Below, piece by piece: positions 1 through 64,000 of a stretch of DNA of 64,000 nt; position 1 is the first letter of the stretch; each line of letters begins with the position of its first letter. The DNA comes from Robiginitalea sp. SC105 (GTDB lineage Bacteria > Bacteroidota > Bacteroidia > Flavobacteriales > Flavobacteriaceae). The position numbers and the translations under genes were made by a program. The notes beneath the pieces were generated by a model. The model was given only the letters and a program-made list of their open reading frames with translations, ran no database searches and was not told where the DNA came from. The stretch is from contig NZ_JACLZF010000002.1 in the NCBI RefSeq assembly GCF_014243345.1, positions 1,054,001-1,118,000 of the forward strand, read 5' to 3'.

Positions 1-333
1 CACCCGGGACATGCAATTGCCAGGGCCCAAATGCACGGGTTTGGGGGCATGATGTCCTTTGAACTGGCCGATGGCATTGCCCTGGACCATTTTGTAAATT
101 CCCTGGAATGGGTAAAACCCTCCATGAGCCTTGCCGGTGTGGAAAGCACCCTCACCATCCCGACCCTCACCTCTCACGCTCTGCTTTCAGAGGCAGACCG
201 GGAGCGAGCGGGCATCCGTCCAAACCTGATCCGTTTCTCTACCGGTATTGAGGAATTCGAGGACCTGCGCGCCGACCTGGACCAGGCCATTGAAAAAGCC
301 AAAAGGCATTCTGGCGTACCCACTGAAAACTGA
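1..333 (+). CDS. Cys/Met-metabolism PLP-dependent enzyme, C-terminal part (5' truncated by window)
   Basis: The reading frame is open from base 1 and ends in TGA at 331-333, so the start lies upstream of the window. The visible 110 residues match the C-terminal domain of the trans-sulfuration family (cystathionine gamma-synthase / gamma-lyase, methionine gamma-lyase): an SLG-type strand near 'GGMMSFEL', then 'VKPSMSLAGVESTLTIP' and the substrate-carboxylate segment 'IRFSTGIE' followed by 'DLRADLDQAIEKA'. These enzymes use pyridoxal phosphate for beta/gamma elimination or replacement on sulfur amino acids in the cytoplasm. The PLP lysine lies outside the window, so the exact reaction cannot be assigned. 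The gene is followed after 6 bp by bshB1 on the same strand, so co-transcription is likely. Confidence 0.85.
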   Translation, partial: HPGHAIARAQMHGFGGMMSFELADGIALDHFVNSLEWVKPSMSLAGVESTLTIPTLTSHALLSEADRERAGIRPNLIRFSTGIEEFEDLRADLDQAIEKAKRHSGVPTEN

Positions 334-339
334 CATGTA

Positions 340-1062
340 ATGAAATTAGATTTACTGGTATTTGGAGCGCATCCGGACGATGCGGAACTCGGGGCAGGGG
401 CCACTATTGCCAAAGCGGTGGCTGCAGGGAAGAAAGTGGGAATAATAGACCTCACCCGTGGGGAACTCGGGACCCGGGGATCGGCGGAAATCCGTGATGT
501 GGAAGCCGGTCGGGCCGCTGAAATCCTCGGCATCAGTATCCGGGAGAATATGGGCTTTGCCGATGGCTTTTTCCAGAATGACCCCGAACACCAGCTGGCG
601 GTGATCCGTCAGATCAGGCGTTTCCGGCCGGAGATGGTTTTGTGCAACGCCGTGGAAGACCGGCACATCGACCATGCGCGGGGGAGTTCCCTGGTCAGCG
701 ATGCCTGCTTCCTGAGCGGCCTGGTCAAAATCGATACCCGCCTGGAGGGCTACGACGAATGGCAGGAACCCTGGCGGCCCGGGCAGGTGTACCACTATAT
801 TCAATGGAAGAACCTGAAGCCGGATGTGGTGGTTGACGTGTCCGGGTTCATGGATAAGAAACTCGAGGCCATACATGCCTATTCCTCCCAGTTTTACGAT
901 CCGGATAGCGATGAACCGGAAACACCGATCAGCAGCAAGAATTTTACGGATAGCGTCTCCTACCGCGCCCGGGATCTGGGCAGGTTGGTAGGGGTGGAAT
1001 TTGCAGAGGGATTTACAGCGGAACGGCAGGTGGCGGTCGCTTCCCTGGACGATCTGATCTAA
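340..1062 (+). CDS. bshB1: Bacillithiol biosynthesis deacetylase BshB1
   Basis: This 240-residue protein belongs to the LmbE/PIG-L zinc deacetylases. The zinc motif AHPDD is at residues 10-14 and the third ligand region 'EDRHIDHARGS' at about 107-117. The family removes acetyl from GlcNAc-malate, the second step of bacillithiol synthesis. The length, the 'MKLDLLVFGAHPDDAELG' start and the C-terminal 'GRLVGVEFAEGF' segment fit the BshB1 branch common in Bacteroidota. It starts 6 bp after the upstream PLP enzyme of sulfur amino-acid metabolism, a plausible link because bacillithiol contains cysteine. Its TAA stop overlaps the convergent stop of the downstream kinase by 4 bp. BshA and BshC are not in this window. 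Confidence 0.92.
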   Translation: MKLDLLVFGAHPDDAELGAGATIAKAVAAGKKVGIIDLTRGELGTRGSAEIRDVEAGRAAEILGISIRENMGFADGFFQNDPEHQLAVIRQIRRFRPEMVLCNAVEDRHIDHARGSSLVSDACFLSGLVKIDTRLEGYDEWQEPWRPGQVYHYIQWKNLKPDVVVDVSGFMDKKLEAIHAYSSQFYDPDSDEPETPISSKNFTDSVSYRARDLGRLVGVEFAEGFTAERQVAVASLDDLI

Positions 1063-3146
1063 ACGGCTTCGCTGTATTTCTGGGCTGCCTTGGGCAGGGT
1101 AAAGTAGAAGGTACTTCCAATACGCAATGTGCTGTCTACCCAAATTTTACCATTGTTCTTCTCAACCATTTCTTTACATAAGGACAGCCCGAGGCCCGTA
1201 CCTTTTTCATTGTTGGTGCCGTAGGTAGAGGTGTTGCTGGAATCCTGGAAGAGTCGGGACATGGTGACCCGGTCAATCCCCACGCCCGTGTCCCGGACGG
1301 CAATCACCCAATGCGTATCCTTGTCCTCTGCCCGGATGCTCACAATGCCGTTCTCCGGGGTGAATTTGAGCGCATTGCTGATCAGGTTGCGGATCACGAT
1401 ATCGATCTGGTTGGGGTCCGACCAGACCTCTGTGTTCCCCTGCAACTCGCTGACCACCCGGATGGACTTCTGATCTGCGATTTCTGCCAGCAGGTTGATA
1501 TTTTCTTGGACAATGTTTTCGAGGATGGTATTCGAAGGTTTTGTTTTTGCCCCTTCCATTTGGGTATACCCCCAGGAGAGCAGGTTGTTGAGTGTAAAGA
1601 AGATGTGGTCCACATCAGATTTCAGTTTGGGGATGAACGAGAGGAATTCCTCTTTTTTCATGTCTCCCTCCGAATACATGGTCAGCAGGCTTTGCAGGGC
1701 GCCGATGGGTCCCCGCAAATCGTGCCCGATTATGGAAAACAGCTTGGTTTTGGTCTGGTTGTTTGCTTGCAGCTCGGCCTTGCGCACTTCGAGGATGTCT
1801 TTCTTGGTGGTGAGTTCTTCGGCCAGTTGCTTCTGCAGCCTTTTGGAACGGTAAACCAGGTAAATGATGATCAGGGCGATGAAGAGGGCCACCCAGCCGA
1901 TCCAAACAAAGCGCTTTTGTTCCGCGAGTGCTTTTTCATTTTCCTCGATGAGTTCTTCCTTCTGTTTTTCGAATTCGTTGCGGGTTTTCAGCAGGCTGAG
2001 GCCTTGCTGGTTTTCCCTTTTGGAGATGGAATCCGACAACTTCTGGAATACCTCGTGGTATACCAGGGCCGTGGCGTAGTCTTCCTGCTTGCGGTGGATC
2101 CTGTAAAGAGTTTGTGCACAGTCCCTTTTTCCTTCCGTAAAGCGTATTTTTTCGCTGATCCGGAAGGCCTGTGTGGCATAGTCACTGGCCAGGCTGTCAT
2201 TACCCTGCCCGAAATGAGCTTCGGCCATTCCGTTGAGCAGGTCGATGCGGGAGCGATCGTCCTCCAGGTTCATGTGCAGCATTTCTGCCTGGCTATACCA
2301 GTACAGGGCCCATTTGTAATTGAATTTTTTAAGATAGACCTTCCCCTTGGTTTCGTAGGCATAGGCGAGCCAGTCGAATATCCGGTTCTCCTCGAAGATA
2401 TCGATGCTCTGGTTGATATTAAACATGGCGTATTCCAGGTTGCCCATATCGGCATAAACGGAGGCCAGGTTGCTCATGGTCTCCGCTTTGATGATGTCAT
2501 TGCCCAGCTTGTCGTTGATCCGCTTTACCCTCTGGAAGTATTCGAGGCAGTGGTCGTAGTCCTTCTGTTCGGCATAGAGGTTGGCGATGTTTTCGTTTAA
2601 GATGGATTGCATCTCGAGTTCCCCTGTCTGCTCCGCAAGCTCCAGGGCTTCCAGGTATTTGGTCAGGGCCCCGGCAATATCCCCTTTATATACATACTCC
2701 CCCGACAGCCCGTTGAGGGCACTCAGGCGCAAGTCCCCGAAGTTGCCGGCCTCCGACAGGGCCAGCCCTTTTTCGTACAATTCAATGGCCTTTTCGCTAT
2801 CCCCCTTGTCGGAGTGGTAATCGGCCAGTCTCAGGTAGGATTTCGCCTTTCCTTTCAAAAAGCCTGCCGCCTCGCTCAGGGTGAGGGAGCGTTCCGATAA
2901 TTTGAGCAGGCTGTCTGCATCGTAGAAACGCATTTCACCCGCCAGGGTTAAGATTTTACTGATGTATGCGGTGTCTTTGGCCGTAAAACCCGCACTGCGC
3001 TCCATGGCGCTGATTTCACTGCGAAGTTCCTTCCTGGGGTTCTCTTCTGCACCCGCAGCATCCGCAATAGGCAGGAGGCAGCAAAACAGCAGCAGGAAGG
3101 TGGTAGGTAACAACGTTACATGTTGCATTATTTTCATCGGGCCCAT
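1059..3146 (-). CDS. TPR-containing sensor histidine kinase
   Basis: This 695-residue protein has an N-terminal signal peptide (hydrophobic 'TTFLLLFCCLLPIADAAG'), then about six tetratricopeptide repeats (roughly residues 80-390) placed in the periplasm. A coiled coil leads into one transmembrane helix (about 412-432). The cytoplasmic part has a HisKA phosphoacceptor box 'FSIIGHDLRGP' (His near 475) and a HATPase_c domain with N box 'NLISNALKF', G1 'DTGVGI' and 'GTGLGL'. This architecture is frequent in Bacteroidota. No response regulator is adjacent, so it is an orphan kinase whose input and partner are unknown. In-frame ATGs at 3137 and 3128 are also possible starts; the one at 3137 gives a compact signal peptide. 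Confidence 0.9.
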   Translation of the reverse strand: MGPMKIMQHVTLLPTTFLLLFCCLLPIADAAGAEENPRKELRSEISAMERSAGFTAKDTAYISKILTLAGEMRFYDADSLLKLSERSLTLSEAAGFLKGKAKSYLRLADYHSDKGDSEKAIELYEKGLALSEAGNFGDLRLSALNGLSGEYVYKGDIAGALTKYLEALELAEQTGELEMQSILNENIANLYAEQKDYDHCLEYFQRVKRINDKLGNDIIKAETMSNLASVYADMGNLEYAMFNINQSIDIFEENRIFDWLAYAYETKGKVYLKKFNYKWALYWYSQAEMLHMNLEDDRSRIDLLNGMAEAHFGQGNDSLASDYATQAFRISEKIRFTEGKRDCAQTLYRIHRKQEDYATALVYHEVFQKLSDSISKRENQQGLSLLKTRNEFEKQKEELIEENEKALAEQKRFVWIGWVALFIALIIIYLVYRSKRLQKQLAEELTTKKDILEVRKAELQANNQTKTKLFSIIGHDLRGPIGALQSLLTMYSEGDMKKEEFLSFIPKLKSDVDHIFFTLNNLLSWGYTQMEGAKTKPSNTILENIVQENINLLAEIADQKSIRVVSELQGNTEVWSDPNQIDIVIRNLISNALKFTPENGIVSIRAEDKDTHWVIAVRDTGVGIDRVTMSRLFQDSSNTSTYGTNNEKGTGLGLSLCKEMVEKNNGKIWVDSTLRIGSTFYFTLPKAAQKYSEAV

Positions 3147-3271
3147 TAAACGACTCTAAATGTAGAAGCATGCCCGGGCCAGGCCGAAAGAATGTTGTGA
3201 AACGCCGAAATTTGTGTGTTTTATCGGGCTTAAGGTGTAGTTCGTCGATAAACCATGGGATTTCGCCCAAT

Positions 3272-3302
3272 AAAAAAACCCCCGGAAAGGGATTCCGAGG
3301 GC
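3272..3302 (-). terminator. Rho-independent terminator after tRNA-His
   Basis: Read on the minus strand, a 9-bp GC-rich stem (CCCTCGGAA pairing with TTCCGGGGG, one G-T pair) is followed directly by seven T residues. It starts 8 bp after the tRNA-His 3' end. Confidence 0.8.
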
Positions 3303-3310
3303 TTGTTTTG

Positions 3311-3384
3311 GGTGGAAGACCGGGTTCGAACCGGCGACCTCTGGAACCACAATCCAGCGCTCTAACCAGCTGAGCTACAACCAC
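3311..3384 (-). tRNA. tRNA-His (GTG anticodon)
   Basis: On the minus strand the sequence folds as a cloverleaf. The D arm starts GCTC, the anticodon stem is CTGGA/TCCAG with loop TTGTGGT (anticodon GTG), and the T arm is GCCGG-TTCGAAC-CCGGT. The extra 5' G typical of tRNA-His is encoded at 3385, opposite C73 (3311). CCA is not encoded. In my fold the acceptor stem GTGGTTG/CTTCCAC has two adjacent T-T oppositions at pairs 5-68 and 6-67, which is unusual. Confidence 0.93.
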
Positions 3385-3434
3385 CGTCAGGCCTTTTGCG
3401 GGATACTTGGATCGCATACCGTCTCAGGCGGAGG

Positions 3435-3466
3435 CAAAGGTACTTCTTTTTGTGAATTGTCCCAAA
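3435..3466 (-). promoter_or_regulatory. Bacteroidota-type promoter of tRNA-His
   Basis: On the minus strand a TTTG (-33 element, 3463-3466) is followed after 20 nt by TACCTTTG (3435-3442), a perfect match to the Bacteroidota -7 consensus TAnnTTTG. It lies 50 bp upstream of the tRNA-His 5' end. It is the best complete promoter in the window. Confidence 0.7.
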
Positions 3467-3514
3467 GAAAAAACCTGCTTCTTCAGGGAAGCGGGATGTG
3501 GTTTAAGGTCCGGA

Positions 3515-5074
3515 TCAGCGAGCCACTTTGTCCACGGTCAACCGGGCATTCCGGTTGGCTATTTCCCAGGCGGTATAGAAAATAAGCCGGGTACGGTTTT
3601 CCAGCAGGTCGTAATTGATCTTATCCGGTGTATCCCCCGGCCGGTGGTAATCCACGTGGGTTCCGTTGAAATAGAAGATGATGGGGATATTGTTCTTGGC
3701 AAAGTTGTAATGGTCACTGCGGTAGTAAAAACGGTTCGGGTCGTTTTCGTCGTTGTATTTGTAGTCGAGTTCGATACCTGTGTGTTTTTCATTGATTGCC
3801 TCTGACAACTGATGCAATTCGGTGCTGAGCTTGTCGGAACCGATCAGGTAGATGTAATTGCGGTCCCCGTCCCGCTTCGGGTCAATCCTCCCAATCATAT
3901 CGATATTCAGGTTGGCCACGGTTTGGTTCATGGGAAATACCGGGCTGTAATCGGTATAATACTGGGATCCCAGCAGGCCCTTTTCCTCGCCGGTTACATG
4001 CAGGAATACCACAGACCGCTTGGGGCCGTAGCCTTCCTCTGCTGCCTTTTTGAAAGCTTCGGCAATCTCGAGCAGCGCCACCGTCCCGGAACCGTCGTCG
4101 TCGGCTCCGTTGTTGATCTCCCCGTCGGAGGAGACCCCGATATGGTCCAGGTGGGAGGAAATGACCAGGTACTCATCGGGATACACGGACCCCTTGATAT
4201 AGGCTACTACATTTTCAGAGTCCACAGGCTCGCTCTCACTGGCGATTTCCAGGTCAATATCGGCTGGATAGACCTCTGAAACCGTGTTGGTTTCAAAACC
4301 CGGGTATATTTTTTTGGCAAGCTCCGCCGGGATAAGGACCATTTGAGGGGTCGCTTCGGGCGAAACCAGGCTCATCCGGCCGCTGTCATTACGGAGCATC
4401 CGGTCATAATACCGCTGGTAACGCGAAAAATTGGCTTCATCCACATAGAAAAACCCCCTGGCCCCCTTATTGCGGGCCACTTCCTGCCGCTTGTCCAGGC
4501 CTTCGGAAAGATTGCTCCAGCCGGATTCCCGGTCGGAGCCGCTCAGGACATAGGTGCCATCCGGATTACGGGGCTCCCCGGATTTCATGAGCAGGTATTT
4601 TCCTTTGACATCGAGGTCCCGGTAATCGGAATACCCGGCGGCATCAATACCATAACCTACGTAAACAACCTCATCGAGGTGGCCGTTACCGGGAAGGAAA
4701 GTCAGGAAATCCTCCCCATTCCGGTAGGTGTTACCCCCCATGGAAAAACTCCCCTTGGGCAAGCGGGCCAGTTCGAGGGGGACCTTCTGCAGGTATCCTG
4801 CGTCTCCAAGGGCTGGTGGGATATCCATTTCCCGGTAGGCATCGACCAGGTAGTCGACCGCCTTCTTCTGTCCTGCGGTTCCGGTTTCCCGGCCTTCGAA
4901 TTCATCCGAGGCGTAGATGTACAAATGTGTTTTCAGATCATCTTCGGTGATCGTGGAAGCATATGTGCTTTCATCGGGTGCAACGGGAGCCAGTGCATTG
5001 TGTTCCGCAATGGATTTCTGGGAAGTATTGCAGGACATGGCCAGTGCCGCGCACAGCAAAACGAATTTTTGCAT
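3515..5074 (-). CDS. M28-family zinc peptidase lipoprotein
   Basis: This 519-residue protein starts with a lipoprotein signal ending in LAMSC, so it should be lipidated and envelope-bound. The C-terminal half carries the M28 metallopeptidase signature in order: 'SSHLDHIG' (His ligand), 'NNGADDDGSGTVALLE' (bridging Asp), 'TGEEKGLLGS' (catalytic Glu pair), 'NIDMIGR' (Asp) and 'THVDYHRPGDT' (His). A PA-like insert probably occupies about residues 120-280. M28 enzymes of this type are aminopeptidases or peptidases acting on exported peptides or dipeptides. The gene is monocistronic, between tRNA-His and a pfkB kinase. A TAnnTTTG element lies 29 bp upstream of the ATG. Confidence 0.92.
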   Translation of the reverse strand: MQKFVLLCAALAMSCNTSQKSIAEHNALAPVAPDESTYASTITEDDLKTHLYIYASDEFEGRETGTAGQKKAVDYLVDAYREMDIPPALGDAGYLQKVPLELARLPKGSFSMGGNTYRNGEDFLTFLPGNGHLDEVVYVGYGIDAAGYSDYRDLDVKGKYLLMKSGEPRNPDGTYVLSGSDRESGWSNLSEGLDKRQEVARNKGARGFFYVDEANFSRYQRYYDRMLRNDSGRMSLVSPEATPQMVLIPAELAKKIYPGFETNTVSEVYPADIDLEIASESEPVDSENVVAYIKGSVYPDEYLVISSHLDHIGVSSDGEINNGADDDGSGTVALLEIAEAFKKAAEEGYGPKRSVVFLHVTGEEKGLLGSQYYTDYSPVFPMNQTVANLNIDMIGRIDPKRDGDRNYIYLIGSDKLSTELHQLSEAINEKHTGIELDYKYNDENDPNRFYYRSDHYNFAKNNIPIIFYFNGTHVDYHRPGDTPDKINYDLLENRTRLIFYTAWEIANRNARLTVDKVAR

Positions 5075-5102
5075 GTTGAGTTTGGTTAAAGCAATGATTT
5101 TC

Positions 5103-5110
5103 CAAAAATA
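5103..5110 (-). promoter_or_regulatory. Promoter -7 element of the M28 peptidase gene
   Basis: TATTTTTG on the minus strand matches TAnnTTTG exactly and would give a leader of about 24 nt. No good TTTG was found about 20 nt upstream, so only half of the promoter is supported. Confidence 0.45.
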
Positions 5111-5210
5111 CGGAAAATGGACGGATTTTGATCAGGGTTTCAGCCTTCCCTGCGAACCCCGGCAGGCCTGGATTGTGCATCCAGGGACGGCCTGTTCATT
5201 CGGGTAACAC

Positions 5211-6194
5211 TTAGCCCTCCCCATAGGCGGAGCGGATCATGGCCCGGGTCTCCTCCAGGGACTTGAAGACGTCAAAGGTCCTTCCCTGGGTTCGCTGGGC
5301 CCCCAGGGCATTGGCATACCGCGCAGCTTTCACGTAGTCGGTTGGGGATTCCAGCAGGCCAAAGCCCAGCCCCCCTGCAAAGGAATCGCCGCAACCGGTG
5401 GTGTCGACCACATCGGTGACGGGGACCGATTGCACAATCTCCTTCCGGATTTTACCGGATTCCTTAAAATACACGGCACTGCCACCGGCGTCCAGGGTCA
5501 CGATCAGGGATTTTACCCCCCGTTCCAGCACGTGGGCGGCCAGGGTATCCAGATGGTCGGTGGTTATGTCGTGGAAGGGCTGCAGGTCTTCCAGGTTATA
5601 TTCCTTTTCGAACCAGCAGCAGCGGGATTCCTCCAGGTTCATTTTCAGGACGTCAATATAGGGCAGCCACATGTCGCGGTCCACCCAGTAGCGGATCAGC
5701 CGGTCACCCAGGATGGTGGTGGTATTGGTGGGGCCGTGGGCGTCAAAGATGATCAGGCCCTGGCTGTTGGCCTTGATGTATTTCAGGGTTTCCAGGGGCA
5801 CCTCGTAGTCCGTGATGGGGACGCAGACAAACACATCCGCATCCAGCAGACCCTCAAGGTCCTCCCCGATAATAGGGTTCATAAAGCCCGTTTGTTTCTC
5901 CAGGCGGTTGTTCTGGTCCACAAACTTCAACTGGATAATATCCCCCTGGTCGGCATCATCGGTAATATAATCCGTGGAAATGTTGGAGTAGGGGGCCAGC
6001 ACTTCCAGGACGCCGGGCCGGTCCTTTTTCCGGACATGGGATACCGGATATACGGTACCCTGATCCCCCAGGAGGCGGGAGAGGCCGATGGCCGTATGCG
6101 TGGCACATCCGTATTTTTCGATGACTTCCCCCTTGTGCGTGGTGATATGGTCCCTGGGAATCGGCCCCAGTACGGCTACTTTGTGTTGTTGCAT
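5211..6194 (-). CDS. PfkB-family carbohydrate/nucleoside kinase
   Basis: The 327-residue protein (ATG at 6194, chosen because 'MQQHKVAVLGPIPRD' begins the first beta strand of the fold; an open extension to 6278 lacks family similarity) is a ribokinase-like kinase. The C-terminal catalytic signature reads 'DTTGCGDSFAGGLGFG' and includes the catalytic base Asp. The anion-hole residue normally Ala in GAGD is Cys here. Such kinases phosphorylate a sugar or nucleoside hydroxyl with ATP in the cytoplasm; the substrate cannot be read from the sequence. Neighbours are tRNA-Ser (divergent) and the M28 peptidase, which give no metabolic clue. Confidence 0.88.
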   Translation of the reverse strand: MQQHKVAVLGPIPRDHITTHKGEVIEKYGCATHTAIGLSRLLGDQGTVYPVSHVRKKDRPGVLEVLAPYSNISTDYITDDADQGDIIQLKFVDQNNRLEKQTGFMNPIIGEDLEGLLDADVFVCVPITDYEVPLETLKYIKANSQGLIIFDAHGPTNTTTILGDRLIRYWVDRDMWLPYIDVLKMNLEESRCCWFEKEYNLEDLQPFHDITTDHLDTLAAHVLERGVKSLIVTLDAGGSAVYFKESGKIRKEIVQSVPVTDVVDTTGCGDSFAGGLGFGLLESPTDYVKAARYANALGAQRTQGRTFDVFKSLEETRAMIRSAYGEG

Positions 6195-6321
6195 CTGCCT
6201 TGGTTTAGCTGAAAAAGGAAGATATGAAATTCCCGTCAATTCCCGTAACGGACCGTGCAAACTCCGGAAACCGGGCAAACAAAATCTTGTCCCTTGGGGC
6301 CATCTTTACAAAAAGCTTTTT

Positions 6322-6329
6322 TATATTTG
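6322..6329 (+). promoter_or_regulatory. Promoter -7 element of tRNA-Ser
   Basis: TATATTTG is a perfect TAnnTTTG element 23 bp upstream of the tRNA-Ser. A TTG at 6294-6296 is somewhat too far away (25 nt) for an ideal -33 box. Confidence 0.5.
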
Positions 6330-6352
6330 CACCCGCTAAGACACGCAGACCA

Positions 6353-6437
6353 GGAGGAATGGCAGAGTGGTCGAATGCGGCGGTCTTGAAAACCGTTGAG
6401 GGTCAAACCTCCGGGGGTTCGAATCCCTCTTCCTCCG
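6353..6437 (+). tRNA. tRNA-Ser (TGA anticodon)
   Basis: The 85-nt gene has acceptor stem GGAGGAA/TTCCTCC with G73, a class II long variable arm, anticodon loop CTTGAAA (TGA) closed by GCGGT/ACCGT, and T arm GGGGG-TTCGAAT-CCCTC. CCA is not encoded. Its last 16 bases recur at 6598-6613. Confidence 0.95.
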
Positions 6438-6446
6438 CAACAAAAC

Positions 6447-6474
6447 GCCTCACCAATCCGGTGAGGCATTTTTT
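6447..6474 (+). terminator. Rho-independent terminator after tRNA-Ser
   Basis: A perfect 8-bp stem GCCTCACC / GGTGAGGC with a 5-nt loop is followed by A and six T residues. Confidence 0.85.
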
Positions 6475-6511
6475 ATTTCCGGAAATCCTGCGAGCTTGCT
6501 TGGCAAGGATT

Positions 6512-6613
6512 GGAGGAAATAAAAATGCACAGGGCGTGAGCCATGGGGCGTTTTTAATGCAGGACCCCCTCCCGGGATCACGCCGCTCAGGCGGCGTAAT
6601 CCCTCTTCCTCCG
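6512..6613 (+). repeat. tRNA-Ser-like remnant / candidate attachment-site repeat
   Basis: This non-coding stretch begins with GGAGGAA and ends with TTCCTCCG, so it keeps both sides of the tRNA-Ser acceptor stem. Bases 6598-6617 match 6422-6441 (tRNA-Ser 3' end plus 4 flanking bases) at 19 of 20 positions. The middle is unlike a tRNA: it holds a strong hairpin (ACGCCGC/GCGGCGT at 6580-6597, flanked by GGAT/ATCC) and no recognisable anticodon arm. It could be a decayed duplicate of the tRNA or the footprint of a tRNA-targeting integrative element. No integrase is present in the window. Confidence 0.5.
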
Positions 6614-6617
6614 TAAC

Positions 6618-6847
6618 ATCATCATCAACTAATTGATATATAATTAGTTGGGATAATTATGTGCGATTTTAGTACGGCATTGTAGTAGATTTCCATTCTA
6701 CCCTATACGAACTTATTCTTATTTCAAATGATTTGCCTACCATCCATTTCAATTCTGGCTACTACCGGACACTTCAAATTGAAATAACTCTTGGCAATAT
6801 AGAATACAAGCAGCCCTTTGAGCACTTTTTTGTATTTTGATTAAGGA
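6618..6847. other. AT-rich intergenic stretch before the hybrid sensor gene
   Basis: The gene-free stretch 6438-6847 holds the tRNA-Ser terminator, the tRNA-like remnant and then this AT-rich spacer. I see no ORF of note, no tRNA and no clear complete promoter in it. Confidence 0.5.
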
Positions 6848-6922
6848 ATGAACCGCATAAAACGCATTGATTGCTCTGCCAAATCCAACACCGACATATT
6901 GCCCGTTAAAATGGGAGCCTAG
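6848..6922 (+). CDS. Possible 24-residue leader peptide before the hybrid sensor
   Basis: An ATG preceded by AAGG opens a 24-codon frame (MNRIKRIDCSAK...KMGA) whose TAG stop ends one base before the TTG codon at 6924, the preferred start of the hybrid sensor. The arrangement TAG-G-TTG would allow translational coupling. No homology is recognised and the ORF may be fortuitous. Confidence 0.25.
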   Translation: MNRIKRIDCSAKSNTDILPVKMGA

Positions 6923-6923
6923 G

Positions 6924-9900
6924 TTGCCCCGAATAGCCTCCTGGTATGATGGAACCCGCCTTTCATTCCTGCTGAAGGTCTTGCTTTTTATAATCCCTTT
7001 TTTCTCCTTCTCCCAAAACCAGAATAGCAGCTTTAAAAAAGTTTCGGTCGAAATAGATCAGGTATCCTATGACTACAATATCATATCCATCGCACAGGAC
7101 CACCGGGGATATTTGTGGATGACAACTGGGAATGGCCTACTTAAATACGATGGGTATGGGTTTGAAAGATTCCGGAATATCCCGGGGGATACAACCTCGT
7201 TGAATGACAACAGGACCGAATCGCTCTTTGTGGACCATATCGGGGATATTTGGATCGGGACCGCGACTGGTCTCAGTCGCTACAACCCGGGATGTGATTG
7301 TTTTTACCAGTACCCATCGCGAGAGGATAATCCCACTCCCTCCGGGTTTATTACATCAATGTCCGAAGATGCATCCCAAAACCTGTGGGTTGGTATGCAG
7401 GAGGGCGGACTGTACCGGTACGAACGTGCAAGCGATCGCTTCACCCGATTTCTGGATGATCCTGCCCATTCGAATTCGCTTATCGGAGAGATTGTGCGGG
7501 TTGTATTGGCGGATAGCCAAAACAAAATCTGGATAGGGACAGGTTATGGTCCCTCCGAAAACGGTGCTGGCCTTTTTCGATTCGACCCCATAACCGGATC
7601 CATATCCCGGTTTATCCACCAACCGGATAATCCAAACAGTCTCATCGACAACCGGGTGAGTGCACTTATGGAGGATCGGCAGGGTCGCATTTGGGTCGGG
7701 ACATATCAAAATGGATTGCACCTTTACGACCCTGCACGGCAGGAATTCATCCGGATGAAGAGCGATGGCGGCAAACCCGGTCGATATTATCCGCCTCCGG
7801 GGCTAAAGGCCTGGGAACTCCCTCCTTTTATATCCTTTCTTTATGAGGATCAAAAAGGTGGTTTTTGGATCGGCACTTGTGGTGGTGGCATTAACTATTT
7901 TGACCCCGGCACGGATAAGGTGCGCTATTTCGCCCACAACCCTGCAGAAGCGAACGGCATATCCAATGATAAACTCTGGTCATTTTTTGAAGATAAATCC
8001 GGCCAGTACTGGCTGGGCACCCTGGCCCAGGGCGGCCTGCACAAAATGGATCCGTTAGAATCGAAAATCACCCGGTATGCCGAAACCAATAATATGCATA
8101 TTTCAGGCATACAGGAATGTGGCGCACTGCCTGGAAAACTTCTTTTGGGAACGATTTATCACGGGCTACGGCAATTGGATACGCAAACCGGTGAAATACT
8201 GCCTGTTTACGAAAATGAACTAACACATAGTGGATTAAGAGAAAGTCCGGTATTTGATATCTATGAAGACTCGAAAGGGCTGTTGTGGTTAGGGTTTATT
8301 TCGGAGCACCCTGAGGATTCCGGTACGTCTTCAAAAAACCGGGGGCCCGGAGGATTGGCCAGCCTGGATCCGAAAACAGGTAAACTGGTTCGACATTCGT
8401 TTCCAACGGATGGTACTCCTGGCACAGCCGGCACATCGGTTTACCGCATTTGTGAGGATCGGTATGGCTATTTATGGCTTGGGGCGGGCAAGTACGGACT
8501 TTTCGGTTTTGACAAAGCTACCGGGGTTAGTAAACGGCATACCTTACCGGCCGTTAACGGGCAGACGAGCGCCGAAGTCTATTTGATCGAAACGGATTCA
8601 CACGGGACACTCTGGGTTGGGGATCAGACGGGAGAAGGAACGTTATTTCGATACAATAAGGAGCATGATAGTTTTGAAACCTTCCTGGAAGGATACCAGG
8701 CCATAAGTTTTTACGAGGATAGCTCAGGTTGGTATTGGGTAGGCACGGAAGACAAGGGCGTACTTCGCTTTAACCCTGACAAAAGCAGTTTTCATCAATA
8801 CACAATGGTTGATGGGTTGCCAAGCAATAGGGTAACCGGGATACTCGAAGGCCCGCCAGGCACGTACTGGCTGTCCACCGCTCAGGGACTCTCCCGGTTT
8901 GATGCGGAGTCTGCCAGGTTTACCTCTAAAGGATTACCCAGTCACCGGTTTGATAAGGCCACCCTTTCAGCCAGCAATGGCCAGCTCTATTTCGGGGGCA
9001 GTAGTGTCCTGTTTGCTATCGATCCCGAGAAGGCAAATGGTAACCAGGTTCCTCCGGAACTTCAAATTGGCGTTATAAGGGTTTCCGGCGAACCCTATGT
9101 ATTGGATAATGGAAACCACGGCGATTCTGAGAGCATCATCCTGGCCCATTCGCAGAATGATATAACGTTTGAATACGTCGGCCTGCATTTCAGCAATCCT
9201 GCCAGGAATCAATACCGGTATCGGTTAGAACCATTTGACCCGGAGTGGATTGAAGCCGGGACGCAACGGGTGGCGCAGTACACGAATATCGAACCGGGAA
9301 CCTATACATTTCGGGTAATCGCATCGAATGATAACGGGGTCTGGAATGAAGAAGGGGCTTCTGTGGGCTTTGTAATCCGGAAGGCGTGGTGGGCCCGGTG
9401 GTGGGCTTATCTCCTGTATGGGACGTTACTTTGTTTGCTCGTATATAGCATTTACAGGTTCCAACTCTCCAAAAAACTGGCTTTGGCGGAAAGCAATAGG
9501 CAAAAACAAATCAATCGATTTAAAAGCAACCTGTATACCAACATTTCACATGAATTCAGGACGCCCCTGACCGTCATTTTAGGGATGACGGATTCACTGG
9601 AGAATGAACTCGGGAATAATAAATCACAACCCGCGGAGGATGCAGTCCGTTTAATCCGGAGAAACGGCCAGCGTCTGCTGACGCTCGTTAATGAAGTACT
9701 TGAGCTGACGAAACTGGAAAGCGGCCATTTAAGGGCAAACTATGTGCAAATCAAGGTAATTCCCTTTATCAGGTATTTGAGTGAGAGTTTTGCTTCCTAC
9801 GCCCGCAAAAAGAGCATCCAGCTCAGGATAAATGCTGAAATTGACGACTTATCCATGGATGTGGACACCCAGAAATTGTCCGCCATCCTCTCAAACCTCC

Positions 9901-11057
9901 TCTCCAATGCCATAAAATTTACGCCCCCGCACGGAGCTATCGAATTGCAGCTTCAAAGTGAAAAGGGAAGGTTTTTGGAAATAAAGGTTCACGATACCGG
10001 ATCAGGTATAGCCGAGGAGGATATACCCCATATATTCGACCGGTTTTACCAGGCAGGTTCTGCGACTACTAAAAAACTTGAGGGTACGGGTATCGGACTG
10101 GCATTAACCAAAGAATTAGTGACCGGGCTCGGAGGCAATATTACTGCGACCAGCAACCCGGGCAAGGGCAGTGTGTTTACGGTTCGGCTACCCATTACCC
10201 GGAATGCCCCAACCGCATGCCCGGATGCCCTGAACATGGTTTTGGCGGACCCCACAGGCCCCGATGATCTACAGGAAGCAGGAAAAGTAGTATCTGCCGG
10301 GCATCCGGAACAACCCTTAATCCTGATCATCGAAGACAACCAGGATGTGGCGCACTATACTATCCAATGCCTGTCCAATGCATATCGGACACTGTATGCC
10401 AGGAATGGGGCAACCGGCCTGGAATTAGCCTTTGAACACATACCGGATATCGTCATTACGGACGTGATGATGCCCGGCAAGGACGGGTTTGAGGTCTGCA
10501 AGGCGCTAAAAAAGGACGAACTGACCGATCATATCCCTATTATCATGCTCACTGCAAAGGCAACCCAGAAAGACCGGATTTTCGGACTTTCATATGGTGC
10601 TGATGCCTATTTGTCAAAGCCCTTCAATAAAGCTGAACTGCTGACCCGTATCGAACAATTGATCCGGGTGCGCCGGAAATTGATCCGTAAATTTCAGTTC
10701 ACGGGATTTGCCAAGCTGGTTGAAAGCCGTAAAAAGGATACTGAGTCCACCTTTATCCAAAAAGCTGTTGCGCTCATCTATGAGAATATTTCGGATGATT
10801 CCTTCGGCCCTTCGGAACTCGCTTCCGGATTGCTCATCAGTGAATCGCAACTCTATCGAAAACTAAAAGCACTCAGCGGTAAATCCACTGCAGTATTCAT
10901 TCGGCACGTGCGCCTGCAGGAAGCAAAAAACCTTATAGAATCCACAGATTTAACCGTTTCTGAAATCGCCTATGAGGTCGGCTTTAAAAACCTGTCCTGG
11001 TTTAGCCGCATTTTCAAGCAGGAACTGGGTTCTTCCCCCTCTGCCATCCGCAAATAA
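6924..11057 (+). CDS. Hybrid two-component system protein (propeller sensor, kinase, receiver, AraC output)
   Basis: About 1377 residues with the full HTCS architecture. A signal segment ('FLLKVLLFIIPFFSFSQ') leads to two-component-regulator propeller repeats ('GYLWMTTGNGLLKYDG', 'DIWIGTATGLSRY' and similar) over about 700 residues, then a Y_Y_Y domain. A transmembrane helix near 'WWAYLLYGTLLCLLVYSIYRF' follows. Next come HisKA 'ISHEFRTPLTVILG', HATPase ('LSNAIKFTPP', 'DTGSGI', 'GTGIGLALTKELV'), a receiver with 'DIVITDVMMPGKDG' and 'YLSKPF', and a C-terminal AraC-type helix-turn-helix. Such proteins sense periplasmic ligands, often glycans, and switch on adjacent genes; here the neighbours are two lipoproteins, not SusC/SusD. 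No in-frame ATG lies near the 5' end. TTG at 6924 gives a compact signal peptide; TTG at 6867 is the alternative. Confidence 0.93.
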   Translation: MPRIASWYDGTRLSFLLKVLLFIIPFFSFSQNQNSSFKKVSVEIDQVSYDYNIISIAQDHRGYLWMTTGNGLLKYDGYGFERFRNIPGDTTSLNDNRTESLFVDHIGDIWIGTATGLSRYNPGCDCFYQYPSREDNPTPSGFITSMSEDASQNLWVGMQEGGLYRYERASDRFTRFLDDPAHSNSLIGEIVRVVLADSQNKIWIGTGYGPSENGAGLFRFDPITGSISRFIHQPDNPNSLIDNRVSALMEDRQGRIWVGTYQNGLHLYDPARQEFIRMKSDGGKPGRYYPPPGLKAWELPPFISFLYEDQKGGFWIGTCGGGINYFDPGTDKVRYFAHNPAEANGISNDKLWSFFEDKSGQYWLGTLAQGGLHKMDPLESKITRYAETNNMHISGIQECGALPGKLLLGTIYHGLRQLDTQTGEILPVYENELTHSGLRESPVFDIYEDSKGLLWLGFISEHPEDSGTSSKNRGPGGLASLDPKTGKLVRHSFPTDGTPGTAGTSVYRICEDRYGYLWLGAGKYGLFGFDKATGVSKRHTLPAVNGQTSAEVYLIETDSHGTLWVGDQTGEGTLFRYNKEHDSFETFLEGYQAISFYEDSSGWYWVGTEDKGVLRFNPDKSSFHQYTMVDGLPSNRVTGILEGPPGTYWLSTAQGLSRFDAESARFTSKGLPSHRFDKATLSASNGQLYFGGSSVLFAIDPEKANGNQVPPELQIGVIRVSGEPYVLDNGNHGDSESIILAHSQNDITFEYVGLHFSNPARNQYRYRLEPFDPEWIEAGTQRVAQYTNIEPGTYTFRVIASNDNGVWNEEGASVGFVIRKAWWARWWAYLLYGTLLCLLVYSIYRFQLSKKLALAESNRQKQINRFKSNLYTNISHEFRTPLTVILGMTDSLENELGNNKSQPAEDAVRLIRRNGQRLLTLVNEVLELTKLESGHLRANYVQIKVIPFIRYLSESFASYARKKSIQLRINAEIDDLSMDVDTQKLSAILSNLLSNAIKFTPPHGAIELQLQSEKGRFLEIKVHDTGSGIAEEDIPHIFDRFYQAGSATTKKLEGTGIGLALTKELVTGLGGNITATSNPGKGSVFTVRLPITRNAPTACPDALNMVLADPTGPDDLQEAGKVVSAGHPEQPLILIIEDNQDVAHYTIQCLSNAYRTLYARNGATGLELAFEHIPDIVITDVMMPGKDGFEVCKALKKDELTDHIPIIMLTAKATQKDRIFGLSYGADAYLSKPFNKAELLTRIEQLIRVRRKLIRKFQFTGFAKLVESRKKDTESTFIQKAVALIYENISDDSFGPSELASGLLISESQLYRKLKALSGKSTAVFIRHVRLQEAKNLIESTDLTVSEIAYEVGFKNLSWFSRIFKQELGSSPSAIRK

Positions 11058-11249
11058 ATCCTCCATCGCCTGCTATCCGGAGATTTTGCAACCCGTTTAA
11101 CGGATAATTTCCACCTTTCTTTATCGATGACAGAATACCAACATCATTTGACCAAATGGTGTAAGGAAATCAATTATATATCACTGAACTTTAAGGTTGA
11201 AGAACAAAGGGATCCGATTATCACGCGGTTCACTCGAATATCGACAGCT

Positions 11250-12056
11250 ATGAAACTAAACTTGAAATTGCTCATTCCCGGTTCCTTACTATGCGTCACA
11301 CTCATGGCGTGCTCAAGCAATGGCGATGACCCGACGGATGATACCATTACGGGTCCCACAAAACCCGTCATCGCAGTGGACAAGAAGGAAACGTTTACTA
11401 TTACATCCGATGGTGTCAGTTGGGAGGCTAAAATTTGGATACCCAGTGAATACGAAACTAACAAAAACCTGCCTGCGATCTACCTGATAGACTTTAAAGA
11501 ACAACATCATGTTATCGCTACGGATGAATTTGATAAGGTTATCGAAGGGGTTAAAGCAGTAAGCGGATTCAATGCCCTGGTCATTACATTGGCGGAACAT
11601 CTGGATGTAGATTTTGTCATACCGAAAGACTATCAGGAATTCAATAAAGTCTTTCAAAATATCGCCGCATACGTGGATGCACATTACACCACTAACACCT
11701 CAAGAACATTTATTGGCAGAGGAAGTGAGAGCAGTATGGTTTTGATGGCCCTTTTTATTGAGGAACAAGAATCTTCAATCTTCCAAAATTTCATTGCCAC
11801 GGATTCACCATCTATTGTTTATTTCACAGAATTGCTTGAAAATGAAAATTTCCCCCAAATAAAGGACAATAAAAAATTGCACTATTCACTTACCAGCGAT
11901 AGTGAATATGATTTGAATAGTGACTTCATTGCTGCACTAAATGAAAAAGCATATCCCTGGTTGGAATTTGAAATTGTAGAATATCTAAATTTTGATTATG
12001 AAAATGCTTATCCCAAAGTATTTGCGGATGGAATCAGGTATATTTTTGAAGAGTAA
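11250..12056 (+). CDS. Lipoprotein with a degenerate esterase-like alpha/beta-hydrolase fold
   Basis: The 268-residue protein (ATG at 11250, chosen because it starts the signal peptide; the frame is open upstream to 11127) has a lipobox ending LMACSS. The body resembles the IroE/esterase-D type of exported hydrolases: 'FTITSDGVSWEAKIWIPSEY' start, 'LPAIYLID', then 'TFIGRGSESSMVLMALF' at the nucleophile elbow. The canonical GxSxG is not intact there (GRGSESS), and I cannot identify a convincing catalytic His, so it may be inactive or a binding protein. The gene is clearly more AT-rich than the window average. It follows the hybrid sensor on the same strand and is a candidate target or partner. 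Confidence 0.6.
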   Translation: MKLNLKLLIPGSLLCVTLMACSSNGDDPTDDTITGPTKPVIAVDKKETFTITSDGVSWEAKIWIPSEYETNKNLPAIYLIDFKEQHHVIATDEFDKVIEGVKAVSGFNALVITLAEHLDVDFVIPKDYQEFNKVFQNIAAYVDAHYTTNTSRTFIGRGSESSMVLMALFIEEQESSIFQNFIATDSPSIVYFTELLENENFPQIKDNKKLHYSLTSDSEYDLNSDFIAALNEKAYPWLEFEIVEYLNFDYENAYPKVFADGIRYIFEE

Positions 12057-12168
12057 CGATTCCATATGCGGAAAAAATAGCTTATTTTAAAATGCCTCCT
12101 TTCTCTCGATCCCTAATTGGCTCTCATGCCAATAGCAATCCCCCGCTATTCTACCTAAAAAAAAGATC

Positions 12169-13479
12169 ATGTGTAACGCATTGAGCTATCGGTTGATCCT
12201 TTGTTTCGCTTTACTGGTCTCCTGTTCAAATGACGGCCCTGAATTAGACGGCGGCCCCGGAAACTCAACAATTTCAATTGATACGATAAGCCCTGAAAGC
12301 GGGCCCAGAAATACTGTTGTTACGATTAGCGGAAAAAACTTCGGCTCAGATCCAAACGTGATCAAAGTTTTTTTTAACGGTTCACAAGGCGAGGTTGAAT
12401 CGGTGGAAGATGATGTGATTGTAGCCATCGTGCCCACAGGTGCATTTACTGGAAGGGTTACCGTTTCCATAAATGGCCAGATTATAGATGGACCGGAATT
12501 TACGTATATCGTCACAGATGAATACCCGGGTAATATCCTTGCAGGAAGTACACGAGGGTCTCAAGATGGACAAGGAAGCTTTGCGCAGTTTAATTTACCT
12601 GCTGGAGTAGCCATTGATAAAAACGGCAATGTATATGTTGCCGACGCCGGAAACCACAGGATCCGAAAAATAACGTCGAATGGACTGGTGAGCACCCTGG
12701 CTGGAAGTGCGTTCGGGTTCGCTGACGGACAAGGAGTGGTTGCGCAGTTCAACGCACCCAACGGACTCGCATTGGATGTGGACGGAAACGTGTATGTTGC
12801 GGATCGTTACAACCATAGTATTCGGAAGATAACCCCGGGTGGCGAAGTGAGCACATTGGCGGGAAGTACAGAAGGGTATGCTGATGGACAGGGGGAAGAT
12901 GCCCAGTTCAATGAACCCTATGCAGTGGCGTTGGATGTAGATGGAACCGTATATGTCGCTGATGCCGGAAACAATAGAATCCGAAAAATAACCCCGAATG
13001 GTTTAGTAAGCACCCTGGCAGGAAGTTCACCAGGTTTTGCAGATGGACAGGGGGAAGATGCCCGGTTCAATGGACCCTATGGGATTGCACTGGATGCATT
13101 GGGAAACGCGTATGTAGCTGACTTCATAAACAACAGGATCCGAAGGATAACCCCGGATGGTGTCGTTAGCACCCTGGCAGGAAATTCAAGAGGATTTACA
13201 GATGGACAGGGGGCTGATGCCCGGTTCGATGGTCCTTACGGAGTGGCTTTGGATATGGCGGAAAACCTGTACATTGCTGATTTCGGCAACCAAAATATCC
13301 GAAAGATAACCCCAGAGGGTACGGTAAGTACACTGATATTAAGTTCAACAGGTTCTGCAGATGGACAGTGGGAAGGCACAATGTTCTCCGGACCTTCCGA
13401 TGTGGCCCTGGATAAGTACGGAACCGTATATGTCGCTGACATGGCAGGCCATCTGATCCACAAGTTTCCACTGGATTAA
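12169..13479 (+). CDS. IPT/TIG and NHL-repeat beta-propeller lipoprotein
   Basis: This 436-residue protein has a lipobox (ALLVSC) and then an IPT/TIG immunoglobulin-like domain (about residues 40-120: 'ISPESGPRNTVVTISGKNFG'). Six NHL repeats of about 56 residues follow, each with the pattern 'LAGS..GFADGQG..A.FN.P.G.ALD..GN.YVAD..N..IRKITP.G.VST'. They should close a six-bladed propeller exposed at the cell surface or periplasm, likely for ligand or protein binding. The last repeat has drifted ('LILSSTGSADGQWEGTMFSGP'). It follows the esterase-like lipoprotein on the same strand. Confidence 0.85.
   Translation: MCNALSYRLILCFALLVSCSNDGPELDGGPGNSTISIDTISPESGPRNTVVTISGKNFGSDPNVIKVFFNGSQGEVESVEDDVIVAIVPTGAFTGRVTVSINGQIIDGPEFTYIVTDEYPGNILAGSTRGSQDGQGSFAQFNLPAGVAIDKNGNVYVADAGNHRIRKITSNGLVSTLAGSAFGFADGQGVVAQFNAPNGLALDVDGNVYVADRYNHSIRKITPGGEVSTLAGSTEGYADGQGEDAQFNEPYAVALDVDGTVYVADAGNNRIRKITPNGLVSTLAGSSPGFADGQGEDARFNGPYGIALDALGNAYVADFINNRIRRITPDGVVSTLAGNSRGFTDGQGADARFDGPYGVALDMAENLYIADFGNQNIRKITPEGTVSTLILSSTGSADGQWEGTMFSGPSDVALDKYGTVYVADMAGHLIHKFPLD
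12535..13460 (+). repeat. Tandem ~168-bp DNA repeats encoding the NHL blades
   Basis: About six head-to-tail copies of a 168-bp unit share near-identical blocks such as GCAGATGGACAGGGGG and ACCCTGGCAGGAA. The close nucleotide match between neighbouring units suggests recent duplication or gene conversion within the coding region. Confidence 0.75.
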
Positions 13480-13628
13480 GAGGGAGTTTCGGGCCCGCTA
13501 GCTGCATTTACTCTCACGGTCACAACGGCGAGCCCTGCAACCCGCCAGATCAACCAGGGTGCCGCTTGGGAACCAATGGCAGGGATGTGTTTTTTCAGGG
13601 CTACGGGCAGCCTCTGCCCAGGGGCATC

Positions 13629-14069
13629 TCATAAGATCGATGAGAGCGCCAGACTCATAAAATCCTCCACCTGGCTTTCAGCCTGAACTGGGTCTGAATA
13701 TTCCAGGAAGCCCATGATCATGGGGTCGGCTCCAATATTCTGGAAATCGCGGATCACTTCAGTATATTCCTGGAGTTGCTGATCCACTGAGTCCCCTCTG
13801 TCAAAAACCAGGAGCGAAATCGACCCGTTGGAAGACCGGGTAAGCGCCAAACCGCCGGAGAGGCAGAATAATTTAAAGCTTTTTTTGATGATCCTGAAGG
13901 GTTTCCGTTCGTAGGGTTCCAGGCCAAAAACACTTAGTTTAACCCCTTCCGCCTCATAGATCACAGGATCCAGAGGGTCTGCATCAGCGTCCAAACCGGA
14001 AAGATCGTCCAATCGCGTTTGCTCCCATCTTTCAAAATCACCTTCCCGGTTCAATTCAACACACTTCAT
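13629..14069 (-). CDS. Unknown cytoplasmic protein; possible P-loop-less small-GTPase-like fold
   Basis: The 146-residue protein (ATG at 14069; a TTG at 14105 is in frame) has no signal peptide or membrane segment and is acidic. I do not recognise its family. The order 'EGVKLSVFGLEPYER', then 'SISLLVFDRGDSVDQQLQEY', then 'DPMIMGFLEYSD' loosely recalls the G3, RGx-strand and G4 regions of Ras/MglA-type GTPases. There is no Walker A motif, so any resemblance is to an inactive relative; this is inference only. It is the last gene of a probable three-gene operon with the lone receiver (gap 87 bp) and the DUF7793-like protein. Confidence 0.6.
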   Translation of the reverse strand: MKCVELNREGDFERWEQTRLDDLSGLDADADPLDPVIYEAEGVKLSVFGLEPYERKPFRIIKKSFKLFCLSGGLALTRSSNGSISLLVFDRGDSVDQQLQEYTEVIRDFQNIGADPMIMGFLEYSDPVQAESQVEDFMSLALSSIL

Positions 14070-14156
14070 TTTTTGATAATTAACCTGTTCATTTTTAGGT
14101 TTCAACTTCGGGGGAACGATATTTTTTATTGTAACGGGTGCCCGGAGCGACCCGCT

Positions 14157-14579
14157 TTATTTTAGTTCCGGTACGGCCTCCAAAACGATTTTACGCAGCT
14201 TTTCCGGCGTAAAGGGTTTGCTGATAAACCCGTCGCAGGCCGGGTGGTTCTCCGCACTCGCCATAAGGTTGGGGTCTGTGGCGTAGGAAAGCATAAATAC
14301 CTTGGTGCCAATGGTCGCACTGTCCTTCCAGGCCGCGAAGGCATCCAGAAATTCAATCCCGTTCATTTCGGGCATATCACTGTCTACCAGGATAAAATTT
14401 GGTACAAACCAGTGAGATGAGTGGGAGGAGGCAGGTTTCGAGGAGTCCAAAAAGGCGAGCGCCATACCAGCCCTTATAAAAGTGAGGATTTCGGAATCCG
14501 GTAATTCCCGTTCGATGCATTTTTGGTGGATATACAAATCCATTTCACTGTCATCGATCAATACAAAATTTGCGCTCAT
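14157..14579 (-). CDS. Stand-alone response-regulator receiver domain protein
   Basis: This 140-residue protein is a single REC domain. It has the acidic pair at Asp9-Asp10 ('LIDDSEMD'), phosphoacceptor Asp66 in 'FILVDSDMPEMNG' and Lys121 in 'FISKPF', with 'FMLSYATD' carrying the Ser/Thr switch region. There is no output domain, so it probably acts by protein contact in a phosphorelay, like the RcpA/CheY-type lone receivers common in flavobacteria. It lies 29 bp downstream of the DUF7793-like gene and upstream of the unknown 146-residue protein, in the same direction. No cognate histidine kinase is adjacent. Confidence 0.92.
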   Translation of the reverse strand: MSANFVLIDDSEMDLYIHQKCIERELPDSEILTFIRAGMALAFLDSSKPASSHSSHWFVPNFILVDSDMPEMNGIEFLDAFAAWKDSATIGTKVFMLSYATDPNLMASAENHPACDGFISKPFTPEKLRKIVLEAVPELK

Positions 14580-14608
14580 TCAATAATCTGATAAAATTTG
14601 ATTCATCT

Positions 14609-14998
14609 TCATATGGCCAGGGTATGGGATCGGATGAATTTTTCTGCCGACGGCACGTCTTTGAAGATGGCAAAGGGGATGTCGTTCGGATAGATTCTTT
14701 TGAACGCCCGCACCAAAAGTTCGATGGCGAGGGTATTTACCACATAGGCCTCACAGATCGCGATGTGGCCCTGACTGCTCTTGCTGGCCAGCAGTTTGGC
14801 AGCCTCTGTCGAAAAGGTGCCCCTTGCGCTCCTCAGGTCGATTAGCAAGGGCATGGGGGAACCATTGGACAGTGAAATCACTTTATCCAGGTATCGCCGG
14901 GCCGTCCTGACATTTAAGAAACAGGTGCCGGGCCCCTGGTTGAAAGTGCAGTACAGGATGCTGTTATCCCGAATTGAAAAGGTGGTTTGATCCTGCAT
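14609..14998 (-). CDS. DUF7793 / STAS-SEC14-like protein
   Basis: The 129-residue protein (ATG at 14998, which matches the family start; ATG at 15073 would add 25 residues) resembles the flavobacterial DUF7793 family of STAS/SpoIIAA-like folds. The pattern is beta strands 'NSILYCTFNQGP', helix 'TARRYLDKVISLS', strand 'MPLLIDLRSARG', helix 'STEAAKLLAS', then 'AICEAYVVNTLAIELLVRAFKRI' and 'PFAIFKDVPSAEKFI'. Proteins of this kind lie beside receivers and kinases, but their biochemical role is not established. It is the first gene of the probable operon downstream of a sigma-54-like promoter. Confidence 0.75.
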   Translation of the reverse strand: MQDQTTFSIRDNSILYCTFNQGPGTCFLNVRTARRYLDKVISLSNGSPMPLLIDLRSARGTFSTEAAKLLASKSSQGHIAICEAYVVNTLAIELLVRAFKRIYPNDIPFAIFKDVPSAEKFIRSHTLAI

Positions 14999-15090
14999 GG
15001 ATCTGTTTATAATGGTCAGTCCGGGTGAAACCTTATGCCCGCCAGGCTTTCTGGAGGCCTTATTAGTAAGCATTCATTCCAAAATGTTTA

Positions 15091-15108
15091 ACCAAGGGAT
15101 ATGCCAAA
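15091..15108 (-). promoter_or_regulatory. Sigma-54-like -24/-12 promoter of the DUF7793-receiver operon
   Basis: On the minus strand TTTGGCATATCCCTTGGT fits the sigma-54 pattern YTGGCAy-N5-TTGC: GG at 15105-15104, ten bases, then GG where GC is expected (15093-15092). Only that -12 base departs from the core. It would start transcription near 15080. The adjacent gene codes for a sigma-54 activator, and two inverted repeats lie 90-150 bp upstream. Confidence 0.45.
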
Positions 15109-15197
15109 CTCCTGTTTAGATCAGAAGAGTATTTGTAAAAAACAGGTAATCAATGCATTAGGAGGTTTGGGGGGAGATTGCACTTCGACTTGCATCA

Positions 15198-15209
15198 ACG
15201 GAATACCGT
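15198..15209. promoter_or_regulatory. Inverted-repeat operator copy 1 (ACGG-N4-CCGT)
   Basis: ACGGAATACCGT, identical to the copy at 15238-15249 and 40 bp from it. It is centred about 124 bp upstream of the predicted sigma-54 start site, a usual distance for an enhancer of a bacterial enhancer-binding protein. Confidence 0.5.
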
Positions 15210-15235
15210 CACAAAAATAAAGTGAGATCATTTTT

Positions 15236-15251
15236 CCACGGAATACCGTGG
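15236..15251. promoter_or_regulatory. Inverted-repeat operator copy 2 (CCACGG-N4-CCGTGG)
   Basis: CCACGGAATACCGTGG contains the same 12-mer as copy 1 in the same orientation, with two more paired bases each side. Centre about -164 from the predicted start. It lies just after the stop codon of the activator gene. A weak terminator is an alternative reading, but no T run follows on the minus strand. Confidence 0.5.
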
Positions 15252-15259
15252 GTTTTATG

Positions 15260-18016
15260 TTATTTCCTGATACCCAGTTTCTTCATCTTATCGCGAAGCG
15301 TACTGGGTTTCAGGTCCAGCAATTCGGAGGCGCTGTTGTGCCCGGAAATCTTCCAGTCGCATTTCTCCAGCACCTGAATGATGTGATTGCGCTGTATGGA
15401 TTCCAGGGATAAATTATTGGAACGGATCGAAACCCTTGAATTCGGACCCTCCGATTCAAAGCCCGGGATGGTAAGGGTTTCCCCGTTTGACAAAATGGAG
15501 GCCCGTTCGATCAGGTTCTCCAGTTCGCGGATGTTTCCCGGCCAGCTGTAACCTTTCAGTTTTTCCATGGCATGGTCGGAAACGAATTGGATGTTCTTGT
15601 TGTATTCCTTGTTGAACTTGTCCACAAAATGTTCGACGAGGATGGGAATATCCTCCCTGCGTTCCCGTAATGGGGGGACTTCAATCGGGAAAACATTGAG
15701 CCGGAAATACAGGTCTTCCCGGAAATTTTTCCTTTCAATCTCAGCCTTTAGGTTCCGGTTTGTTGCGGCGATAACGCGTACGTCCAGCTTTTTAGGCTGC
15801 CCGGCGCCGACCATTTCTATTTCGCCCTCCTGCAGGAACCTCAGGATCTTGGGTTGCATTTCCACGGGCAGTTCCCCGATTTCGTCCAGGAAAAGCGTTC
15901 CGCCATCAGCCAGCTCGAATTTGCCAACCTTATTGCTGATCGCCCCGGTGAAGGATCCCTTCCTGTGACCGAATAATTCGCTTTCCAGCAATTCCCGGGG
16001 GATAGCCGAGCAATTGACCTTGATCAGCGGCTTGTTGTTCCTGATGCTCAGGTTGTGGATGGCACGCGCCAGCAGCTCCTTTCCGGTACCGGTCTCGCCC
16101 TGCAGTAAGACGGTGGCATGTGTTGCAGCCACTTTTTCCACCTCCGAAAGCACATTGCTGAATGCGGCGCTTCCGTAGACCATTTCCTCAAAATTGAAAA
16201 CGAGATCCAGCTCGTTCCTCAGGTAGATGTTCTCCTGTTCCAGTTTATTGCGCAGGGTAATTAGTTCCGCGTTGGCTAAGGACAGCTCCCTGTTCGACTC
16301 AATGATCAATTGCTCTGCCTTCTGGCGCTCCTGGCTTTCGATAATGAGGGAGACCACATTGGCAATGGAGGTGGCAAATTCCAGGTCATCTGCCGACCAG
16401 CGCCGGGTTTGGCTGCCTACATGTTCAAAACAAATGATCCCGTAATATCCCGTGGTACTGTGCACAAAAACATCCATCAGGGACCTGATGTTATGGGGGA
16501 TCAGGTAGGCCTCCGCAAATTGTTCGGTAACCGGGTTGTTCCTGGCGTCTTCAACTAGGACAGTCTGACTTTTTTCCAGGGCATCAAAATAATTGGGGTA
16601 TTCAGACCTGCTCAGTGAGGCTCCCTCCTGGTGGGTTCCGCTTTCCAGAATATACAGGTCCTCACAATGGATTTCCGTTTTATCCATGTTCAGTCGCCAA
16701 ACGCCCACCCGCCCGACGTCCAGGGTCTCCGCTGCGAGTTGGGTAATTTGTTTCAGGGAGGCTTTCAGCTCATTGCCGACCAGGCTTGCCAGTTTTAGGA
16801 TTACGTCCTTCTTTTTGGTCGACCTGACGGCAATTTCCTCCAGCATTTCCTGCGTGCGGACTTCTTCGGAAATGTCTTTCAGGGTGCCAAAGACGGCGAT
16901 CACAGCCCCGTTGTTGTCCTTAATATTCCCGGCCAGGAAGGTCGCCTGGAATTTATTCCCATTTTTCCGGGTAAACTCCATCGTATGGGGCTGCGCTTTT
17001 CCGCCTGCAACATCCTCTTTCGTTGTCAGGATCTTTTCGAAGTCTTCTGGTTTGGCCATGGGATACGGCATATCCATCTCCAGGATTTCTTCCCGGGTGT
17101 AGCCCAGCATCTCGCAGGCCGATTGGTTTACCATGGTGATACGGCCTTCGAGGTTCAGGATGATCAGCCCTTCCTGCATGGACATGACAAGCTTGTCGGT
17201 AAATTCCTTGGCCAGCTTCAGGTCCAGCTCCGCCTTTTTGCGCTGGGTGATGTCGCGTATGATCCCTATAAGGAATTTGTTGCCCCTGTCATCGACGAAC
17301 CTCGTCTTTTTAGTGGAAATTATCTTGGTTTCACTGCCCCGGACCGTAAGGGTTTCCTCATTCACATTTTCAACACCCGAAGAAATGACGGCCCGGTCTA
17401 TTTTTAAAAAGCTTTCCCTTTCCTCCGGGGAGACGTCTTCGGCCAGGGTTTTACCCAGGACACGGGAGCGCGCCAATCCGAAAAGGCTGCAAAAGGCGTC
17501 ATTAACCAACAGGAGGCGGCTGTTTTCGTCTTTTACGAAAATGGGGTCCCCGATATGGTTCAGAATATTCTCCAGGTATTTTTCATTCTGGATCAAAAGT
17601 TCCCCGGCCCTCTTTTCGGTAGGCAGGTCGTTGAGCATCCCTGCAAGATGCGTACAAAGCCCATCGGACCCGCAAAGGGGTATAAGGGTTGCCAGGGTGC
17701 GTTTTTCGCCGGATTCACCAGAGCCGCCTATTTCCCACCATACCGTTTTTATATGGCTGCTCGCCTCGGCACATTTTTCAAGGGCATGGCTCAGTGCGGG
17801 TTCCTCAATAAAATTCCGCACATCCCGATCGATCACCTCGGATTCGGTAACGCTTAGCTCCTCCAAAAAACGTTTGCTCGCGGCGACGCATGTATACCGG
17901 TTTTCAGGCCGGACCTCCAGGATAAACAGCTGTTGGTTTGTGGGCCCGATAAATTTATCGGCGAGCCCGAAGCTGAGGGTAAGTTCGTCTAGAAGTGTTT
18001 TCCGCGGTTTCTTCAC
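15260..18016 (-). CDS. PAS-GAF sigma-54-dependent transcriptional activator
   Basis: The 918-residue protein starts with GTG. The N-terminal 130 residues are a divergent PAS-like region. Two PAS/PAC domains follow ('FVKDENSRLLLVNDAFCSLFG', 'GLIILNLEGRITMVNQSACEML'), then a GAF domain (about 390-540) and a coiled coil. The AAA+ sigma-54 interaction domain has Walker A 'GETGTGKE' (near 640), loop 'GSFTGA' (GAFTGA with Ala to Ser), Walker B 'GGTLFLDEIGELP' and an arginine-finger region. A Fis-type helix-turn-helix ends the protein ('SASELLDLKPSTLRDKMKKLG'). There is no transmembrane segment, so the sensor is cytoplasmic. It likely activates sigma-54 promoters by ATP hydrolysis, probably including the operon 160 bp downstream. 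Confidence 0.93.
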   Translation of the reverse strand: MKKPRKTLLDELTLSFGLADKFIGPTNQQLFILEVRPENRYTCVAASKRFLEELSVTESEVIDRDVRNFIEEPALSHALEKCAEASSHIKTVWWEIGGSGESGEKRTLATLIPLCGSDGLCTHLAGMLNDLPTEKRAGELLIQNEKYLENILNHIGDPIFVKDENSRLLLVNDAFCSLFGLARSRVLGKTLAEDVSPEERESFLKIDRAVISSGVENVNEETLTVRGSETKIISTKKTRFVDDRGNKFLIGIIRDITQRKKAELDLKLAKEFTDKLVMSMQEGLIILNLEGRITMVNQSACEMLGYTREEILEMDMPYPMAKPEDFEKILTTKEDVAGGKAQPHTMEFTRKNGNKFQATFLAGNIKDNNGAVIAVFGTLKDISEEVRTQEMLEEIAVRSTKKKDVILKLASLVGNELKASLKQITQLAAETLDVGRVGVWRLNMDKTEIHCEDLYILESGTHQEGASLSRSEYPNYFDALEKSQTVLVEDARNNPVTEQFAEAYLIPHNIRSLMDVFVHSTTGYYGIICFEHVGSQTRRWSADDLEFATSIANVVSLIIESQERQKAEQLIIESNRELSLANAELITLRNKLEQENIYLRNELDLVFNFEEMVYGSAAFSNVLSEVEKVAATHATVLLQGETGTGKELLARAIHNLSIRNNKPLIKVNCSAIPRELLESELFGHRKGSFTGAISNKVGKFELADGGTLFLDEIGELPVEMQPKILRFLQEGEIEMVGAGQPKKLDVRVIAATNRNLKAEIERKNFREDLYFRLNVFPIEVPPLRERREDIPILVEHFVDKFNKEYNKNIQFVSDHAMEKLKGYSWPGNIRELENLIERASILSNGETLTIPGFESEGPNSRVSIRSNNLSLESIQRNHIIQVLEKCDWKISGHNSASELLDLKPSTLRDKMKKLGIRK

Positions 18017-18429
18017 TGTGGACGGCTATTTCCTGTGTTTAGTTAAAAAAGATACTCAAATAATTGATACCCTTGCGGCCGATATTTCCAGGTGGATGTA
18101 AAACCGAGGGATATTTGTCGTAACTTTGCCTCGTAAAATAACAGGCACCTGCCTTCGCCATTTCTGACCAAGATTAGATTTAATATCCGCTCTCTCAGTT
18201 TTCGTTTCTCAGCTGCCACAATTTAATTAGTATTCAACAACACCCTAGCCGGTAGCCCGGGAAACGACCCACACCCATTTCAACATCTGGGAATACGATC
18301 GCGCCAGAGGCCATAAGCCTCAGGCAAACCGGAATGCATCGCTTCCCAGGGGAGCTTTAAAGACCCCTGGCAAATAAAAACTGCATCCCGCCTTTCCGTT
18401 AAAACGAACGCTGCCTGCAACCCTTATAT
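18017..18429 (+). other. Intergenic region with long structured leader of the DEAD-box helicase
   Basis: These 413 bases separate divergent genes. From a -7 element at 18121 a leader of about 295 nt would run to the helicase ATG. It contains hairpins GAGGC-CATAA-GCCTC (18307-18321) and CCAGGGG/CCCCTGG with an 11-nt loop (18346-18370). Long structured leaders are known for cold-induced helicase and csp mRNAs; that this one is regulatory is inference. Confidence 0.4.
18121..18128 (+). promoter_or_regulatory. Promoter -7 element of the DEAD-box helicase gene
   Basis: TAACTTTG matches TAnnTTTG exactly. No good TTTG is present 19-21 nt upstream, so this is a partial promoter call. Confidence 0.45.
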
Positions 18430-19554
18430 ATGAAAGATAAAAACCTGAAACTTATACATCCCATCGTCCGTGCCATCACAGAGGCCGGGCACTCCAAAGC
18501 CACTGAAATCCAGTCGCGCGCCATCCCCCATATCCTGGAGGGACGGGACGTTATCGGCTGTGCGCAGACCGGCACCGGTAAAACCGGGGCCTTTGCGATC
18601 CCGGTACTCCAGCAACTCAGTGGCAACCACGGGAACCGGAAGGATATCCGTGCCCTGGTACTTACCCCGACACGGGAACTCGCCATTCAGGTGGAGGAAA
18701 ACTTCAAATTATACGGCCGCTACCTGCCCCTGAAATCCACGCCGATTTTCGGAGGCGTCCCCCAGGGCAAACAAACACGGGCCCTCGAACGGGGCGCCCA
18801 GATACTGATCGCAACCCCCGGCCGACTGCTGGATCTGATGCAACAAGGCCATATAGACCTTTCGCGCATTGAGATACTGGTCCTCGACGAAGCCGACCGG
18901 ATGCTGGATATGGGCTTTGTACATGATGTCAAGCGCATCATGTCCAAACTCCCGGCCCAAAAGCAAATCCTATTTTTCTCGGCAACCATGCCGCCGGCCA
19001 TCCGCAAATTTGCGATGTCCATCCTCAACCAACCGGCCGAGGTAATCGTGGCGCCCGTATCCTCCACGGCAGATACCATCCGCCAGTCGGTCTACTATGT
19101 GGAAAAGCACGACAAAAAGGACTTGCTGATCAAATTACTCGGACGATCCATTGAGGACCGGTCCCTGGTTTTTACCCGTACCAAACATGGGGCAGACCGT
19201 CTGGTGAAGCAATTGGGCCGTTCCGGCATCCATGCGGCAGCCATCCACGGGAACAAATCCCAGAATGCGCGCCAACGCGCTCTCAACGACTTTAAGAACA
19301 GTGATGTCCGGGTGCTCATTGCCACCGACATCGCTGCAAGGGGTATCGATATCGAGCAATTGCCCTTTATCGTGAATTACGAACTGCCCAATGTGCCGGA
19401 GACTTATGTACACCGGATCGGGCGTACGGGAAGGGCCGGGTTAACCGGACATGCCATCTCGTTCTGTGACAACTCCGAACGGGTGGACCTGAAAAACATA
19501 CAACAACTGATCGGTTTTAAAATCCCGGTCGAAAAAGAAGGTGCCCTGACCTGA
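18430..19554 (+). CDS. DEAD-box ATP-dependent RNA helicase (RhlE type)
   Basis: This 374-residue protein holds the two RecA-like helicase domains with almost no C-terminal tail. Motifs in order are Q motif 'KATEIQSRAIPHIL', I 'AQTGTGKT', Ia 'PTRELA', II 'VLDEADRMLDMGF', III 'FSATMP', IV 'SLVFTRTKHGADRL', V 'ATDIAARGIDI' and VI 'YVHRIGRTGRAG'. It unwinds RNA duplexes with ATP in ribosome assembly or RNA decay; RhlE-type helicases in flavobacteria often act in the cold. A cold-shock protein gene follows 110 bp downstream on the same strand, which supports a cold-response role. Confidence 0.95.
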   Translation: MKDKNLKLIHPIVRAITEAGHSKATEIQSRAIPHILEGRDVIGCAQTGTGKTGAFAIPVLQQLSGNHGNRKDIRALVLTPTRELAIQVEENFKLYGRYLPLKSTPIFGGVPQGKQTRALERGAQILIATPGRLLDLMQQGHIDLSRIEILVLDEADRMLDMGFVHDVKRIMSKLPAQKQILFFSATMPPAIRKFAMSILNQPAEVIVAPVSSTADTIRQSVYYVEKHDKKDLLIKLLGRSIEDRSLVFTRTKHGADRLVKQLGRSGIHAAAIHGNKSQNARQRALNDFKNSDVRVLIATDIAARGIDIEQLPFIVNYELPNVPETYVHRIGRTGRAGLTGHAISFCDNSERVDLKNIQQLIGFKIPVEKEGALT

Positions 19555-19664
19555 AACAGGAACGGGCAGGCCATAAGCAGGTTTTGCCCCAAGTAAAATA
19601 CCGGGTTGCCAACAAACAGATAACCGGCGGCCCACTTCATAAACAACAATTAATATTTATTACA

Positions 19665-19856
19665 ATGCAAAAAGGAACAGTTAAATTTTTCAATGAGGCC
19701 AAAGGATACGGTTTTATCACCGGTGTTGAAGGCAAGGACGTATTCGTACACGCTTCCGGGCTTGAAGAAGAGATCCGTGAAAACGACGAAGTATACTTCG
19801 AGGTTGAGCAGGGCAAAAAAGGCCCCAGCGCGGTGAATGTGCGTATCGCTGACTAA
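19665..19856 (+). CDS. Cold-shock domain protein (CspA family)
   Basis: The 63-residue protein is a single cold-shock domain with RNP1 'KGYGFIT' and RNP2 'DVFVHASG', beginning 'MQKGTVKFFNE'. ATG at 19665 was chosen because the family starts there; the frame upstream to 19584 is only open by chance. It binds single-stranded RNA and acts as an RNA chaperone. It follows the DEAD-box helicase and ends before a strong UUCG-loop terminator. Confidence 0.95.
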   Translation: MQKGTVKFFNEAKGYGFITGVEGKDVFVHASGLEEEIRENDEVYFEVEQGKKGPSAVNVRIAD

Positions 19857-19888
19857 GCACACACCGATACCGCATATCGAAATGATCA

Positions 19889-19918
19889 CAGGGCTCCTTC
19901 GGGAGCCCTGTTTGTTTT
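19889..19918 (+). terminator. Rho-independent terminator after the csp gene
   Basis: A perfect 9-bp stem CAGGGCTCC / GGAGCCCTG closed by a TTCG tetraloop is followed by TTTGTTTT. Confidence 0.9.
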
Positions 19919-19951
19919 CAGGGGTTTGCCACCTATAAAACCTCGTTAAAT

Positions 19952-21580
19952 ATGCAGAAATCCCCGGAAAAATGGGGATATTTGAAAAAAAAGATGCAAA
20001 AGGAAATCGAACGGGGGCAAATTGCTTCAGGCGATGCTGCCGAGGTAGGAGAAATGCCCGGGATTAATAAGAAGACAATGAACATGCAGGAAGATTTCGA
20101 TGTTTTTATCAGCCGGTTCAGCACCGGATTGCGGAATGTTTTCCACAGCGAGCATAATATCGATGCGCTGAGCCTCAAACGAGGCCTGCCCGATCCCGTG
20201 TGGGACGATATCATGGGCATGAAGCCGCTTTCTGTCGCCATTCCCACCGAATTCGGAGGCCGCGGGCTGCATGTAAAGGAATGCCTGGGAATCCTCTCGG
20301 CCGCCTCCTACGAGTCCCTGCCCTTGTCCCTGACCTTCGGGATCAACATTGCCCTGTTCCTGGAACCCCTGGCCAAATATGGGCATCCGGAGATACAGGC
20401 AGGGATCTTCAGGCGCTTTTTGGAGGAAAAGGCCATGGGCGGGCTGATGATTACCGAGCCCGATTACGGCAGCGATGCGCTCAACATGCAGACCCACTAT
20501 ACCCAAACGGATACCGGGTACCGCCTCAAGGGCAAAAAGCACTGGCAGGGCCTGACGGGGATGGCCGATTACTGGATTGTCGCGGCCCGCAAAAAAACAG
20601 AAGCCGGAGACCTTGCCCGGGACATCGACTTTTTTGTCACGGACGAAAGCCGGCCCGACCAGCAAATCCAGGTCGAAAAATATTTTAACAACCTGGGCCT
20701 TTACATGATCCCTTACGGGTTGAACAACCTGAATCTGGAAGTGCCTGAAAACCAAAAGCTTCAGCAGCCCAGCACAGGCATCAAAATGATGCTGGATATC
20801 CTGCACCGTAGCCGGTTGCAATTCCCGGGGATGGCCATGGGCTTTATCCACCGGATGCTCGACGAAGCCCTTACCCAATGCGACCAGCGACTGATAGCTG
20901 GAAAAAAATTATCGGAACTGGACTCGGTGCGCTACCAGCTTTCCAGGATACAGGCCGCTTACAGCTTGTGCTCCGGGATGTGCGCCCGCAGCGCCGGGAT
21001 GAGCGGCATTGAACACGAGCTCGCAACCCAGGGGATGGAGGCCAATATCATGAAGGCCTTTGTGACGGACCTGATGCAGGAATCCGCACAGATCTGTGTG
21101 CAACTCAACGGATCCGCCGGATACAAACTGGACCACGTGGCGGGCAGGGGCATCATCGACAGCCGCCCTTTCCAGATTTTTGAAGGCTCCAACGAAATGC
21201 TTTATACCCAGATAGCCGAAGGGGTGCTCAAGGCTATGAAAAGAAGCAAGGATACACAACTGTTGCGGTATTTACAATCGGATGTGCTCACCGAGCAGAC
21301 CGCCGGGCATTTCAGCAAGATGCTCGATTTTCAACTGCCCGCGGAAGTTGCCCAGCGCCAATTGGTTACTCTGGGCCGCATCGTAGCCCGGGTGGCATCC
21401 CTGCAGTATGTCTCCGTGATGGCAGACCGGGGCTTCCGGAAGGACCTTTTCGAGAATTGCCGCAAGCATATGGTGATGGATGTGAAACAACTGGTGTCCA
21501 ACCTCCGCGAATTTAATGATGCAGGGCCCGTAATGGAATACCGGGAGAATTCGGACTGGATGCAGTTTACAGGCGCATAG
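19952..21580 (+). CDS. Acyl-CoA dehydrogenase family protein
   Basis: The 542-residue FAD enzyme has the ACAD signature in 'GGLMITEPDYGSDALNMQT' and the C-terminal flavin/substrate segment 'RPFQIFEGSNEMLYTQIAE'. These enzymes insert the alpha-beta double bond in acyl-CoA and pass electrons to ETF. The protein is longer than the usual 380-400 residues because of an extended C-terminal helical region ('LPAEVAQRQLVTLGRIVARVASLQYVS...'). The first ATG is at 19952; ATGs at 19994 and 20078 are possible, and the conserved N-domain begins after the latter. It stands alone between the csp terminator and a convergent LuxR gene, so its acyl substrate is not indicated. Confidence 0.9.
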   Translation: MQKSPEKWGYLKKKMQKEIERGQIASGDAAEVGEMPGINKKTMNMQEDFDVFISRFSTGLRNVFHSEHNIDALSLKRGLPDPVWDDIMGMKPLSVAIPTEFGGRGLHVKECLGILSAASYESLPLSLTFGINIALFLEPLAKYGHPEIQAGIFRRFLEEKAMGGLMITEPDYGSDALNMQTHYTQTDTGYRLKGKKHWQGLTGMADYWIVAARKKTEAGDLARDIDFFVTDESRPDQQIQVEKYFNNLGLYMIPYGLNNLNLEVPENQKLQQPSTGIKMMLDILHRSRLQFPGMAMGFIHRMLDEALTQCDQRLIAGKKLSELDSVRYQLSRIQAAYSLCSGMCARSAGMSGIEHELATQGMEANIMKAFVTDLMQESAQICVQLNGSAGYKLDHVAGRGIIDSRPFQIFEGSNEMLYTQIAEGVLKAMKRSKDTQLLRYLQSDVLTEQTAGHFSKMLDFQLPAEVAQRQLVTLGRIVARVASLQYVSVMADRGFRKDLFENCRKHMVMDVKQLVSNLREFNDAGPVMEYRENSDWMQFTGA

Positions 21581-21681
21581 GGTGTTTTGGCCCTTTGTGG
21601 AAGCCGGTCCTATTTCATGAATTTTACTCAACCCTACCTAACGCAATCCAACCCAGCCAGCGGGATCCGGGCAGCGCTTTG

Positions 21682-22629
21682 TTACCCATTGAGCAGCTGC
21701 ACGAGTTTCAGGCGGCTGTTGATGCCGATTTTGGTGTAGATGCGGTGGGTGTGGTCCTTAACCGTCTGCAGGCTGATAAACAATTCGTCGGCTATTTGCT
21801 GGTTGGTCTTTCCCTCGCAAATTTTGCCAATAACCTCCTCCTCCCGGGGAGATATGCCGTACCGGTCTACCAGCAGCCTTAAATTTTCGACATTTGTGGC
21901 CTCTGCAAACACCGGCTGGAAAAGCCTGTCCGAAAACCTGTAGACATACAAAAAAGGGAGTGCGGCAGACAAGAAATACAAGACCAGCCCGGCCGCAGCA
22001 AGAGACGCCTGCATATGGTAAAGAAGCAGCGCACCCCCCCGGATCGGCAGGGCCAGCAGGGTAAGCCCCCCAAAAACCTTGAGGATGGATTCTTGCGGCC
22101 GCCCCGCTTTTCTCGAGAACCCCCAGATGCATGTGCACGCCCAGAAGGTAAATAGTGCATCCGGCCAGATCATTACACCCGTAAGCAGGTCGGCGACTAC
22201 CCGTAAGGGCCCGGCGGGGGTGGGCCAGGCCGGGAAGAACAGGAAAGCGGCAAGCGGGAGGGCCAGCCCCAGGATCCCGGCATACCAGGAATAGGCAGCC
22301 GGCACGCGCCCCGAACCCCCCAGGGCATGCGGGATGGTCCCGAACACCAACCAGCCGATGGCAGCAAAAGGCATGGCCAGCAATGGGAGCCACCGGGTCG
22401 CCCCGGCGGTAGCTTCCGGCCCGGCTCCACCCAGAAACATGAGTTCCCGAAGGCCCAGGGGTCCCCAAAGTGCATAGAAGGCAAAGGCATAGAAACTGAC
22501 GAGGTAATAAAAGTACCTTTTGTGAAAGAGGGAATTATAGGTTGCAACCGTTTGCCGGCTCATCCAGATACTCCCCAGGGCCAAAGCCGAACAGAGGATA
22601 AAAGCCGCAATAAAGAACAAGTTGGTCAA
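21682..22629 (-). CDS. Membrane-anchored LuxR-type transcriptional regulator
   Basis: The 315-residue protein begins at a TTG codon ('MTNLFFIAAFIL'). About residues 1-235 form seven or so hydrophobic helices, and the C-terminal 65 residues are a LuxR/GerE helix-turn-helix: 'ISPREEEVIGKICEGKTNQQIADELFISLQTVKDHTHRIYTKIGINSR'. A polytopic sensor fused to a LuxR domain recurs in flavobacteria; the signal is unknown. It is transcribed toward the acyl-CoA dehydrogenase and divergently from the membrane protein at 22777, about 150 bp away, which it could regulate. Confidence 0.88.
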   Translation of the reverse strand: MTNLFFIAAFILCSALALGSIWMSRQTVATYNSLFHKRYFYYLVSFYAFAFYALWGPLGLRELMFLGGAGPEATAGATRWLPLLAMPFAAIGWLVFGTIPHALGGSGRVPAAYSWYAGILGLALPLAAFLFFPAWPTPAGPLRVVADLLTGVMIWPDALFTFWACTCIWGFSRKAGRPQESILKVFGGLTLLALPIRGGALLLYHMQASLAAAGLVLYFLSAALPFLYVYRFSDRLFQPVFAEATNVENLRLLVDRYGISPREEEVIGKICEGKTNQQIADELFISLQTVKDHTHRIYTKIGINSRLKLVQLLNG

Positions 22630-22776
22630 TGTGGTTGTTTAACGGTTTAAAAGTAGCCAAAATGCCCCGCCTTCTAGTCCCTACTTCCGTAGTGTTTTTC
22701 AATTCACTACCAAAGTTGGATGCGTAGGGGAGGCCAACAGCTTACTTTAGCACTAAAACCTGTAATTGTGGATACC

Positions 22777-23445
22777 ATGCAATCATTTCCCCGTCCCGGC
22801 CTTTCCGAAAGTTACAGTTACGGCTGGCAACAAATGCTCAAATCCTTCCTGCCGCTTCTCCTGCTGGTTGTTTTCCTTGCCTTTGCCGATGCGCCTACAT
22901 CCGTTTTTCGTGATGAGGACTGGGGAGAATCGCTTTTGTCCCCTTTGCTCCATATGGTAGCAGTTGCATATGCCATGCTGGTATTGCCGGTATTCAACTA
23001 TGGGGGCGATCTCCTATTTGTGCGTGCGGTCCGGGAGGAGCCCCTGGAGGTCGAGGCTGTCATACAGGGGTTCAGGGAGAACTACGTCCATATCGTGCTG
23101 GCGCACCTGCTGGCCACTGCCCTGATCGTACTGGGTTTCGTATTCCTGATTGTCCCGGGTATTATCCTGGCCTGCAGGTTGGTCTTTGTGTCCTACCTGG
23201 TCATGGATAAAAGACTGGAACCCATAGCAGCCATTGAGAAGAGTTGGGAAATGACGAGAGGGCAGGGCCTGCGGATTTTCGGGATGGGCCTTCTGGCCAT
23301 CCCGGTCTTTATCCTGGGGCTACTTTGCCTGGGGGTGGGCGCCCTGGTATCCGTTATGTGGATAAAATCGGCCTTCGCCAGTTTGTACTATGCTACAGAC
23401 CTCCTGCAGCAAGAGCAGGACGATCCATACCGGGTCCGCGATTGA
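22777..23445 (+). CDS. Polytopic membrane protein of unknown function
   Basis: The 222-residue protein (ATG at 22777) has about four to five transmembrane helices: 'FLPLLLLVVFLAFADA', 'LLHMVAVAYAMLVLPVF', 'IVLAHLLATALIVLGFVFLIVPGIILACRLVF', 'IFGMGLLAIPVFILGLLCLGVGALVSVMW'. The 'VPGIILACRLVFVSYLVMDKRLEPIAAIEKSWEMTRG' stretch resembles the glycerophosphodiester-phosphodiesterase membrane-domain/DUF975-like families. No catalytic motif is visible. It is divergent from the LuxR membrane regulator. Confidence 0.8.
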   Translation: MQSFPRPGLSESYSYGWQQMLKSFLPLLLLVVFLAFADAPTSVFRDEDWGESLLSPLLHMVAVAYAMLVLPVFNYGGDLLFVRAVREEPLEVEAVIQGFRENYVHIVLAHLLATALIVLGFVFLIVPGIILACRLVFVSYLVMDKRLEPIAAIEKSWEMTRGQGLRIFGMGLLAIPVFILGLLCLGVGALVSVMWIKSAFASLYYATDLLQQEQDDPYRVRD

Positions 23446-23766
23446 TTTCCCCTCGGCGCAAAAAAGCCCGGGGATTTATACGAAACCTGTTTTCCAGGGT
23501 TCAGTTTGCCAGGATATTTATCGATAAACGGTCAAATATTTCGATCAAAATACCCCTGGAACCCGCTTCCCTTTCCCTGTCATTTTAAAACCAGGTCTTT
23601 GGTCGTGAGAACCGTGTGTTTTCCCGAAACTGTGAATTATTGACAGGGATTATTCCATTTTTTAACAAAAATCTCAGTGTTTTTCCCAAAAACCTGTGAA
23701 AAATTCATAAGGATTTCCTGCCCTCACTTTTGACATTTGACTCACAAAACCCAAAATCTGTGTGTT
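23446..23766 (+). other. Intergenic region with imperfect direct repeats upstream of the PD40 gene
   Basis: This 321-base stretch has no gene. It contains the 12-bp palindrome TTTATCGATAAA (23517-23528) and two imperfect direct repeats 61 bp apart, starting GTGTTTTCCCGAAACTGTGAA (23616) and GTGTTTTTCCCAAAAACCTG (23677). These are possible activator sites for the PD40/PorP operon. No clear TAnnTTTG was found. Confidence 0.4.
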
Positions 23767-25044
23767 ATGAAAAGAATAATCGCCCTTAAAAACCTGCTTG
23801 GTTTCCTGAGCCTTTTATGTGCATTCGGCCTGACTGCCCAAAGCGGGAGCATGGCAGATGCCCAGCTCTCTGCAAGTGCTGAGGCCGACAAACGGGTAGA
23901 CGATTACCTGAAGCTCGCAAAGCTCGGATATTCCGAGCGCGAGATTTACGAGGACCTCGGAAATGTCAATTTCCTGACCGAAAACTATGAGTCCGCCGCT
24001 TTCTGGTACCAGAAGCTCGTGGACCTTGCAGGCATCCGCGCCCTTCCTGAAAGTTACCAGGAGCGTTACAAGTATGCCATGCACAAGGCAGGGATTATCC
24101 AATATTCGGAAGTAGTGGCCCAGCGAGACTGGGTATCCCGGATCAAAGAAGATTATCAGATCGAGCGGAGCACGCATGCCGCGCAGCTCACCCGGTCTCT
24201 GGCGGAGAATTATAAAATGCCCGATTTCGGCCGCGCTGACACCTATCCAAACACCGAAGGCCTTGAAGCCCTACGGGCCATGTCGGAAGCGGATCTTGTT
24301 CAGATGCAATCGGAACGGATGGCTGTACAAAATGCCTACATGCCACCGGTGTCTGTAACGGCCGACGGGCGTACCGCCTATTTCAGCAAAGCGGTTTTTG
24401 AGAAGCCGCTTTATGGGATATTCTCCAAAAAGCAACTGGTCCACAAGATTTTCCGGGCCGAAAATGTGAACGGTCAATGGGCCAATATCCAGGAGGTAGC
24501 CGTGGCACCCAAATACGCCTCGGCCATGCACCCGGCTGTTTCCAGCGATGGTACCCGCCTGTACTTTGCCTCTGACATGCCGGGCACCTATGGGAAATAC
24601 GACATCTATGTAGCGGATATCCGCAGGGATGGCAGCCCAGGGGCAGCCCGAAACCTGGGAGAAAAGATCAACACCCGCAAAAATGACCTGTACCCGAGCC
24701 TGGTAGGGGGGGACATCCTCTTCTTTGCCTCTGACGGGCACGCGGGATTCGGAGGCCTGGACCTGTATGCGGCACGGATTGCCCGCCGCAGTGTCGGGCT
24801 GGCCATCAATATCGGCAGCCCGTTCAACAGCGGGGAGGACGAATTTGCCCTGAACCTGCAGACCGACGAGGGTATGGCCTATGTCATGTCCAACCGGGGT
24901 GCGGCCAGGGATGACATCCACCAACTGGTATTCTCCTATTACGACACGGAACAACGCAGCCTGGCGGATAACCGGTACACCTTTAAGGAGATCCTGGCTA
25001 ACGAGCCTTCCCAGTCCTACGTGAATACGATGTTCGAAGATTAA
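23767..25044 (+). CDS. Exported PD40-repeat protein (type IX secretion/gliding-associated type)
   Basis: The 425-residue protein (ATG at 23767) has a signal peptide 'NLLGFLSLLCAFGLTAQ'. An N-terminal helical TPR-like part (about residues 35-120) follows. The C-terminal beta-propeller-like part has WD40/PD40 repeats such as 'HPAVSSDGTRLYFASDMPGTYGKYDIYVA' and 'YPSLVGGDILFFASDGHAGFGGLDLYAA'. In flavobacteria this arrangement is the N-terminal part of the OmpA-type proteins encoded beside PorP/SprF genes, but here the peptidoglycan-binding OmpA domain is absent. The next gene supplies a SPOR domain, so the pair may divide those functions. The two genes form a probable operon with a 129-bp gap. 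Confidence 0.85.
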   Translation: MKRIIALKNLLGFLSLLCAFGLTAQSGSMADAQLSASAEADKRVDDYLKLAKLGYSEREIYEDLGNVNFLTENYESAAFWYQKLVDLAGIRALPESYQERYKYAMHKAGIIQYSEVVAQRDWVSRIKEDYQIERSTHAAQLTRSLAENYKMPDFGRADTYPNTEGLEALRAMSEADLVQMQSERMAVQNAYMPPVSVTADGRTAYFSKAVFEKPLYGIFSKKQLVHKIFRAENVNGQWANIQEVAVAPKYASAMHPAVSSDGTRLYFASDMPGTYGKYDIYVADIRRDGSPGAARNLGEKINTRKNDLYPSLVGGDILFFASDGHAGFGGLDLYAARIARRSVGLAINIGSPFNSGEDEFALNLQTDEGMAYVMSNRGAARDDIHQLVFSYYDTEQRSLADNRYTFKEILANEPSQSYVNTMFED

Positions 25045-25173
25045 TCAGCAAATGCATGATTTGTAAACTGCCGCCGGGGAGGCCCGGTGGCAGGTCACCC
25101 CAAATATAAAACCCCCGGGTAACCCGCAAGCCAGTACCCCAAACCCCTGGCGGAACCCATAAAATACAACCCG

Positions 25174-26844
25174 ATGAAAGTCTGTCAACATTTCGACCCC
25201 AAAACAGCTGCGATGCTGCTGTTTGCCCTGCTCTGCTTCGGGCAGTCCGTCCGAAGCCAGCAGACTGAAGAACCCCAGGGCGAATTCCAGGTGAAAAGCC
25301 CGTTCCACAACCAGTTATTCTTTAACCGGTTCCTGATCAACCCGACTTTTTCGCTGGTCAGGGAGAACAAATCCTACCTGAATATCCTGCACCGGAACCA
25401 ATATGCCACTTATGAGGACAACATCCAGAATTACTACCTCGGCTTCAGCAACAAACTGAGCGAGCGGACGGCCCTGGGGATCGGTGTCTACGGCCAGTGG
25501 GAAGGTGTGGTCCAGGAGTTCGGCTTCAATGCCAACTATGCGACCGCCGTCCGGCTGGGCGATAACAGCAAGCTCACATTCGGCACAAATATCACCTACA
25601 TCAGCCAGGGACTGGCCAAGAACCGGATCGTGACCCCGGAATCCGACCCGGCCCTGGAAGACAGTACCCGGGAGAGCAAGATTGCCGTGCAGCCCGGGGT
25701 GGCCCTATCCGTCGGAAGGTTTGATTTTGCCCTCTATGGCAAGGACCTCATCCGCTACAACCAGACCACCAATGAGCTGCTTACAGGCTTTGAGGCACGG
25801 AATCTGCATGGTGCCATCCAATATTCCCAGCCTTTGAACGGGGCCTCCGGCCTGTTTGAGAATGGCCGGTTGATGCCGCTGTTCCAGGTAGGGAAGAATG
25901 AACAGGACCGGATTGCCTATATCGGGTCGCTTTTGCTGGACCTTCCCAATTACGGCTGGTTGCAAACCACCTACGACGACACGTATGGCCTGTCCATGGG
26001 ATTGGGATTCAACCTGAACCAGAAACTTTCCCTGGGGTACCTGATGGAAAAGGACCTTTCGCAGACCGGATCCAACCTGGGGTGGAACCACGAACTCTCA
26101 CTGGCCTACACCTTCAAGGACGAGGAGGACAACGGGGAGATATTCGTGGATGCCAGCAAGGACAAACAAATTGACGCCATTGTCCGCAATTACGAGGAGC
26201 AGCTGCTGGAAATGCGCGCCTCCAGGGACGCCGATGCGGTGGTCAGCGAGCAGTCGCTCGCTTTTGAAAACCGGTTGATCCTGGATGAACTCATGTTGCG
26301 GCAGGATTCCATAGAAGAGGCGCGGACCGCCCTCTTTGAGCAGAAATTCGAGAGCCTGGTGCGGACCATCCGCAACGAGATCCGCAGCCAGAACCAGAAC
26401 GAGGTGCCCGAACGTGCCGTACCGCCCGCAGGGACCCGGAACATCACCACCGCGGTGGCTTCGGCCGAGACCCGTAAGCCTGTCACCCCGGAAACCTACA
26501 AGCCCGTTGCAAAACGGGATTTCAAAGAATTACCAATACGAGCTAAAAATCGGTCGGATATCGTTGGGGTATCTTCTGGTTATTACCTGATTGCCAATGT
26601 TTACAAAAACAAGAAGTATTTGAACGCTTTCGTAAAATCACTGAAAGAGAAAGGTTTGGATGCCCGGCAATTCTATAACACAGAGAACGGGTTGTATTAT
26701 GTATATCTGGCCGATTTTTCATCCAAAGGGGAAGCCGACATGGCCCACCATACCGACCTGAGCGGCAAGTACCAGGACGAGAAGTGGATTATGCAGGTTT
26801 ATAATCCGGTAGCCACCGCCCAGGTGAGTTACCAGGAGGAGTAA
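25174..26844 (+). CDS. PorP/SprF-family outer-membrane protein fused to a SPOR domain
   Basis: This 556-residue protein starts with a signal peptide ('MLLFALLCFGQSVRSQ'). Residues about 45-325 match the PorP/SprF family: 'NQLFFNRFLINPTFSLVREN', repeated amphipathic strands, 'LSLGYLMEKDLSQTGSNLGWNHELSLAYTF'. In T9SS organisms PorP/SprF proteins anchor or help secrete cell-surface adhesins. A coiled coil (about 335-415) and a Pro-rich linker follow. The C terminus (about 468-550) is a SPOR domain 'GYYLIANVYKNKKYLNAFVKSLKEKGLDAR', which typically binds denuded peptidoglycan. PorP/SprF proteins are usually 300-350 residues without SPOR, so this is a domain fusion. No large adhesin gene is adjacent. 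A strong terminator follows. Confidence 0.87.
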   Translation: MKVCQHFDPKTAAMLLFALLCFGQSVRSQQTEEPQGEFQVKSPFHNQLFFNRFLINPTFSLVRENKSYLNILHRNQYATYEDNIQNYYLGFSNKLSERTALGIGVYGQWEGVVQEFGFNANYATAVRLGDNSKLTFGTNITYISQGLAKNRIVTPESDPALEDSTRESKIAVQPGVALSVGRFDFALYGKDLIRYNQTTNELLTGFEARNLHGAIQYSQPLNGASGLFENGRLMPLFQVGKNEQDRIAYIGSLLLDLPNYGWLQTTYDDTYGLSMGLGFNLNQKLSLGYLMEKDLSQTGSNLGWNHELSLAYTFKDEEDNGEIFVDASKDKQIDAIVRNYEEQLLEMRASRDADAVVSEQSLAFENRLILDELMLRQDSIEEARTALFEQKFESLVRTIRNEIRSQNQNEVPERAVPPAGTRNITTAVASAETRKPVTPETYKPVAKRDFKELPIRAKNRSDIVGVSSGYYLIANVYKNKKYLNAFVKSLKEKGLDARQFYNTENGLYYVYLADFSSKGEADMAHHTDLSGKYQDEKWIMQVYNPVATAQVSYQEE

Positions 26845-26974
26845 CCCTTTAAAGTCAGGATCGGAAAAGCGACTGAACCATTTCCGGGAGCAGGGTTTGC
26901 GCCCCAGAACAAATAGCCCTCCCCGGGAACACCAGCGGGACAGTCGCAGCCCGGTCCGCCAAACTGCCAATCCT

Positions 26975-27017
26975 GAGAGCCATTTGCCCGAAACGGGCAG
27001 GTGGCTCTTTTCTTTTT
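26975..27017 (+). terminator. Rho-independent terminator of the PD40-PorP/SPOR operon
   Basis: Stem AGAGCCA/TGGCTCT encloses an inner TGCCCG-AAA-CGGGCA hairpin and is followed by TTTCTTTTT. Confidence 0.8.
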
Positions 27018-27570
27018 GGGTTGCAGGTAAGCAGACTGCCTGGTTTGTTTTTTGACGTTTTTCCGACGAACTGCAGCCCTGGGGTGCACTTGATCGAAAA
27101 TTCCTGCAACTGCTCGGTGAAAAAGGGGATAATTCGTACTTTTTCAGTGTAAACAATACAACCTGTTTCAACCCAAATCCCCAAGAATCATGACCTACTT
27201 TTACCCCCGAAAGCATGGCGACCCGGATTCGATCCAAAAAGCCAAACCCAGGCCGACCCCACGGCAGGGGCAGCTATTCAGCAATTTAATCCCGGAAAAT
27301 GGTATCCCGCTAACCTCCCTCCAGGGCGGCTGATCGCGGACCCGAGTTGACGGTTACCCGAAAAGCCTGATCCCTGTGAAATTTGGATGGGACGGAATAC
27401 CCAGGACTTCCTATCAAGGGAGGTTCAGGGGACTCTCTGCCCCCGATTCATGCCAAAACCAGTAAAAAAGGCTCTTGCAAAATGCATGTCCCCAAAGGGC
27501 ATGCCAGGGAACCGCCATCCCAAACCGGACCCAAAAACCCCAAACCCAATACAACCCAAATAATACCCTT
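27018..27570 (+). other. Gene-poor region upstream of the LuxR response regulator
   Basis: Apart from a possible 47-codon ORF (27190-27333), this stretch shows no supported gene. It is C- and A-rich toward its 3' end, with ACCC-type repeats just before the regulator ATG. A TACTTTTT near 27137 is a one-mismatch -7 element. Confidence 0.4.
27190..27333 (+). CDS. Possible small protein, 47 residues
   Basis: ATG at 27190 opens a 47-codon frame (MTYFYPRKHGDPDS...TSLQGG) ended by TGA at 27331. It is basic and Pro-rich, with no signal peptide or recognised homologue. It follows a one-mismatch -7 element by about 45 bp. It could equally be a chance ORF. Confidence 0.25.
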   Translation: MTYFYPRKHGDPDSIQKAKPRPTPRQGQLFSNLIPENGIPLTSLQGG

Positions 27571-28200
27571 ATGAAAACAACTACTTTAAAAGTGATGGTT
27601 ATCGACAGCGATAGTCGCTTCCTGGAAGCCTATCCCTATTATTTCAACACCTACCGCGATTATGACCTCGCCGGGATCTACACCACGGTGGCCGAAGCCT
27701 TGGAGGATTACCCCTTGGTGCAACCGGATATCGTGCTTTCCGAAGTACATCTTCCGGAAGGTTGCGGCGTGGCCGGGATTGCCGAATTCCGCAAGCGGGA
27801 TTCCGATGCCCGTGTGATCATGGTGAGCGACGAGACGGATTTTGAAACGATCAAAAAAGCGTTCAAATACGGAGCGGTGGGCTACCTGACCAAACCGGTG
27901 AGTAAAAAGCGCCTGGAACAGGCACTGGATTCCATCAAATATGAAGGTGCCGCACTGAGCCACGACATCGCCAAGCAGGTGATCTCCATGTTCCGGCGCA
28001 AGCAGTACACGAATTTCTCGGAACGCGAAAATGAGATCATCGAATGCCTGGGGCAGGGGATGACCTATAAATCGATTGCCGAGAAGCTCTTTGTCACGAC
28101 CAGTACGATCAATTTCCACATCCAGAATATCTATTTGAAGCTGGACGTGAATTCCAAATCGGAAGCTTTACAAAAAATCAGGCAGCTGGAAAGTGCCTGA
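27571..28200 (+). CDS. NarL/LuxR-type response regulator with Glu at the phosphoacceptor site
   Basis: The 209-residue protein (ATG at 27571) has an N-terminal receiver and a C-terminal LuxR helix-turn-helix ('FSERENEIIECLGQGMTYKSIAEKLFVTTSTINFHIQNIYLKLDVNSK'). In the receiver the usual phosphoacceptor Asp is Glu58 ('DIVLSEVHLPEGCG'), and the acidic pair is Asp12-Ser13 rather than two acids. The conserved Lys ('YLTKPV') is kept. Such a receiver may be locked in an active-like state or respond to something other than phosphate. No kinase is adjacent. It follows the PorP/SPOR operon by 730 bp. Confidence 0.9.
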   Translation: MKTTTLKVMVIDSDSRFLEAYPYYFNTYRDYDLAGIYTTVAEALEDYPLVQPDIVLSEVHLPEGCGVAGIAEFRKRDSDARVIMVSDETDFETIKKAFKYGAVGYLTKPVSKKRLEQALDSIKYEGAALSHDIAKQVISMFRRKQYTNFSERENEIIECLGQGMTYKSIAEKLFVTTSTINFHIQNIYLKLDVNSKSEALQKIRQLESA

Positions 28201-28288
28201 AACGATAGTTGCTTTGTGGGATTAGCTGCTAGTCCATCAGTTTGCGGGCCGTAGCCATAGCGGACCGAGGCTGATGGGATTTTAAGGA

Positions 28289-28318
28289 AAGGCACCCTGT
28301 GGGGGTGCCTTTTTTATT
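28289..28318 (+). terminator. Rho-independent terminator after the LuxR response regulator
   Basis: Stem AAGGCACCC / GGGTGCCTT is followed by TTTTATTT. About 60 bp upstream a second stem CCATCAG/CTGATGG (about 28234-28277) encloses further GC-rich pairing, so the 3' UTR is structured. Confidence 0.8.
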
Positions 28319-28367
28319 TAAGGCAGTTAGCGGATTCTCCTGGCCGAAGATATCAAATTACCACTGC

Positions 28368-30257
28368 TCATTCCCCGGATCCGGACTCCTGGGTCACCTG
28401 ATCGGGATGCATTACCGGCTGCCTGCCGGGTTTGACCCCGTTAACGTAGTACATATCGAGTTCTCCGCGGTTTTTGACTGCAATGCTGCCCCGGTATTCA
28501 CACTCATAGGTGTCCTTGATCAGCCGGTAGGTGCCTTCTGCCACGTTGATCCGCCCAACCTCGGAAGCTGACTCCATCCTCGACGCGATATTCACCGTAT
28601 CCCCCCAGATGTCGTAGGCGAATTTCTTGGTGCCCACCACCCCCGCCACCACGGGACCGGAGTTAATGCCGATACGGATATCGAACCGGACCTGCCCTTG
28701 GTCCTCCCTGCCTTTGTTTGCTTCGACAAATTCCAGGATTTCACGGGCTGCGGCCACTACCCGGAGTGCATGGTCCTCTGTGGGGTATGGCAATCCGCCC
28801 GCACACATATAGGCGTCCCCGACCGTCTTGATTTTTTCCAGCCCGTACTTATCCATGAGGGAGTCGAAATAGGAGAAGTAATAGTCAATGCTTTGCACCA
28901 GGTGTTCGGGATCCATGACTTCGGCATAGGTGGTGAAGTTCCTGAAATCCGTGAAAAGAACCGTCACCGATTCAAAACGCTGTGCCTTGACCTTCCCCAT
29001 TTTTTTCAACTCCTGGGCTGTTTGTTTGGGCAGGATATTCAACAGCAGGCTTTCTGAACGATCGCGCTCTTCAGAGATGATCTGGTTGGTTCTTTTTGTG
29101 TATTTATACCGGCGATAACTGCCAAAAAACAACACAAAAAGCAAAAGGGCTGTAACACCAATTGCCCAGAGGGCGGCCCGTTCACGCTTTTGCTGCAGCG
29201 ACCTGAGCTCAAGTTCATTGTTGGCGCGCAAGGTCTCGAGCTCCGCCTTTTCCCGCTCCAGCCGGGTCATGTCAATACTGGCTACGTCCATGGAATCCTT
29301 GTATTGCATATGGACGTTCAGGTGGGCATAGGCCTCCCTGAAATTGCCCTGGACGGAATCCAGTTCGGCGAGTACCAGGCTGGATTGACTGATCTGTTCT
29401 TTAAGTCCGAGCCGCAGGGCGTGTTCTACAGCCCGGGTCGCCCAGGCATGGGCGCGGTCATATTCCTCCATGTCCCGATATACCTGCGCCAGAGAGGTCT
29501 GAAAATCGGCGATGGCGGCATAGTTCTGAGTTACTTCCAGTTCTTCGATCGCTTGTATCACATTTGCTTCGGCCTTTCTGAAATCACCTGATTTGGCATA
29601 GATGATTCCTTGTGTACCAAGAACAAAGCTTTGACGCAGACGGTCACCGATTTCCTCGAATATTTCTCCAGCCTCTTCCAGAAGTCCTTGTGCTTTTTCA
29701 AGTTCCCCAAGATCCATATAGAATTCGCCCGCATTGTAAAGAATCGTACCGAGGCTTACCTTCCCACTGGGTTCTGCCAACGACTTTGGATCTTTGAAGA
29801 TCTCAATGCTTTTTTCAAAGAATTCGCCCGCCCGGTCAGGCTCCCCAGCTATTACATACGCAATGGCGAAGTACATCAAAGCCGAAGCCTCTCCCAAGGT
29901 ATATCCGTCTGCTTTCGCTGCATTCAGGGCATTCTGATACGCATCCAGGGCAACTGCGAGGTTTCCCTGGTTGATCTGGGAATTCCCTTTGTGCAGATAC
30001 CCCCGGTACAAATACCGGTTGCTTCCGAGTTTCCGGGCCAGTGATATTAATTCATCGGCGTACTGCATGGCCAGGTCGGAATTATTGATTTCATTGAATG
30101 CCAGATCTCGCAGCAACTCCATTTTGTACTCGCCGCGGGCCGTATCCAATTCATAGATAACCCTCAAACTATCGGCCGTACGCTGTTGCTGAGCCCAGGT
30201 TGTCCCGAAAGCAATGCAGGCTAATAGGGATAGTATATACTTAAACGGGTACGGCAT
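28368..30257 (-). CDS. TPR-containing class III adenylate cyclase
   Basis: The 629-residue protein has a signal segment ('FKYILSLLACIAFGTTWA'), TPR repeats over about 40-330, one transmembrane helix ('LWAIGVTALLLFVLFFGSY') and a C-terminal class III cyclase domain. Metal-binding residues are seen in 'VTVLFTDFRNF' and 'TVGDAYMCAGG'. The purine-specifying residues are Lys ('EKIKTVGD') and Asp ('FAYDIWGDTVNIASRME'), the adenylate rather than guanylate pair, and the transition-state Arg is present. It should make cAMP from ATP in the cytoplasm under control of a periplasmic TPR sensor. It is convergent with the response regulator and upstream of a small secreted protein gene; no CRP-like gene is in the window. 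Confidence 0.92.
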   Translation of the reverse strand: MPYPFKYILSLLACIAFGTTWAQQQRTADSLRVIYELDTARGEYKMELLRDLAFNEINNSDLAMQYADELISLARKLGSNRYLYRGYLHKGNSQINQGNLAVALDAYQNALNAAKADGYTLGEASALMYFAIAYVIAGEPDRAGEFFEKSIEIFKDPKSLAEPSGKVSLGTILYNAGEFYMDLGELEKAQGLLEEAGEIFEEIGDRLRQSFVLGTQGIIYAKSGDFRKAEANVIQAIEELEVTQNYAAIADFQTSLAQVYRDMEEYDRAHAWATRAVEHALRLGLKEQISQSSLVLAELDSVQGNFREAYAHLNVHMQYKDSMDVASIDMTRLEREKAELETLRANNELELRSLQQKRERAALWAIGVTALLLFVLFFGSYRRYKYTKRTNQIISEERDRSESLLLNILPKQTAQELKKMGKVKAQRFESVTVLFTDFRNFTTYAEVMDPEHLVQSIDYYFSYFDSLMDKYGLEKIKTVGDAYMCAGGLPYPTEDHALRVVAAAREILEFVEANKGREDQGQVRFDIRIGINSGPVVAGVVGTKKFAYDIWGDTVNIASRMESASEVGRINVAEGTYRLIKDTYECEYRGSIAVKNRGELDMYYVNGVKPGRQPVMHPDQVTQESGSGE

Positions 30258-30271
30258 TTAAATCCGGTAGT

Positions 30272-30817
30272 TTAGTTATTTACGAACATAATGGGGTCAA
30301 ATTCAAAAAGCCTTACCGTACCATCTGCATCTCTCAAAAGAAATCTAACTTTGTAAGGATAAGCACCCTCACTTTTGCATCCGCCATCGTCTGCCTCAAG
30401 CACATTACCAATAAGAATTATGCCTTTCCCAGGTATTCGGCTATTACCAAAAATGCACGATTGTCCATTCTTAATCTCTATTTGTGTTAGCTCTGCAGAA
30501 TATCCAGCCGCTACGGATTCCGCATCAATATTTATCTTCCAGATCACTTGATTACCCGCATATACATTTGATGTATATTGATTAATTGTTTGTCCTGAAG
30601 CTTCTTGGGCATTGGGCCCATGTTGATGATCGTTTAGAAATATTAAGTTGGGGTTTGGAACCTCCCCTCCGTTGAATATTGAAGCAGCATCGCTTAGTCT
30701 CACATCTATAGTTGTTGTTTGATTATTCGGCGTCGGGTCCGGACGTCCTAATAATTGTTCTTGTTGTGAATGCATCCAAAGGGGGCTAATAAGCATTAAG
30801 AAGAGTAATTTTTTCAT
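30272..30817 (-). CDS. Small secreted protein of unknown function
   Basis: The 181-residue protein has a cleavable signal peptide ('MKKLLFLMLISPLWMHSQ') and then a beta-rich exported domain with two Cys ('NGQSCIFGN', 'DDGGCKSEG'). I do not recognise its family. It is much more AT-rich than the flanking genes, which may mean recent acquisition. Its stop is 14 bp from the start of the adenylate cyclase gene on the same strand, so they are probably co-transcribed. Confidence 0.8.
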   Translation of the reverse strand: MKKLLFLMLISPLWMHSQQEQLLGRPDPTPNNQTTTIDVRLSDAASIFNGGEVPNPNLIFLNDHQHGPNAQEASGQTINQYTSNVYAGNQVIWKINIDAESVAAGYSAELTQIEIKNGQSCIFGNSRIPGKGIILIGNVLEADDGGCKSEGAYPYKVRFLLRDADGTVRLFEFDPIMFVNN

Positions 30818-31296
30818 TATTGAATGTTTTTGGTTTGAACCGGAGGTCCTATTCTCCGGAGTTGTTTATTAATTGCGTAGGTATCCCCGCCCGGGACAAG
30901 GCGTAAAGCGCAACCATCCCGGATTGTTCCGGGATGTGATACGAGGGCCTGCAGGTTGTTGAAAAACCGGGGGAAGTGGCAGGACCTCTTGTGTTCTGAA
31001 AAACACCTATACTTCAAAAAGGTATAAAAAAACCGGGAAATTCCTCCGAAAACACAAGTGTATTTTAAGATTTCATTGCAGAAACTCGTCCAGCCCTTAA
31101 AATATGTAGTAAAAAACCTACATAAGGTCCGGTGCGCTTAATCTTAAATTCAGATTTTCAGTCTAACTCTTTAATATTCAATTCAGTGATGCGAAAATAT
31201 CACCTGAACTTCTCGCTACAGGTTTTGAACTTTTCAGAAAAGTCATCCCAAAAAGGGCTGCATACCTTGCACCTGTAATCTAAAAACAACCTTATC
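30818..31296. other. AT-rich intergenic region with several inverted repeats
   Basis: 479 bases between divergent genes. It holds the hairpins CCGGAG/CTCCGG (30840-30859) and CATCCCGGA-TTGT-TCCGGGATG (30915-30936). It also holds the inverted repeat TATGTAG-N8-CTACATA (31103-31124) and the 15-bp palindrome ACTTTTCAGAAAAGT (31229-31243). The last two lie upstream of the DsrE gene and look like operator sites. No ORF here is convincing. Confidence 0.4.
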
Positions 31297-31665
31297 ATGT
31301 CAGCAAAGAGAAAACTGGTTATCGTCATCACCGAGGGATTGGACAACGAACGCGCTTCGGTTGCCTGGAGCATTGCTAACGGCGGGATCAAAAGCGGCCT
31401 GGAAGTACATGTGTTTCTGACGAGTTCGGCCATTGACTGGGTGCGCAAGGGAGCAGCCGACCACGTTCACCTGAACCCCAAAGACCCACCCATGATCGAA
31501 ATGATCCAATTCGTCAGGGACAATGGTTGCCCCATTTACGTATGCCCGCCCTGTGCGGCTGTAAGGGGATATTCCCAGGAAGACCTGCTGGATGGCGTGA
31601 TCATCACCGGTTCCGGGGCCATCCACAAACAATTCATCGAAGGAGCCGCTGCGCTTACCTTCTAA
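31297..31665 (+). CDS. DsrE/DsrF-like family protein
   Basis: This 122-residue cytoplasmic protein has the DsrE/F fold: 'KLVIVITEGLDNERASVAWSIANGGIKSGLEVHVFLTSSAIDWV' and a C-terminal 'DGVIITGSGAIHKQFIEGAAALTF'. Two cysteines lie in 'CPIYVCPPC' (three in all). Related proteins carry sulfur as a persulfide in sulfur-relay systems; a few are peroxiredoxin-like, so the role is not certain. It is transcribed toward an AraC regulator and shares a bidirectional terminator with it. A TauE/SafE transporter is encoded 1.1 kb further on. Confidence 0.82.
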   Translation: MSAKRKLVIVITEGLDNERASVAWSIANGGIKSGLEVHVFLTSSAIDWVRKGAADHVHLNPKDPPMIEMIQFVRDNGCPIYVCPPCAAVRGYSQEDLLDGVIITGSGAIHKQFIEGAAALTF

Positions 31666-31683
31666 AGGTAATTACCTGATCAA

Positions 31684-31716
31684 AAAAGCCACTGCAATTT
31701 CAGGCAGTGGCTTTTT
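31684..31716. terminator. Bidirectional terminator between DsrE and AraC genes
   Basis: A perfect 12-bp stem AAAAGCCACTGC / GCAGTGGCTTTT with an 8-nt loop, with A and T runs at both ends so it can serve either strand. It overlaps the last codons of the AraC gene. Confidence 0.85.
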
Positions 31717-32578
31717 CCATTTTACGGTACTGATTGGGCGTTTGCCCGAAGCGTTTTCGGAAGGCGTTCGTAAAGTGGGATGGATTTTCAAAGCCCGTAT
31801 CGAAACAGATCTCTTTTACGGTCAAGCCTGTCCCTAATAATAATTGCCGTGCATGCTCCAGCCGCCGCCCGGTTAGCCAGCGACCGGGTGTGCTGTTGAA
31901 AGCCGATTGGAAATCCCTTTTGAAAGAAGACAGGCTTTTACCCGCGAGTCGCGCAAACTCCTCCAGGCTGAGATTGTAGAGGAAGTTTTCTTCCATGACT
32001 TTCTCGAGGGACAACCCGTCGTTCCGGGCAATGTTCAGTATTGCGGATGTTACCCGGCCGTTTGAGGGATTGGACATGATGTTGAGGACCATTTCACGGA
32101 ACTTCAATTCGATGATCTTTTTGGGGATCCGATCCTTTTGCCTGAGGTAGCCGAAAAACGAATGATAGAGGTTCTCCAGCGTTTCGGAAACCTCGATGGT
32201 TTCGATCAGGTCGCAATCGTCCGGCCCGGCCGGATCCAGATGGATTCCCTGTTCGAGGTCGGACAGGACAAAATTCTTGATAAACCGGTCTGTCATGAAA
32301 AACATTAGGACGCAGAAGTCCTCTTCGAAATACTGCCGGTTCAGGTAGGCACCTTTATGTACGAATATGGATTCCCCGGCAGTCAGGTTCCACTCGCGTT
32401 CCGGGGTGAGCCATTTTTTACGCCCGCTGAGCACATAGGTTATATAATGGCACTGGGACCAGGATTTGAAATTTTCCGCCTCAATAGGGCATTTGAATTC
32501 CACTATCAGGTAGTCTTTGTCAACGAATTTGTTGTACTGGGGATTGTCGCGGAAATGGGCGTATGAATCGAAAATCAT
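31700..32578 (-). CDS. AraC-family transcriptional regulator
   Basis: The 292-residue protein has an N-terminal cupin-like sensing region (about 1-170: 'SQCHYITYVLSGRKKWLTPEREWNLTAGESIFVHKGAYLNRQYFEE'). Two AraC helix-turn-helix motifs follow: 'SLEEFARLAGKSLSSFKRDFQ' and 'VKEICFDTGFENPSHFTNAFRKRFGQTPNQYRK'. It is of the one-component type. It is divergent from the TauE/SafE gene with about 195 bp between, and could regulate it. A 14-bp palindrome GGAGCC-GG-GGCTCC lies between them (32630-32643). Confidence 0.92.
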   Translation of the reverse strand: MIFDSYAHFRDNPQYNKFVDKDYLIVEFKCPIEAENFKSWSQCHYITYVLSGRKKWLTPEREWNLTAGESIFVHKGAYLNRQYFEEDFCVLMFFMTDRFIKNFVLSDLEQGIHLDPAGPDDCDLIETIEVSETLENLYHSFFGYLRQKDRIPKKIIELKFREMVLNIMSNPSNGRVTSAILNIARNDGLSLEKVMEENFLYNLSLEEFARLAGKSLSSFKRDFQSAFNSTPGRWLTGRRLEHARQLLLGTGLTVKEICFDTGFENPSHFTNAFRKRFGQTPNQYRKMEKATA

Positions 32579-32760
32579 ATATGGGTCTTTATTCTATGAT
32601 CCAGGATATCCGGCAATGCTGCCGTTCAGGGAGCCGGGGCTCCATTGCTCGCTGTTTGCGCCAAATTACCATTATAAGGTACTACTTTCCTGCCAAAAAG
32701 GCAACAGGGTATTCATTGGGGATAAGCTTTTGCGGAATACAATAGATATAAAATAACCCG

Positions 32761-32768
32761 TACTTTTG
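32761..32768 (+). promoter_or_regulatory. -7 element immediately before tauE-like gene (leaderless transcript likely)
   Basis: TACTTTTG matches TAnnTTTG and ends 5 bp before the ATG at 32774, so transcription would start at or next to the start codon. No TTTG is found at the proper distance upstream. Confidence 0.45.
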
Positions 32769-32773
32769 CGCCC

Positions 32774-33529
32774 ATGGAGGCCTGGTATCATTACCTTTTA
32801 TTGGTTGTCGTGGGGTTTACCGTCGGATTTATCAATACGGTAGCCGGGGGAGCCTCCCTGATTTCGCTCCCCGTATTGATCTGGCTGGGACTGCCTCCGG
32901 CGGTGGCCAATGGCACCAACCGGGTGGCCATCGTCCTGCAGACCGCCATGGCGACAGCCGGGTTCCGGAGTAAGGGGGTCAGTACATTCCCCTTCAATAT
33001 CTACCTGGGGATTTCGGCTGTCGCCGGATCCCTGATCGGCGCCTACATCGCCGTGGATATTTCCGGGGAATTGTTCAACCGGATCCTGGCCATCATCATG
33101 GTGGCCGTTGTCCTGGTGATTGCCTTCAAACCGGGTATCAGGGCCGGTGACCTGGAGGAGCGGCTTACCGGCAAATACCTTTGGGCCGGCTGCCTGGCAT
33201 TCTTCTTTATCGGTATTTACGGCGGGTTTATCAATGCGGGGGTCGGCTTTATCATTATCCTGTTCCTGCATTATTTCCACAGGATGAACCTGGTCCGGGT
33301 CAACGCCACCAAAGTTGCGGTGGTCTGTATCTACACCGTGGCGGCTCTGGTGGTTTTTATCCTCAACGACAAGGTGGTATGGAAAGTGGGCCTGGTGCTC
33401 GCCCTTGGCAATATGCTAGGGGCCTGGGTGTCCAGCCGGTTTTCCGTAAGGCAGGGGGACGGATATATCAAAGGATTTCTCATTGCCATGGTCCTGGTCA
33501 TGGCAGTCAAACTCTGGTTTTTTACGTAA
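32774..33529 (+). CDS. TauE/SafE-family anion exporter
   Basis: The 251-residue integral membrane protein has about seven to eight helices with the family repeats 'VVGFTVGFINTVAGGASLISLPVLIWLGLPPAVANGTNR' and 'IGIYGGFINAGVGFIIILFLHYF'. TauE/SafE proteins export sulfite, sulfoacetate or other small anions; the substrate is not deducible here. It is divergent from an AraC regulator and 5 bp upstream of a nitroreductase gene, so it is probably the first gene of an operon. Confidence 0.9.
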   Translation: MEAWYHYLLLVVVGFTVGFINTVAGGASLISLPVLIWLGLPPAVANGTNRVAIVLQTAMATAGFRSKGVSTFPFNIYLGISAVAGSLIGAYIAVDISGELFNRILAIIMVAVVLVIAFKPGIRAGDLEERLTGKYLWAGCLAFFFIGIYGGFINAGVGFIIILFLHYFHRMNLVRVNATKVAVVCIYTVAALVVFILNDKVVWKVGLVLALGNMLGAWVSSRFSVRQGDGYIKGFLIAMVLVMAVKLWFFT

Positions 33530-33534
33530 AAGTC

Positions 33535-34176
33535 ATGGAACGGCAACCCGAAGCGCTCAACTGGCGCTATGCAGTTAAAAAATTCGACCCGCAGCGCACG
33601 CTGGAAGCGGACAAACTGGAAGGCCTGAAAAGGGCTTTCAACCTCACCGCCACCTCCTACGGCCTGCAGCCCATCCAGATGGTGGTTATCCGGCACAAGG
33701 CCCTGCAGGAGCAGCTTGTGGCCCACTCTTACGGGCAGCGACAGGTGGCGGACGCATCCCACGTGCTCGTTTTCTGTATTGAAAAAGCCATTGACAGCGC
33801 TTATATTGAGGCGTATTTCAACCGGGTACGGGAGGTACGGGGTACATCCGATACCATCCTGGACCCTTTCCGAAGGGAACTACAGGAGCGTTTCCGGGGA
33901 AAACCCGCGGAAGAAGTCAGGACCTGGGCCACCCACCAGGCCTACCTGGCCATGGGCAACCTGCTGACATTCTGTGCCTATGAGCGCATCGATTCCTGCC
34001 CCATGGAGGGGTTTGACCCGGCGGCATATAACCGCATCCTTGGCCTTGGGGACCGGGGCCTGACCGCTGTCCTGGTCATGCCTGTGGGATACCGGGCTGC
34101 GGATGATGTATTCTCCGGATTTAAAAAGGTCAGGCGCGAACTGGAGCGCACGGTATGGACCATTGAAGACAACTAG
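33535..34176 (+). CDS. Nitroreductase-family NAD(P)H-dependent oxidoreductase
   Basis: The 213-residue FMN enzyme starts at ATG 33535; the longer open frame upstream overlaps tauE and is not family-like. Family features are 'LNWRYAVKKFDPQRTL' (FMN phosphate-binding Arg and Lys), 'LTATSYGLQPIQMVVI', 'SHVLVFCIEK', 'THQAYLAMGNLLTFCAYERIDSCPMEGFDP' and 'GYRAADD'. It resembles NfsB/dihydropteridine-reductase-type proteins that reduce quinones or nitro compounds with NAD(P)H. It sits 5 bp after the TauE/SafE gene and 4 bp before the DegT gene, so the three are probably co-transcribed. Confidence 0.9.
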   Translation: MERQPEALNWRYAVKKFDPQRTLEADKLEGLKRAFNLTATSYGLQPIQMVVIRHKALQEQLVAHSYGQRQVADASHVLVFCIEKAIDSAYIEAYFNRVREVRGTSDTILDPFRRELQERFRGKPAEEVRTWATHQAYLAMGNLLTFCAYERIDSCPMEGFDPAAYNRILGLGDRGLTAVLVMPVGYRAADDVFSGFKKVRRELERTVWTIEDN

Positions 34177-34180
34177 CACT

Positions 34181-35377
34181 ATGCCTGGATTTGAATTATT
34201 TGGCGAAAATGAAAAGCAATCCGTCCAGGATGTCCTGGACAGCGGCGTCCTGATGCGCTATGGGTTTGGCCCCATGCGGAACGGGCACTGGAAGGCAAGG
34301 GAATTTGAAGTAGCCCTGGCCCGACGGATGCAGACCCCCCATGCCCACGTGGTCAGCAGTGGCACGGCCGCCCTGTCGGTAGCCCTGGCAAGCGCCGGGG
34401 TGGGTGCGGGGGATGAGGTCATCCTTCCCGTGTTCACCTTTGTGGCGAGCTTCGAAGCGGTACTGGCTGTGGGGGCAGTACCCGTCCTTTGCGACATAGA
34501 CGACACCCTCACCCTCTCCCCGGAGGCTGTGGAGGAGGCAATCACGCCCCGGACGCGTGCCCTGATGGTGGTTCATATGTGCGGGTCCATGGCCGATCTG
34601 GATGCCCTGGGCGCTATCTGTCGCCGGCATGACCTGTTGCTGATCGAGGACGCCTGCCAGGCGATTGGCGGCAGCTACCGGGACAAGCCCCTTGGCAGCC
34701 TTGGCGATGCCGGGTGTTTTTCCTTTGATTTTGTCAAGACCGTCACCTGCGGGGAAGGTGGCGGTATCATTACCCATTCCGGGGAAATCTATGCCAAAGC
34801 CCAGGCCTACAGCGACCACGGACATGACCATATCGGGGAAGACCGGGGGGCGGAAAGCCATCCACATCTCGGGTACAACTACCGCATATCGGAATTGCAT
34901 GCCGCCGTGGGCCTGGCCCAATTGGCCCGCCTCGATGCGTTCATCGGGATACAGGAGCGGCATTACCGGACCCTTTGGCAGGGGATCGAATCCCTGCCGG
35001 GGATTACTGGGCGAAGGGTTCCCGAAGGAGGCAGGCAGAATTACTCATTCCTGAATTTCTTCCTTACCGGGCCTGAAAAGGCGCGGGAAGCACAAAAGGC
35101 GTTAAGTGAAGCAGGTATGGACGGGGTTTTTTACTGGTATGACAACAACTGGCATTATCACCGCCGCTGGGAACACCTGAAAGAGCTCCGTTCGCTGGGC
35201 CCCCTGCCACCCGAAACGGCGCGACGTACCCGGGAAGCGAACGAGCGGGAGTTTCCGTTGTCCGATGCCTGGATGGGGCGTTGCCTTTCCGTGCTGGTCA
35301 AATTGGGGTGGTCGCCGGAAGAAACCCGCCGGCGCGCGGAAATCCTGAAGAACGTACTCGGGGAACTGGCTCAGTAG
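34181..35377 (+). CDS. DegT/DnrJ/EryC1/StrS-family aminotransferase
   Basis: The 398-residue PLP enzyme starts at ATG 34181, 4 bp after the nitroreductase stop. It has 'SSGTAALSVALASAGVGAGDEVILPVFTF', the PLP-contacting 'LLIEDACQAIGGSY' and the Schiff-base Lys in 'FSFDFVKTVTCGEGGGIIT'. The family transaminates nucleotide-linked keto sugars; here there are no sugar-pathway neighbours, so the substrate is unknown. Its stop overlaps the stop of the convergent ribBA gene by 7 bp. Confidence 0.9.
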   Translation: MPGFELFGENEKQSVQDVLDSGVLMRYGFGPMRNGHWKAREFEVALARRMQTPHAHVVSSGTAALSVALASAGVGAGDEVILPVFTFVASFEAVLAVGAVPVLCDIDDTLTLSPEAVEEAITPRTRALMVVHMCGSMADLDALGAICRRHDLLLIEDACQAIGGSYRDKPLGSLGDAGCFSFDFVKTVTCGEGGGIITHSGEIYAKAQAYSDHGHDHIGEDRGAESHPHLGYNYRISELHAAVGLAQLARLDAFIGIQERHYRTLWQGIESLPGITGRRVPEGGRQNYSFLNFFLTGPEKAREAQKALSEAGMDGVFYWYDNNWHYHRRWEHLKELRSLGPLPPETARRTREANEREFPLSDAWMGRCLSVLVKLGWSPEETRRRAEILKNVLGELAQ

Positions 35378-36501
35378 GGGACGTACTCCACAATTTCGAG
35401 GCCATAGCCCACAATCCCGACCCGCTTGGACTGAGCGTGGTTGGTCATCAGCCTTATTTTCTGTATCCTCAGGTCGTGCAGGATTTGCGCGCCGATCCCG
35501 AAATCCTTGGCATCCATGTCAATGTCCGGGGCTTTGAGTATCCCTTTTTCCTGGTTTTCCTTAAGGCCGTGTAGCCTCGCCAGCAGGTTCAGGGATTCGC
35601 TCTGTTTATTGATAAATACGATGGCCCCGGCGCCTTCCTCGTTCAGGGCACGAAACATATCATCCAGCTTTTTATCCGCGTCATTGGTCAGCGTCCCGAG
35701 GATATCGTTGTTCACCAGGGTACTGTTGATCCGCGTCAAAACGGGATCGCCATCCTTCCAGCTTCCCTTTGTCAGGGCCAGGTGGACCTGATCATTGGTC
35801 GTCTGCAGGTACGCGTGCAGGTGGAAATCCCCGAATCGCGTCCTGACATCGAAGGAAGCCTCTTTGCGGATCAGGCTGTCGTGCTGCATGCGATAGGCCA
35901 CCAGGTCTTCGATGGATACCAGTTTTAAACCGAATTTCCGCGCCACTTTGGCCAGTTCCGGTAACCGGGCCATGGTGCCGTCCTCATTGAGTACCTCCAC
36001 CAGGATACCGGCCGGCTTGTACCCGGCCAGGCGGGCAAAATCCACTGCAGCCTCCGTATGCCCCACGCGCCGGAGCACGCCCCCGTTCTTGGCGCGCAGC
36101 GGGAAGATGTGGCCCGGGCGCCCCAGTTCATTGGGGCGGATATTTGGGTCTACCAGCGCCTGTATGGTCCTGGCACGGTCGTGAACCGAAATGCCGGTGG
36201 TACAGCCATAGCCAATCAGGTCCACCGAAACGGTAAACTGCGTATGGTGCAGGACGGTATTGTTTTCCACCATCATCTTCAGGTCCAGTTCGTCGCAGCG
36301 CTCCTCGGTCAGGGGTGCGCAGATCAGGCCCCTTCCATGGGTCGCCATGAAGTTGATCATCTCCGGCGTCACCTTTTCGGCTGCGGCGATGAAATCTCCC
36401 TCGTTCTCCCGGTTTTCATCGTCCACCACGATGATGACCTTGCCCTGTCGGATGTCTTCTATGGCAGATTCTATGGAATCCAGCTTAATCTTATTTCCCA
36501 T
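35371..36501 (-). CDS. ribBA: RibBA-like: intact DHBP synthase with a zinc-less GTP cyclohydrolase II domain
   Basis: The N-terminal ~205 residues are 3,4-dihydroxy-2-butanone-4-phosphate synthase with active-site motifs 'VDDENRENEGDF', 'ATHGRGLICAPL', 'TGISVHDRA' and 'GRPGHIFPLRA...RRVGHTEAAVD'. This step makes the four-carbon unit of riboflavin. The C-terminal ~165 residues have the GTP cyclohydrolase II fold, but the three zinc Cys are lost: 'RINSTLVNNDILGTLTNDADKKL' stands where RVHSEC...C.C is expected, so this half is probably inactive as a cyclohydrolase. A true enzyme should be encoded elsewhere. It is the last gene of the minus-strand run after the LptF-like permease, whose stop overlaps its start by one base. 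Confidence 0.9.
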   Translation of the reverse strand: MGNKIKLDSIESAIEDIRQGKVIIVVDDENRENEGDFIAAAEKVTPEMINFMATHGRGLICAPLTEERCDELDLKMMVENNTVLHHTQFTVSVDLIGYGCTTGISVHDRARTIQALVDPNIRPNELGRPGHIFPLRAKNGGVLRRVGHTEAAVDFARLAGYKPAGILVEVLNEDGTMARLPELAKVARKFGLKLVSIEDLVAYRMQHDSLIRKEASFDVRTRFGDFHLHAYLQTTNDQVHLALTKGSWKDGDPVLTRINSTLVNNDILGTLTNDADKKLDDMFRALNEEGAGAIVFINKQSESLNLLARLHGLKENQEKGILKAPDIDMDAKDFGIGAQILHDLRIQKIRLMTNHAQSKRVGIVGYGLEIVEYVPY

Positions 36502-38285
36502 TACTTCTCACCGGGCTTTCCCCGTTTTTTGGACCGGGAAAACCGTTCCCGGATAAAATCAATAAAATGCCCGAAACTCATCAGGCCCCGGTCTGCAGTT
36601 GCCCGGCGCGTGAGCCATACCCCCAGGGGCAGCATGATCAGGGTGGGCAGCCAGGCGCCTAAAACCGGCGGGATATTCCCCTCTTTGGCATAATTGTTCG
36701 AAAATACGCCGAAAAAATAATACGCGAGGAACAGGACAATGGCCACCACCATGGGCAGGCCCAGCCCCCCTTTGCGGATGATGGCCCCAAGGGGGGCCCC
36801 CACAAAGAACAGGATGATACAGGACAGGGCCAGGGCAAATTTGTTGTGCAGGCTCAGGATATGCCGGTTGTACCGTTTGTAGCTCAGTTCCAGTTCCTCC
36901 CTTTTCCCTTTGACCGAATTCAGGATATTCCGTACGGAATTCCTGCTCGCATCGAGGATCCGGCTTATTTCGAAGGTCTTGAAGGCTGCCAGCGGGTTGT
37001 CCCATGCGATTTCCCTGACATCTTCCGGCAAGAGTTCTTTGGATTGCGGGATGGCCGCCTGAACATTTTTGCGGATAGCCGAGGAGAGGCTGTCTGCATT
37101 TTCCTGCAGGCTTGTGTCTACCTCACGCCCAGAGGTTGCGAGCTCCCTGCGCTTTAGCGCAACGGAATCGGCCAGGCCGGAAGCAGGGGAATTGTCCGAA
37201 CCGGAATTAGGGGCACCTGTTGAACCCGAAGCAACTGTATCTGTGTCGCGGAAAGACAGGGAATCGGAAGGATCGGCCAGGCCTGTGGAATCCGACGTGG
37301 AATCCGCAACAGAATCCGTCGCTTCCTCTATGGCCCGGACCATGGAGGACGCCTCCTGTTCAGCGTCGACGGAGTCCGCAGGGCTCAGGGTCAGGGCGCC
37401 CATGCGGGAACGGGTGCTTCGCGAAAAGGCCGTTGCCACACGGAAATTGTGTTCCTTGATCGAATCGATATCCGTAATGAGGCGGGATACATTTTTCATC
37501 CGGTCCGTTTCCACATTCCGGTCCGCTTCCAGGTCTTCCATATTGTCGGGCAGGGCAATATTCATAATGTACGTGCCGAAGTCCGCCTTGGCAAACGGAT
37601 AGTTTTTATCGCTGCCTCCCGAAGGCTGCGTCATTTCGTGGTAATAATGCCCGTCGCGCAGCACCAGCTGAATAATATCGGACCCTTCCCCGCTGATCAG
37701 TTCCCCCGTGGCGGCTTTGATGACGGTGGTATTCTTCTGCAAATTGGATTTTTCGTGGATGATGACGTTTTCGAGGAATCGGTCGTTTTCCCCGTATTTC
37801 CGCTCCACCTTGATGTTCCGTCCCTCAAAATCGCTGAATACGCCCTCGGTGATCACGGCAGCGGGTTTCAGGGTGGCGATGTTGCGGCGTAGGTTGTAGA
37901 TTTTTTGTTCCGATATGGGGATCACGGTATTGGCAAAGTAAAAGGTCACCAAACCCAGGAAGGACACGCACACGATAAGCGGCAGCATGGAGCGCTGCAG
38001 GGAGATGCCCGAGGCTTTCATGGCGGCGAACTCATAGTTCTCAGCAAAGGTCCCGAAGGTCAGGATGGAAGAAAGTAGGACGGTAAGGGGAAGCACCTTT
38101 TCGGTCAGGTTGGGCATCAGGTAAAAAAGGAATTTACCAATAATGACAATATCCAGGCCCTTGCCCGCCAGATCGTCAATAAAAAGCCAGATCGTCTGGA
38201 AAATGAAAATAAACATCAGGATCACAAACGAACTGAAAAAATTCGTGAGGAACCTTTTCAGGATATATTGATCGAGGATGCGCAA
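36501..38285 (-). CDS. LptF/LptG-family (YjgP/YjgQ) permease with a long periplasmic insert
   Basis: The 594-residue protein has the LptF/G arrangement. Three N-terminal helices ('FLTNFFSSFVILMFIFIFQTIWLFIDDLAGKGLD' and following) are followed by a periplasmic beta-jellyroll region and three C-terminal helices ('ALSCIILFFVGAPLGAIIRKGGLGLPMVVAIVLFLAYYFF...'). These proteins extract lipopolysaccharide from the inner membrane with LptB. About residues 280-425 form a Ser/Asp/Ala-rich, probably disordered insert that makes it longer than the usual 360-480 residues. It lies 4 bp downstream of lolA and upstream of ribBA, a likely co-transcribed envelope group. Confidence 0.92.
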   Translation of the reverse strand: MRILDQYILKRFLTNFFSSFVILMFIFIFQTIWLFIDDLAGKGLDIVIIGKFLFYLMPNLTEKVLPLTVLLSSILTFGTFAENYEFAAMKASGISLQRSMLPLIVCVSFLGLVTFYFANTVIPISEQKIYNLRRNIATLKPAAVITEGVFSDFEGRNIKVERKYGENDRFLENVIIHEKSNLQKNTTVIKAATGELISGEGSDIIQLVLRDGHYYHEMTQPSGGSDKNYPFAKADFGTYIMNIALPDNMEDLEADRNVETDRMKNVSRLITDIDSIKEHNFRVATAFSRSTRSRMGALTLSPADSVDAEQEASSMVRAIEEATDSVADSTSDSTGLADPSDSLSFRDTDTVASGSTGAPNSGSDNSPASGLADSVALKRRELATSGREVDTSLQENADSLSSAIRKNVQAAIPQSKELLPEDVREIAWDNPLAAFKTFEISRILDASRNSVRNILNSVKGKREELELSYKRYNRHILSLHNKFALALSCIILFFVGAPLGAIIRKGGLGLPMVVAIVLFLAYYFFGVFSNNYAKEGNIPPVLGAWLPTLIMLPLGVWLTRRATADRGLMSFGHFIDFIRERFSRSKKRGKPGEK

Positions 38286-38289
38286 ACTG

Positions 38290-38937
38290 CTAGTTTCTTA
38301 TGATATAGTACCCGTCGTCCTTGTACTTCTGCTCATCAAAGGTAAATAAGGATTTCGACAGGGGTTGGTCCGTTTTAAAAGAATTAACAGTAATCGTGGT
38401 CCGGGTGCCGTTGTTGCCCGTTTCGATGAGTTTGTAGATGTGTTTGGTCTCCACGTCGATGCCCAGCAAGATGCTCCGGATGTCGGAGTCCGAATCGATG
38501 GGCGTCAGCTTCACGTACTGGATTTTGCGGCCCTGCACATTCTGCAGTACGTCCCATGCGTAATTGTGACCATCCCGGTAAAAGGTGAGCATGCGGGAAG
38601 GACTTACGGTTCCCGGATCGTCGCTTTTGTCCTCTATGGTCACCTCCTCGTTCTCGGGAACGATGGTGTATACTTTTTTGCCGTCGTAAAGCTGCCGGGC
38701 CCCCATGTAGTTCAGCACGTACTTTTCGCCCTGAAGGGTCAGGTCGCCCCGGGTTTCCTGCTTCACACTGGCCTCGGTATTGTTGAGTTCGAATTTGAAG
38801 TCGACGTAGATATTGTCGTATCCCGTCACCTTGTTGTAGACTTCGTCCAGCAGGCTTTTCGCCCTTGCCGCATCCTGGGCTTTTGCCGGAAGGGCTGTAA
38901 ACAGGATCAGGGCAAGAAATAGCATTTTCGGTTTCAT
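38290..38937 (-). CDS. lolA: LolA-like outer-membrane lipoprotein carrier
   Basis: The 215-residue protein (ATG at 38937, 5 bp after the ftsK stop; an earlier in-frame codon is TTG) has a signal peptide 'MLFLALILFTALPAKAQDA'. The LolA/LolB-type half-barrel follows: 'VYVDFKFELNN...', 'GDLTLQGEKYVLNYMGARQLYDGKKVYTIVPENEEV' and 'MLTFYRDGHNYAWDVLQNV'. LolA carries lipoproteins across the periplasm to the outer membrane. Its place between ftsK and the LptF-like gene is the usual flavobacterial order. Confidence 0.88.
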   Translation of the reverse strand: MKPKMLFLALILFTALPAKAQDAARAKSLLDEVYNKVTGYDNIYVDFKFELNNTEASVKQETRGDLTLQGEKYVLNYMGARQLYDGKKVYTIVPENEEVTIEDKSDDPGTVSPSRMLTFYRDGHNYAWDVLQNVQGRKIQYVKLTPIDSDSDIRSILLGIDVETKHIYKLIETGNNGTRTTITVNSFKTDQPLSKSLFTFDEQKYKDDGYYIIRN

Positions 38938-38942
38938 GTGTC

Positions 38943-41333
38943 TCAATTTGTTTCGTTGTTCAGTAACTGGTCAAGGGCCGCCATATCCGGCACCAATACC
39001 TGGCGGGCCTTGCTCCCTTCAAAGGGCCCCACGATCCCCGCCGCCTCCAGCTGGTCGATGATCCGTCCGGCGCGGTTGTAGCCCAGCTTCAGTTTGCGCT
39101 GGATCAGGGATGCCGACCCCTGCTGGGCGGTCACGATGACCTCTGCGGCATCCCGGAACATGTCGTCCCGCTCCTCGATACTGTAATCAACTCCTGTGCC
39201 AGAATCCTCCCCTACGTACTCGGGAAGCAGGTGGGCATCCGGATAGCCCCGCTGGGAGCCGATGTATTCGGTAATTTTCGCCACCTCCGGAGTGTCCACA
39301 AAGGCGCACTGCAGGCGGATGGTGTCATTGCCCTGGGTAAAGAGCATGTCGCCCCGGCCAATCAGCTGGTCGGCGCCCTGGGTATCGAGGATGGTGCGGG
39401 AGTCGATCTTGGAGGTAACCCGGAAGGCGATCCGCGCCGGGAAATTGGCCTTGATCAGCCCCGTAATAACATTTACCGACGGCCGTTGCGTGGCGATGAT
39501 CAGGTGGATTCCGATAGCCCTTGCCAGCTGGGCCAGGCGCGCAATGGGGGTTTCCACCTCCTTGCCTGCCGACATGATCAGGTCCGCGAACTCATCGATC
39601 ACCAGCACGATATAAGGCAAATACCGGTGGCCGTCATTCGGGTTCAGTTTGCGGGCCTTGAATTTTACGTTGTATTCCTTGATGTTCCGGACCAGGGCCG
39701 CCTTGAGCAATTCGTACCGGTTGTCCATCTCGATGCAAAGGGAGTTCAGGGTATGGATCACCTTGGTATTGTCGGTAATAATCGCTTCCTCGGTATCCGG
39801 CAACTTGGCCAGGAAGTGCCTTTCGATCTTGTTGTAAAGGGTGAGTTCAACCTTCTTGGGGTCGACCAGTACAAATTTCACTTCTGCCGGGTGCCTTTTG
39901 TAAAGCAGGGAGGTCAGGATGGCATTGAGCCCGACGGATTTCCCCTGTCCGGTAGCCCCGGCCATGAGAAGGTGGGGCATTTTGGCCAGGTCCACGACAA
40001 AGGTTTCGTTGCTGATGGTCTTGCCAAGGGCAATGGGCAACTGCATCTCGGCATTCTGGAATTTCTTCGAGGCGATGACCGAGCGCATGGATACGGTGGT
40101 GGGCTTTTTGTTGGGAACCTCGATCCCGATGGTCCCTTTCCCGGGAATGGGCGCTATGATCCGGATGCCCAGGGCAGCCAGGGACAGGGCGATGTCGTCT
40201 TCCAGGTTTTTGATCCGCGAAATCCGGATGCCGGCTTCGGGAACGATTTCGTAAAGGGTGACCGTGGGTCCGATGGTGGCTTTGATCTGCGCGATGCCGA
40301 TTTTGTAGTTGCGGAGCGTATCGACGATTTTGTTCTTGTTTTCCTCCAGCTCTTCCTGGTTGATGGTAATCCCGCCGGAGGCCCCGTGGGTATCCAGCAG
40401 GTCCAGGTGGGGAAATTTGTATTTGGAAAGCTCAAGGGTGGGGTCGAATTCCCCGAAATCCGAAACCAGCTGGCTGGAACGGAGGTCCGTTTCATCGGTT
40501 TCCTCTTCCTGCCGGGCCACCTCGATTTCCAGTTCCTGGTCGGATTCCGCCGCCCCGGTCCCGGCAACCGCGCTTTCATCCCCTTCTTCCCCGGGGTCAC
40601 CGGATAGGGACGGGATGTCCTTTTTATGGGTATACGGGTCGGGCTTTACGGTCTCCGGCTCCGGGTTGGTCGTCACTTCCAGAGTTTCGGACGGATCGCC
40701 ATCGTCAGGCGCTTCCCCCGGGGAATTGCTGCGGGCGGGCATTTTTACCGGGAGTTTCCACCCGGCCAGGGCCCTGCCAAAGGCCTGTGGGTCAAAACCG
40801 AACAGGCGCACCAGGATGACCACGAGCCCGAACAACAAGAGGAGCATGACCCCGATCTTGCCGGTGTAGTCCTGCAGGAAATCGTTCATTTCGTATCCGA
40901 CCTGCCCGCCAAGCAAGGGTTGTTCTGCCGCCAGGAACCCAAGGCTTACCGAAAGCCAGATGAGCAGGACCAACCCCCAGATCCATTTGGTGAGCAGCCC
41001 CCGAAGGTCAATGCCCAGGAAGAGGTACAACCCGGTGAGGCAGAGCAATACCGGGAAGGCGAAGGAGGCCAGGCCAAAGCCTTTGAACATAAAGAAATGG
41101 CTGACTGCCGCCCCGAATTTGTTCAGGAGGTTCCGGGCTTCCTTGTTGCGGTCCGCAAATTGGGCAAGCAGGCTTTGGTCGTCCTGCCAGTTGAAGTAGA
41201 AGGAGATAAAACTGAAAAAAAGTGCAATGCTGAGCAACACCAGGAGGCTGCCCAGGATTACCTTGTTTTGTTTGGAGAGGCGGGGGGTGCCCCGTTTGTT
41301 AGCCGACTTGGTTTTTCGTTTCTTCTTTGCCAT
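38943..41333 (-). CDS. ftsK: DNA translocase FtsK
   Basis: The 796-residue protein has four N-terminal transmembrane helices, an acidic low-complexity linker (about 195-320), and the FtsK alpha/beta motor with Walker A 'GATGQGKSVGLNAIL' and Walker B 'YIVLVIDEFADLIM'. A C-terminal winged-helix gamma domain ends it ('GSASLIQRKLKLGYNRAGRIIDQLEAAGIVGP'), the part that reads KOPS-type sequences. It pumps chromosome ends through the closing septum and activates dimer resolution. A TAnnTTTG promoter element lies 32 bp upstream, so the ftsK-lolA-lptF-ribBA run can start here. Confidence 0.95.
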   Translation of the reverse strand: MAKKKRKTKSANKRGTPRLSKQNKVILGSLLVLLSIALFFSFISFYFNWQDDQSLLAQFADRNKEARNLLNKFGAAVSHFFMFKGFGLASFAFPVLLCLTGLYLFLGIDLRGLLTKWIWGLVLLIWLSVSLGFLAAEQPLLGGQVGYEMNDFLQDYTGKIGVMLLLLFGLVVILVRLFGFDPQAFGRALAGWKLPVKMPARSNSPGEAPDDGDPSETLEVTTNPEPETVKPDPYTHKKDIPSLSGDPGEEGDESAVAGTGAAESDQELEIEVARQEEETDETDLRSSQLVSDFGEFDPTLELSKYKFPHLDLLDTHGASGGITINQEELEENKNKIVDTLRNYKIGIAQIKATIGPTVTLYEIVPEAGIRISRIKNLEDDIALSLAALGIRIIAPIPGKGTIGIEVPNKKPTTVSMRSVIASKKFQNAEMQLPIALGKTISNETFVVDLAKMPHLLMAGATGQGKSVGLNAILTSLLYKRHPAEVKFVLVDPKKVELTLYNKIERHFLAKLPDTEEAIITDNTKVIHTLNSLCIEMDNRYELLKAALVRNIKEYNVKFKARKLNPNDGHRYLPYIVLVIDEFADLIMSAGKEVETPIARLAQLARAIGIHLIIATQRPSVNVITGLIKANFPARIAFRVTSKIDSRTILDTQGADQLIGRGDMLFTQGNDTIRLQCAFVDTPEVAKITEYIGSQRGYPDAHLLPEYVGEDSGTGVDYSIEERDDMFRDAAEVIVTAQQGSASLIQRKLKLGYNRAGRIIDQLEAAGIVGPFEGSKARQVLVPDMAALDQLLNNETN

Positions 41334-41364
41334 GCAACCCGTAGGGATTTCAGCGGCTAAAATA

Positions 41365-41372
41365 CAAATTTA
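41365..41372 (-). promoter_or_regulatory. Promoter -7 element of ftsK
   Basis: TAAATTTG on the minus strand matches TAnnTTTG. It lies in the 66-bp gap between dgkA and ftsK, so ftsK can be transcribed separately from tpx-dgkA. Confidence 0.5.
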
Positions 41373-41399
41373 CGCGTGAAGCAGGGGGGGAATCTCGGC

Positions 41400-41765
41400 T
41401 TAAAAGAGTTTCGGCAAATAGATGATGAGCCCCACGATGGATGCCAGGACGGAGGTGATCATCACGGCCCCTGCAGAGATGTCCTTGAGCCGGCCGATCC
41501 GCGGATCGTGTTCGGGCTGCACGTAATCCGACAATTTTTCGATGGCGGTATTCACGCCTTCCACCCCCATGACCAGGCCAATCGCCAGTAGCTGTATCAT
41601 CCATTCCACGGGCGAGATCCCAAAGTAGAAGCCCGCACCGGTCACCACCAGTGCAATGACTGCCTGAATTTGTATACTGCCCTCCGTACAAACCAGGAGC
41701 CAGGCGCCCTTCAGGGCAATCCCGACACTCTTAATTCGGTTCTTCAGGAAGGATTCTTCAGGCAT
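41400..41765 (-). CDS. dgkA: Diacylglycerol/undecaprenol kinase (DgkA family)
   Basis: The 121-residue membrane protein (ATG at 41765, inside the 3' end of tpx by 8 bp) has three helices and the family signature 'GVEGVNTAIEKLSDYV' with catalytic Glu and Asp region. Related enzymes in bacteria phosphorylate diacylglycerol or undecaprenol to recycle lipid carriers. It is translationally coupled to tpx and lies upstream of ftsK in an order common in flavobacteria. Confidence 0.93.
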   Translation of the reverse strand: MPEESFLKNRIKSVGIALKGAWLLVCTEGSIQIQAVIALVVTGAGFYFGISPVEWMIQLLAIGLVMGVEGVNTAIEKLSDYVQPEHDPRIGRLKDISAGAVMITSVLASIVGLIIYLPKLF

Positions 41766-42264
41766 GCTCCAGGGCTTTAAGGGCGTTTTGGTAATCGGGC
41801 TCGTTCGAAATGTCGGGAACCTGCTCGGAATAAACCACCCGCCCGTGGGTATCCAGTACGACCACAGCCCGGCTGTGCAGGGCCTCAAAGGGGCCGTCGG
41901 CAAATTCCAGGCCGAGCGCCTTCCCAAAATTCCCATCCTTGAAGTCGGACAGCATTTCTACCTTATCGATCCCCTCTGCCCCGCAGAACCGGGATTGTGC
42001 AAAGGGCAGGTCCCTGGAAATACAGAGAACCACGGCCCCTTCTATGCCTGCCGCCTTTTCGTTGAATTCCCTCACAGACCGGGCACAGGTACTGGTATCG
42101 ATGCTCGGGAATACATTGAGAAGGACTTTCCGGCCGCGGTAATCCGATAACCGCACGCCCGTCAGGTCCCGGCGGGTCAGCCGGGCATCGGGTACCAGCG
42201 TGCCGTTTTCGGGCAGGTCCCCTGTGGTATGGGAAAGAGATCCTCGTAGTGTTACGGTTGCCAT
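41758..42264 (-). CDS. tpx: Thiol peroxidase, atypical 2-Cys peroxiredoxin
   Basis: The 168-residue protein (ATG at 42264, family start) has the Tpx signature 'NVFPSIDTSTCARSV' with peroxidatic Cys60 and resolving Cys94 ('SRFCGAEGI'), the same spacing as E. coli Tpx. It reduces lipid and hydrogen peroxides using thioredoxin. It is the first gene of the minus-strand run and overlaps dgkA by 8 bp. Confidence 0.95.
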   Translation of the reverse strand: MATVTLRGSLSHTTGDLPENGTLVPDARLTRRDLTGVRLSDYRGRKVLLNVFPSIDTSTCARSVREFNEKAAGIEGAVVLCISRDLPFAQSRFCGAEGIDKVEMLSDFKDGNFGKALGLEFADGPFEALHSRAVVVLDTHGRVVYSEQVPDISNEPDYQNALKALEHA

Positions 42265-42346
42265 GTAATATTTTGGCCCTAAAATAGGCAAATACCCGTT
42301 TCCCGGGAAGCTCGGCAGGCAGATTCTTTAAGGTGCCGGTCCGGGG

Positions 42347-43849
42347 TCAGGCCCCGGAGCGGGAATCCTTCAGTTTATCCTTCAGCATGGCAATCTTGAT
42401 GCCGAATCCCGCAAAAAACAGGGTGGTAAAAGGGCTGAGCCAGTTAAAAATGCAGAACACGAAATAGTCTGCCACGGAAACCCCCAGGACGCCGCTATGA
42501 TAAGCGCCACATGTATTCCAGGGGATCAGCACGGAGGTTACCGTCCCGGAATCCTCCAGGGTACGGCTCAGGTTTTCCGGTGCAAGCCCCCGGTCTTCAT
42601 AGGCTTTGGCAAACATTTTACCGGGAACCACTATGGCCAGGTACTGGTCGGAGGCAGTGATGTTCAGGGCCAGGCAGCTGCCCACGGTACTCGCAAACAG
42701 GCTGAAGGTGGATTTGGCCATGGACAGCAGCGCTCCCGTAATACGGGAAAGCGCACCGATGGCTTCCATGATCCCGCCGAAGACCATGGCGCAGACGATC
42801 AGCCAGATGGTCGGGAGCATCCCCTCCATTCCTCTTGCAGCAAACAATTCGGTCAGGGCGGGGTTATCCGTTTCGATGGAGGTGCTCACCGTTATGGCAT
42901 TCAGGATGCCCTTGTAACCCGATTCAAAATTCAGTTGGGTGGCGCCGGTGATGCCCGCCACGATATCCGGCTGGAAAAGGAGCGCAAACAACCCGCCCAG
43001 GAGGGTGCCGATCAGCAATGCCACCAGGGGCGGGGTCTTCCGCACGATCATGAAGATCACCACCAGGGGCACCAGGAACAGCCAGCCGCTGATATTGAAA
43101 GTAGCCTCGATGGAACGGAGGATGCCCCCTGTATCGGCTTCCCCGGTGGAATCGATGGTAAAGCCCATGATGATGAAGGCGATCAGCGTGATCAGGATGG
43201 TAGGGGTGGTCGTCAGCGACATATAGCGGATATGCGAAAACAGGGTACCCCCGGCCATTGCCGGGGCCAGGTTTGTGGTATCGCTCAGGGGCGACATCTT
43301 GTCACCAAAATATGCTCCTGAAAGCACGGCGCCCGCCGTCATCCCAAGGGATATTCCCAGGGCATCCCCGATACCGATCAGCGCAATCCCGACGGTGGCC
43401 GAGGTCGTCCAGCTGCTGCCGGTTGCCACCGAGATTATGGCACTGATAATGACACATGCCGCCAGGAAAATTGTAGGGTTCAGGATTTGCAGGCCGTAAT
43501 AGATCATGGCGGGGATAATGCCGCTGATCAGCCAGGTACCTGCCAGAGCGCCCACCATGAGGAGGATCAGCAGGGCCCCGGTGGTGGATTTGATGTTTTC
43601 CGCCACTTCGGCGATCATGGTGGTGAAGGAAACCTTGTTGAAAAAGCCGACAACTGCTGCAACGGCCCCACCCATGAGCAGGATGAACTGGTTGGAACCG
43701 CCAATGGCGTTATCACCGAATACGTAAACGTTGTAGGCTAGCATGCCGATCAGGGCAAATACCGGGATGAGTGCCTCCCATATTCCGAGTTCCCGGTTGT
43801 CTACTATGTGTTCGTCCTGTCGGTACTTACCGGATTTTGGTTTGGCCAT
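42347..43849 (-). CDS. nhaC: NhaC-family Na+/H+ antiporter
   Basis: The 500-residue inner-membrane protein has about 11-12 helices. NhaC-type conserved parts include 'SSWTTSATVGIALIGIGDALGISLGMTAGAVLSGAYFGDKMSPLSDTTNLAPA' and 'DQYLAIVVPGKMFAKAYEDRGL'. It exchanges Na+ for H+, which suits a marine organism. It is monocistronic, 83 bp upstream of tpx on the same strand. Confidence 0.93.
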   Translation of the reverse strand: MAKPKSGKYRQDEHIVDNRELGIWEALIPVFALIGMLAYNVYVFGDNAIGGSNQFILLMGGAVAAVVGFFNKVSFTTMIAEVAENIKSTTGALLILLMVGALAGTWLISGIIPAMIYYGLQILNPTIFLAACVIISAIISVATGSSWTTSATVGIALIGIGDALGISLGMTAGAVLSGAYFGDKMSPLSDTTNLAPAMAGGTLFSHIRYMSLTTTPTILITLIAFIIMGFTIDSTGEADTGGILRSIEATFNISGWLFLVPLVVIFMIVRKTPPLVALLIGTLLGGLFALLFQPDIVAGITGATQLNFESGYKGILNAITVSTSIETDNPALTELFAARGMEGMLPTIWLIVCAMVFGGIMEAIGALSRITGALLSMAKSTFSLFASTVGSCLALNITASDQYLAIVVPGKMFAKAYEDRGLAPENLSRTLEDSGTVTSVLIPWNTCGAYHSGVLGVSVADYFVFCIFNWLSPFTTLFFAGFGIKIAMLKDKLKDSRSGA

Positions 43850-43934
43850 AAATTGGGTTAGCTAGACGGTAATAATACGACATTGCACTTGGTTCTGCAA
43901 GGAGAGGCAGGGATCCGCATGACCCGGAAAGGTT

Positions 43935-45158
43935 TCAGCCAGCCGTCGGTACCTGGGATGTGATGTCCAGCCACTGGATGCAGTCGAACATGCGCTCAAA
44001 AGTCCTTTCGATGTCGTGGTCCAGCCCGATGGAAAAACGGATCAGCCCGGAACCCAGTCCCATTTCCCGTTGTTCCGATTCCGGTATTTCAGAGGAAGTA
44101 GAGGATCCCGGGGCGCTGAAAAGGGTTTTGTAAAACCCGAGGCTCACCGCCAGGTACCCCAGGTTTTCCCGTTGCATCAGCTCCATGAGCTCGTCCGCTT
44201 TTTCCGCAGAACCTGCATCCAGTGTCAGGATGCCGCCATACCCGAATTCCGTGTTCATCTGGGATTGCATGAGCGCATGCCCCGGGTGGGAGTCCAGGCC
44301 AGGGTAAACCACGCGCAGGCCCGCTTCCCGGAACCGCGAGGCCAGGTAGCCGGCATTCTCGCTGTGTTTTTTGATGCGAAGGTGCAGTGTCCTGAGGTTT
44401 TTCAGGATGGAAGCGGCCCGGATGCTGTCCAGGGTGCTGCCCAGTAACATCCCGGCCCCGTCATTCACGTCCTTGAGTGCCAGGCAGAATTCGCTGCTGG
44501 CACACACGGCTCCCGCCACCGCGTCGCTGCTGCCGTTGATGAATTTGGTAAGGCTGTGTACGACAATATGTGCTCCCAGTCGGGCCGGGGAGAGGGAGAG
44601 GGGGGCGAAGGTGTTGTCGACCACCAGCGGGATACGGTGTTCATTCGCGATGCCTGCCAGGGTCGGAATGTCCGCCACCTCCAGCAGTGGGTTGCTTACA
44701 GATTCGCAGTAGATCATCCGTGTTTTTTTTGTTACGGCCCTTGCCACCGCCCTGGTGTCGGTGATATCCACAAAACTCACTGAAATATTGAACCGGCTCA
44801 GGAAATTTTTCAGGAAGGCATAGGTGCCCCCGTAAATGGTCCGGCTGCTGACCAGGTGGTCCCCGCTGCTGCAAAGTTGCAGGATGACGGCGGTGATGGC
44901 ACCCATGCCGCTCCCCGTCACATTAGCGCTTTCGGTGCCTTCCAGCGCCGCCAGGGCTTCCCCCAGGTACAGGTTGGAGGGCGAACTGTGCCGGCTGTAC
45001 AGGTAGCACCCTTCCGTATTCCCCTCAAAGGTGTCGAACATGGTTTTTGCAGACAGGAAGGTGTAGGTGGAGGAATCCGAGATCGATGGGTTGACCCCGC
45101 CGTATTCCCCGAAGTATTGCAGGTCCTGAATGGCATCCGCCGCATTGTATGGTTCCAT
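43935..45158 (-). CDS. Trans-sulfuration PLP enzyme, methionine gamma-lyase type
   Basis: The 407-residue enzyme (ATG at 45158) has the family landmarks 'YSRHSSPSNLYLGEALAALEG', 'SGMGAITAVI', 'YCESVSNPLLEVADIP', 'VVDNTFAPLSLSPARLGAHIVVHSLTKFINGSSDAVAGAV' with the PLP Lys, and 'IRFSIGLD'. Members cleave or rebuild sulfur amino acids; the divergent Lrp/AsnC gene suggests a catabolic methionine gamma-lyase or similar, but cystathionine-type activity is possible. A related enzyme ends at base 333. Confidence 0.88.
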   Translation of the reverse strand: MEPYNAADAIQDLQYFGEYGGVNPSISDSSTYTFLSAKTMFDTFEGNTEGCYLYSRHSSPSNLYLGEALAALEGTESANVTGSGMGAITAVILQLCSSGDHLVSSRTIYGGTYAFLKNFLSRFNISVSFVDITDTRAVARAVTKKTRMIYCESVSNPLLEVADIPTLAGIANEHRIPLVVDNTFAPLSLSPARLGAHIVVHSLTKFINGSSDAVAGAVCASSEFCLALKDVNDGAGMLLGSTLDSIRAASILKNLRTLHLRIKKHSENAGYLASRFREAGLRVVYPGLDSHPGHALMQSQMNTEFGYGGILTLDAGSAEKADELMELMQRENLGYLAVSLGFYKTLFSAPGSSTSSEIPESEQREMGLGSGLIRFSIGLDHDIERTFERMFDCIQWLDITSQVPTAG

Positions 45159-45309
45159 GATGGTATATTTTTCATTGAAAGTACTTAAAAGACAATTATA
45201 AGTCAATGAAATAATACATATTTAGATAAATTATCCATTTAATATTAATTATGTAGAAATATTACCTTAAATTACACCCAAATATTCCCCGAACCAGAAT
45301 TTTTTTAAG
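45159..45309. promoter_or_regulatory. AT-rich divergent control region between PLP enzyme and lrp-like genes
   Basis: This 151-bp divergent gap is strikingly AT-rich and contains the palindrome TTAATATTAA (45239-45248). Lrp/AsnC proteins favour such AT-rich sites, so autoregulation and control of the PLP enzyme from here is likely but inferred. Confidence 0.4.
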
Positions 45310-45768
45310 ATGGAACTCGACCCGACCGACCAGAAGTTGCTACACCTGCTGCAGGAGAACAGCAAACAGACCAACAAAGCCCTTGCCCTTCGCCTTGGGT
45401 TGTCCCAGACAGCTGTATATGAACGGGTCAGGCGGTTGGAAAAAAAAGGGGTTATCGACCGGTATGTCGCCTTATTGGATCCGGCCAGGGCGGGCAAAAA
45501 ACTCAAGGTTTTCTGCCACATCAAGCTCAGCCAGCATATCAAGCCCCGCGTACTGCAATTCGAAAAAGAAGTCCTGGCTTTGCGGGAGGTGGTGAGTTGT
45601 TATCACATAGGGGGGGAGTACGACTACATCCTGGAGATCTATGTCGAGGATATGGAGGCGTACCGGGAATTCATGGTCGGGAAACTCACCGCCATCAACC
45701 ATATCGGGAGTACCCAGAGCTCCTTCGTGATCCGGGAGGTGAAACACACCACCGAATTGCCACTGTGA
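45310..45768 (+). CDS. Lrp/AsnC-family transcriptional regulator
   Basis: The 152-residue protein has an N-terminal winged helix-turn-helix ('LDPTDQKLLHLLQENSKQTNKALALRLGLSQTAVYERVRRLEKKGVIDRYVALLDP') and a C-terminal RAM ligand-binding domain ('VVSCYHIGGEYDYILEIYVEDMEAYREFMV...HIGSTQSSFVIREVK'). These regulators respond to amino acids as octamers or dimers. It is divergent from the PLP enzyme of sulfur amino-acid metabolism, which is its likely target. Confidence 0.93.
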   Translation: MELDPTDQKLLHLLQENSKQTNKALALRLGLSQTAVYERVRRLEKKGVIDRYVALLDPARAGKKLKVFCHIKLSQHIKPRVLQFEKEVLALREVVSCYHIGGEYDYILEIYVEDMEAYREFMVGKLTAINHIGSTQSSFVIREVKHTTELPL

Positions 45769-45783
45769 CTGCCAAAACATTTG

Positions 45784-45791
45784 TATTTTTG
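45784..45791 (+). promoter_or_regulatory. Promoter -7 element of lpd
   Basis: TATTTTTG matches TAnnTTTG, 63 bp upstream of the lpd ATG. A TTG at 45757-45759 is 24 nt away, slightly too far for a standard -33 box. Confidence 0.45.
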
Positions 45792-45854
45792 TGACTGTTT
45801 TATCCATTTCGGACAAAGTTGCCCAACTCGGACAATCCGGAGAAAAATTAAAAT

Positions 45855-47255
45855 ATGAAATCATACGACGTAGCCGTGATCGGCTCGGGACCCGGCGGGT
45901 ATGTGGCCGCCATCCGCTGTGCACAACTGGGAATGAAAACCGCGCTGATCGAGAAATACGACACCCTGGGAGGCACCTGCCTGAACGTGGGCTGTATCCC
46001 GTCCAAGGCACTGCTCGATTCCAGCCACCATTACCACGATGCCTTCGCTCATTTTGAGGAACACGGCATTGAGATTCCCGGCGAAGTCAAGGTCAACCTG
46101 AAACAGATGATCGCCCGGAAGCAGTCGGTAGTGGACCAGACCACCAAAGGCATCGAATTCCTGATGGACAAGAACAAGGTGGACGTCTACCATGGGATTG
46201 GGAGTTTCAAGGACGCCACGCACATCCGGATTGAAGGGAAGGAAAAAACCGAGATTGAAGCAAAAAACAGCATCATTGCGACCGGTTCCAAACCGGCCAG
46301 CCTGCCGTTTATCGAGCTGGACAAGGAGCGGATCATCACCTCAACCGAAGCCCTTAAACTCACCGAAATCCCCAAACACCTGATCATTATCGGCGGGGGC
46401 GTGATTGGCCTCGAACTCGGACAGGTCTATAAACGCCTCGGGGCAGAAGTAAGCGTGGTGGAATTCATGGACCGGATCATCCCTGGGATGGACGGAGCCT
46501 TATCCAAGGAACTCACCAAGGTGTTCAAAAAACAAAAGATGAAATTCTACCTCTCCCACAAAGTGACCGGGGTGAGCAGGAAAGGCAAGAAAGTAACTGT
46601 CAAAGCCGAGGATAAGAAAGGGGAGGAAGTTACCCTGGAAGGGGACTACTGCCTGGTATCCGTAGGCCGGAAGCCCTACACTTCTGGCCTCAATGCCGAG
46701 GCTGCCGGGGTGAAACTGAACGACCGCGGCCAGGTGGAGGTAGACGAACACCTGAGGACCAGCGCGAAGAATATCTACGCGATTGGCGACGTGGTGCGCG
46801 GAGCCATGCTGGCTCACAAGGCGGAAGAAGAAGGGGTGCTGGTTGCGGAAATCCTTGCCGGGCAAAAACCCCATATCGATTACAACCTGATCCCCGGGGT
46901 GGTCTATACCTGGCCGGAAGTCGCCTCCGTCGGAAAAACCGAGGAAGAACTCAAAGAATCCGGGGTTGCCTACAAGAGCGGCCAGTTCCCCATGCGGGCA
47001 CTGGGACGTTCCCGGGCCAGTATGGACACGGACGGTTTTGTCAAGATCCTGGCGGATAAGGAAACCGATGAGGTCCTCGGCGTCCACATGATAGGGGCGC
47101 GTGTGGCAGACCTTATTGCAGAAGCCGTAACGGCGATGGAATACCGGGCGTCTGCGGAAGATATCGCCCGGATGAGCCATGCCCACCCGACCTATGCGGA
47201 AGCGGTCAAGGAAGCGGCGCTGGCTGCGACGGACAACCGCGCCCTGCACAGTTAG
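45855..47255 (+). CDS. lpdA: Dihydrolipoyl dehydrogenase
   Basis: The 466-residue flavoprotein has FAD motif 'VIGSGPGGYVAAIRCAQLG', redox-active disulfide 'GGTCLNVGCIPSK', NAD-binding 'IIIGGGVIGLELGQVYKRLGAEV', the second FAD motif 'IYAIGDVVRGAMLAHKAEEEG' and the catalytic His in 'HAHPTYAEAVKEAA'. It reoxidises lipoamide in the pyruvate, 2-oxoglutarate and branched-chain dehydrogenase complexes. It stands alone here, so it is probably the shared E3 subunit. Confidence 0.96.
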   Translation: MKSYDVAVIGSGPGGYVAAIRCAQLGMKTALIEKYDTLGGTCLNVGCIPSKALLDSSHHYHDAFAHFEEHGIEIPGEVKVNLKQMIARKQSVVDQTTKGIEFLMDKNKVDVYHGIGSFKDATHIRIEGKEKTEIEAKNSIIATGSKPASLPFIELDKERIITSTEALKLTEIPKHLIIIGGGVIGLELGQVYKRLGAEVSVVEFMDRIIPGMDGALSKELTKVFKKQKMKFYLSHKVTGVSRKGKKVTVKAEDKKGEEVTLEGDYCLVSVGRKPYTSGLNAEAAGVKLNDRGQVEVDEHLRTSAKNIYAIGDVVRGAMLAHKAEEEGVLVAEILAGQKPHIDYNLIPGVVYTWPEVASVGKTEEELKESGVAYKSGQFPMRALGRSRASMDTDGFVKILADKETDEVLGVHMIGARVADLIAEAVTAMEYRASAEDIARMSHAHPTYAEAVKEAALAATDNRALHS

Positions 47256-47298
47256 CAGGCAAGGGGATCAATCAATAACCGGTAACGGGTGGTTTAAA

Positions 47299-48486
47299 TC
47301 AGGAGCGGCTTTCGGCCCTGCTGATCAGTCGGACGAGCCGGTCTGCGCTGGTCCGCGCCCCCCGGTATAGCATCGCAGCCCCTCTTTCCAGGATGGCCCT
47401 CATAGCATACAGGATACCTGTGAGTCCTTCCCGGATGCGGGCGGCATTCGCGTCGTAAACCAGGGAAAGCCAGGTGCAGGCAACCATAAACGTCAGTGCG
47501 CCCGGGATAACCCAGCCCGGGGTCAGGCTGTGGTGCAGGAAGCGGTAAATGCCCAGACCGGTCAGGCTCCCGTAGAGGATAACAAAGTGGATGACATAGA
47601 TGCTCAGCGTATTTTGGCCGATACGCAGGAAGAGCGGCTTTTTCATCAGTCCCCGCAAGAGCATAAATACAGCAAAGACCAGGAGTACATCCCCCAGGCG
47701 GATAAAGAGGTAATTGTTTTCCACCACCCGGTTCAGGTGCTCCCATCCGGTCACCCCTGCCATCCAGATGAAAAAATCTGAAGAATACCAGGCCAGCGCC
47801 CCACCTGTGAGAAGGGATAACGCAATACTTTTCGGATACAGGTTTGCGGTACCGCCGTAGCGGCGGAAGGCCGTCGCCAGGAAGGCGCCGAAGGCGGTAT
47901 ATCCCACCCACGGAATTATGGTAAAGACAGATCCGTTTGCCTTGGTGAAATAGTTTGCAAAGGCAGCCGGCCATCCTTCAAAAGACCACATCTTATAGGC
48001 GGGTTCAAAGAGGAAGAGCCCGGCGGTTATCAACAGGAGCAAGGCGGGAAACAACCAGGCGCTGGATTTTCGCGTCAGCTGGTAGACCCCGATAATCAGC
48101 AACAACGCCATCCCGATGCAATGCAGTACATCCACCAGGTAAAAGGAGGGATAAATCACCCCGTCGAGCAGCCCCAGCAGGTTCGAGCGCAGCAAATAAC
48201 CGATCAGAATGAGTTGGAGGCCGCGGCGGACGCCTTTGCGGACCCTTGGGTTTTCAGTACCCTGCCCGGGATGCCGGAGCAGGAGGTAGGTAAATATGAA
48301 TCCGGATACCGTAAAGAACACCGGGGCGGTAATCCCCCGGAAATACAACCACGTGGAATAGACCGGGTTGGCCGGGTCCCTGAATACGGGGTCCAGCAGT
48401 CCGTCGATAAAGTGTCCCTGGAGCATCATCAGGATGGCCCAGGCCCGCATGGCGTCTATAAAATAAAGGCGGCTCGTTTTTTCCAC
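47299..48486 (-). CDS. DUF1624 / heparan-alpha-glucosaminide N-acetyltransferase-like membrane protein
   Basis: The 395-residue protein has about ten transmembrane helices. The start 'RLYFIDAMRAWAILMMLQGHFIDGLL' carries the Asp/Arg/His pattern of the YeiB/DUF1624 and acyltransferase-3-like superfamily. 'FTVSGFIFTYLLLRHPG' and 'NTLSIYVIHFVILYGSL' also fit. A role in acyl transfer across the membrane is possible but not shown. It is convergent with lpd and divergent from the FMN reductase gene. Confidence 0.8.
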   Translation of the reverse strand: MEKTSRLYFIDAMRAWAILMMLQGHFIDGLLDPVFRDPANPVYSTWLYFRGITAPVFFTVSGFIFTYLLLRHPGQGTENPRVRKGVRRGLQLILIGYLLRSNLLGLLDGVIYPSFYLVDVLHCIGMALLLIIGVYQLTRKSSAWLFPALLLLITAGLFLFEPAYKMWSFEGWPAAFANYFTKANGSVFTIIPWVGYTAFGAFLATAFRRYGGTANLYPKSIALSLLTGGALAWYSSDFFIWMAGVTGWEHLNRVVENNYLFIRLGDVLLVFAVFMLLRGLMKKPLFLRIGQNTLSIYVIHFVILYGSLTGLGIYRFLHHSLTPGWVIPGALTFMVACTWLSLVYDANAARIREGLTGILYAMRAILERGAAMLYRGARTSADRLVRLISRAESRS

Positions 48487-48625
48487 TTGCAGCTTATACC
48501 TTGATCATCGTCTACCTAATATACTGTGGAAAGCACCCGTTTGGATGTTTTCGGCACCAAAATTAGCTAAAATACTCACACTTAAGCGCTAATTGCGGTA
48601 TTTTCGCAATCAAAAATTTACCGTC

Positions 48626-49159
48626 ATGGCAGATATCCTGGCAACCGCGGGCAGTAATTCCAGCACTTCCATCAACCTGCAACTGGTACGGTATACCGCT
48701 TCCCTGATAACGGGCCATCCCGTGGAGGTTAAGGACCTTGCCCGGGAGGCGTTCCCGATGTACAGCGAGGACCTCGAACGGACATCCGGTTTCCCGGCGG
48801 GTATTGAGGCACTGCACAAAAGGCTGGGAAGGGCCGACGGGCTGATACTGTCCGTCAATGAACACAACAGCAACCCATCTGCATTTACCAAAAACATGCT
48901 CGATTGGCTGTCCCGCATCGACCGGGCCTTTTTGAAAGGGCTTCCCGTATTGCTGCTGTCCACCTCTGGGGGGAAGCGCGGAGGACAGTCTTCGCGGGAG
49001 GTAATCGCGGGGATGCTGCCGCGTTTCGGCGCAGACCTGGCGGCGGAGTTCTCCCTGCCCTCTTTTTACGAAACGTTTGATGCAGAAAGCGGCATATTGG
49101 ACCCGGGTTTGCGGGAGGCCCACCAAAAGGCGCTGGAGGTATTTTTAAGGGCCTTGTGA
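48626..49159 (+). CDS. NADPH-dependent FMN reductase family protein
   Basis: The 177-residue flavodoxin-like protein (ATG at 48626) has 'ATAGSNSSTSINLQLVRYT' (FMN phosphate loop), 'LILSVNEHNSNPSAFTKNMLDWLSR' and 'PVLLLSTSGGKRGGQ'. The family reduces FMN, quinones or azo compounds with NAD(P)H. It is the first gene of a compact plus-strand run with pabB starting 5 bp after its stop. Confidence 0.9.
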   Translation: MADILATAGSNSSTSINLQLVRYTASLITGHPVEVKDLAREAFPMYSEDLERTSGFPAGIEALHKRLGRADGLILSVNEHNSNPSAFTKNMLDWLSRIDRAFLKGLPVLLLSTSGGKRGGQSSREVIAGMLPRFGADLAAEFSLPSFYETFDAESGILDPGLREAHQKALEVFLRAL

Positions 49160-49163
49160 ATCC

Positions 49164-50462
49164 ATGCGATCCGAGAGGCGCTATCCGCTGTCAAACCCCA
49201 AGGGCTTCAAGGCCCGCCTGCTCAACTGGGCAGGAGGTTCAGAATGCTTTTGCTGGCTGGACAGCAATGGCCATACCGATCCCCTGGGACGTTTCGATGG
49301 CCTCCTGGGAATAGGGAAGGCAGGGGAGCTGCTTTCCGGTGCCAGGGGGGCCTTTCAACAGCTGTCCGATTTCCGGGAAAATACAGGGGACTGGTTGCTG
49401 GGGTATCTGGCCTATGACCTGAAAAACGACCTGGAGGCACTGGAATCGACCAACCCGGACCGGCTCGGTTTTCCGGACCTCTTTTTTTTCCAGCCGTTGA
49501 AACTTGTGGAAATCGTCCACAACACGGCTATTTTCCGCTACCTTCCGGAAGTGGCGGGGGAAATCCAAGGGGACTGGGAAGCCATAGGCCGCACCCCGGA
49601 AAGTCTGCCGATAAAATCCGGGGAGCCCCTGCGGACCCGCATGGGTATTTTCAAGGAAGCCTACCACCGGAGTGCCCGGGAAATACTGAGCGCCATTCAC
49701 CGGGGGGACATCTATGAGGCAAATTTTTGCCAGGAATTTTTCGTTGAGGGCGCCCGGCTCGATACCCCTGCGGTCTTCAGGCAACTCAACTCGATATCCC
49801 GACCGCCATTTGCAGCCTGGTTGCGCTTTGGAACGCGCCACATATTCAGTGCCTCCCCCGAGCGCTACCTGACCAAAAGAGGGCAGCAGGTCTGGTCCCA
49901 GCCCATGAAAGGTACGGCTCCCAGGCATGCAGACACAAAAATGGACGGGCTACTGGCACAGACGTTGCAGTCCGATCCCAAGGAACGGGCGGAAAACATC
50001 ATGATCGCCGACCTGGTGCGCAACGACCTGTCACGCAGTGCCCTCAGGGGCAGTGTACAGGTGGAGGCACTTTGCGAACTGAAAACCTTTGCGCAGGTGC
50101 ACCAGCTGGTTTCCACCATCCGGGCACAGGTCCCCGGGTCCCTGGACCCGGTACAACTGCTCCGGGACAGCTTTCCCATGGGAAGCATGACGGGTGCCCC
50201 GAAAATCTCCGCAATGGCGTATATTGAAAGGCTGGAATCCTTTAAACGCGGCCCCTACAGTGGGGCACTGGGGTATTTTGGCCCGAACGGTGATTTCGAT
50301 TTCAGCGTTGTAATCCGGAGCCTGTTGTACGATTCGGAAAAAAGGGTGGCCAGTTTCCCGGTAGGGGGAGCCCTTACAGCTGCTGCAGACCCGGACAGGG
50401 AATACGAAGAATGCCTGTTAAAGGCGAGGGCCATGCGGCAGGTACTGGAAGAACAGGGATAA
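49164..50462 (+). CDS. pabB: Aminodeoxychorismate synthase component I (PabB-type chorismate-binding enzyme)
   Basis: The 432-residue protein has the C-terminal chorismate-binding domain: 'YEANFCQEFFVEG', 'SASPERYLTKRGQQVWSQPMKGTAPR', 'NIMIADLVRNDLSR', 'GSMTGAPKISAMAYIERLE' and 'YSGALGYFGPNGDFDFSVVIR'. The KGT motif fits PabB rather than TrpE, but anthranilate synthase cannot be excluded. PabB makes 4-amino-4-deoxychorismate for folate. The N-terminal domain is short and divergent. It lies between the FMN reductase and an alpha/beta hydrolase, each within 5 bp. Confidence 0.88.
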   Translation: MRSERRYPLSNPKGFKARLLNWAGGSECFCWLDSNGHTDPLGRFDGLLGIGKAGELLSGARGAFQQLSDFRENTGDWLLGYLAYDLKNDLEALESTNPDRLGFPDLFFFQPLKLVEIVHNTAIFRYLPEVAGEIQGDWEAIGRTPESLPIKSGEPLRTRMGIFKEAYHRSAREILSAIHRGDIYEANFCQEFFVEGARLDTPAVFRQLNSISRPPFAAWLRFGTRHIFSASPERYLTKRGQQVWSQPMKGTAPRHADTKMDGLLAQTLQSDPKERAENIMIADLVRNDLSRSALRGSVQVEALCELKTFAQVHQLVSTIRAQVPGSLDPVQLLRDSFPMGSMTGAPKISAMAYIERLESFKRGPYSGALGYFGPNGDFDFSVVIRSLLYDSEKRVASFPVGGALTAAADPDREYEECLLKARAMRQVLEEQG

Positions 50463-50463
50463 T

Positions 50464-51315
50464 ATGGAATATGTAAAAAAAGAATTTAAGGCGGAGTGGG
50501 CAGGTGTCCAGGTGTACGGTTTTCACGCGGCGCCGGACAGCCCAGGGGGATGCATCGTGCTGGTGCATGGTTTCGGGGAGCACAGTGGGCGCTACGAATC
50601 CTCGGTAGTGCCGCAGATTCTCCAGGCCGGCTGGGCAGTACTGGCATTTGACCTGGTGGGCCACGGACGGTCCGGAGGCAGGCGCGGCCACTGTGCCGGA
50701 TACCTGCAGCTGCTGGAACAGGTACAGGCTGCCTGCCGGCGCGCCCGGGAAACTTTTCCAGGGAAGGCCCTCGTGGTCTACGGGCACAGTATGGGGGGCA
50801 ACCTGGTACTGAACCTGGTGTTGCGGGGGATGGAATCCCCTGCAGGTATCGTGGCGAGCAGTCCCTACCTGCGTCTCGCCTTCAAGCCCCCAGCCTGGAA
50901 ATGGCAGCTGGGTAAATTCTTCCTGAAGGTCGCCCCTGGGATCACCCTGCCATCGGGTCTGGACCCTTCGGGTATTTCTTCCCTGGCGGAAGAAGTGCGG
51001 GCCTATCAGGAGGACCCCCTGGTCCACGACCGGGTAAGCCCGAATTACTCCTTCCCCGTCATTGAGGCGGGGGCCTGGGCGCTGGAACATGCCAACGCCC
51101 TGGAGGTCCCCCTCCTGATTGCCCATGGCAGCGACGATCCGATCATCGACCCTGAGGGCAGTCAACTGATGCACCAGCGCGTTCCGGACAGCCGGTTGCT
51201 GATGCTGCCGGGCAATTTTCACGAACTCCACCACGACCGGGGGCGGGAGGAACTATTCCGTACCCTGACGGACTGGCTGGCTGCGTTGGCCGAAAAGCAG
51301 GGAACCCGGGAATAA
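50464..51315 (+). CDS. Alpha/beta hydrolase, monoacylglycerol-lipase-like
   Basis: The 283-residue protein has the oxyanion segment 'VLVHGFGEHSGRYE', 'FDLVGHGRSGGRRGH', nucleophile elbow 'VVYGHSMGGNLVLNLVLRG', acid 'LIAHGSDDPIID' and His 'LPGNFHELHHD', the complete Ser-Asp-His triad of serine-aminopeptidase S33/monoglyceride-lipase-like enzymes. No signal peptide is present, so it is cytoplasmic. The substrate is probably a lipid ester, by family. It starts 1 bp after pabB and is followed after 16 bp by tilS. Confidence 0.88.
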   Translation: MEYVKKEFKAEWAGVQVYGFHAAPDSPGGCIVLVHGFGEHSGRYESSVVPQILQAGWAVLAFDLVGHGRSGGRRGHCAGYLQLLEQVQAACRRARETFPGKALVVYGHSMGGNLVLNLVLRGMESPAGIVASSPYLRLAFKPPAWKWQLGKFFLKVAPGITLPSGLDPSGISSLAEEVRAYQEDPLVHDRVSPNYSFPVIEAGAWALEHANALEVPLLIAHGSDDPIIDPEGSQLMHQRVPDSRLLMLPGNFHELHHDRGREELFRTLTDWLAALAEKQGTRE

Positions 51316-51331
51316 CCATTACCTTTACAGC

Positions 51332-52642
51332 ATGCTGGAAGCCTTTCGCACACATCTGGCCGAACAGTTCCCGGAACTGGCGGAACATCCCTTCCTTCTT
51401 GCGTGCAGTGGCGGCCTGGACAGCATGGTCCTGACCCACCTGTGCGCTGAAGCCGGCCTGCGTTTCGATCTGGCACATTGCAATTTCAACCTTCGGGGGG
51501 TCGAAAGCGATGCAGATCAGCAACTGGTAGAGGAAACGGCAAGTTCTCTGAGAAAAAAATTACATTTAAAGAACTTTGATACAATAGGTTATGTAAACCA
51601 ACATAAAGTATCGATGCAGATGGCTGCCCGCACCCTTCGATACGATTGGTTTCACCTGCTGGCCCGGGAATCCCCTTTGGATTTTATCGTGACGGCTCAT
51701 CACGCAGACGATGCCCTGGAAACCTTCCTTATCAACCTCGGAAGGGGCAGTGGGTTGGAAGGCCTTTGCGGCATCCCCCGGCGGCACGGGATTATCCGGC
51801 GCCCCTTGCTGATCTTTGGCAGGGCGGAACTGGAGGCCTATGCCAAAGACCGGGACATCCCATGGCGGGAGGATGCCTCCAATGCCGATACCCGGTACCT
51901 GAGGAACCTGGTGCGCAAGGAGGTGGTGCCTGCCCTGAAATCCACCTCATCCGGGTTCCTGGATCAATTTGGTCATTCCCTGCAGCACCTCAGGGGCAGC
52001 CGTGCACTGGTTGGCCGTTATATGGAGGGGATATTCCATAAGGTTTGCCGGGAACGGGATGGCGTCCTGATTTATTCCTTGCCTGCCCTCCGCCGCCTGC
52101 ACCCGTTAGATGCGCACCTGTACGAATTGTTCAGGGACTTCGGTTTTACGGATTGGAAGGCCATAGGCCGGCTCATGCATTCGGAAACCGGCAGGGAGGT
52201 GCGCAGCCATACGCACCGTCTGCTAAGGAACCGGGAAGAGCTGCTACTCAAGCCTATTGGGGGAGAAGAATCGGCTGAATATACCATCGACCCCGACAAT
52301 CTGCAGGAAAACCTCCCCCTCCGGCTGCTTGTACAGGAAGTGGAAGCGCTGGAAGAGGACTCCCGGCGGATACTATACGCTGATAAAGAAACGTTAAACA
52401 AGCAGCTCCTGCTGCGGAAATGGCGGAAGGGGGATTATTTTTATCCCATGGGACTCGGCGGACGCAAAAAGGTCTCCAAGTTCTTCAGGGACGAGGGCTG
52501 GAGCCAATTCCAGAAGGAGGATGCCTGGCTGCTTTGCAGCGGAGAGGATGTGGTTTGGGTGGTCGGACACCGGGCAGACAACCGTTTCCGGGTAAGGGAC
52601 ACCACCCGCAAAATTTTGAAGATCAAATGGCTGGAAGACTGA
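51332..52642 (+). CDS. tilS: tRNA(Ile)-lysidine synthetase
   Basis: The 436-residue protein has the PP-loop 'LLACSGGLDSMVLTHL' (SGGxDS at residues 26-31), 'HCNFNLRGVESDADQ', 'HHADDALETFLINLGRGSGLEGLCGI' and the C-terminal TilS domain ('LLRKWRKGDYFYPMGLGGRKKVSKFFRDE'). It converts the wobble C34 of tRNA-Ile(CAU) to lysidine and is essential. Bases 51535-51615 are unusually AT-rich for this gene. Its 3' end overlaps dsbD by 16 bp. Confidence 0.95.
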   Translation: MLEAFRTHLAEQFPELAEHPFLLACSGGLDSMVLTHLCAEAGLRFDLAHCNFNLRGVESDADQQLVEETASSLRKKLHLKNFDTIGYVNQHKVSMQMAARTLRYDWFHLLARESPLDFIVTAHHADDALETFLINLGRGSGLEGLCGIPRRHGIIRRPLLIFGRAELEAYAKDRDIPWREDASNADTRYLRNLVRKEVVPALKSTSSGFLDQFGHSLQHLRGSRALVGRYMEGIFHKVCRERDGVLIYSLPALRRLHPLDAHLYELFRDFGFTDWKAIGRLMHSETGREVRSHTHRLLRNREELLLKPIGGEESAEYTIDPDNLQENLPLRLLVQEVEALEEDSRRILYADKETLNKQLLLRKWRKGDYFYPMGLGGRKKVSKFFRDEGWSQFQKEDAWLLCSGEDVVWVVGHRADNRFRVRDTTRKILKIKWLED

Positions 52643-54630
52643 TTGTATGGATTGTTTTTTGCCTGACCGCATGGCCGGGGATGGCCCAGTTGCCCGGGCA
52701 GGGGGCCTTTGAGGACCCGGTGTCCTGGTCCCAGTCCGTAGAAAAGGTATCGGACAGCACCTATGTACTCCATTTCAGGGCCGCCATTGACGAAGGCTGG
52801 CACCTGTATTCCCAATATACTGCCGAGGGCGGGGCTTTGCCCATCGAATTTGATTTCCTGGGAGAAGGCACAGATTACAGCCGCACGGGCCCCGTGACCG
52901 AAAGCGAGACGCATACTGCCTACAATGATATTTTCGAGGTGGTTGAGACCTTTTTCAAAGAAGAGGCCCGCTTCAGCCAGGAGATCACCGTCCGCGGGGA
53001 CACCCTGCCGGTGATCCGCGTGGAGGTTTACTACCAGGTCTGTGAGGAGGTGTGTATACCCGGCGAGCACAGTTTTACCTTTACCCTGGATGGTTCCGAT
53101 GCGCCAGTGGATGCAATGGCTGCTGACGGCGCTTCCCGGGAGTTATCCGGTTCCCTCAAGCTGGACCTGCAGAATACAGAGATGCTCCGTGCCGGCAGTT
53201 CCGGCGGGGCAGTAGCCGGGGCGGATCCGCTCTGGATGATTTTTGGCCTGGGCTTCCTGGGGGGGCTGATCGCCCTGCTGACCCCCTGTGTCTTCCCGAT
53301 GATCCCGCTGACCGTATCTTTTTTTACCAAACAGTCCGCCAGGCGTTCACGGGGCCTGGCAAATGCCATTTTTTACGGTTTCTGCATCGTACTGATTTAT
53401 TTCCTGCTCAGCCTGCCCTTCCACCTTTTCGATTCGGTGGATTCGCAAATCCTGAATTCCATAGCCACGAACATCTGGCTGAATGTATTTTTCTTCCTGG
53501 TTTTTGTGGTTTTTGCCTTTTCCTTTTTCGGCTACTACGAACTGACTTTGCCATCCTCCTGGGCGAACCGGGCGGATGCTGCCTCGGGTAAGATCGGCGG
53601 CGGGATCGGAATTTTCCTGATGGCGCTCACCCTGGCCATCGTGTCTTTTTCCTGTACCGGGCCAATTTTGGGGGGCTTGCTGGGGAGTACGGCCCTGGCG
53701 GAGGGGGATGTAGCGACCAACCTGACCCTGGGCATGGTGGGCTTCGGACTGGCCCTGGCGCTCCCTTTTATGCTTTTTGCCCTGTTCCCGGCATGGCTCA
53801 ACCGCTTGCCCCGTTCCGGCGGGTGGATGGATACGGTAAAGGTGGTCTTGGGCTTCCTCGAACTGGGCCTCGCGCTGAAATTCCTTTCCAATGCAGACCT
53901 GGTCGGGCACTGGGGGCTGCTAAAGCGGGAGGTCTTCCTGGGTATCTGGATCGTCCTTTCCCTAGGGCTCGCGGCCTATTTATTCGGGTGGATCCGCTTC
54001 GGAAAAAGCAGCCCGAAAACCCGCCCGGGGGCATGGCGTTTGCTGGGTGCAGCCATGGGCATTGCCTTTGCGGCCTATCTGGGATACGGGTTATTGAGCG
54101 GTGCTCCCCTGAAAATGCTCAGCGGGTTCCCGCCCCCGGACTTTTACAGCGTGCAGGAGACCCAAACGGATTGCCCCCTTGGCCTCGAATGCTTCAAGGA
54201 ATTTGACCAGGGCCTCGCCAGGTCCCGGGAGACCGGAAAACCCATGTTACTTGATTTCACGGGATGGGCCTGTGTCAATTGCCGCAAAATGGAGGAACAG
54301 GTATGGAGCAACCCAGATATTTATCGGATTATCGACGAAGAGTATATCCTGGTTTCCCTCTATGTGGACGACCGGCAACCCCTTCCGGAAGGCGAACAGT
54401 TCCTCTTTCAATTCGACAGTGGCCGGACCAAGCGCATCCGGACCATCGGGGACCGCTGGAGCACCTTTCAGGCCGCGAATTTCGGGGCGGTTTCCCAGCC
54501 CTATTATGTGCAGCTTTCGCCGGAGCTCAGGGTTCTGAACCCGGCCATCCAGAATACCGACGCCAGCACCTACAAAAACTGGTTGGTCTCCGGCCTGGAA
54601 TCCCTGCGGGCCACGGCAGGAAGCCCCTGA
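52627..54630 (+). CDS. dsbD: DsbD-type thiol:disulfide interchange protein
   Basis: The 667-residue protein (ATG at 52627) has a signal peptide and an N-terminal DsbD-alpha domain with the Cys pair in 'YQVCEEVCIPGEHSF'. A polytopic CcdA-like core of eight or so helices carries Cys in 'LTPCVFPMIPLTVSFF' and 'FSCTGPILGGLLG'. The C-terminal thioredoxin domain has 'DFTGWACVNCRKMEEQVW' (CxxC). It moves electrons from cytoplasmic thioredoxin to the periplasm for disulfide isomerisation and cytochrome c maturation. It is the last gene of the plus-strand run starting at 48626. The start was placed inside tilS because the signal peptide begins there. Confidence 0.93.
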   Translation: MAGRLIVWIVFCLTAWPGMAQLPGQGAFEDPVSWSQSVEKVSDSTYVLHFRAAIDEGWHLYSQYTAEGGALPIEFDFLGEGTDYSRTGPVTESETHTAYNDIFEVVETFFKEEARFSQEITVRGDTLPVIRVEVYYQVCEEVCIPGEHSFTFTLDGSDAPVDAMAADGASRELSGSLKLDLQNTEMLRAGSSGGAVAGADPLWMIFGLGFLGGLIALLTPCVFPMIPLTVSFFTKQSARRSRGLANAIFYGFCIVLIYFLLSLPFHLFDSVDSQILNSIATNIWLNVFFFLVFVVFAFSFFGYYELTLPSSWANRADAASGKIGGGIGIFLMALTLAIVSFSCTGPILGGLLGSTALAEGDVATNLTLGMVGFGLALALPFMLFALFPAWLNRLPRSGGWMDTVKVVLGFLELGLALKFLSNADLVGHWGLLKREVFLGIWIVLSLGLAAYLFGWIRFGKSSPKTRPGAWRLLGAAMGIAFAAYLGYGLLSGAPLKMLSGFPPPDFYSVQETQTDCPLGLECFKEFDQGLARSRETGKPMLLDFTGWACVNCRKMEEQVWSNPDIYRIIDEEYILVSLYVDDRQPLPEGEQFLFQFDSGRTKRIRTIGDRWSTFQAANFGAVSQPYYVQLSPELRVLNPAIQNTDASTYKNWLVSGLESLRATAGSP

Positions 54631-54810
54631 TCCGTGCAATCATCGACCACCGCCGCGGGAAAATTTGTTGGGCCCCTTCGGATCGGCTTAAAACCTCCCT
54701 TCGCAGCAGCTAAAAATTCATGAATTCCAGGGTATTTTGTGATATACCGAATCTTTTTCGCGATTAGTTGGAAAGCGTTTATCTTTAATCTGGCAACTGA
54801 CATCTTTACC

Positions 54811-57207
54811 TTGAAGCTCCTTCGTCCGATTCTGAAGTATTTCCTGATCCTGCTCCTTTTGTTGTTTGCGGCAGGCTACCTTTTTGTCCAACACCTCAAG
54901 CCGGAGTATTCCGGTACGCGGACCCTGGCAGGGATTACCGATTCCGTACGGGTGGACTTCGACGCCTACGGCATCCCCCATATTTTTGCCGGATCAGAAC
55001 CTGATGCCATGCGGGCGCTGGGCTACGTGCATGCCCAGGACAGATTGTGGCAAATGGAGCTGATCCGAAGGGTAGGTCGCGGTGGATTGTCGGAGGTGTT
55101 CGGATCCCGAACCCTTGAAACAGACCGGTTCTTCCTCACCCTCGGAATTGACGATTCCAGCCGGGAAATCGTTGCGGGCCTCGACAAAAGCCTGCCGGCA
55201 CGCCAACTGGCAGAAGCCTACCTGGAGGGCGTAAACGACTTCATCGAACAGGGACCCACGCCCCCGGAATATTACCTGGTAGGGCTCGACAAATCCCCCT
55301 TTACGCTGGTCGACGTCTACAATACCATCGGGTATATGGCATTCAGTTTTGCCATGGCCCACAAAACGGACCCTTTCCTAACAGGGGTCGCGGAAAAACT
55401 GGGGCCTGATTACCTTCGGGACCTGCTTGCGGAACCGGAAAGTCCGACAACCCGGATACCCGTATATGATGTGCGGGATACCAGCGAGTCACTGGCCTTT
55501 TCGGCGGGTGCCGATATCCGCCGGATTCTCGAACCCCTGCCCCTGCCCATGCTGGAAGGCAGCAATTCCTGGGTTATCGGCGGCGCCAAAACACGGAGCG
55601 GCAAGGTGCTTTTTGCAAACGACCCACATATCGGCTTTGCCCAGCCATCAGTTTGGTATGAAGCCCACATATCCCTCGCGGATTATGAGAAATACGGATA
55701 CCATATGGCAGGGATCCCCTTCCCGCTGCTCGGCCATAACCGGCAGGTGGCCTATGGGCTGACCATGTTTGAAAATGACGATATCGATTTTTACCAGGAA
55801 ACCACGGACCTGTCCGACAGTACCCGCTACCAGCGGGGTGAAGAGTGGGTGCGTTTCGAGAAAGTCGAAAAGGAGATACGGGTAAAAGGGGGAAAGCCGG
55901 TTCATTTTTCTTTCCTCCGTTCAGACCTGGGCCCCGTGGTTAATGAAGTCATACCTGCCCTGTCCAACCGCCCGCCCGTTTCCATGAACTGGACATACAC
56001 CAAGGGGCCAAACCGCGTCCTGGAGGCGCTGTACGGGATCAGTCATGCCTCAGACCCCGAATCTTTTGAAGAAGCGGTCAAACTCATCCATGCCCCCGGG
56101 CTTAACGTCATGTACGGGGATGCACAGGGCAATATTGGCTGGTGGGCAGCTGCCCGCCTCTATCAATTGCCCGACTCGGTAAACACCAGTACGCTGATCG
56201 ACGGGAGGGAGGCGGTTCCCGGCTTTTCCAGGGAGGCCGGCTTCGATGCAAACCCTAAATCGATCAATCCGCCTTGGGGGTATGTGTATTCTGCGAATAA
56301 CCAACCGGACAGTACGTCCATAGGCCTGATACCCGGATATTACCTGCCTGAAAACCGCGCCATGCGAATCGAGTCGCTGCTCGAATCCCGGGACGACTGG
56401 GATGCCGCCGGTGTCCGCGACATGATCCAGGATGTGCAATCGCCTGTGGTGGCAACGGTCATTGCCGATCTCTCCCGCCTGTTGGATATCCGGAGCCTGG
56501 ACGACGACCAAACGGAGTGTGTGGACGCACTGAACCGCTGGTCGGCCGATTTTTCCGTTGAGAGCCAGGAAGCCCTCCTGTATCACCGATGGGTTTACCA
56601 TCTGCTGAGGCGGACGTTTTCGGACGAATTGGGAGAGGAAGGATTCAATTCGCTGTTGGGAACGCACCTGGTGAAGAAACTGGTCGCAAAAATGGCATCC
56701 CTAGAGCATTCGGTCTGGTGGGACGATATCAGTACTCCCGATACCGTGGAAACCAAATCCGAAATCGTGAGCAAGGCCTTTAAGGAAGCCATGGCCTCCG
56801 TACGGGAGGATTTTGGCACGGATTCCGACAATTGGCGCTGGGGGCCCGTACACCAGCTTGAATTCGGGCATGCGCTTGGAAGCGTCCCCTCCCTGGGCTG
56901 GTTCCTGAATGTGGGGCCCTTCGAAGTACCCGGTACCCGGGAAGTCATCAACAACCTGGCATTCAACTACGATTCCTCGGGGCGGTATCCGGTCACCTCG
57001 GGACCCTCTACACGGAGGGTGATCGATTTTTCGGATATCGGCAACAGTATGAGCATCCTGCCTACCGGCCAGTCGGGGAACCCGTTCAGCCCGCACTATG
57101 ACGACCAGGCGGAACTTTATACCAGGGGCGAATTCCGGCCCATGCTGCTCGATCCGGAAGCCATTGCCGGGGATGCCAAAAACACCCTGATTTTACTGCC
57201 TAAGTAG
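54811..57207 (+). CDS. Penicillin acylase family protein (Ntn hydrolase)
   Basis: The ~798-residue precursor begins with a membrane/signal helix ('LLRPILKYFLILLLLLFAAGYLF'). The autoprocessing site and N-terminal nucleophile are in 'LEGSNSWVIGG': Ser251 from the TTG start at 54811 would become the beta-subunit N terminus. The sequences 'VDFDAYGIPHIFAGSEPDAMRALGYVHAQDRLWQMELIRR' (alpha part) and 'GPNRVLEALYGISHA' are typical. Family members cleave amide bonds of penicillins, acyl-homoserine lactones or other N-acyl compounds; the substrate here is unknown. No ATG is available near the start; GTG at 54739 is the alternative, but TTG at 54811 gives a normal signal sequence. Confidence 0.9.
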   Translation: MKLLRPILKYFLILLLLLFAAGYLFVQHLKPEYSGTRTLAGITDSVRVDFDAYGIPHIFAGSEPDAMRALGYVHAQDRLWQMELIRRVGRGGLSEVFGSRTLETDRFFLTLGIDDSSREIVAGLDKSLPARQLAEAYLEGVNDFIEQGPTPPEYYLVGLDKSPFTLVDVYNTIGYMAFSFAMAHKTDPFLTGVAEKLGPDYLRDLLAEPESPTTRIPVYDVRDTSESLAFSAGADIRRILEPLPLPMLEGSNSWVIGGAKTRSGKVLFANDPHIGFAQPSVWYEAHISLADYEKYGYHMAGIPFPLLGHNRQVAYGLTMFENDDIDFYQETTDLSDSTRYQRGEEWVRFEKVEKEIRVKGGKPVHFSFLRSDLGPVVNEVIPALSNRPPVSMNWTYTKGPNRVLEALYGISHASDPESFEEAVKLIHAPGLNVMYGDAQGNIGWWAAARLYQLPDSVNTSTLIDGREAVPGFSREAGFDANPKSINPPWGYVYSANNQPDSTSIGLIPGYYLPENRAMRIESLLESRDDWDAAGVRDMIQDVQSPVVATVIADLSRLLDIRSLDDDQTECVDALNRWSADFSVESQEALLYHRWVYHLLRRTFSDELGEEGFNSLLGTHLVKKLVAKMASLEHSVWWDDISTPDTVETKSEIVSKAFKEAMASVREDFGTDSDNWRWGPVHQLEFGHALGSVPSLGWFLNVGPFEVPGTREVINNLAFNYDSSGRYPVTSGPSTRRVIDFSDIGNSMSILPTGQSGNPFSPHYDDQAELYTRGEFRPMLLDPEAIAGDAKNTLILLPK

Positions 57208-57256
57208 CTGCTTCTCCAAGGACCCGGGAACCAGCGGGATACAGAGATTTTTGGGA

Positions 57257-59062
57257 TTAAAATACAAGATTCTGGTCCTTGACCGGCTCGCCCTTATAGA
57301 CTAATGGGGCAGGGGGCGGCAAATGCAGTTCCCGTATCAATTCATCGAAACGGGGGTCGGCCCGGAATTCCGGGTGGTTCAAGTGGAGGCGGACCGTCCA
57401 TGGGTAAAAAGCATGCCCCTTTGCCGATTCCAGCCATTGGAAGGTCCTTTCAAAGTCCCCGGCCGCGTGATAGATACGAGCCAGGCAGAGTGAAAAGAAA
57501 GGCGTCTGCTCCCTGCTTTCCAGTTCCCTCGCGATTTCCATCCCTTCGTCCATGTGGCCGGCTTGAATAAGCGCAGGCCCCAGGCCTAAGCCTTTCCACC
57601 CTCCATTGATCCGCGCCGCCTTCCGTAAGGAATCCAGCCCGCGTTCCACCTGGCCCATCTTTATATAGGTATGTCCCGAAATCATGATGCTCAACGCATT
57701 ATCGTCATACATTTCGGACGACATCCTTACCTGTTCCAGGGCTTTGTCGTATTCGCCCACGGAATTGTAGAGCGCGCCCAGCCAGGCCGTGTGGAGGGAG
57801 GAAAACGGGTCAATGCGCTGAGCCAGCAGATGCTCCGATATCGCCTGGTCCATCCGGCCGAAGAGGGCCTGGTACCAGGCCCTGTGATAGTGGTTCATAG
57901 CCAGGTTTGGGTTTAGTTCGTTTGCCTTGCGGAAGGCATAGTCAGCCAAATCCCAGTCCCAGCCATGGTACGTATGGTACTGGGACAGGGCGGCCCATCC
58001 TTCGGCAATCGTGGAGTCAAGCTGAATGGCCCGCTTGGCAGCTGCTTCGGCTTTTGGTAATACATCGGGCGGTGGATTTACGCTGTGGCCCCAGGTGATA
58101 TATCCTTCCGCCATGCCTGCAAAGGCATGGGGGTCGGATGGATTCCTGTCAATGGCTTCCTGCAGGTAGAGCAGGCCCCGCTTCCAGTCTTCTTCGGTGG
58201 ATTTATTCAGGTAATATTTGCCTTTCAGGTAAAGCTCATAGGTTTCCGGGAGCACCGGCCTCAAATCCTTCCATTTAGCCCGGTTTTTGACCACCTCCCC
58301 GGGGCCTATCTGTTCCCGGATGTCGGCTGCCACTTCTGCCCAAAGTGCACGAACCTCGGCAAGATCCCTGGTGTAGTCATGCTCCCAGATCGGGTCTTTT
58401 TCCAGGTCCCGACTGACAGCCACGGCAATTTCTATGCGATTATCCTCCTGGTTGGCGGTGCCGTAGACAAAATAGTCCACGTCATCCAATTCTTCCCGGA
58501 ATAATTCAAGCCTGGGCTGTATACCGGCTTCGAGGTAACGCGTCGAAGCCATACTAAGGACCAGTAAATCCCCCGCCTGTGAAAGTTCTTTGATCAGTGC
58601 ATCGGTCATCCCCTCGCTGAAATAGGCTTCATCGGTGTCCGAAGGCGTATCCAGCGGGAGCACGGCCACCCGAGCCTGCAGATCAATTCCCGGGTCTGCC
58701 CACCGGGAGCCGGCCCAGAAACTGGCCCCGGCAAGGACCAGCACGGCACATACCACTGCCAGGGCGATCACCTGGTTCAGTTTCCGGCTGTTTTCTTCCC
58801 GGATCTCAGGATCCGATTCAATAGCTTCGGTTCGCCGGAACCCCTTGGGAGTCAGGTCGTACAACCAGGAGAAGATCACCCAGAATATAAGCCCGAATCC
58901 CAGCAGGTAGATCAGCCCCTTCATCAGTACAGGGGGGGCACCGAATGCGGGAAATACGGTATCGGCTATCTGGACAATGACCCATGCCACAGCCATGTAG
59001 GCCACAACTGCCCTGAACACGTTCCGGCGCGACAGTTCCGAGATCAGTTTTTTAAAGTCCAT
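57257..59062 (-). CDS. Membrane TPR protein with FlgO-like domain
   Basis: The 601-residue protein has two or three N-terminal membrane helices ('VFRAVVAYMAVAWVIVQIADTVFP', 'GLIYLLGFGLIFWVIFSWLYDLTPKGFR', 'VIALAVVCAVLVLAGASFW'). A FlgO/TolB-like domain follows ('VAVLPLDTPSDTDEAYFSEGMTDALIKELSQAGDLLVLSMASTRYL', 'VDYFVYGTANQEDN'), then TPR repeats to the C terminus. The same arrangement occurs, often fused to an adenylate cyclase or LytTR domain, in many marine bacteria; here no output domain is present, so the role is open. It is divergent from the TonB receptor gene, 182 bp away. Confidence 0.82.
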   Translation of the reverse strand: MDFKKLISELSRRNVFRAVVAYMAVAWVIVQIADTVFPAFGAPPVLMKGLIYLLGFGLIFWVIFSWLYDLTPKGFRRTEAIESDPEIREENSRKLNQVIALAVVCAVLVLAGASFWAGSRWADPGIDLQARVAVLPLDTPSDTDEAYFSEGMTDALIKELSQAGDLLVLSMASTRYLEAGIQPRLELFREELDDVDYFVYGTANQEDNRIEIAVAVSRDLEKDPIWEHDYTRDLAEVRALWAEVAADIREQIGPGEVVKNRAKWKDLRPVLPETYELYLKGKYYLNKSTEEDWKRGLLYLQEAIDRNPSDPHAFAGMAEGYITWGHSVNPPPDVLPKAEAAAKRAIQLDSTIAEGWAALSQYHTYHGWDWDLADYAFRKANELNPNLAMNHYHRAWYQALFGRMDQAISEHLLAQRIDPFSSLHTAWLGALYNSVGEYDKALEQVRMSSEMYDDNALSIMISGHTYIKMGQVERGLDSLRKAARINGGWKGLGLGPALIQAGHMDEGMEIARELESREQTPFFSLCLARIYHAAGDFERTFQWLESAKGHAFYPWTVRLHLNHPEFRADPRFDELIRELHLPPPAPLVYKGEPVKDQNLVF

Positions 59063-59244
59063 AGGGAAAAGTTTTGTTTTCCAGGCGGGTTCAGCCTTTT
59101 CTCCCTCGTGTGCAAACAGGCTATTCCAAGGACGGTCTGAATGTAACCCTCTCTAAGATAAGCATTTGCTGTAATCCGGTCAAATTTACCATCCAAAATG
59201 GATAATTCAATTATATTTATGTCGATAACACTATTCTCTGTTTC

Positions 59245-62094
59245 ATGTCGGAAACTCACCGCTTGCTACATCAAAAAACTTCCTTCCGACAGCAAAGAAC
59301 CAGCACATGGTTAACACACATTTCACTGATTTGCCTGCTGTTTTTTATGGGGCTGGTCAGAGGGCAGGAGGCCGCCGACAGCACGAGGATCGATTTTGCA
59401 TTTACCGGGCTTACCCGTACCGGGGCCCTCTCTGAATTGGGGCGCCAGCAACAATTGCGCATCTACTATGCCCCGGAATGGTTTCCGGAAGCGTCCATCA
59501 GCAGGTCCTTTAGAGGCCGTACCCTGGAATCCATAATGACGGACCTCCTGTCCGGGACCGAGCTCAATTTTTACCGATATGATGCCCACACCTTTATCCT
59601 GACCCGAAACACGCGTATTTACGATGAACTGCCGGAGCAGTTTTTTGGGAGCGACTTTGAACGGGATAGCGCCACCTCCGCGGGTGCGACCGCCCGGGCC
59701 CCGGCACCCATGCCCATCTTCATTGCCCAGGAAGAAATCCCTGAGGAGACAACCGTGGAAACCGTACGTATTGGCCGTCAAACGGCAAGCACCCCCGGGC
59801 AGTTGTTCATCCTCGAGGGTTATATCAGGGAGCGCACTTCGGGGAATCCGGTACCGGATGTGGCGGTGCTGGTTACCAACCGCGGGAGGGGGACGGCTAC
59901 AGATGTCAACGGTTATTACCGTCTGGAATTACCCCCCGGGCTGCAGGAGCTGCGTACACGCTTCATCGGCATGGAACCTGTAAGGAAACAGGTAATCCTG
60001 TACAACGATGGCCAGCTGGACCTGCTGGTGGATGAGGCGGTGGAGCAGCTGGAGGAGGTGGTCGTGGAAGCCGATGCCGACCGAAATGTGGAGGAAGTCA
60101 CCGCAGGCACGGACCGCATCGATGCGGAGGAAAGCAAAGACATCCCCCTGGTACTCGGGGAGCGGAACATCCTGGAGGTGGCTGCCTCCCTGCCGGGGAT
60201 TTCCAAGGCGGGGGAAGGGGCAACCGGTTTGAATGTCCGCGGTGGGCGAACAGACCAAAACCAGTTCCTGCTCAACAGCGCACTGGTATATAACCCCACG
60301 CATTTTTTCGGAATTTTCCAGGCCCTGAACCCTTTTGTCACCGAAAGCGTGGATATTTACAAGGGGGCCATCCCGGTGGAATTCGGGGGGAGACTTTCGG
60401 CCGTATTTGACATTCATACGGTAGACGGTGATACCACAGAGTTAAAGGGAGAAGGTTCGGTGGGTCCCGTGACGGCCAACCTCGCCTTTGAGGTGCCCGT
60501 TGTCAAAGGCCGTTCCTCTCTCGTCCTGGGTGGACGCGGGGCCTATTCGGACTGGATCCTCCGGTCTGTAGGCGAGGACCGGCTCAGCGGGACGGAGGCT
60601 TCCTTTTACGACTTTATTGCCACCTATACGGACCGTATAAACGAAAACAACCAGGTCAAGGCCACAGGGTATTACAGCAAAGACCGCTTCAGCATTACAC
60701 GGGATTCCCTGGTTGGGTATAGCAACCGGGCCGCTTCGGTGGTCTGGAACCATACCTTTGACCAGCGCAACCTGGCGACGTTTACCCTGGCCAATAGCCG
60801 CTATGCTTTCAATATCGGGTATGACGGGGAAGCCAATACGGATTTTGACCTGGGATATTCGGTGGAGGAAACGGAACTCCGGGCATGGAACCGCTTCCGC
60901 TACAACGATCGGCATCAATTCACCTATGGCCTGGCAGCCAAATACTACAGCGTCAACCCGGGAACGCGATCCCCATCGGGGGCCGATTCGGATGTGCAGC
61001 GCACCGAGATCCCGGGGGAACAGGCGCTGGAAGCCGGTATCTTCCTCGCAGACCGCTTTGCCGTTTCCGACCGGCTGGAGCTGGAGGCCGGCATCCGGTG
61101 GTCCTTTTTTGGGGCCCTGGGCCCGTCCGACCAGCGGGAGTACCCCGAAGGCCAGCCCCGGAACCCGGGTACAGCCACGGACACGCTTTCCTTTGGGGGC
61201 GGTGAGTTTATTAAAACCTATGGGGGGCCTGAAATACGTGCTTCGGCCAGGTATCTGCTGGGGCCGGAACTCTCCCTCCGGGCCGGCTACAGCAATATGT
61301 ACCAGTACATTCACACGCTGACCAATACCACCACCGTGTCGCCCATCGACACCTGGAAACTCAGTGACTACAATATACGCCCCCAGAAATCCCGGCAGGT
61401 CAGCCTGGGAATCTTCCGGAATTTTGACGATGCGGCCATCGAGGTGAGCGCGGAGGGCTATTACAAATGGTCGGAGGATGTGCTCGATTTTAAGACCGGG
61501 GCGCGACTCCTGCTCAACGAGGCGGTGGAAACCGAAGTGGTGCAGGGGGATGGCAGGGCCTACGGGATCGAATTCCTAATCCGAAAAAACCGGGGCCGGC
61601 TCAATGGCTGGCTGGGATATACCTATTCCAGGACCGAGGTGCGCTTCGACAGCCCGTACCCGTCTGAGCAAATCAACAACGGGGAATTTTTCCCGGCCAA
61701 TTACGACCGCCCCCACGATATCAGCCTGGTGGCTAATTACCGGTTTACCCGGCGCTATAGCCTCTCGATGAATTTTGCCTACCAGACCGGGCGCCCGGTA
61801 ACCTATCCCATAGGGCAATACTTTTTCAACAACTCCGAATACGTCCTCTACAGCGACAGGAACAAGAACCGCATACCGGATTACATCCGCCTGGACCTGG
61901 GGATCAACATCGAGGGGAACCACCGCAAGGAGAAGCTCACCCACAGTTTCTGGACCATCTCCGTGTATAATGTCCTGGGCCGGAGCAACCCGTATTCGGT
62001 TTATTTCGTTTCGGAAGGCGGGGAGGTCCGGGCGCTGCAGAGTTCCATTTTCGCCATCCCGATACCATCGATAACCTATAATTTTAAATTCTGA
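59245..62094 (+). CDS. TonB-dependent receptor with STN and carboxypeptidase-regulatory domains
   Basis: The 949-residue outer-membrane protein has a signal segment, an STN domain (about 50-125: 'FAFTGLTRTGALSELGRQQQLRIYYAPEWFPEASISRSFRGRTLESIMTDLLSGTEL') and a linker. A CarboxypepD_reg-like domain (about 190-275: 'LEGYIRERTSGNPVPDVAVLVTNRGRGTATDVNGYYRLELPPG') is followed by a plug ('GERNILEVAASLPGISKAGEGATGLNVRGGRTDQNQFLLN') and a 22-strand barrel ending in F. An STN domain usually passes a signal to a FecR anti-sigma factor, but no FecI/FecR pair is nearby. The DUF4249 gene overlaps its stop by one base, so the pair is one operon. The ligand is unknown. Confidence 0.92.
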   Translation: MSETHRLLHQKTSFRQQRTSTWLTHISLICLLFFMGLVRGQEAADSTRIDFAFTGLTRTGALSELGRQQQLRIYYAPEWFPEASISRSFRGRTLESIMTDLLSGTELNFYRYDAHTFILTRNTRIYDELPEQFFGSDFERDSATSAGATARAPAPMPIFIAQEEIPEETTVETVRIGRQTASTPGQLFILEGYIRERTSGNPVPDVAVLVTNRGRGTATDVNGYYRLELPPGLQELRTRFIGMEPVRKQVILYNDGQLDLLVDEAVEQLEEVVVEADADRNVEEVTAGTDRIDAEESKDIPLVLGERNILEVAASLPGISKAGEGATGLNVRGGRTDQNQFLLNSALVYNPTHFFGIFQALNPFVTESVDIYKGAIPVEFGGRLSAVFDIHTVDGDTTELKGEGSVGPVTANLAFEVPVVKGRSSLVLGGRGAYSDWILRSVGEDRLSGTEASFYDFIATYTDRINENNQVKATGYYSKDRFSITRDSLVGYSNRAASVVWNHTFDQRNLATFTLANSRYAFNIGYDGEANTDFDLGYSVEETELRAWNRFRYNDRHQFTYGLAAKYYSVNPGTRSPSGADSDVQRTEIPGEQALEAGIFLADRFAVSDRLELEAGIRWSFFGALGPSDQREYPEGQPRNPGTATDTLSFGGGEFIKTYGGPEIRASARYLLGPELSLRAGYSNMYQYIHTLTNTTTVSPIDTWKLSDYNIRPQKSRQVSLGIFRNFDDAAIEVSAEGYYKWSEDVLDFKTGARLLLNEAVETEVVQGDGRAYGIEFLIRKNRGRLNGWLGYTYSRTEVRFDSPYPSEQINNGEFFPANYDRPHDISLVANYRFTRRYSLSMNFAYQTGRPVTYPIGQYFFNNSEYVLYSDRNKNRIPDYIRLDLGINIEGNHRKEKLTHSFWTISVYNVLGRSNPYSVYFVSEGGEVRALQSSIFAIPIPSITYNFKF

Positions 62095-63473
62095 TGCGCT
62101 CACTATTCAACAGCCGCCCTCTGTCCGTCCGGTTCCTGCTGGTTGCCTGCCTGTTGACCGCCCTCGGGTGCGTGGAAGAGATTGAAATCGAAACCGACCG
62201 GGAAAGTATTGACCAGGCCCGCAATGCCCTGGTGGTGGAGGCGACCCTTACGGATGAAGACCGGACTCAGGAAGTGGTGCTTTCCCGGGCAGCGGATTTT
62301 GAAAATGACAGCATCGTGGGCTTTGACGAGGAAGACCCGGACACCTACCTGGTGCCCGACCTGGATCCGGAAAACCGCCCCATCCTGTACGAAACAGGGG
62401 CATCCGTTACAGTGGAAGATGACCGGGGCGTTCAATTTGACTTCGTGGAAGGGGAGCCCGGCAGGTATTTTTCGGTCAATCCGTTTGCCGCCGAGGCGGG
62501 GAGGGGCTACCGCCTGCTGATTACCCTGCGCTCCGGGAACCGGATCACCTCGGAATTTGAATCCGTTCCCGGTACAGCCAGCCTCGAGGACCTTCGCGCC
62601 GAGCGGGCAACGGACCCGTTGCGCGGCCCGGGAATACAATTTGCCGTGGACGGTTTGGCCACAGCAGGCACCGAGGCCTATTTCCGGTATACTTTTGAGG
62701 AAACCTTCAAGGTGGTTGCACCTTTGTGGAGCCCGGAAGATTTTGTACTGAGCAATTACGACCCCTGTGCCGACCCGGTGGAATACGACCTGGAAATCGT
62801 CACCCGTACCACACCCAACCAGGTTTGTTACCGGACCGAGGAATCCGAATCGATCATTCAGGGGACCACCGTGGGCCTGTCTTCAGGGGAACTTAGGAAT
62901 TTCCCGGTACATTTTATCGACAGGCAGCAATATAAAATTGCGGAACGCTACAGCATCCTGGTCCGCCAGCACGTGGAGGACCTCGATGCCTATCTGTACT
63001 ACGACCGCCTTCGGAATTTTTCCCAGGAGGGGAATGTCTTTTCGCAGATCCAGCCGGGTTTCCTGCAGGGCAACCTGCAGCCCCAGGCAGATGCCCCGTT
63101 GCTGGTGATCGGTTATTTTTCGGTAACATCGGTGAGCGAGCGTCGGATTTTCCTGGATTTTGAAGATTTTTTCCCCGGGGAGGCCGCCCCGCCCTTTGTG
63201 GTGCCCTGTGTACTGCGCTCCTCACCAGTTACACACCTTACGCGTTGCCCATTGGTGCCGGTAATGGAATCGGGGAGTGGCTGTCCGTTGTCCGTGATCG
63301 AATTGCTTGACCTGGGCGGGTTGATCACCTATTACGCAACCTATGATGAATCCCTGCAACCCGGGGATCCGGGCTATGCGATTTGTCCGGGGCCCTATTC
63401 CTATGCCCCCAGGGTTTGCGGGGATTGTACGGTCCTGGGGACCAACCAGGTCCCTGATTTCTGGATTGAATGA
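62094..63473 (+). CDS. DUF4249 family lipoprotein
   Basis: The 459-residue protein has a lipobox ('LTALGCVEEIEIE') and the DUF4249 pattern: 'NALVVEATLTDEDRTQEVVLSRAADFEND', 'GASVTVEDDRGVQFDFVEGEPGRYFS' and 'YRLLITLRSGNRITSEFESVPG'. DUF4249 proteins are outer-membrane lipoproteins encoded next to TonB receptors in Bacteroidota and may form their extracellular or substrate-binding partner; the biochemical role is not established. It is translationally coupled to the receptor (TGATG) and followed after 7 bp by the next exported protein. Confidence 0.9.
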   Translation: MRSLFNSRPLSVRFLLVACLLTALGCVEEIEIETDRESIDQARNALVVEATLTDEDRTQEVVLSRAADFENDSIVGFDEEDPDTYLVPDLDPENRPILYETGASVTVEDDRGVQFDFVEGEPGRYFSVNPFAAEAGRGYRLLITLRSGNRITSEFESVPGTASLEDLRAERATDPLRGPGIQFAVDGLATAGTEAYFRYTFEETFKVVAPLWSPEDFVLSNYDPCADPVEYDLEIVTRTTPNQVCYRTEESESIIQGTTVGLSSGELRNFPVHFIDRQQYKIAERYSILVRQHVEDLDAYLYYDRLRNFSQEGNVFSQIQPGFLQGNLQPQADAPLLVIGYFSVTSVSERRIFLDFEDFFPGEAAPPFVVPCVLRSSPVTHLTRCPLVPVMESGSGCPLSVIELLDLGGLITYYATYDESLQPGDPGYAICPGPYSYAPRVCGDCTVLGTNQVPDFWIE

Positions 63474-63480
63474 AAAGTTT

Positions 63481-64000
63481 ATGAAGCTACGTGGATATAT
63501 CGGCATACTGATTTTCGCCCTGTTGGGCGGGGCGGGGGCACGTGCACAGGTGACCATCCGCAACCAGTCGGAATATGACGTTCTTCGTGCAACCCCTATG
63601 GAAACGCTGTATGCGCATACCACTGCATCCCTGGTCTTTCCCGGGGAGTACCTGTATTTCAGCCTGTACGCAATTAACCTGCAGACCTACCGGCTCAGTT
63701 CGGTGAGTTCCATGGCCTATTTGCAGCTCGTCGGTGAAGACGGCACCATCTATGCCCGATCAAAAGTCCGGATGCGGGGCGGCCGGGGCCAGGGGGACCT
63801 CTTTATCGGGACGGACTTCCCATCCGGGGCATATAAACTCGTCGCCTATACCAACTGGATGCGCAACGCGGGTCCCGGACAGGTCTACGCCGCAGATATT
63901 ACCGTTTTGAACCCCTACCAACGCAACCAGGAAGCCCTCCTTGGTGAGGGGACGTCTGATCCATTTTCCCCCGATCCCGCTCCAGAGCCGGACATCCAGG
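63481..64000 (+). CDS. Large exported protein next to DUF4249, N-terminal part (3' truncated by window)
   Basis: ATG at 63481 opens a frame that runs to the window end, giving 173 residues. The start has a signal peptide ('MKLRGYIGILIFALLGGAGARA'). The next 100 residues look like a macroglobulin MG2-type beta domain: 'TTASLVFPGEYLYFSLYAINL' and 'GAYKLVAYTNWMRN'. Such large proteins often follow TonB receptor/DUF4249 pairs in flavobacteria and are probably part of the same uptake or surface system; the C-terminal domains are outside the window. Confidence 0.7.
   Translation, partial: MKLRGYIGILIFALLGGAGARAQVTIRNQSEYDVLRATPMETLYAHTTASLVFPGEYLYFSLYAINLQTYRLSSVSSMAYLQLVGEDGTIYARSKVRMRGGRGQGDLFIGTDFPSGAYKLVAYTNWMRNAGPGQVYAADITVLNPYQRNQEALLGEGTSDPFSPDPAPEPDIQ

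Follow-up and report, generated by a model that had tools for sequence, protein, structure and literature searches.

The question raised by this locus is what switches on a three-gene operon that lies just downstream of a gene for a sigma-54 activator, and what part is played by a 12-bp sequence that occurs twice in the gap between them. The window, meaning the whole stretch of DNA that was analysed, comprises 64,000 nucleotides of Robiginitalea sp. SC105. The answer that we consider very probable, judged from the sequence and its relatives, is a dedicated sigma-54 circuit, in which the adjacent activator together with RpoN would drive the operon. The features on which this answer depends are as follows, in the order in which they are read on the minus strand.

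15260-18016, minus strand: sigma-54 enhancer-binding activator, PAS-PAS-GAF-AAA+ (Sigma54_activat)-lid-HTH_8 (Pfam)
15238-15249, minus strand: predicted distal enhancer palindrome, sense ACGGTATTCCGT, centre at about -163.5; 24 of 32 activator copies have the pair
15198-15209, minus strand: predicted proximal enhancer palindrome, sense ACGGTATTCCGT, centre at about -123.5, 40 bp from the distal one
15147-15160, read on the plus strand: predicted IHF-type bend site AATCAATGCATTA (WATCARNNNNTTR, nine of nine positions), within TAATGCATTGATTA and centred 48 bp before TGGCA
15091-15106, minus strand: predicted -24/-12 promoter element TGGCATATCCCTTGGT, with GG in place of GC at -12, assigned from conservation
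15080, minus strand: estimated transcription start, 12 nt past the -12 G
14609-14998, minus strand: operon gene 1, DUF7793 protein (Pfam); the reading frame is open from 15073, likely start 14998 (MQDQTT...)
14157-14579, minus strand: operon gene 2, single-domain response regulator receiver (Pfam Response_reg)
13629-14105, minus strand: operon gene 3, no Pfam match, likely start 14069

The sequence-only reading had called the upstream gene a sigma-54 activator with a Fis-type HTH, and Pfam agrees (PF00158, 235.9 bits; PF02954, 35.6 bits). The HTH region reads KPSTLRDKMKKL. The loop reads GSFTGA rather than GAFTGA, which is the common form at the loci compared: over 38 loci, GSFTGA is found in 30 and GAFTGA in five, with three unreadable (30 of 35 readable). 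The genome also encodes RpoN (PF04552, 176.7 bits) and two genes of the HU/IHF family. Sigma-54 activation domains are matched ten times in the genome, five of the matches being strong (at least 226 bits).

The 12-mer ACGGAATACCGT does occur twice, at 15198-15209 and 15238-15249, in identical orientation and with the claimed spacing of 40 bp. On the minus strand, which is the coding strand, both copies read ACGGTATTCCGT, and they begin 13 bp and 53 bp beyond the start of the activator stop codon. At up to two mismatches the window holds 14 matches to the 12-mer, a figure that includes the other-strand readings of both near-palindromes, against 4.12 ± 2.35 expected; none of 100 shuffles reaches 14. 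In the genome of 3,575,612 bp, the exact pattern ACGGNATNCCGT is found at seven places, and the full 12-mer accounts for two of them, both at this locus, so that it is not common across the genome, as the sequence-only reading needed. The combination of a site with a -24/-12 element likewise occurs once in the genome, here. With one mismatch allowed, ACGGNATNCCGT is found at 211 places, against 163 for a reversed control. The relaxed pattern is thus not rare, and the unusual part is the pair and its setting.

The setting is conserved. Matches to the activator at E ≤ 1e-100 are found in 36 of 199 family genomes, including its own, and the 3' flanks were taken from 30 of these (G022, G041, G043, G049, G104 and G169 were left out). 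The palindrome pair is present in 22 of the 30 flanks and absent in eight, whose activators align with that of the window over the AAA-HTH part alone, at 52-57% identity. The 30 flanks, the window among them, together with G002 of the same genus and a second copy in G142, make up a set of 32 copies. Two ACGG-N4-CCGT palindromes lie 39-42 bp apart just past the activator stop in 24 of the 32. These 24 score 17-20 out of 20 for the pair, whereas 4800 random controls (first-order Markov samples of matching dinucleotide make-up, not exact dinucleotide shuffles) reach at most 15 and the other eight copies at most 13. The split into 24 and eight was made after inspection of the flanks, and the eight were kept as controls.

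A set of 39 non-redundant copies bearing the pair was assembled by adding to the 24 a further 15 loci found by a perfect pair; L075, L076, L084, L093 and L097 were dropped beforehand as repeats of genomes already counted. Over the 39, the palindromes are 39 bp apart in eight, 40 in 19, 41 in eight and 42 in four. The distance from the second site to the TGG of the promoter element is 99-105 bp in 33 copies, 89-94 in four and 113 in two. The relatives are not independent of one another, and the p values given below therefore serve as a guide only.

A palindrome just behind a stop codon could also be a terminator. On such a reading the palindromes would mainly end the activator transcript, and the operon would have an ordinary promoter. 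Some relatives lend this a degree of support: in ten of the 39 copies (L040, L041, L044, L045, L046, L048, L051, L081, L087 and L106) the promoter-proximal palindrome tips a longer hairpin, extended by at least four pairs (G-T allowed) and accompanied by a T-rich tract, and in four of these there are 15-22 extra pairs. In those relatives the second palindrome may therefore double as the activator terminator. This does not apply to the window, where neither palindrome is followed by a T tract in the sense direction (the best is two T in eight, after the second) and where a terminator scan gives matches on the opposite strand only, of which one covers the distal palindrome. The first palindrome shows the hairpin extension less often (4/39). 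Furthermore, a terminator would be expected to keep its pairing, not the letters ACGG..CCGT or a fixed spacing of 39-42 bp between two copies. We thus regard termination as a most improbable main role, and return to the palindromes as predicted enhancer sites.

The promoter element had been described as sigma-54-like, on the minus strand, with one mismatch in its core. It is present, running from 15106 down to 15091, and the mismatch is GG for GC. The -24 part and the TTG are there; the C at -12 is not. Against the standard consensus TGGCACGNNNNTTGCW, the element TGGCATATCCCTTGGT has three mismatches, and a scan allowing up to two misses it, with nine matches in the window where 9.35 are expected. 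The case for the element consequently lies in its conservation; on its own it would not stand out.

That conservation has to be set against a further reading, that a housekeeping promoter of sigma-A type drives the operon and the TGGCA-TTG match is incidental. TTTG and ACATTTTG, properly spaced, do overlap the element in the window and match eight of ten positions. Sigma-A-like scores of at least 9 are found in 12 of 39 copies, compared with 102 of 780 mononucleotide shuffles (Fisher p 0.007), an excess that raises the standing of this reading a little. The excess is small, however; the score of the window itself is reached by 524 of 780 shuffles (67%), and the TTTG is itself part of a conserved TTTGGCA. 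The stronger evidence lies with the sigma-54 element. TGGCAY-N5-TTG is complete (9/9) in 22 of the 24 copies bearing the pair, as against none of the 4800 random controls, and its distance from the palindromes hardly varies. The two copies in G142 have promoters of eight and seven out of nine, scores hit exactly by 69 and 806 of the 4800 controls. A sigma-A promoter as the driver of the operon accordingly seems to us highly unlikely, and we keep to the -24/-12 element as the predicted promoter. It is worth adding that two copies without the pair (L027 and L028) have the full TGGCAY-N5-TTG, plus a palindrome close to the stop codon that has diverged, so the promoter and the pair are not strictly tied.

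The departure at -12 is usual for this class of promoter. A C follows the TTG in only six of the 39 copies and is missing in 33, whereas it is present in 19 of 30 elements upstream of groES in relatives (Fisher p 5e-5); in both sets the element was taken as the best match, so that the core letters are partly set by that choice, with the -12 C left unscored. The mismatch in the window thus belongs to the promoter class and is not a rule of RpoN in this lineage. The groES set comprises the 30 of 32 groES matches that had a locus (L108-L137), and all 30 have a -24/-12-like element upstream, with eight or nine of nine positions, a count made without a shuffle control. In a study of Flavobacterium psychrophilum, groES is listed with a sigma-54 (SM4) promoter (PMC9723704).

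From the element, the transcription start was recomputed as about 15080, with the palindromes centred at about -123.5 and -163.5; the earlier estimates of 15080, -124 and -164 are therefore retained. One earlier figure has to be changed, namely the start of the first operon gene at 15073. The probable start is 14998, since most of the aligned relatives begin near there and a start at 15073 would leave a leader of only about 7 nt.

Between the palindromes and the promoter there is a third predicted element. The consensus for IHF is WATCARN4TTR, and a perfect match on either strand between the second palindrome and the -24 is found in 15 of the 24 copies, as against 94 of the 4800 random controls; the Fisher p of about 8e-20 treats related sequences as if they were independent. 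Among the 24, the best match most often (14 copies) reads in the sense direction and lies 33-36 bp ahead of TGGCA; three copies, the window among them, have it on the other strand at 47-48 bp, one has it in the sense orientation at 46 bp, and the other six have it elsewhere. The predicted IHF-type site is an addition to the sequence-only reading, as are the breadth of conservation and the finding that the departure at -12 is usual.

In G002 the activator, the DUF7793 gene, the receiver and the third gene stand in the same order as in the window, with the DUF7793 protein 35% identical and the third protein 42%. Here the sites are GCGGTATGCCGT and ACGGAATACCGT, 40 bp apart, followed by TTTGGCACACTCCTTGGT. 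The one relative seen with the whole gene order has thus kept both the palindromes and the promoter element, which had been proposed as a check. Within the genus, four of ten genomes match the activator at 1e-80: G000 and G002 carry an orthologue with the sites, and the activators of G003 and G005 are distant ones that lack the pair. The distribution of the unit is patchy.

How specific is the pair for this activator? A strict form of the pair is found in 12 of the 199 family genomes, against none for a reversed control, and all 12 places adjoin the 3' end of the activator gene; the one in G142 belongs to its second activator copy. In the other ten family genomes bearing the pair, a mismatch or the spacing falls outside the strict pattern. 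Fourteen of the 199 genomes have a single site with a promoter 75-105 bp beyond it, as compared with two genomes for the reversed control, and 12 of the places are at this locus. The remaining candidates, in G093 and G153, were considered as targets in trans and rejected as chance matches, given that these genomes have no match to the activator and that the reversed control also gives two genomes.

A wider scan of genome contigs from 84,980 species, in which records near the genome of the window were possibly left out, gave 34 stretches with a stricter pair, 26 of them beside an activator of this type. Twenty of the 34 are from Bacteroidota, nearly all flavobacteria by name; Euzebyella marina and Maribacter arcticus are examples of species with the locus. 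Each of these adjoins an activator 3' end (present in part in L101 and L103), and 19 of the 20 also have a DUF7793 match. The eight stretches without an activator are six contigs from a spirochaete MAG, one Clostridia record and one Tannerellaceae record. In the spirochaete MAG (L078, L086, L088, L091, L092 and L099), ACGGAATTCCGT is contained in arrays of 21- or 42-bp repeats, with no adjoining activator.

The other six are gammaproteobacterial loci (L074, L077, L079, L082, L089 and L094), four of them named Woeseiaceae, where the pair lies beside a related activator that is 44-49% identical in its C-terminal part and has the HTH letters (K/R)PTTLADRI. These loci share with the window a pair of palindromes, here ACGGAATTCCGT at a spacing of 39 bp, and have a TGGCAY promoter element as well. 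Unlike in the window, the sites are placed ahead of the start of the activator gene, and the promoter points away from that gene; all six have 60 bp between the second site and TGG, the -12 reads TGC, and there is a weaker third palindrome midway. The IHF-type site is perfect in three of the six, in a gap of 48 bp, and in each of the three it is read on the other strand, which is also the case in the window. The idea that the gammaproteobacterial form has no IHF-type site, taken from one strand, was dropped, because a search on both strands gives these three perfect matches.

The letters of the HTH region vary with the site. All 24 copies bearing the pair have the HTH motif [KR]PSTLRD[RK][MI], although it should be said that these copies had been located by a looser form of that motif. 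Eleven activators with other letters have no pair: the eight pair-less family copies and L139, L140 and L141. Their HTH letters are DKTLFAKM, NAKTLFAKM, NPSTLDSRI, PPSTLRSKM, KPTTLESRI, PASTLRSKM, PATTLFSKM and PRTTLASKI. That the HTH type tracks the palindrome supports the adjacent activator as the probable binder, short of proof.

It could still be another of the sigma-54 activators of this genome that binds the palindromes, with the adjacent gene having no part in regulation. There are four further strong sigma-54 activation domains in the genome, and adjacency is not binding. However, the strict pair adjoins this activator in 12 of 12 genomes, the agreement between HTH type and site extends to the gammaproteobacteria, and another activator of the same genome (L141) differs in its HTH and lacks the pair. 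Regulation from elsewhere in the genome is hence the reading to which we give least credence, and the adjacent activator is taken as the probable regulator in what follows.

The operon was correctly read, by Pfam, as a DUF7793 gene, a receiver gene and a gene with no assigned family. For the DUF7793 protein, AlphaFold with a 30-row alignment gives a model with a mean pLDDT of 83.5 and a pTM of 0.79. Foldseek searches of the PDB with this model give as best matches the STAS/SpoIIAA-like structures 4xs5, 2q3l and RsbS (6jhk); three matches have E ≤ 0.001. The fold of these proteins matches the model with a TMq of 0.57-0.69 at a sequence identity of 10-18%, and the DUF7793 protein is thus predicted to have a STAS/SpoIIAA-like fold. 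A literature search on DUF7793 proteins found no paper. The structure model for the third protein has a mean pLDDT of 35.3 and is unusable; among the 21 loci searched, its one homologue is the protein at the same place in G002.

The DUF7793 gene comes next after the activator in all of the 21 loci analysed in detail (the window region and L035-L054). Within the same 21, a PAS-histidine-kinase-like protein is found in 15, a receiver in 16, and a protein related to the T9SS-tail or VGIGT-type protein in eight; the sequence of L044 ends too early for its operon content to be judged. Elsewhere, L026 and L101 have a PAS protein directly after the activator, without DUF7793 as the next gene, and L025 has no sense reading frame of 60 amino acids within about 1.5 kb. 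Downstream of the operon, L042, L046, L047, L052 and L053 encode a large T9SS-tail-like protein together with one of VGIGT type, which suggests a cell-surface output. Our guess is that the operon encodes a STAS/receiver relay, joined in most relatives by a histidine-kinase-like protein, that tunes or feeds back on the same signalling unit. A large hybrid two-component protein is encoded near the operon, at 6867-11057 on the opposite strand; inspection of its sequence by eye suggests a propeller-like sensor, a kinase, a receiver and an AraC-type HTH.

The sites, their geometry, the link to the activator clade, the presence of RpoN and the synteny have been established computationally. Given that the palindromes, the likely bend site and the promoter are kept at nearly equal spacing in many relatives, the regulator very probably turns on the operon. 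The earlier proposal to this effect is favoured by the gene order of G002 with its sites, and by the confinement of the 12-mer to this locus. Binding, bending, the transcript start and activation are steps that we infer, and they could proceed as follows. The sensor domains of the PAS-PAS-GAF activator would receive a signal, and the activator would assemble on the two ACGGTATTCCGT palindromes past its own stop, which are separated by some four helical turns and face about the same side of the helix. Polymerase carrying RpoN would be waiting at the -24/-12 element at 15106-15091. A bend made at 15147-15160 by a protein of IHF/HU type would bring enhancer and polymerase together, after which the activator would hydrolyse ATP to open the promoter around 15080. 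Transcription would yield the mRNA for the DUF7793 (STAS-like) protein, the receiver and the third protein.

A bolder hypothesis, which we put forward tentatively and think somewhat unlikely, is that this is a closed portable cassette. In such a cassette, the activator would have a single genomic target, the STAS-like/(kinase)/receiver operon would feed back on the activator, and the activator's 3' flank would serve as enhancer and, in some relatives, as terminator too. The 60-bp geometry of the gammaproteobacteria would then mean that enhancer, bend site and promoter had passed between phyla, and been stretched, as a single unit.

Searches of the open-licence literature did not find this circuit in print, and a search for the exact letters of the palindrome found no paper. 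To our knowledge, few sigma-54 activators of Bacteroidota have an assigned binding site. Here sequence alone links a predicted site to a clade of activators, to a target and to a geometry, and the arrangement is repeated in many genera. The locus therefore offers a system in which RpoN control in flavobacteria can be tested, and a way into the study of DUF7793 proteins. The two natural geometries, with about 100 bp or 60 bp from the second site to the promoter element, allow tests of spacing and bending in enhancer action.

Among known systems, one comparison is with nifH and NifA, an example of the proteobacterial promoters of the form enhancer-IHF-(-24/-12). The shared features are two upstream dyads, an IHF-type site between them and the promoter, TGGCAY, and an AAA+ activator with a Fis HTH. 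The present locus differs in the letters of its palindromes and in having its sites directly behind the activator's own stop, and its class differs in mostly lacking the C at -12 (6/39) and in belonging to the phylum Bacteroidota. FhlA-like proteins are GAF/PAS activators, which share with this activator a GAF sensor, a sigma-54 domain and a Fis HTH; the sensor set, the site and the target operon are different. Within the flavobacteria, the SM4 sigma-54 promoters of F. psychrophilum are -24/-12 promoters with mapped starts, of which remFG-sprCDBF was tested by mutation (PMC9723704); as far as the accessible part of that paper goes, it names no activator binding site for them. The class described here also differs at -12 from the groES promoters of its own relatives. 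Set beside these systems, the locus is well supported as a dedicated enhancer-binding-protein circuit before a STAS-receiver operon, a new member of a kind already known.
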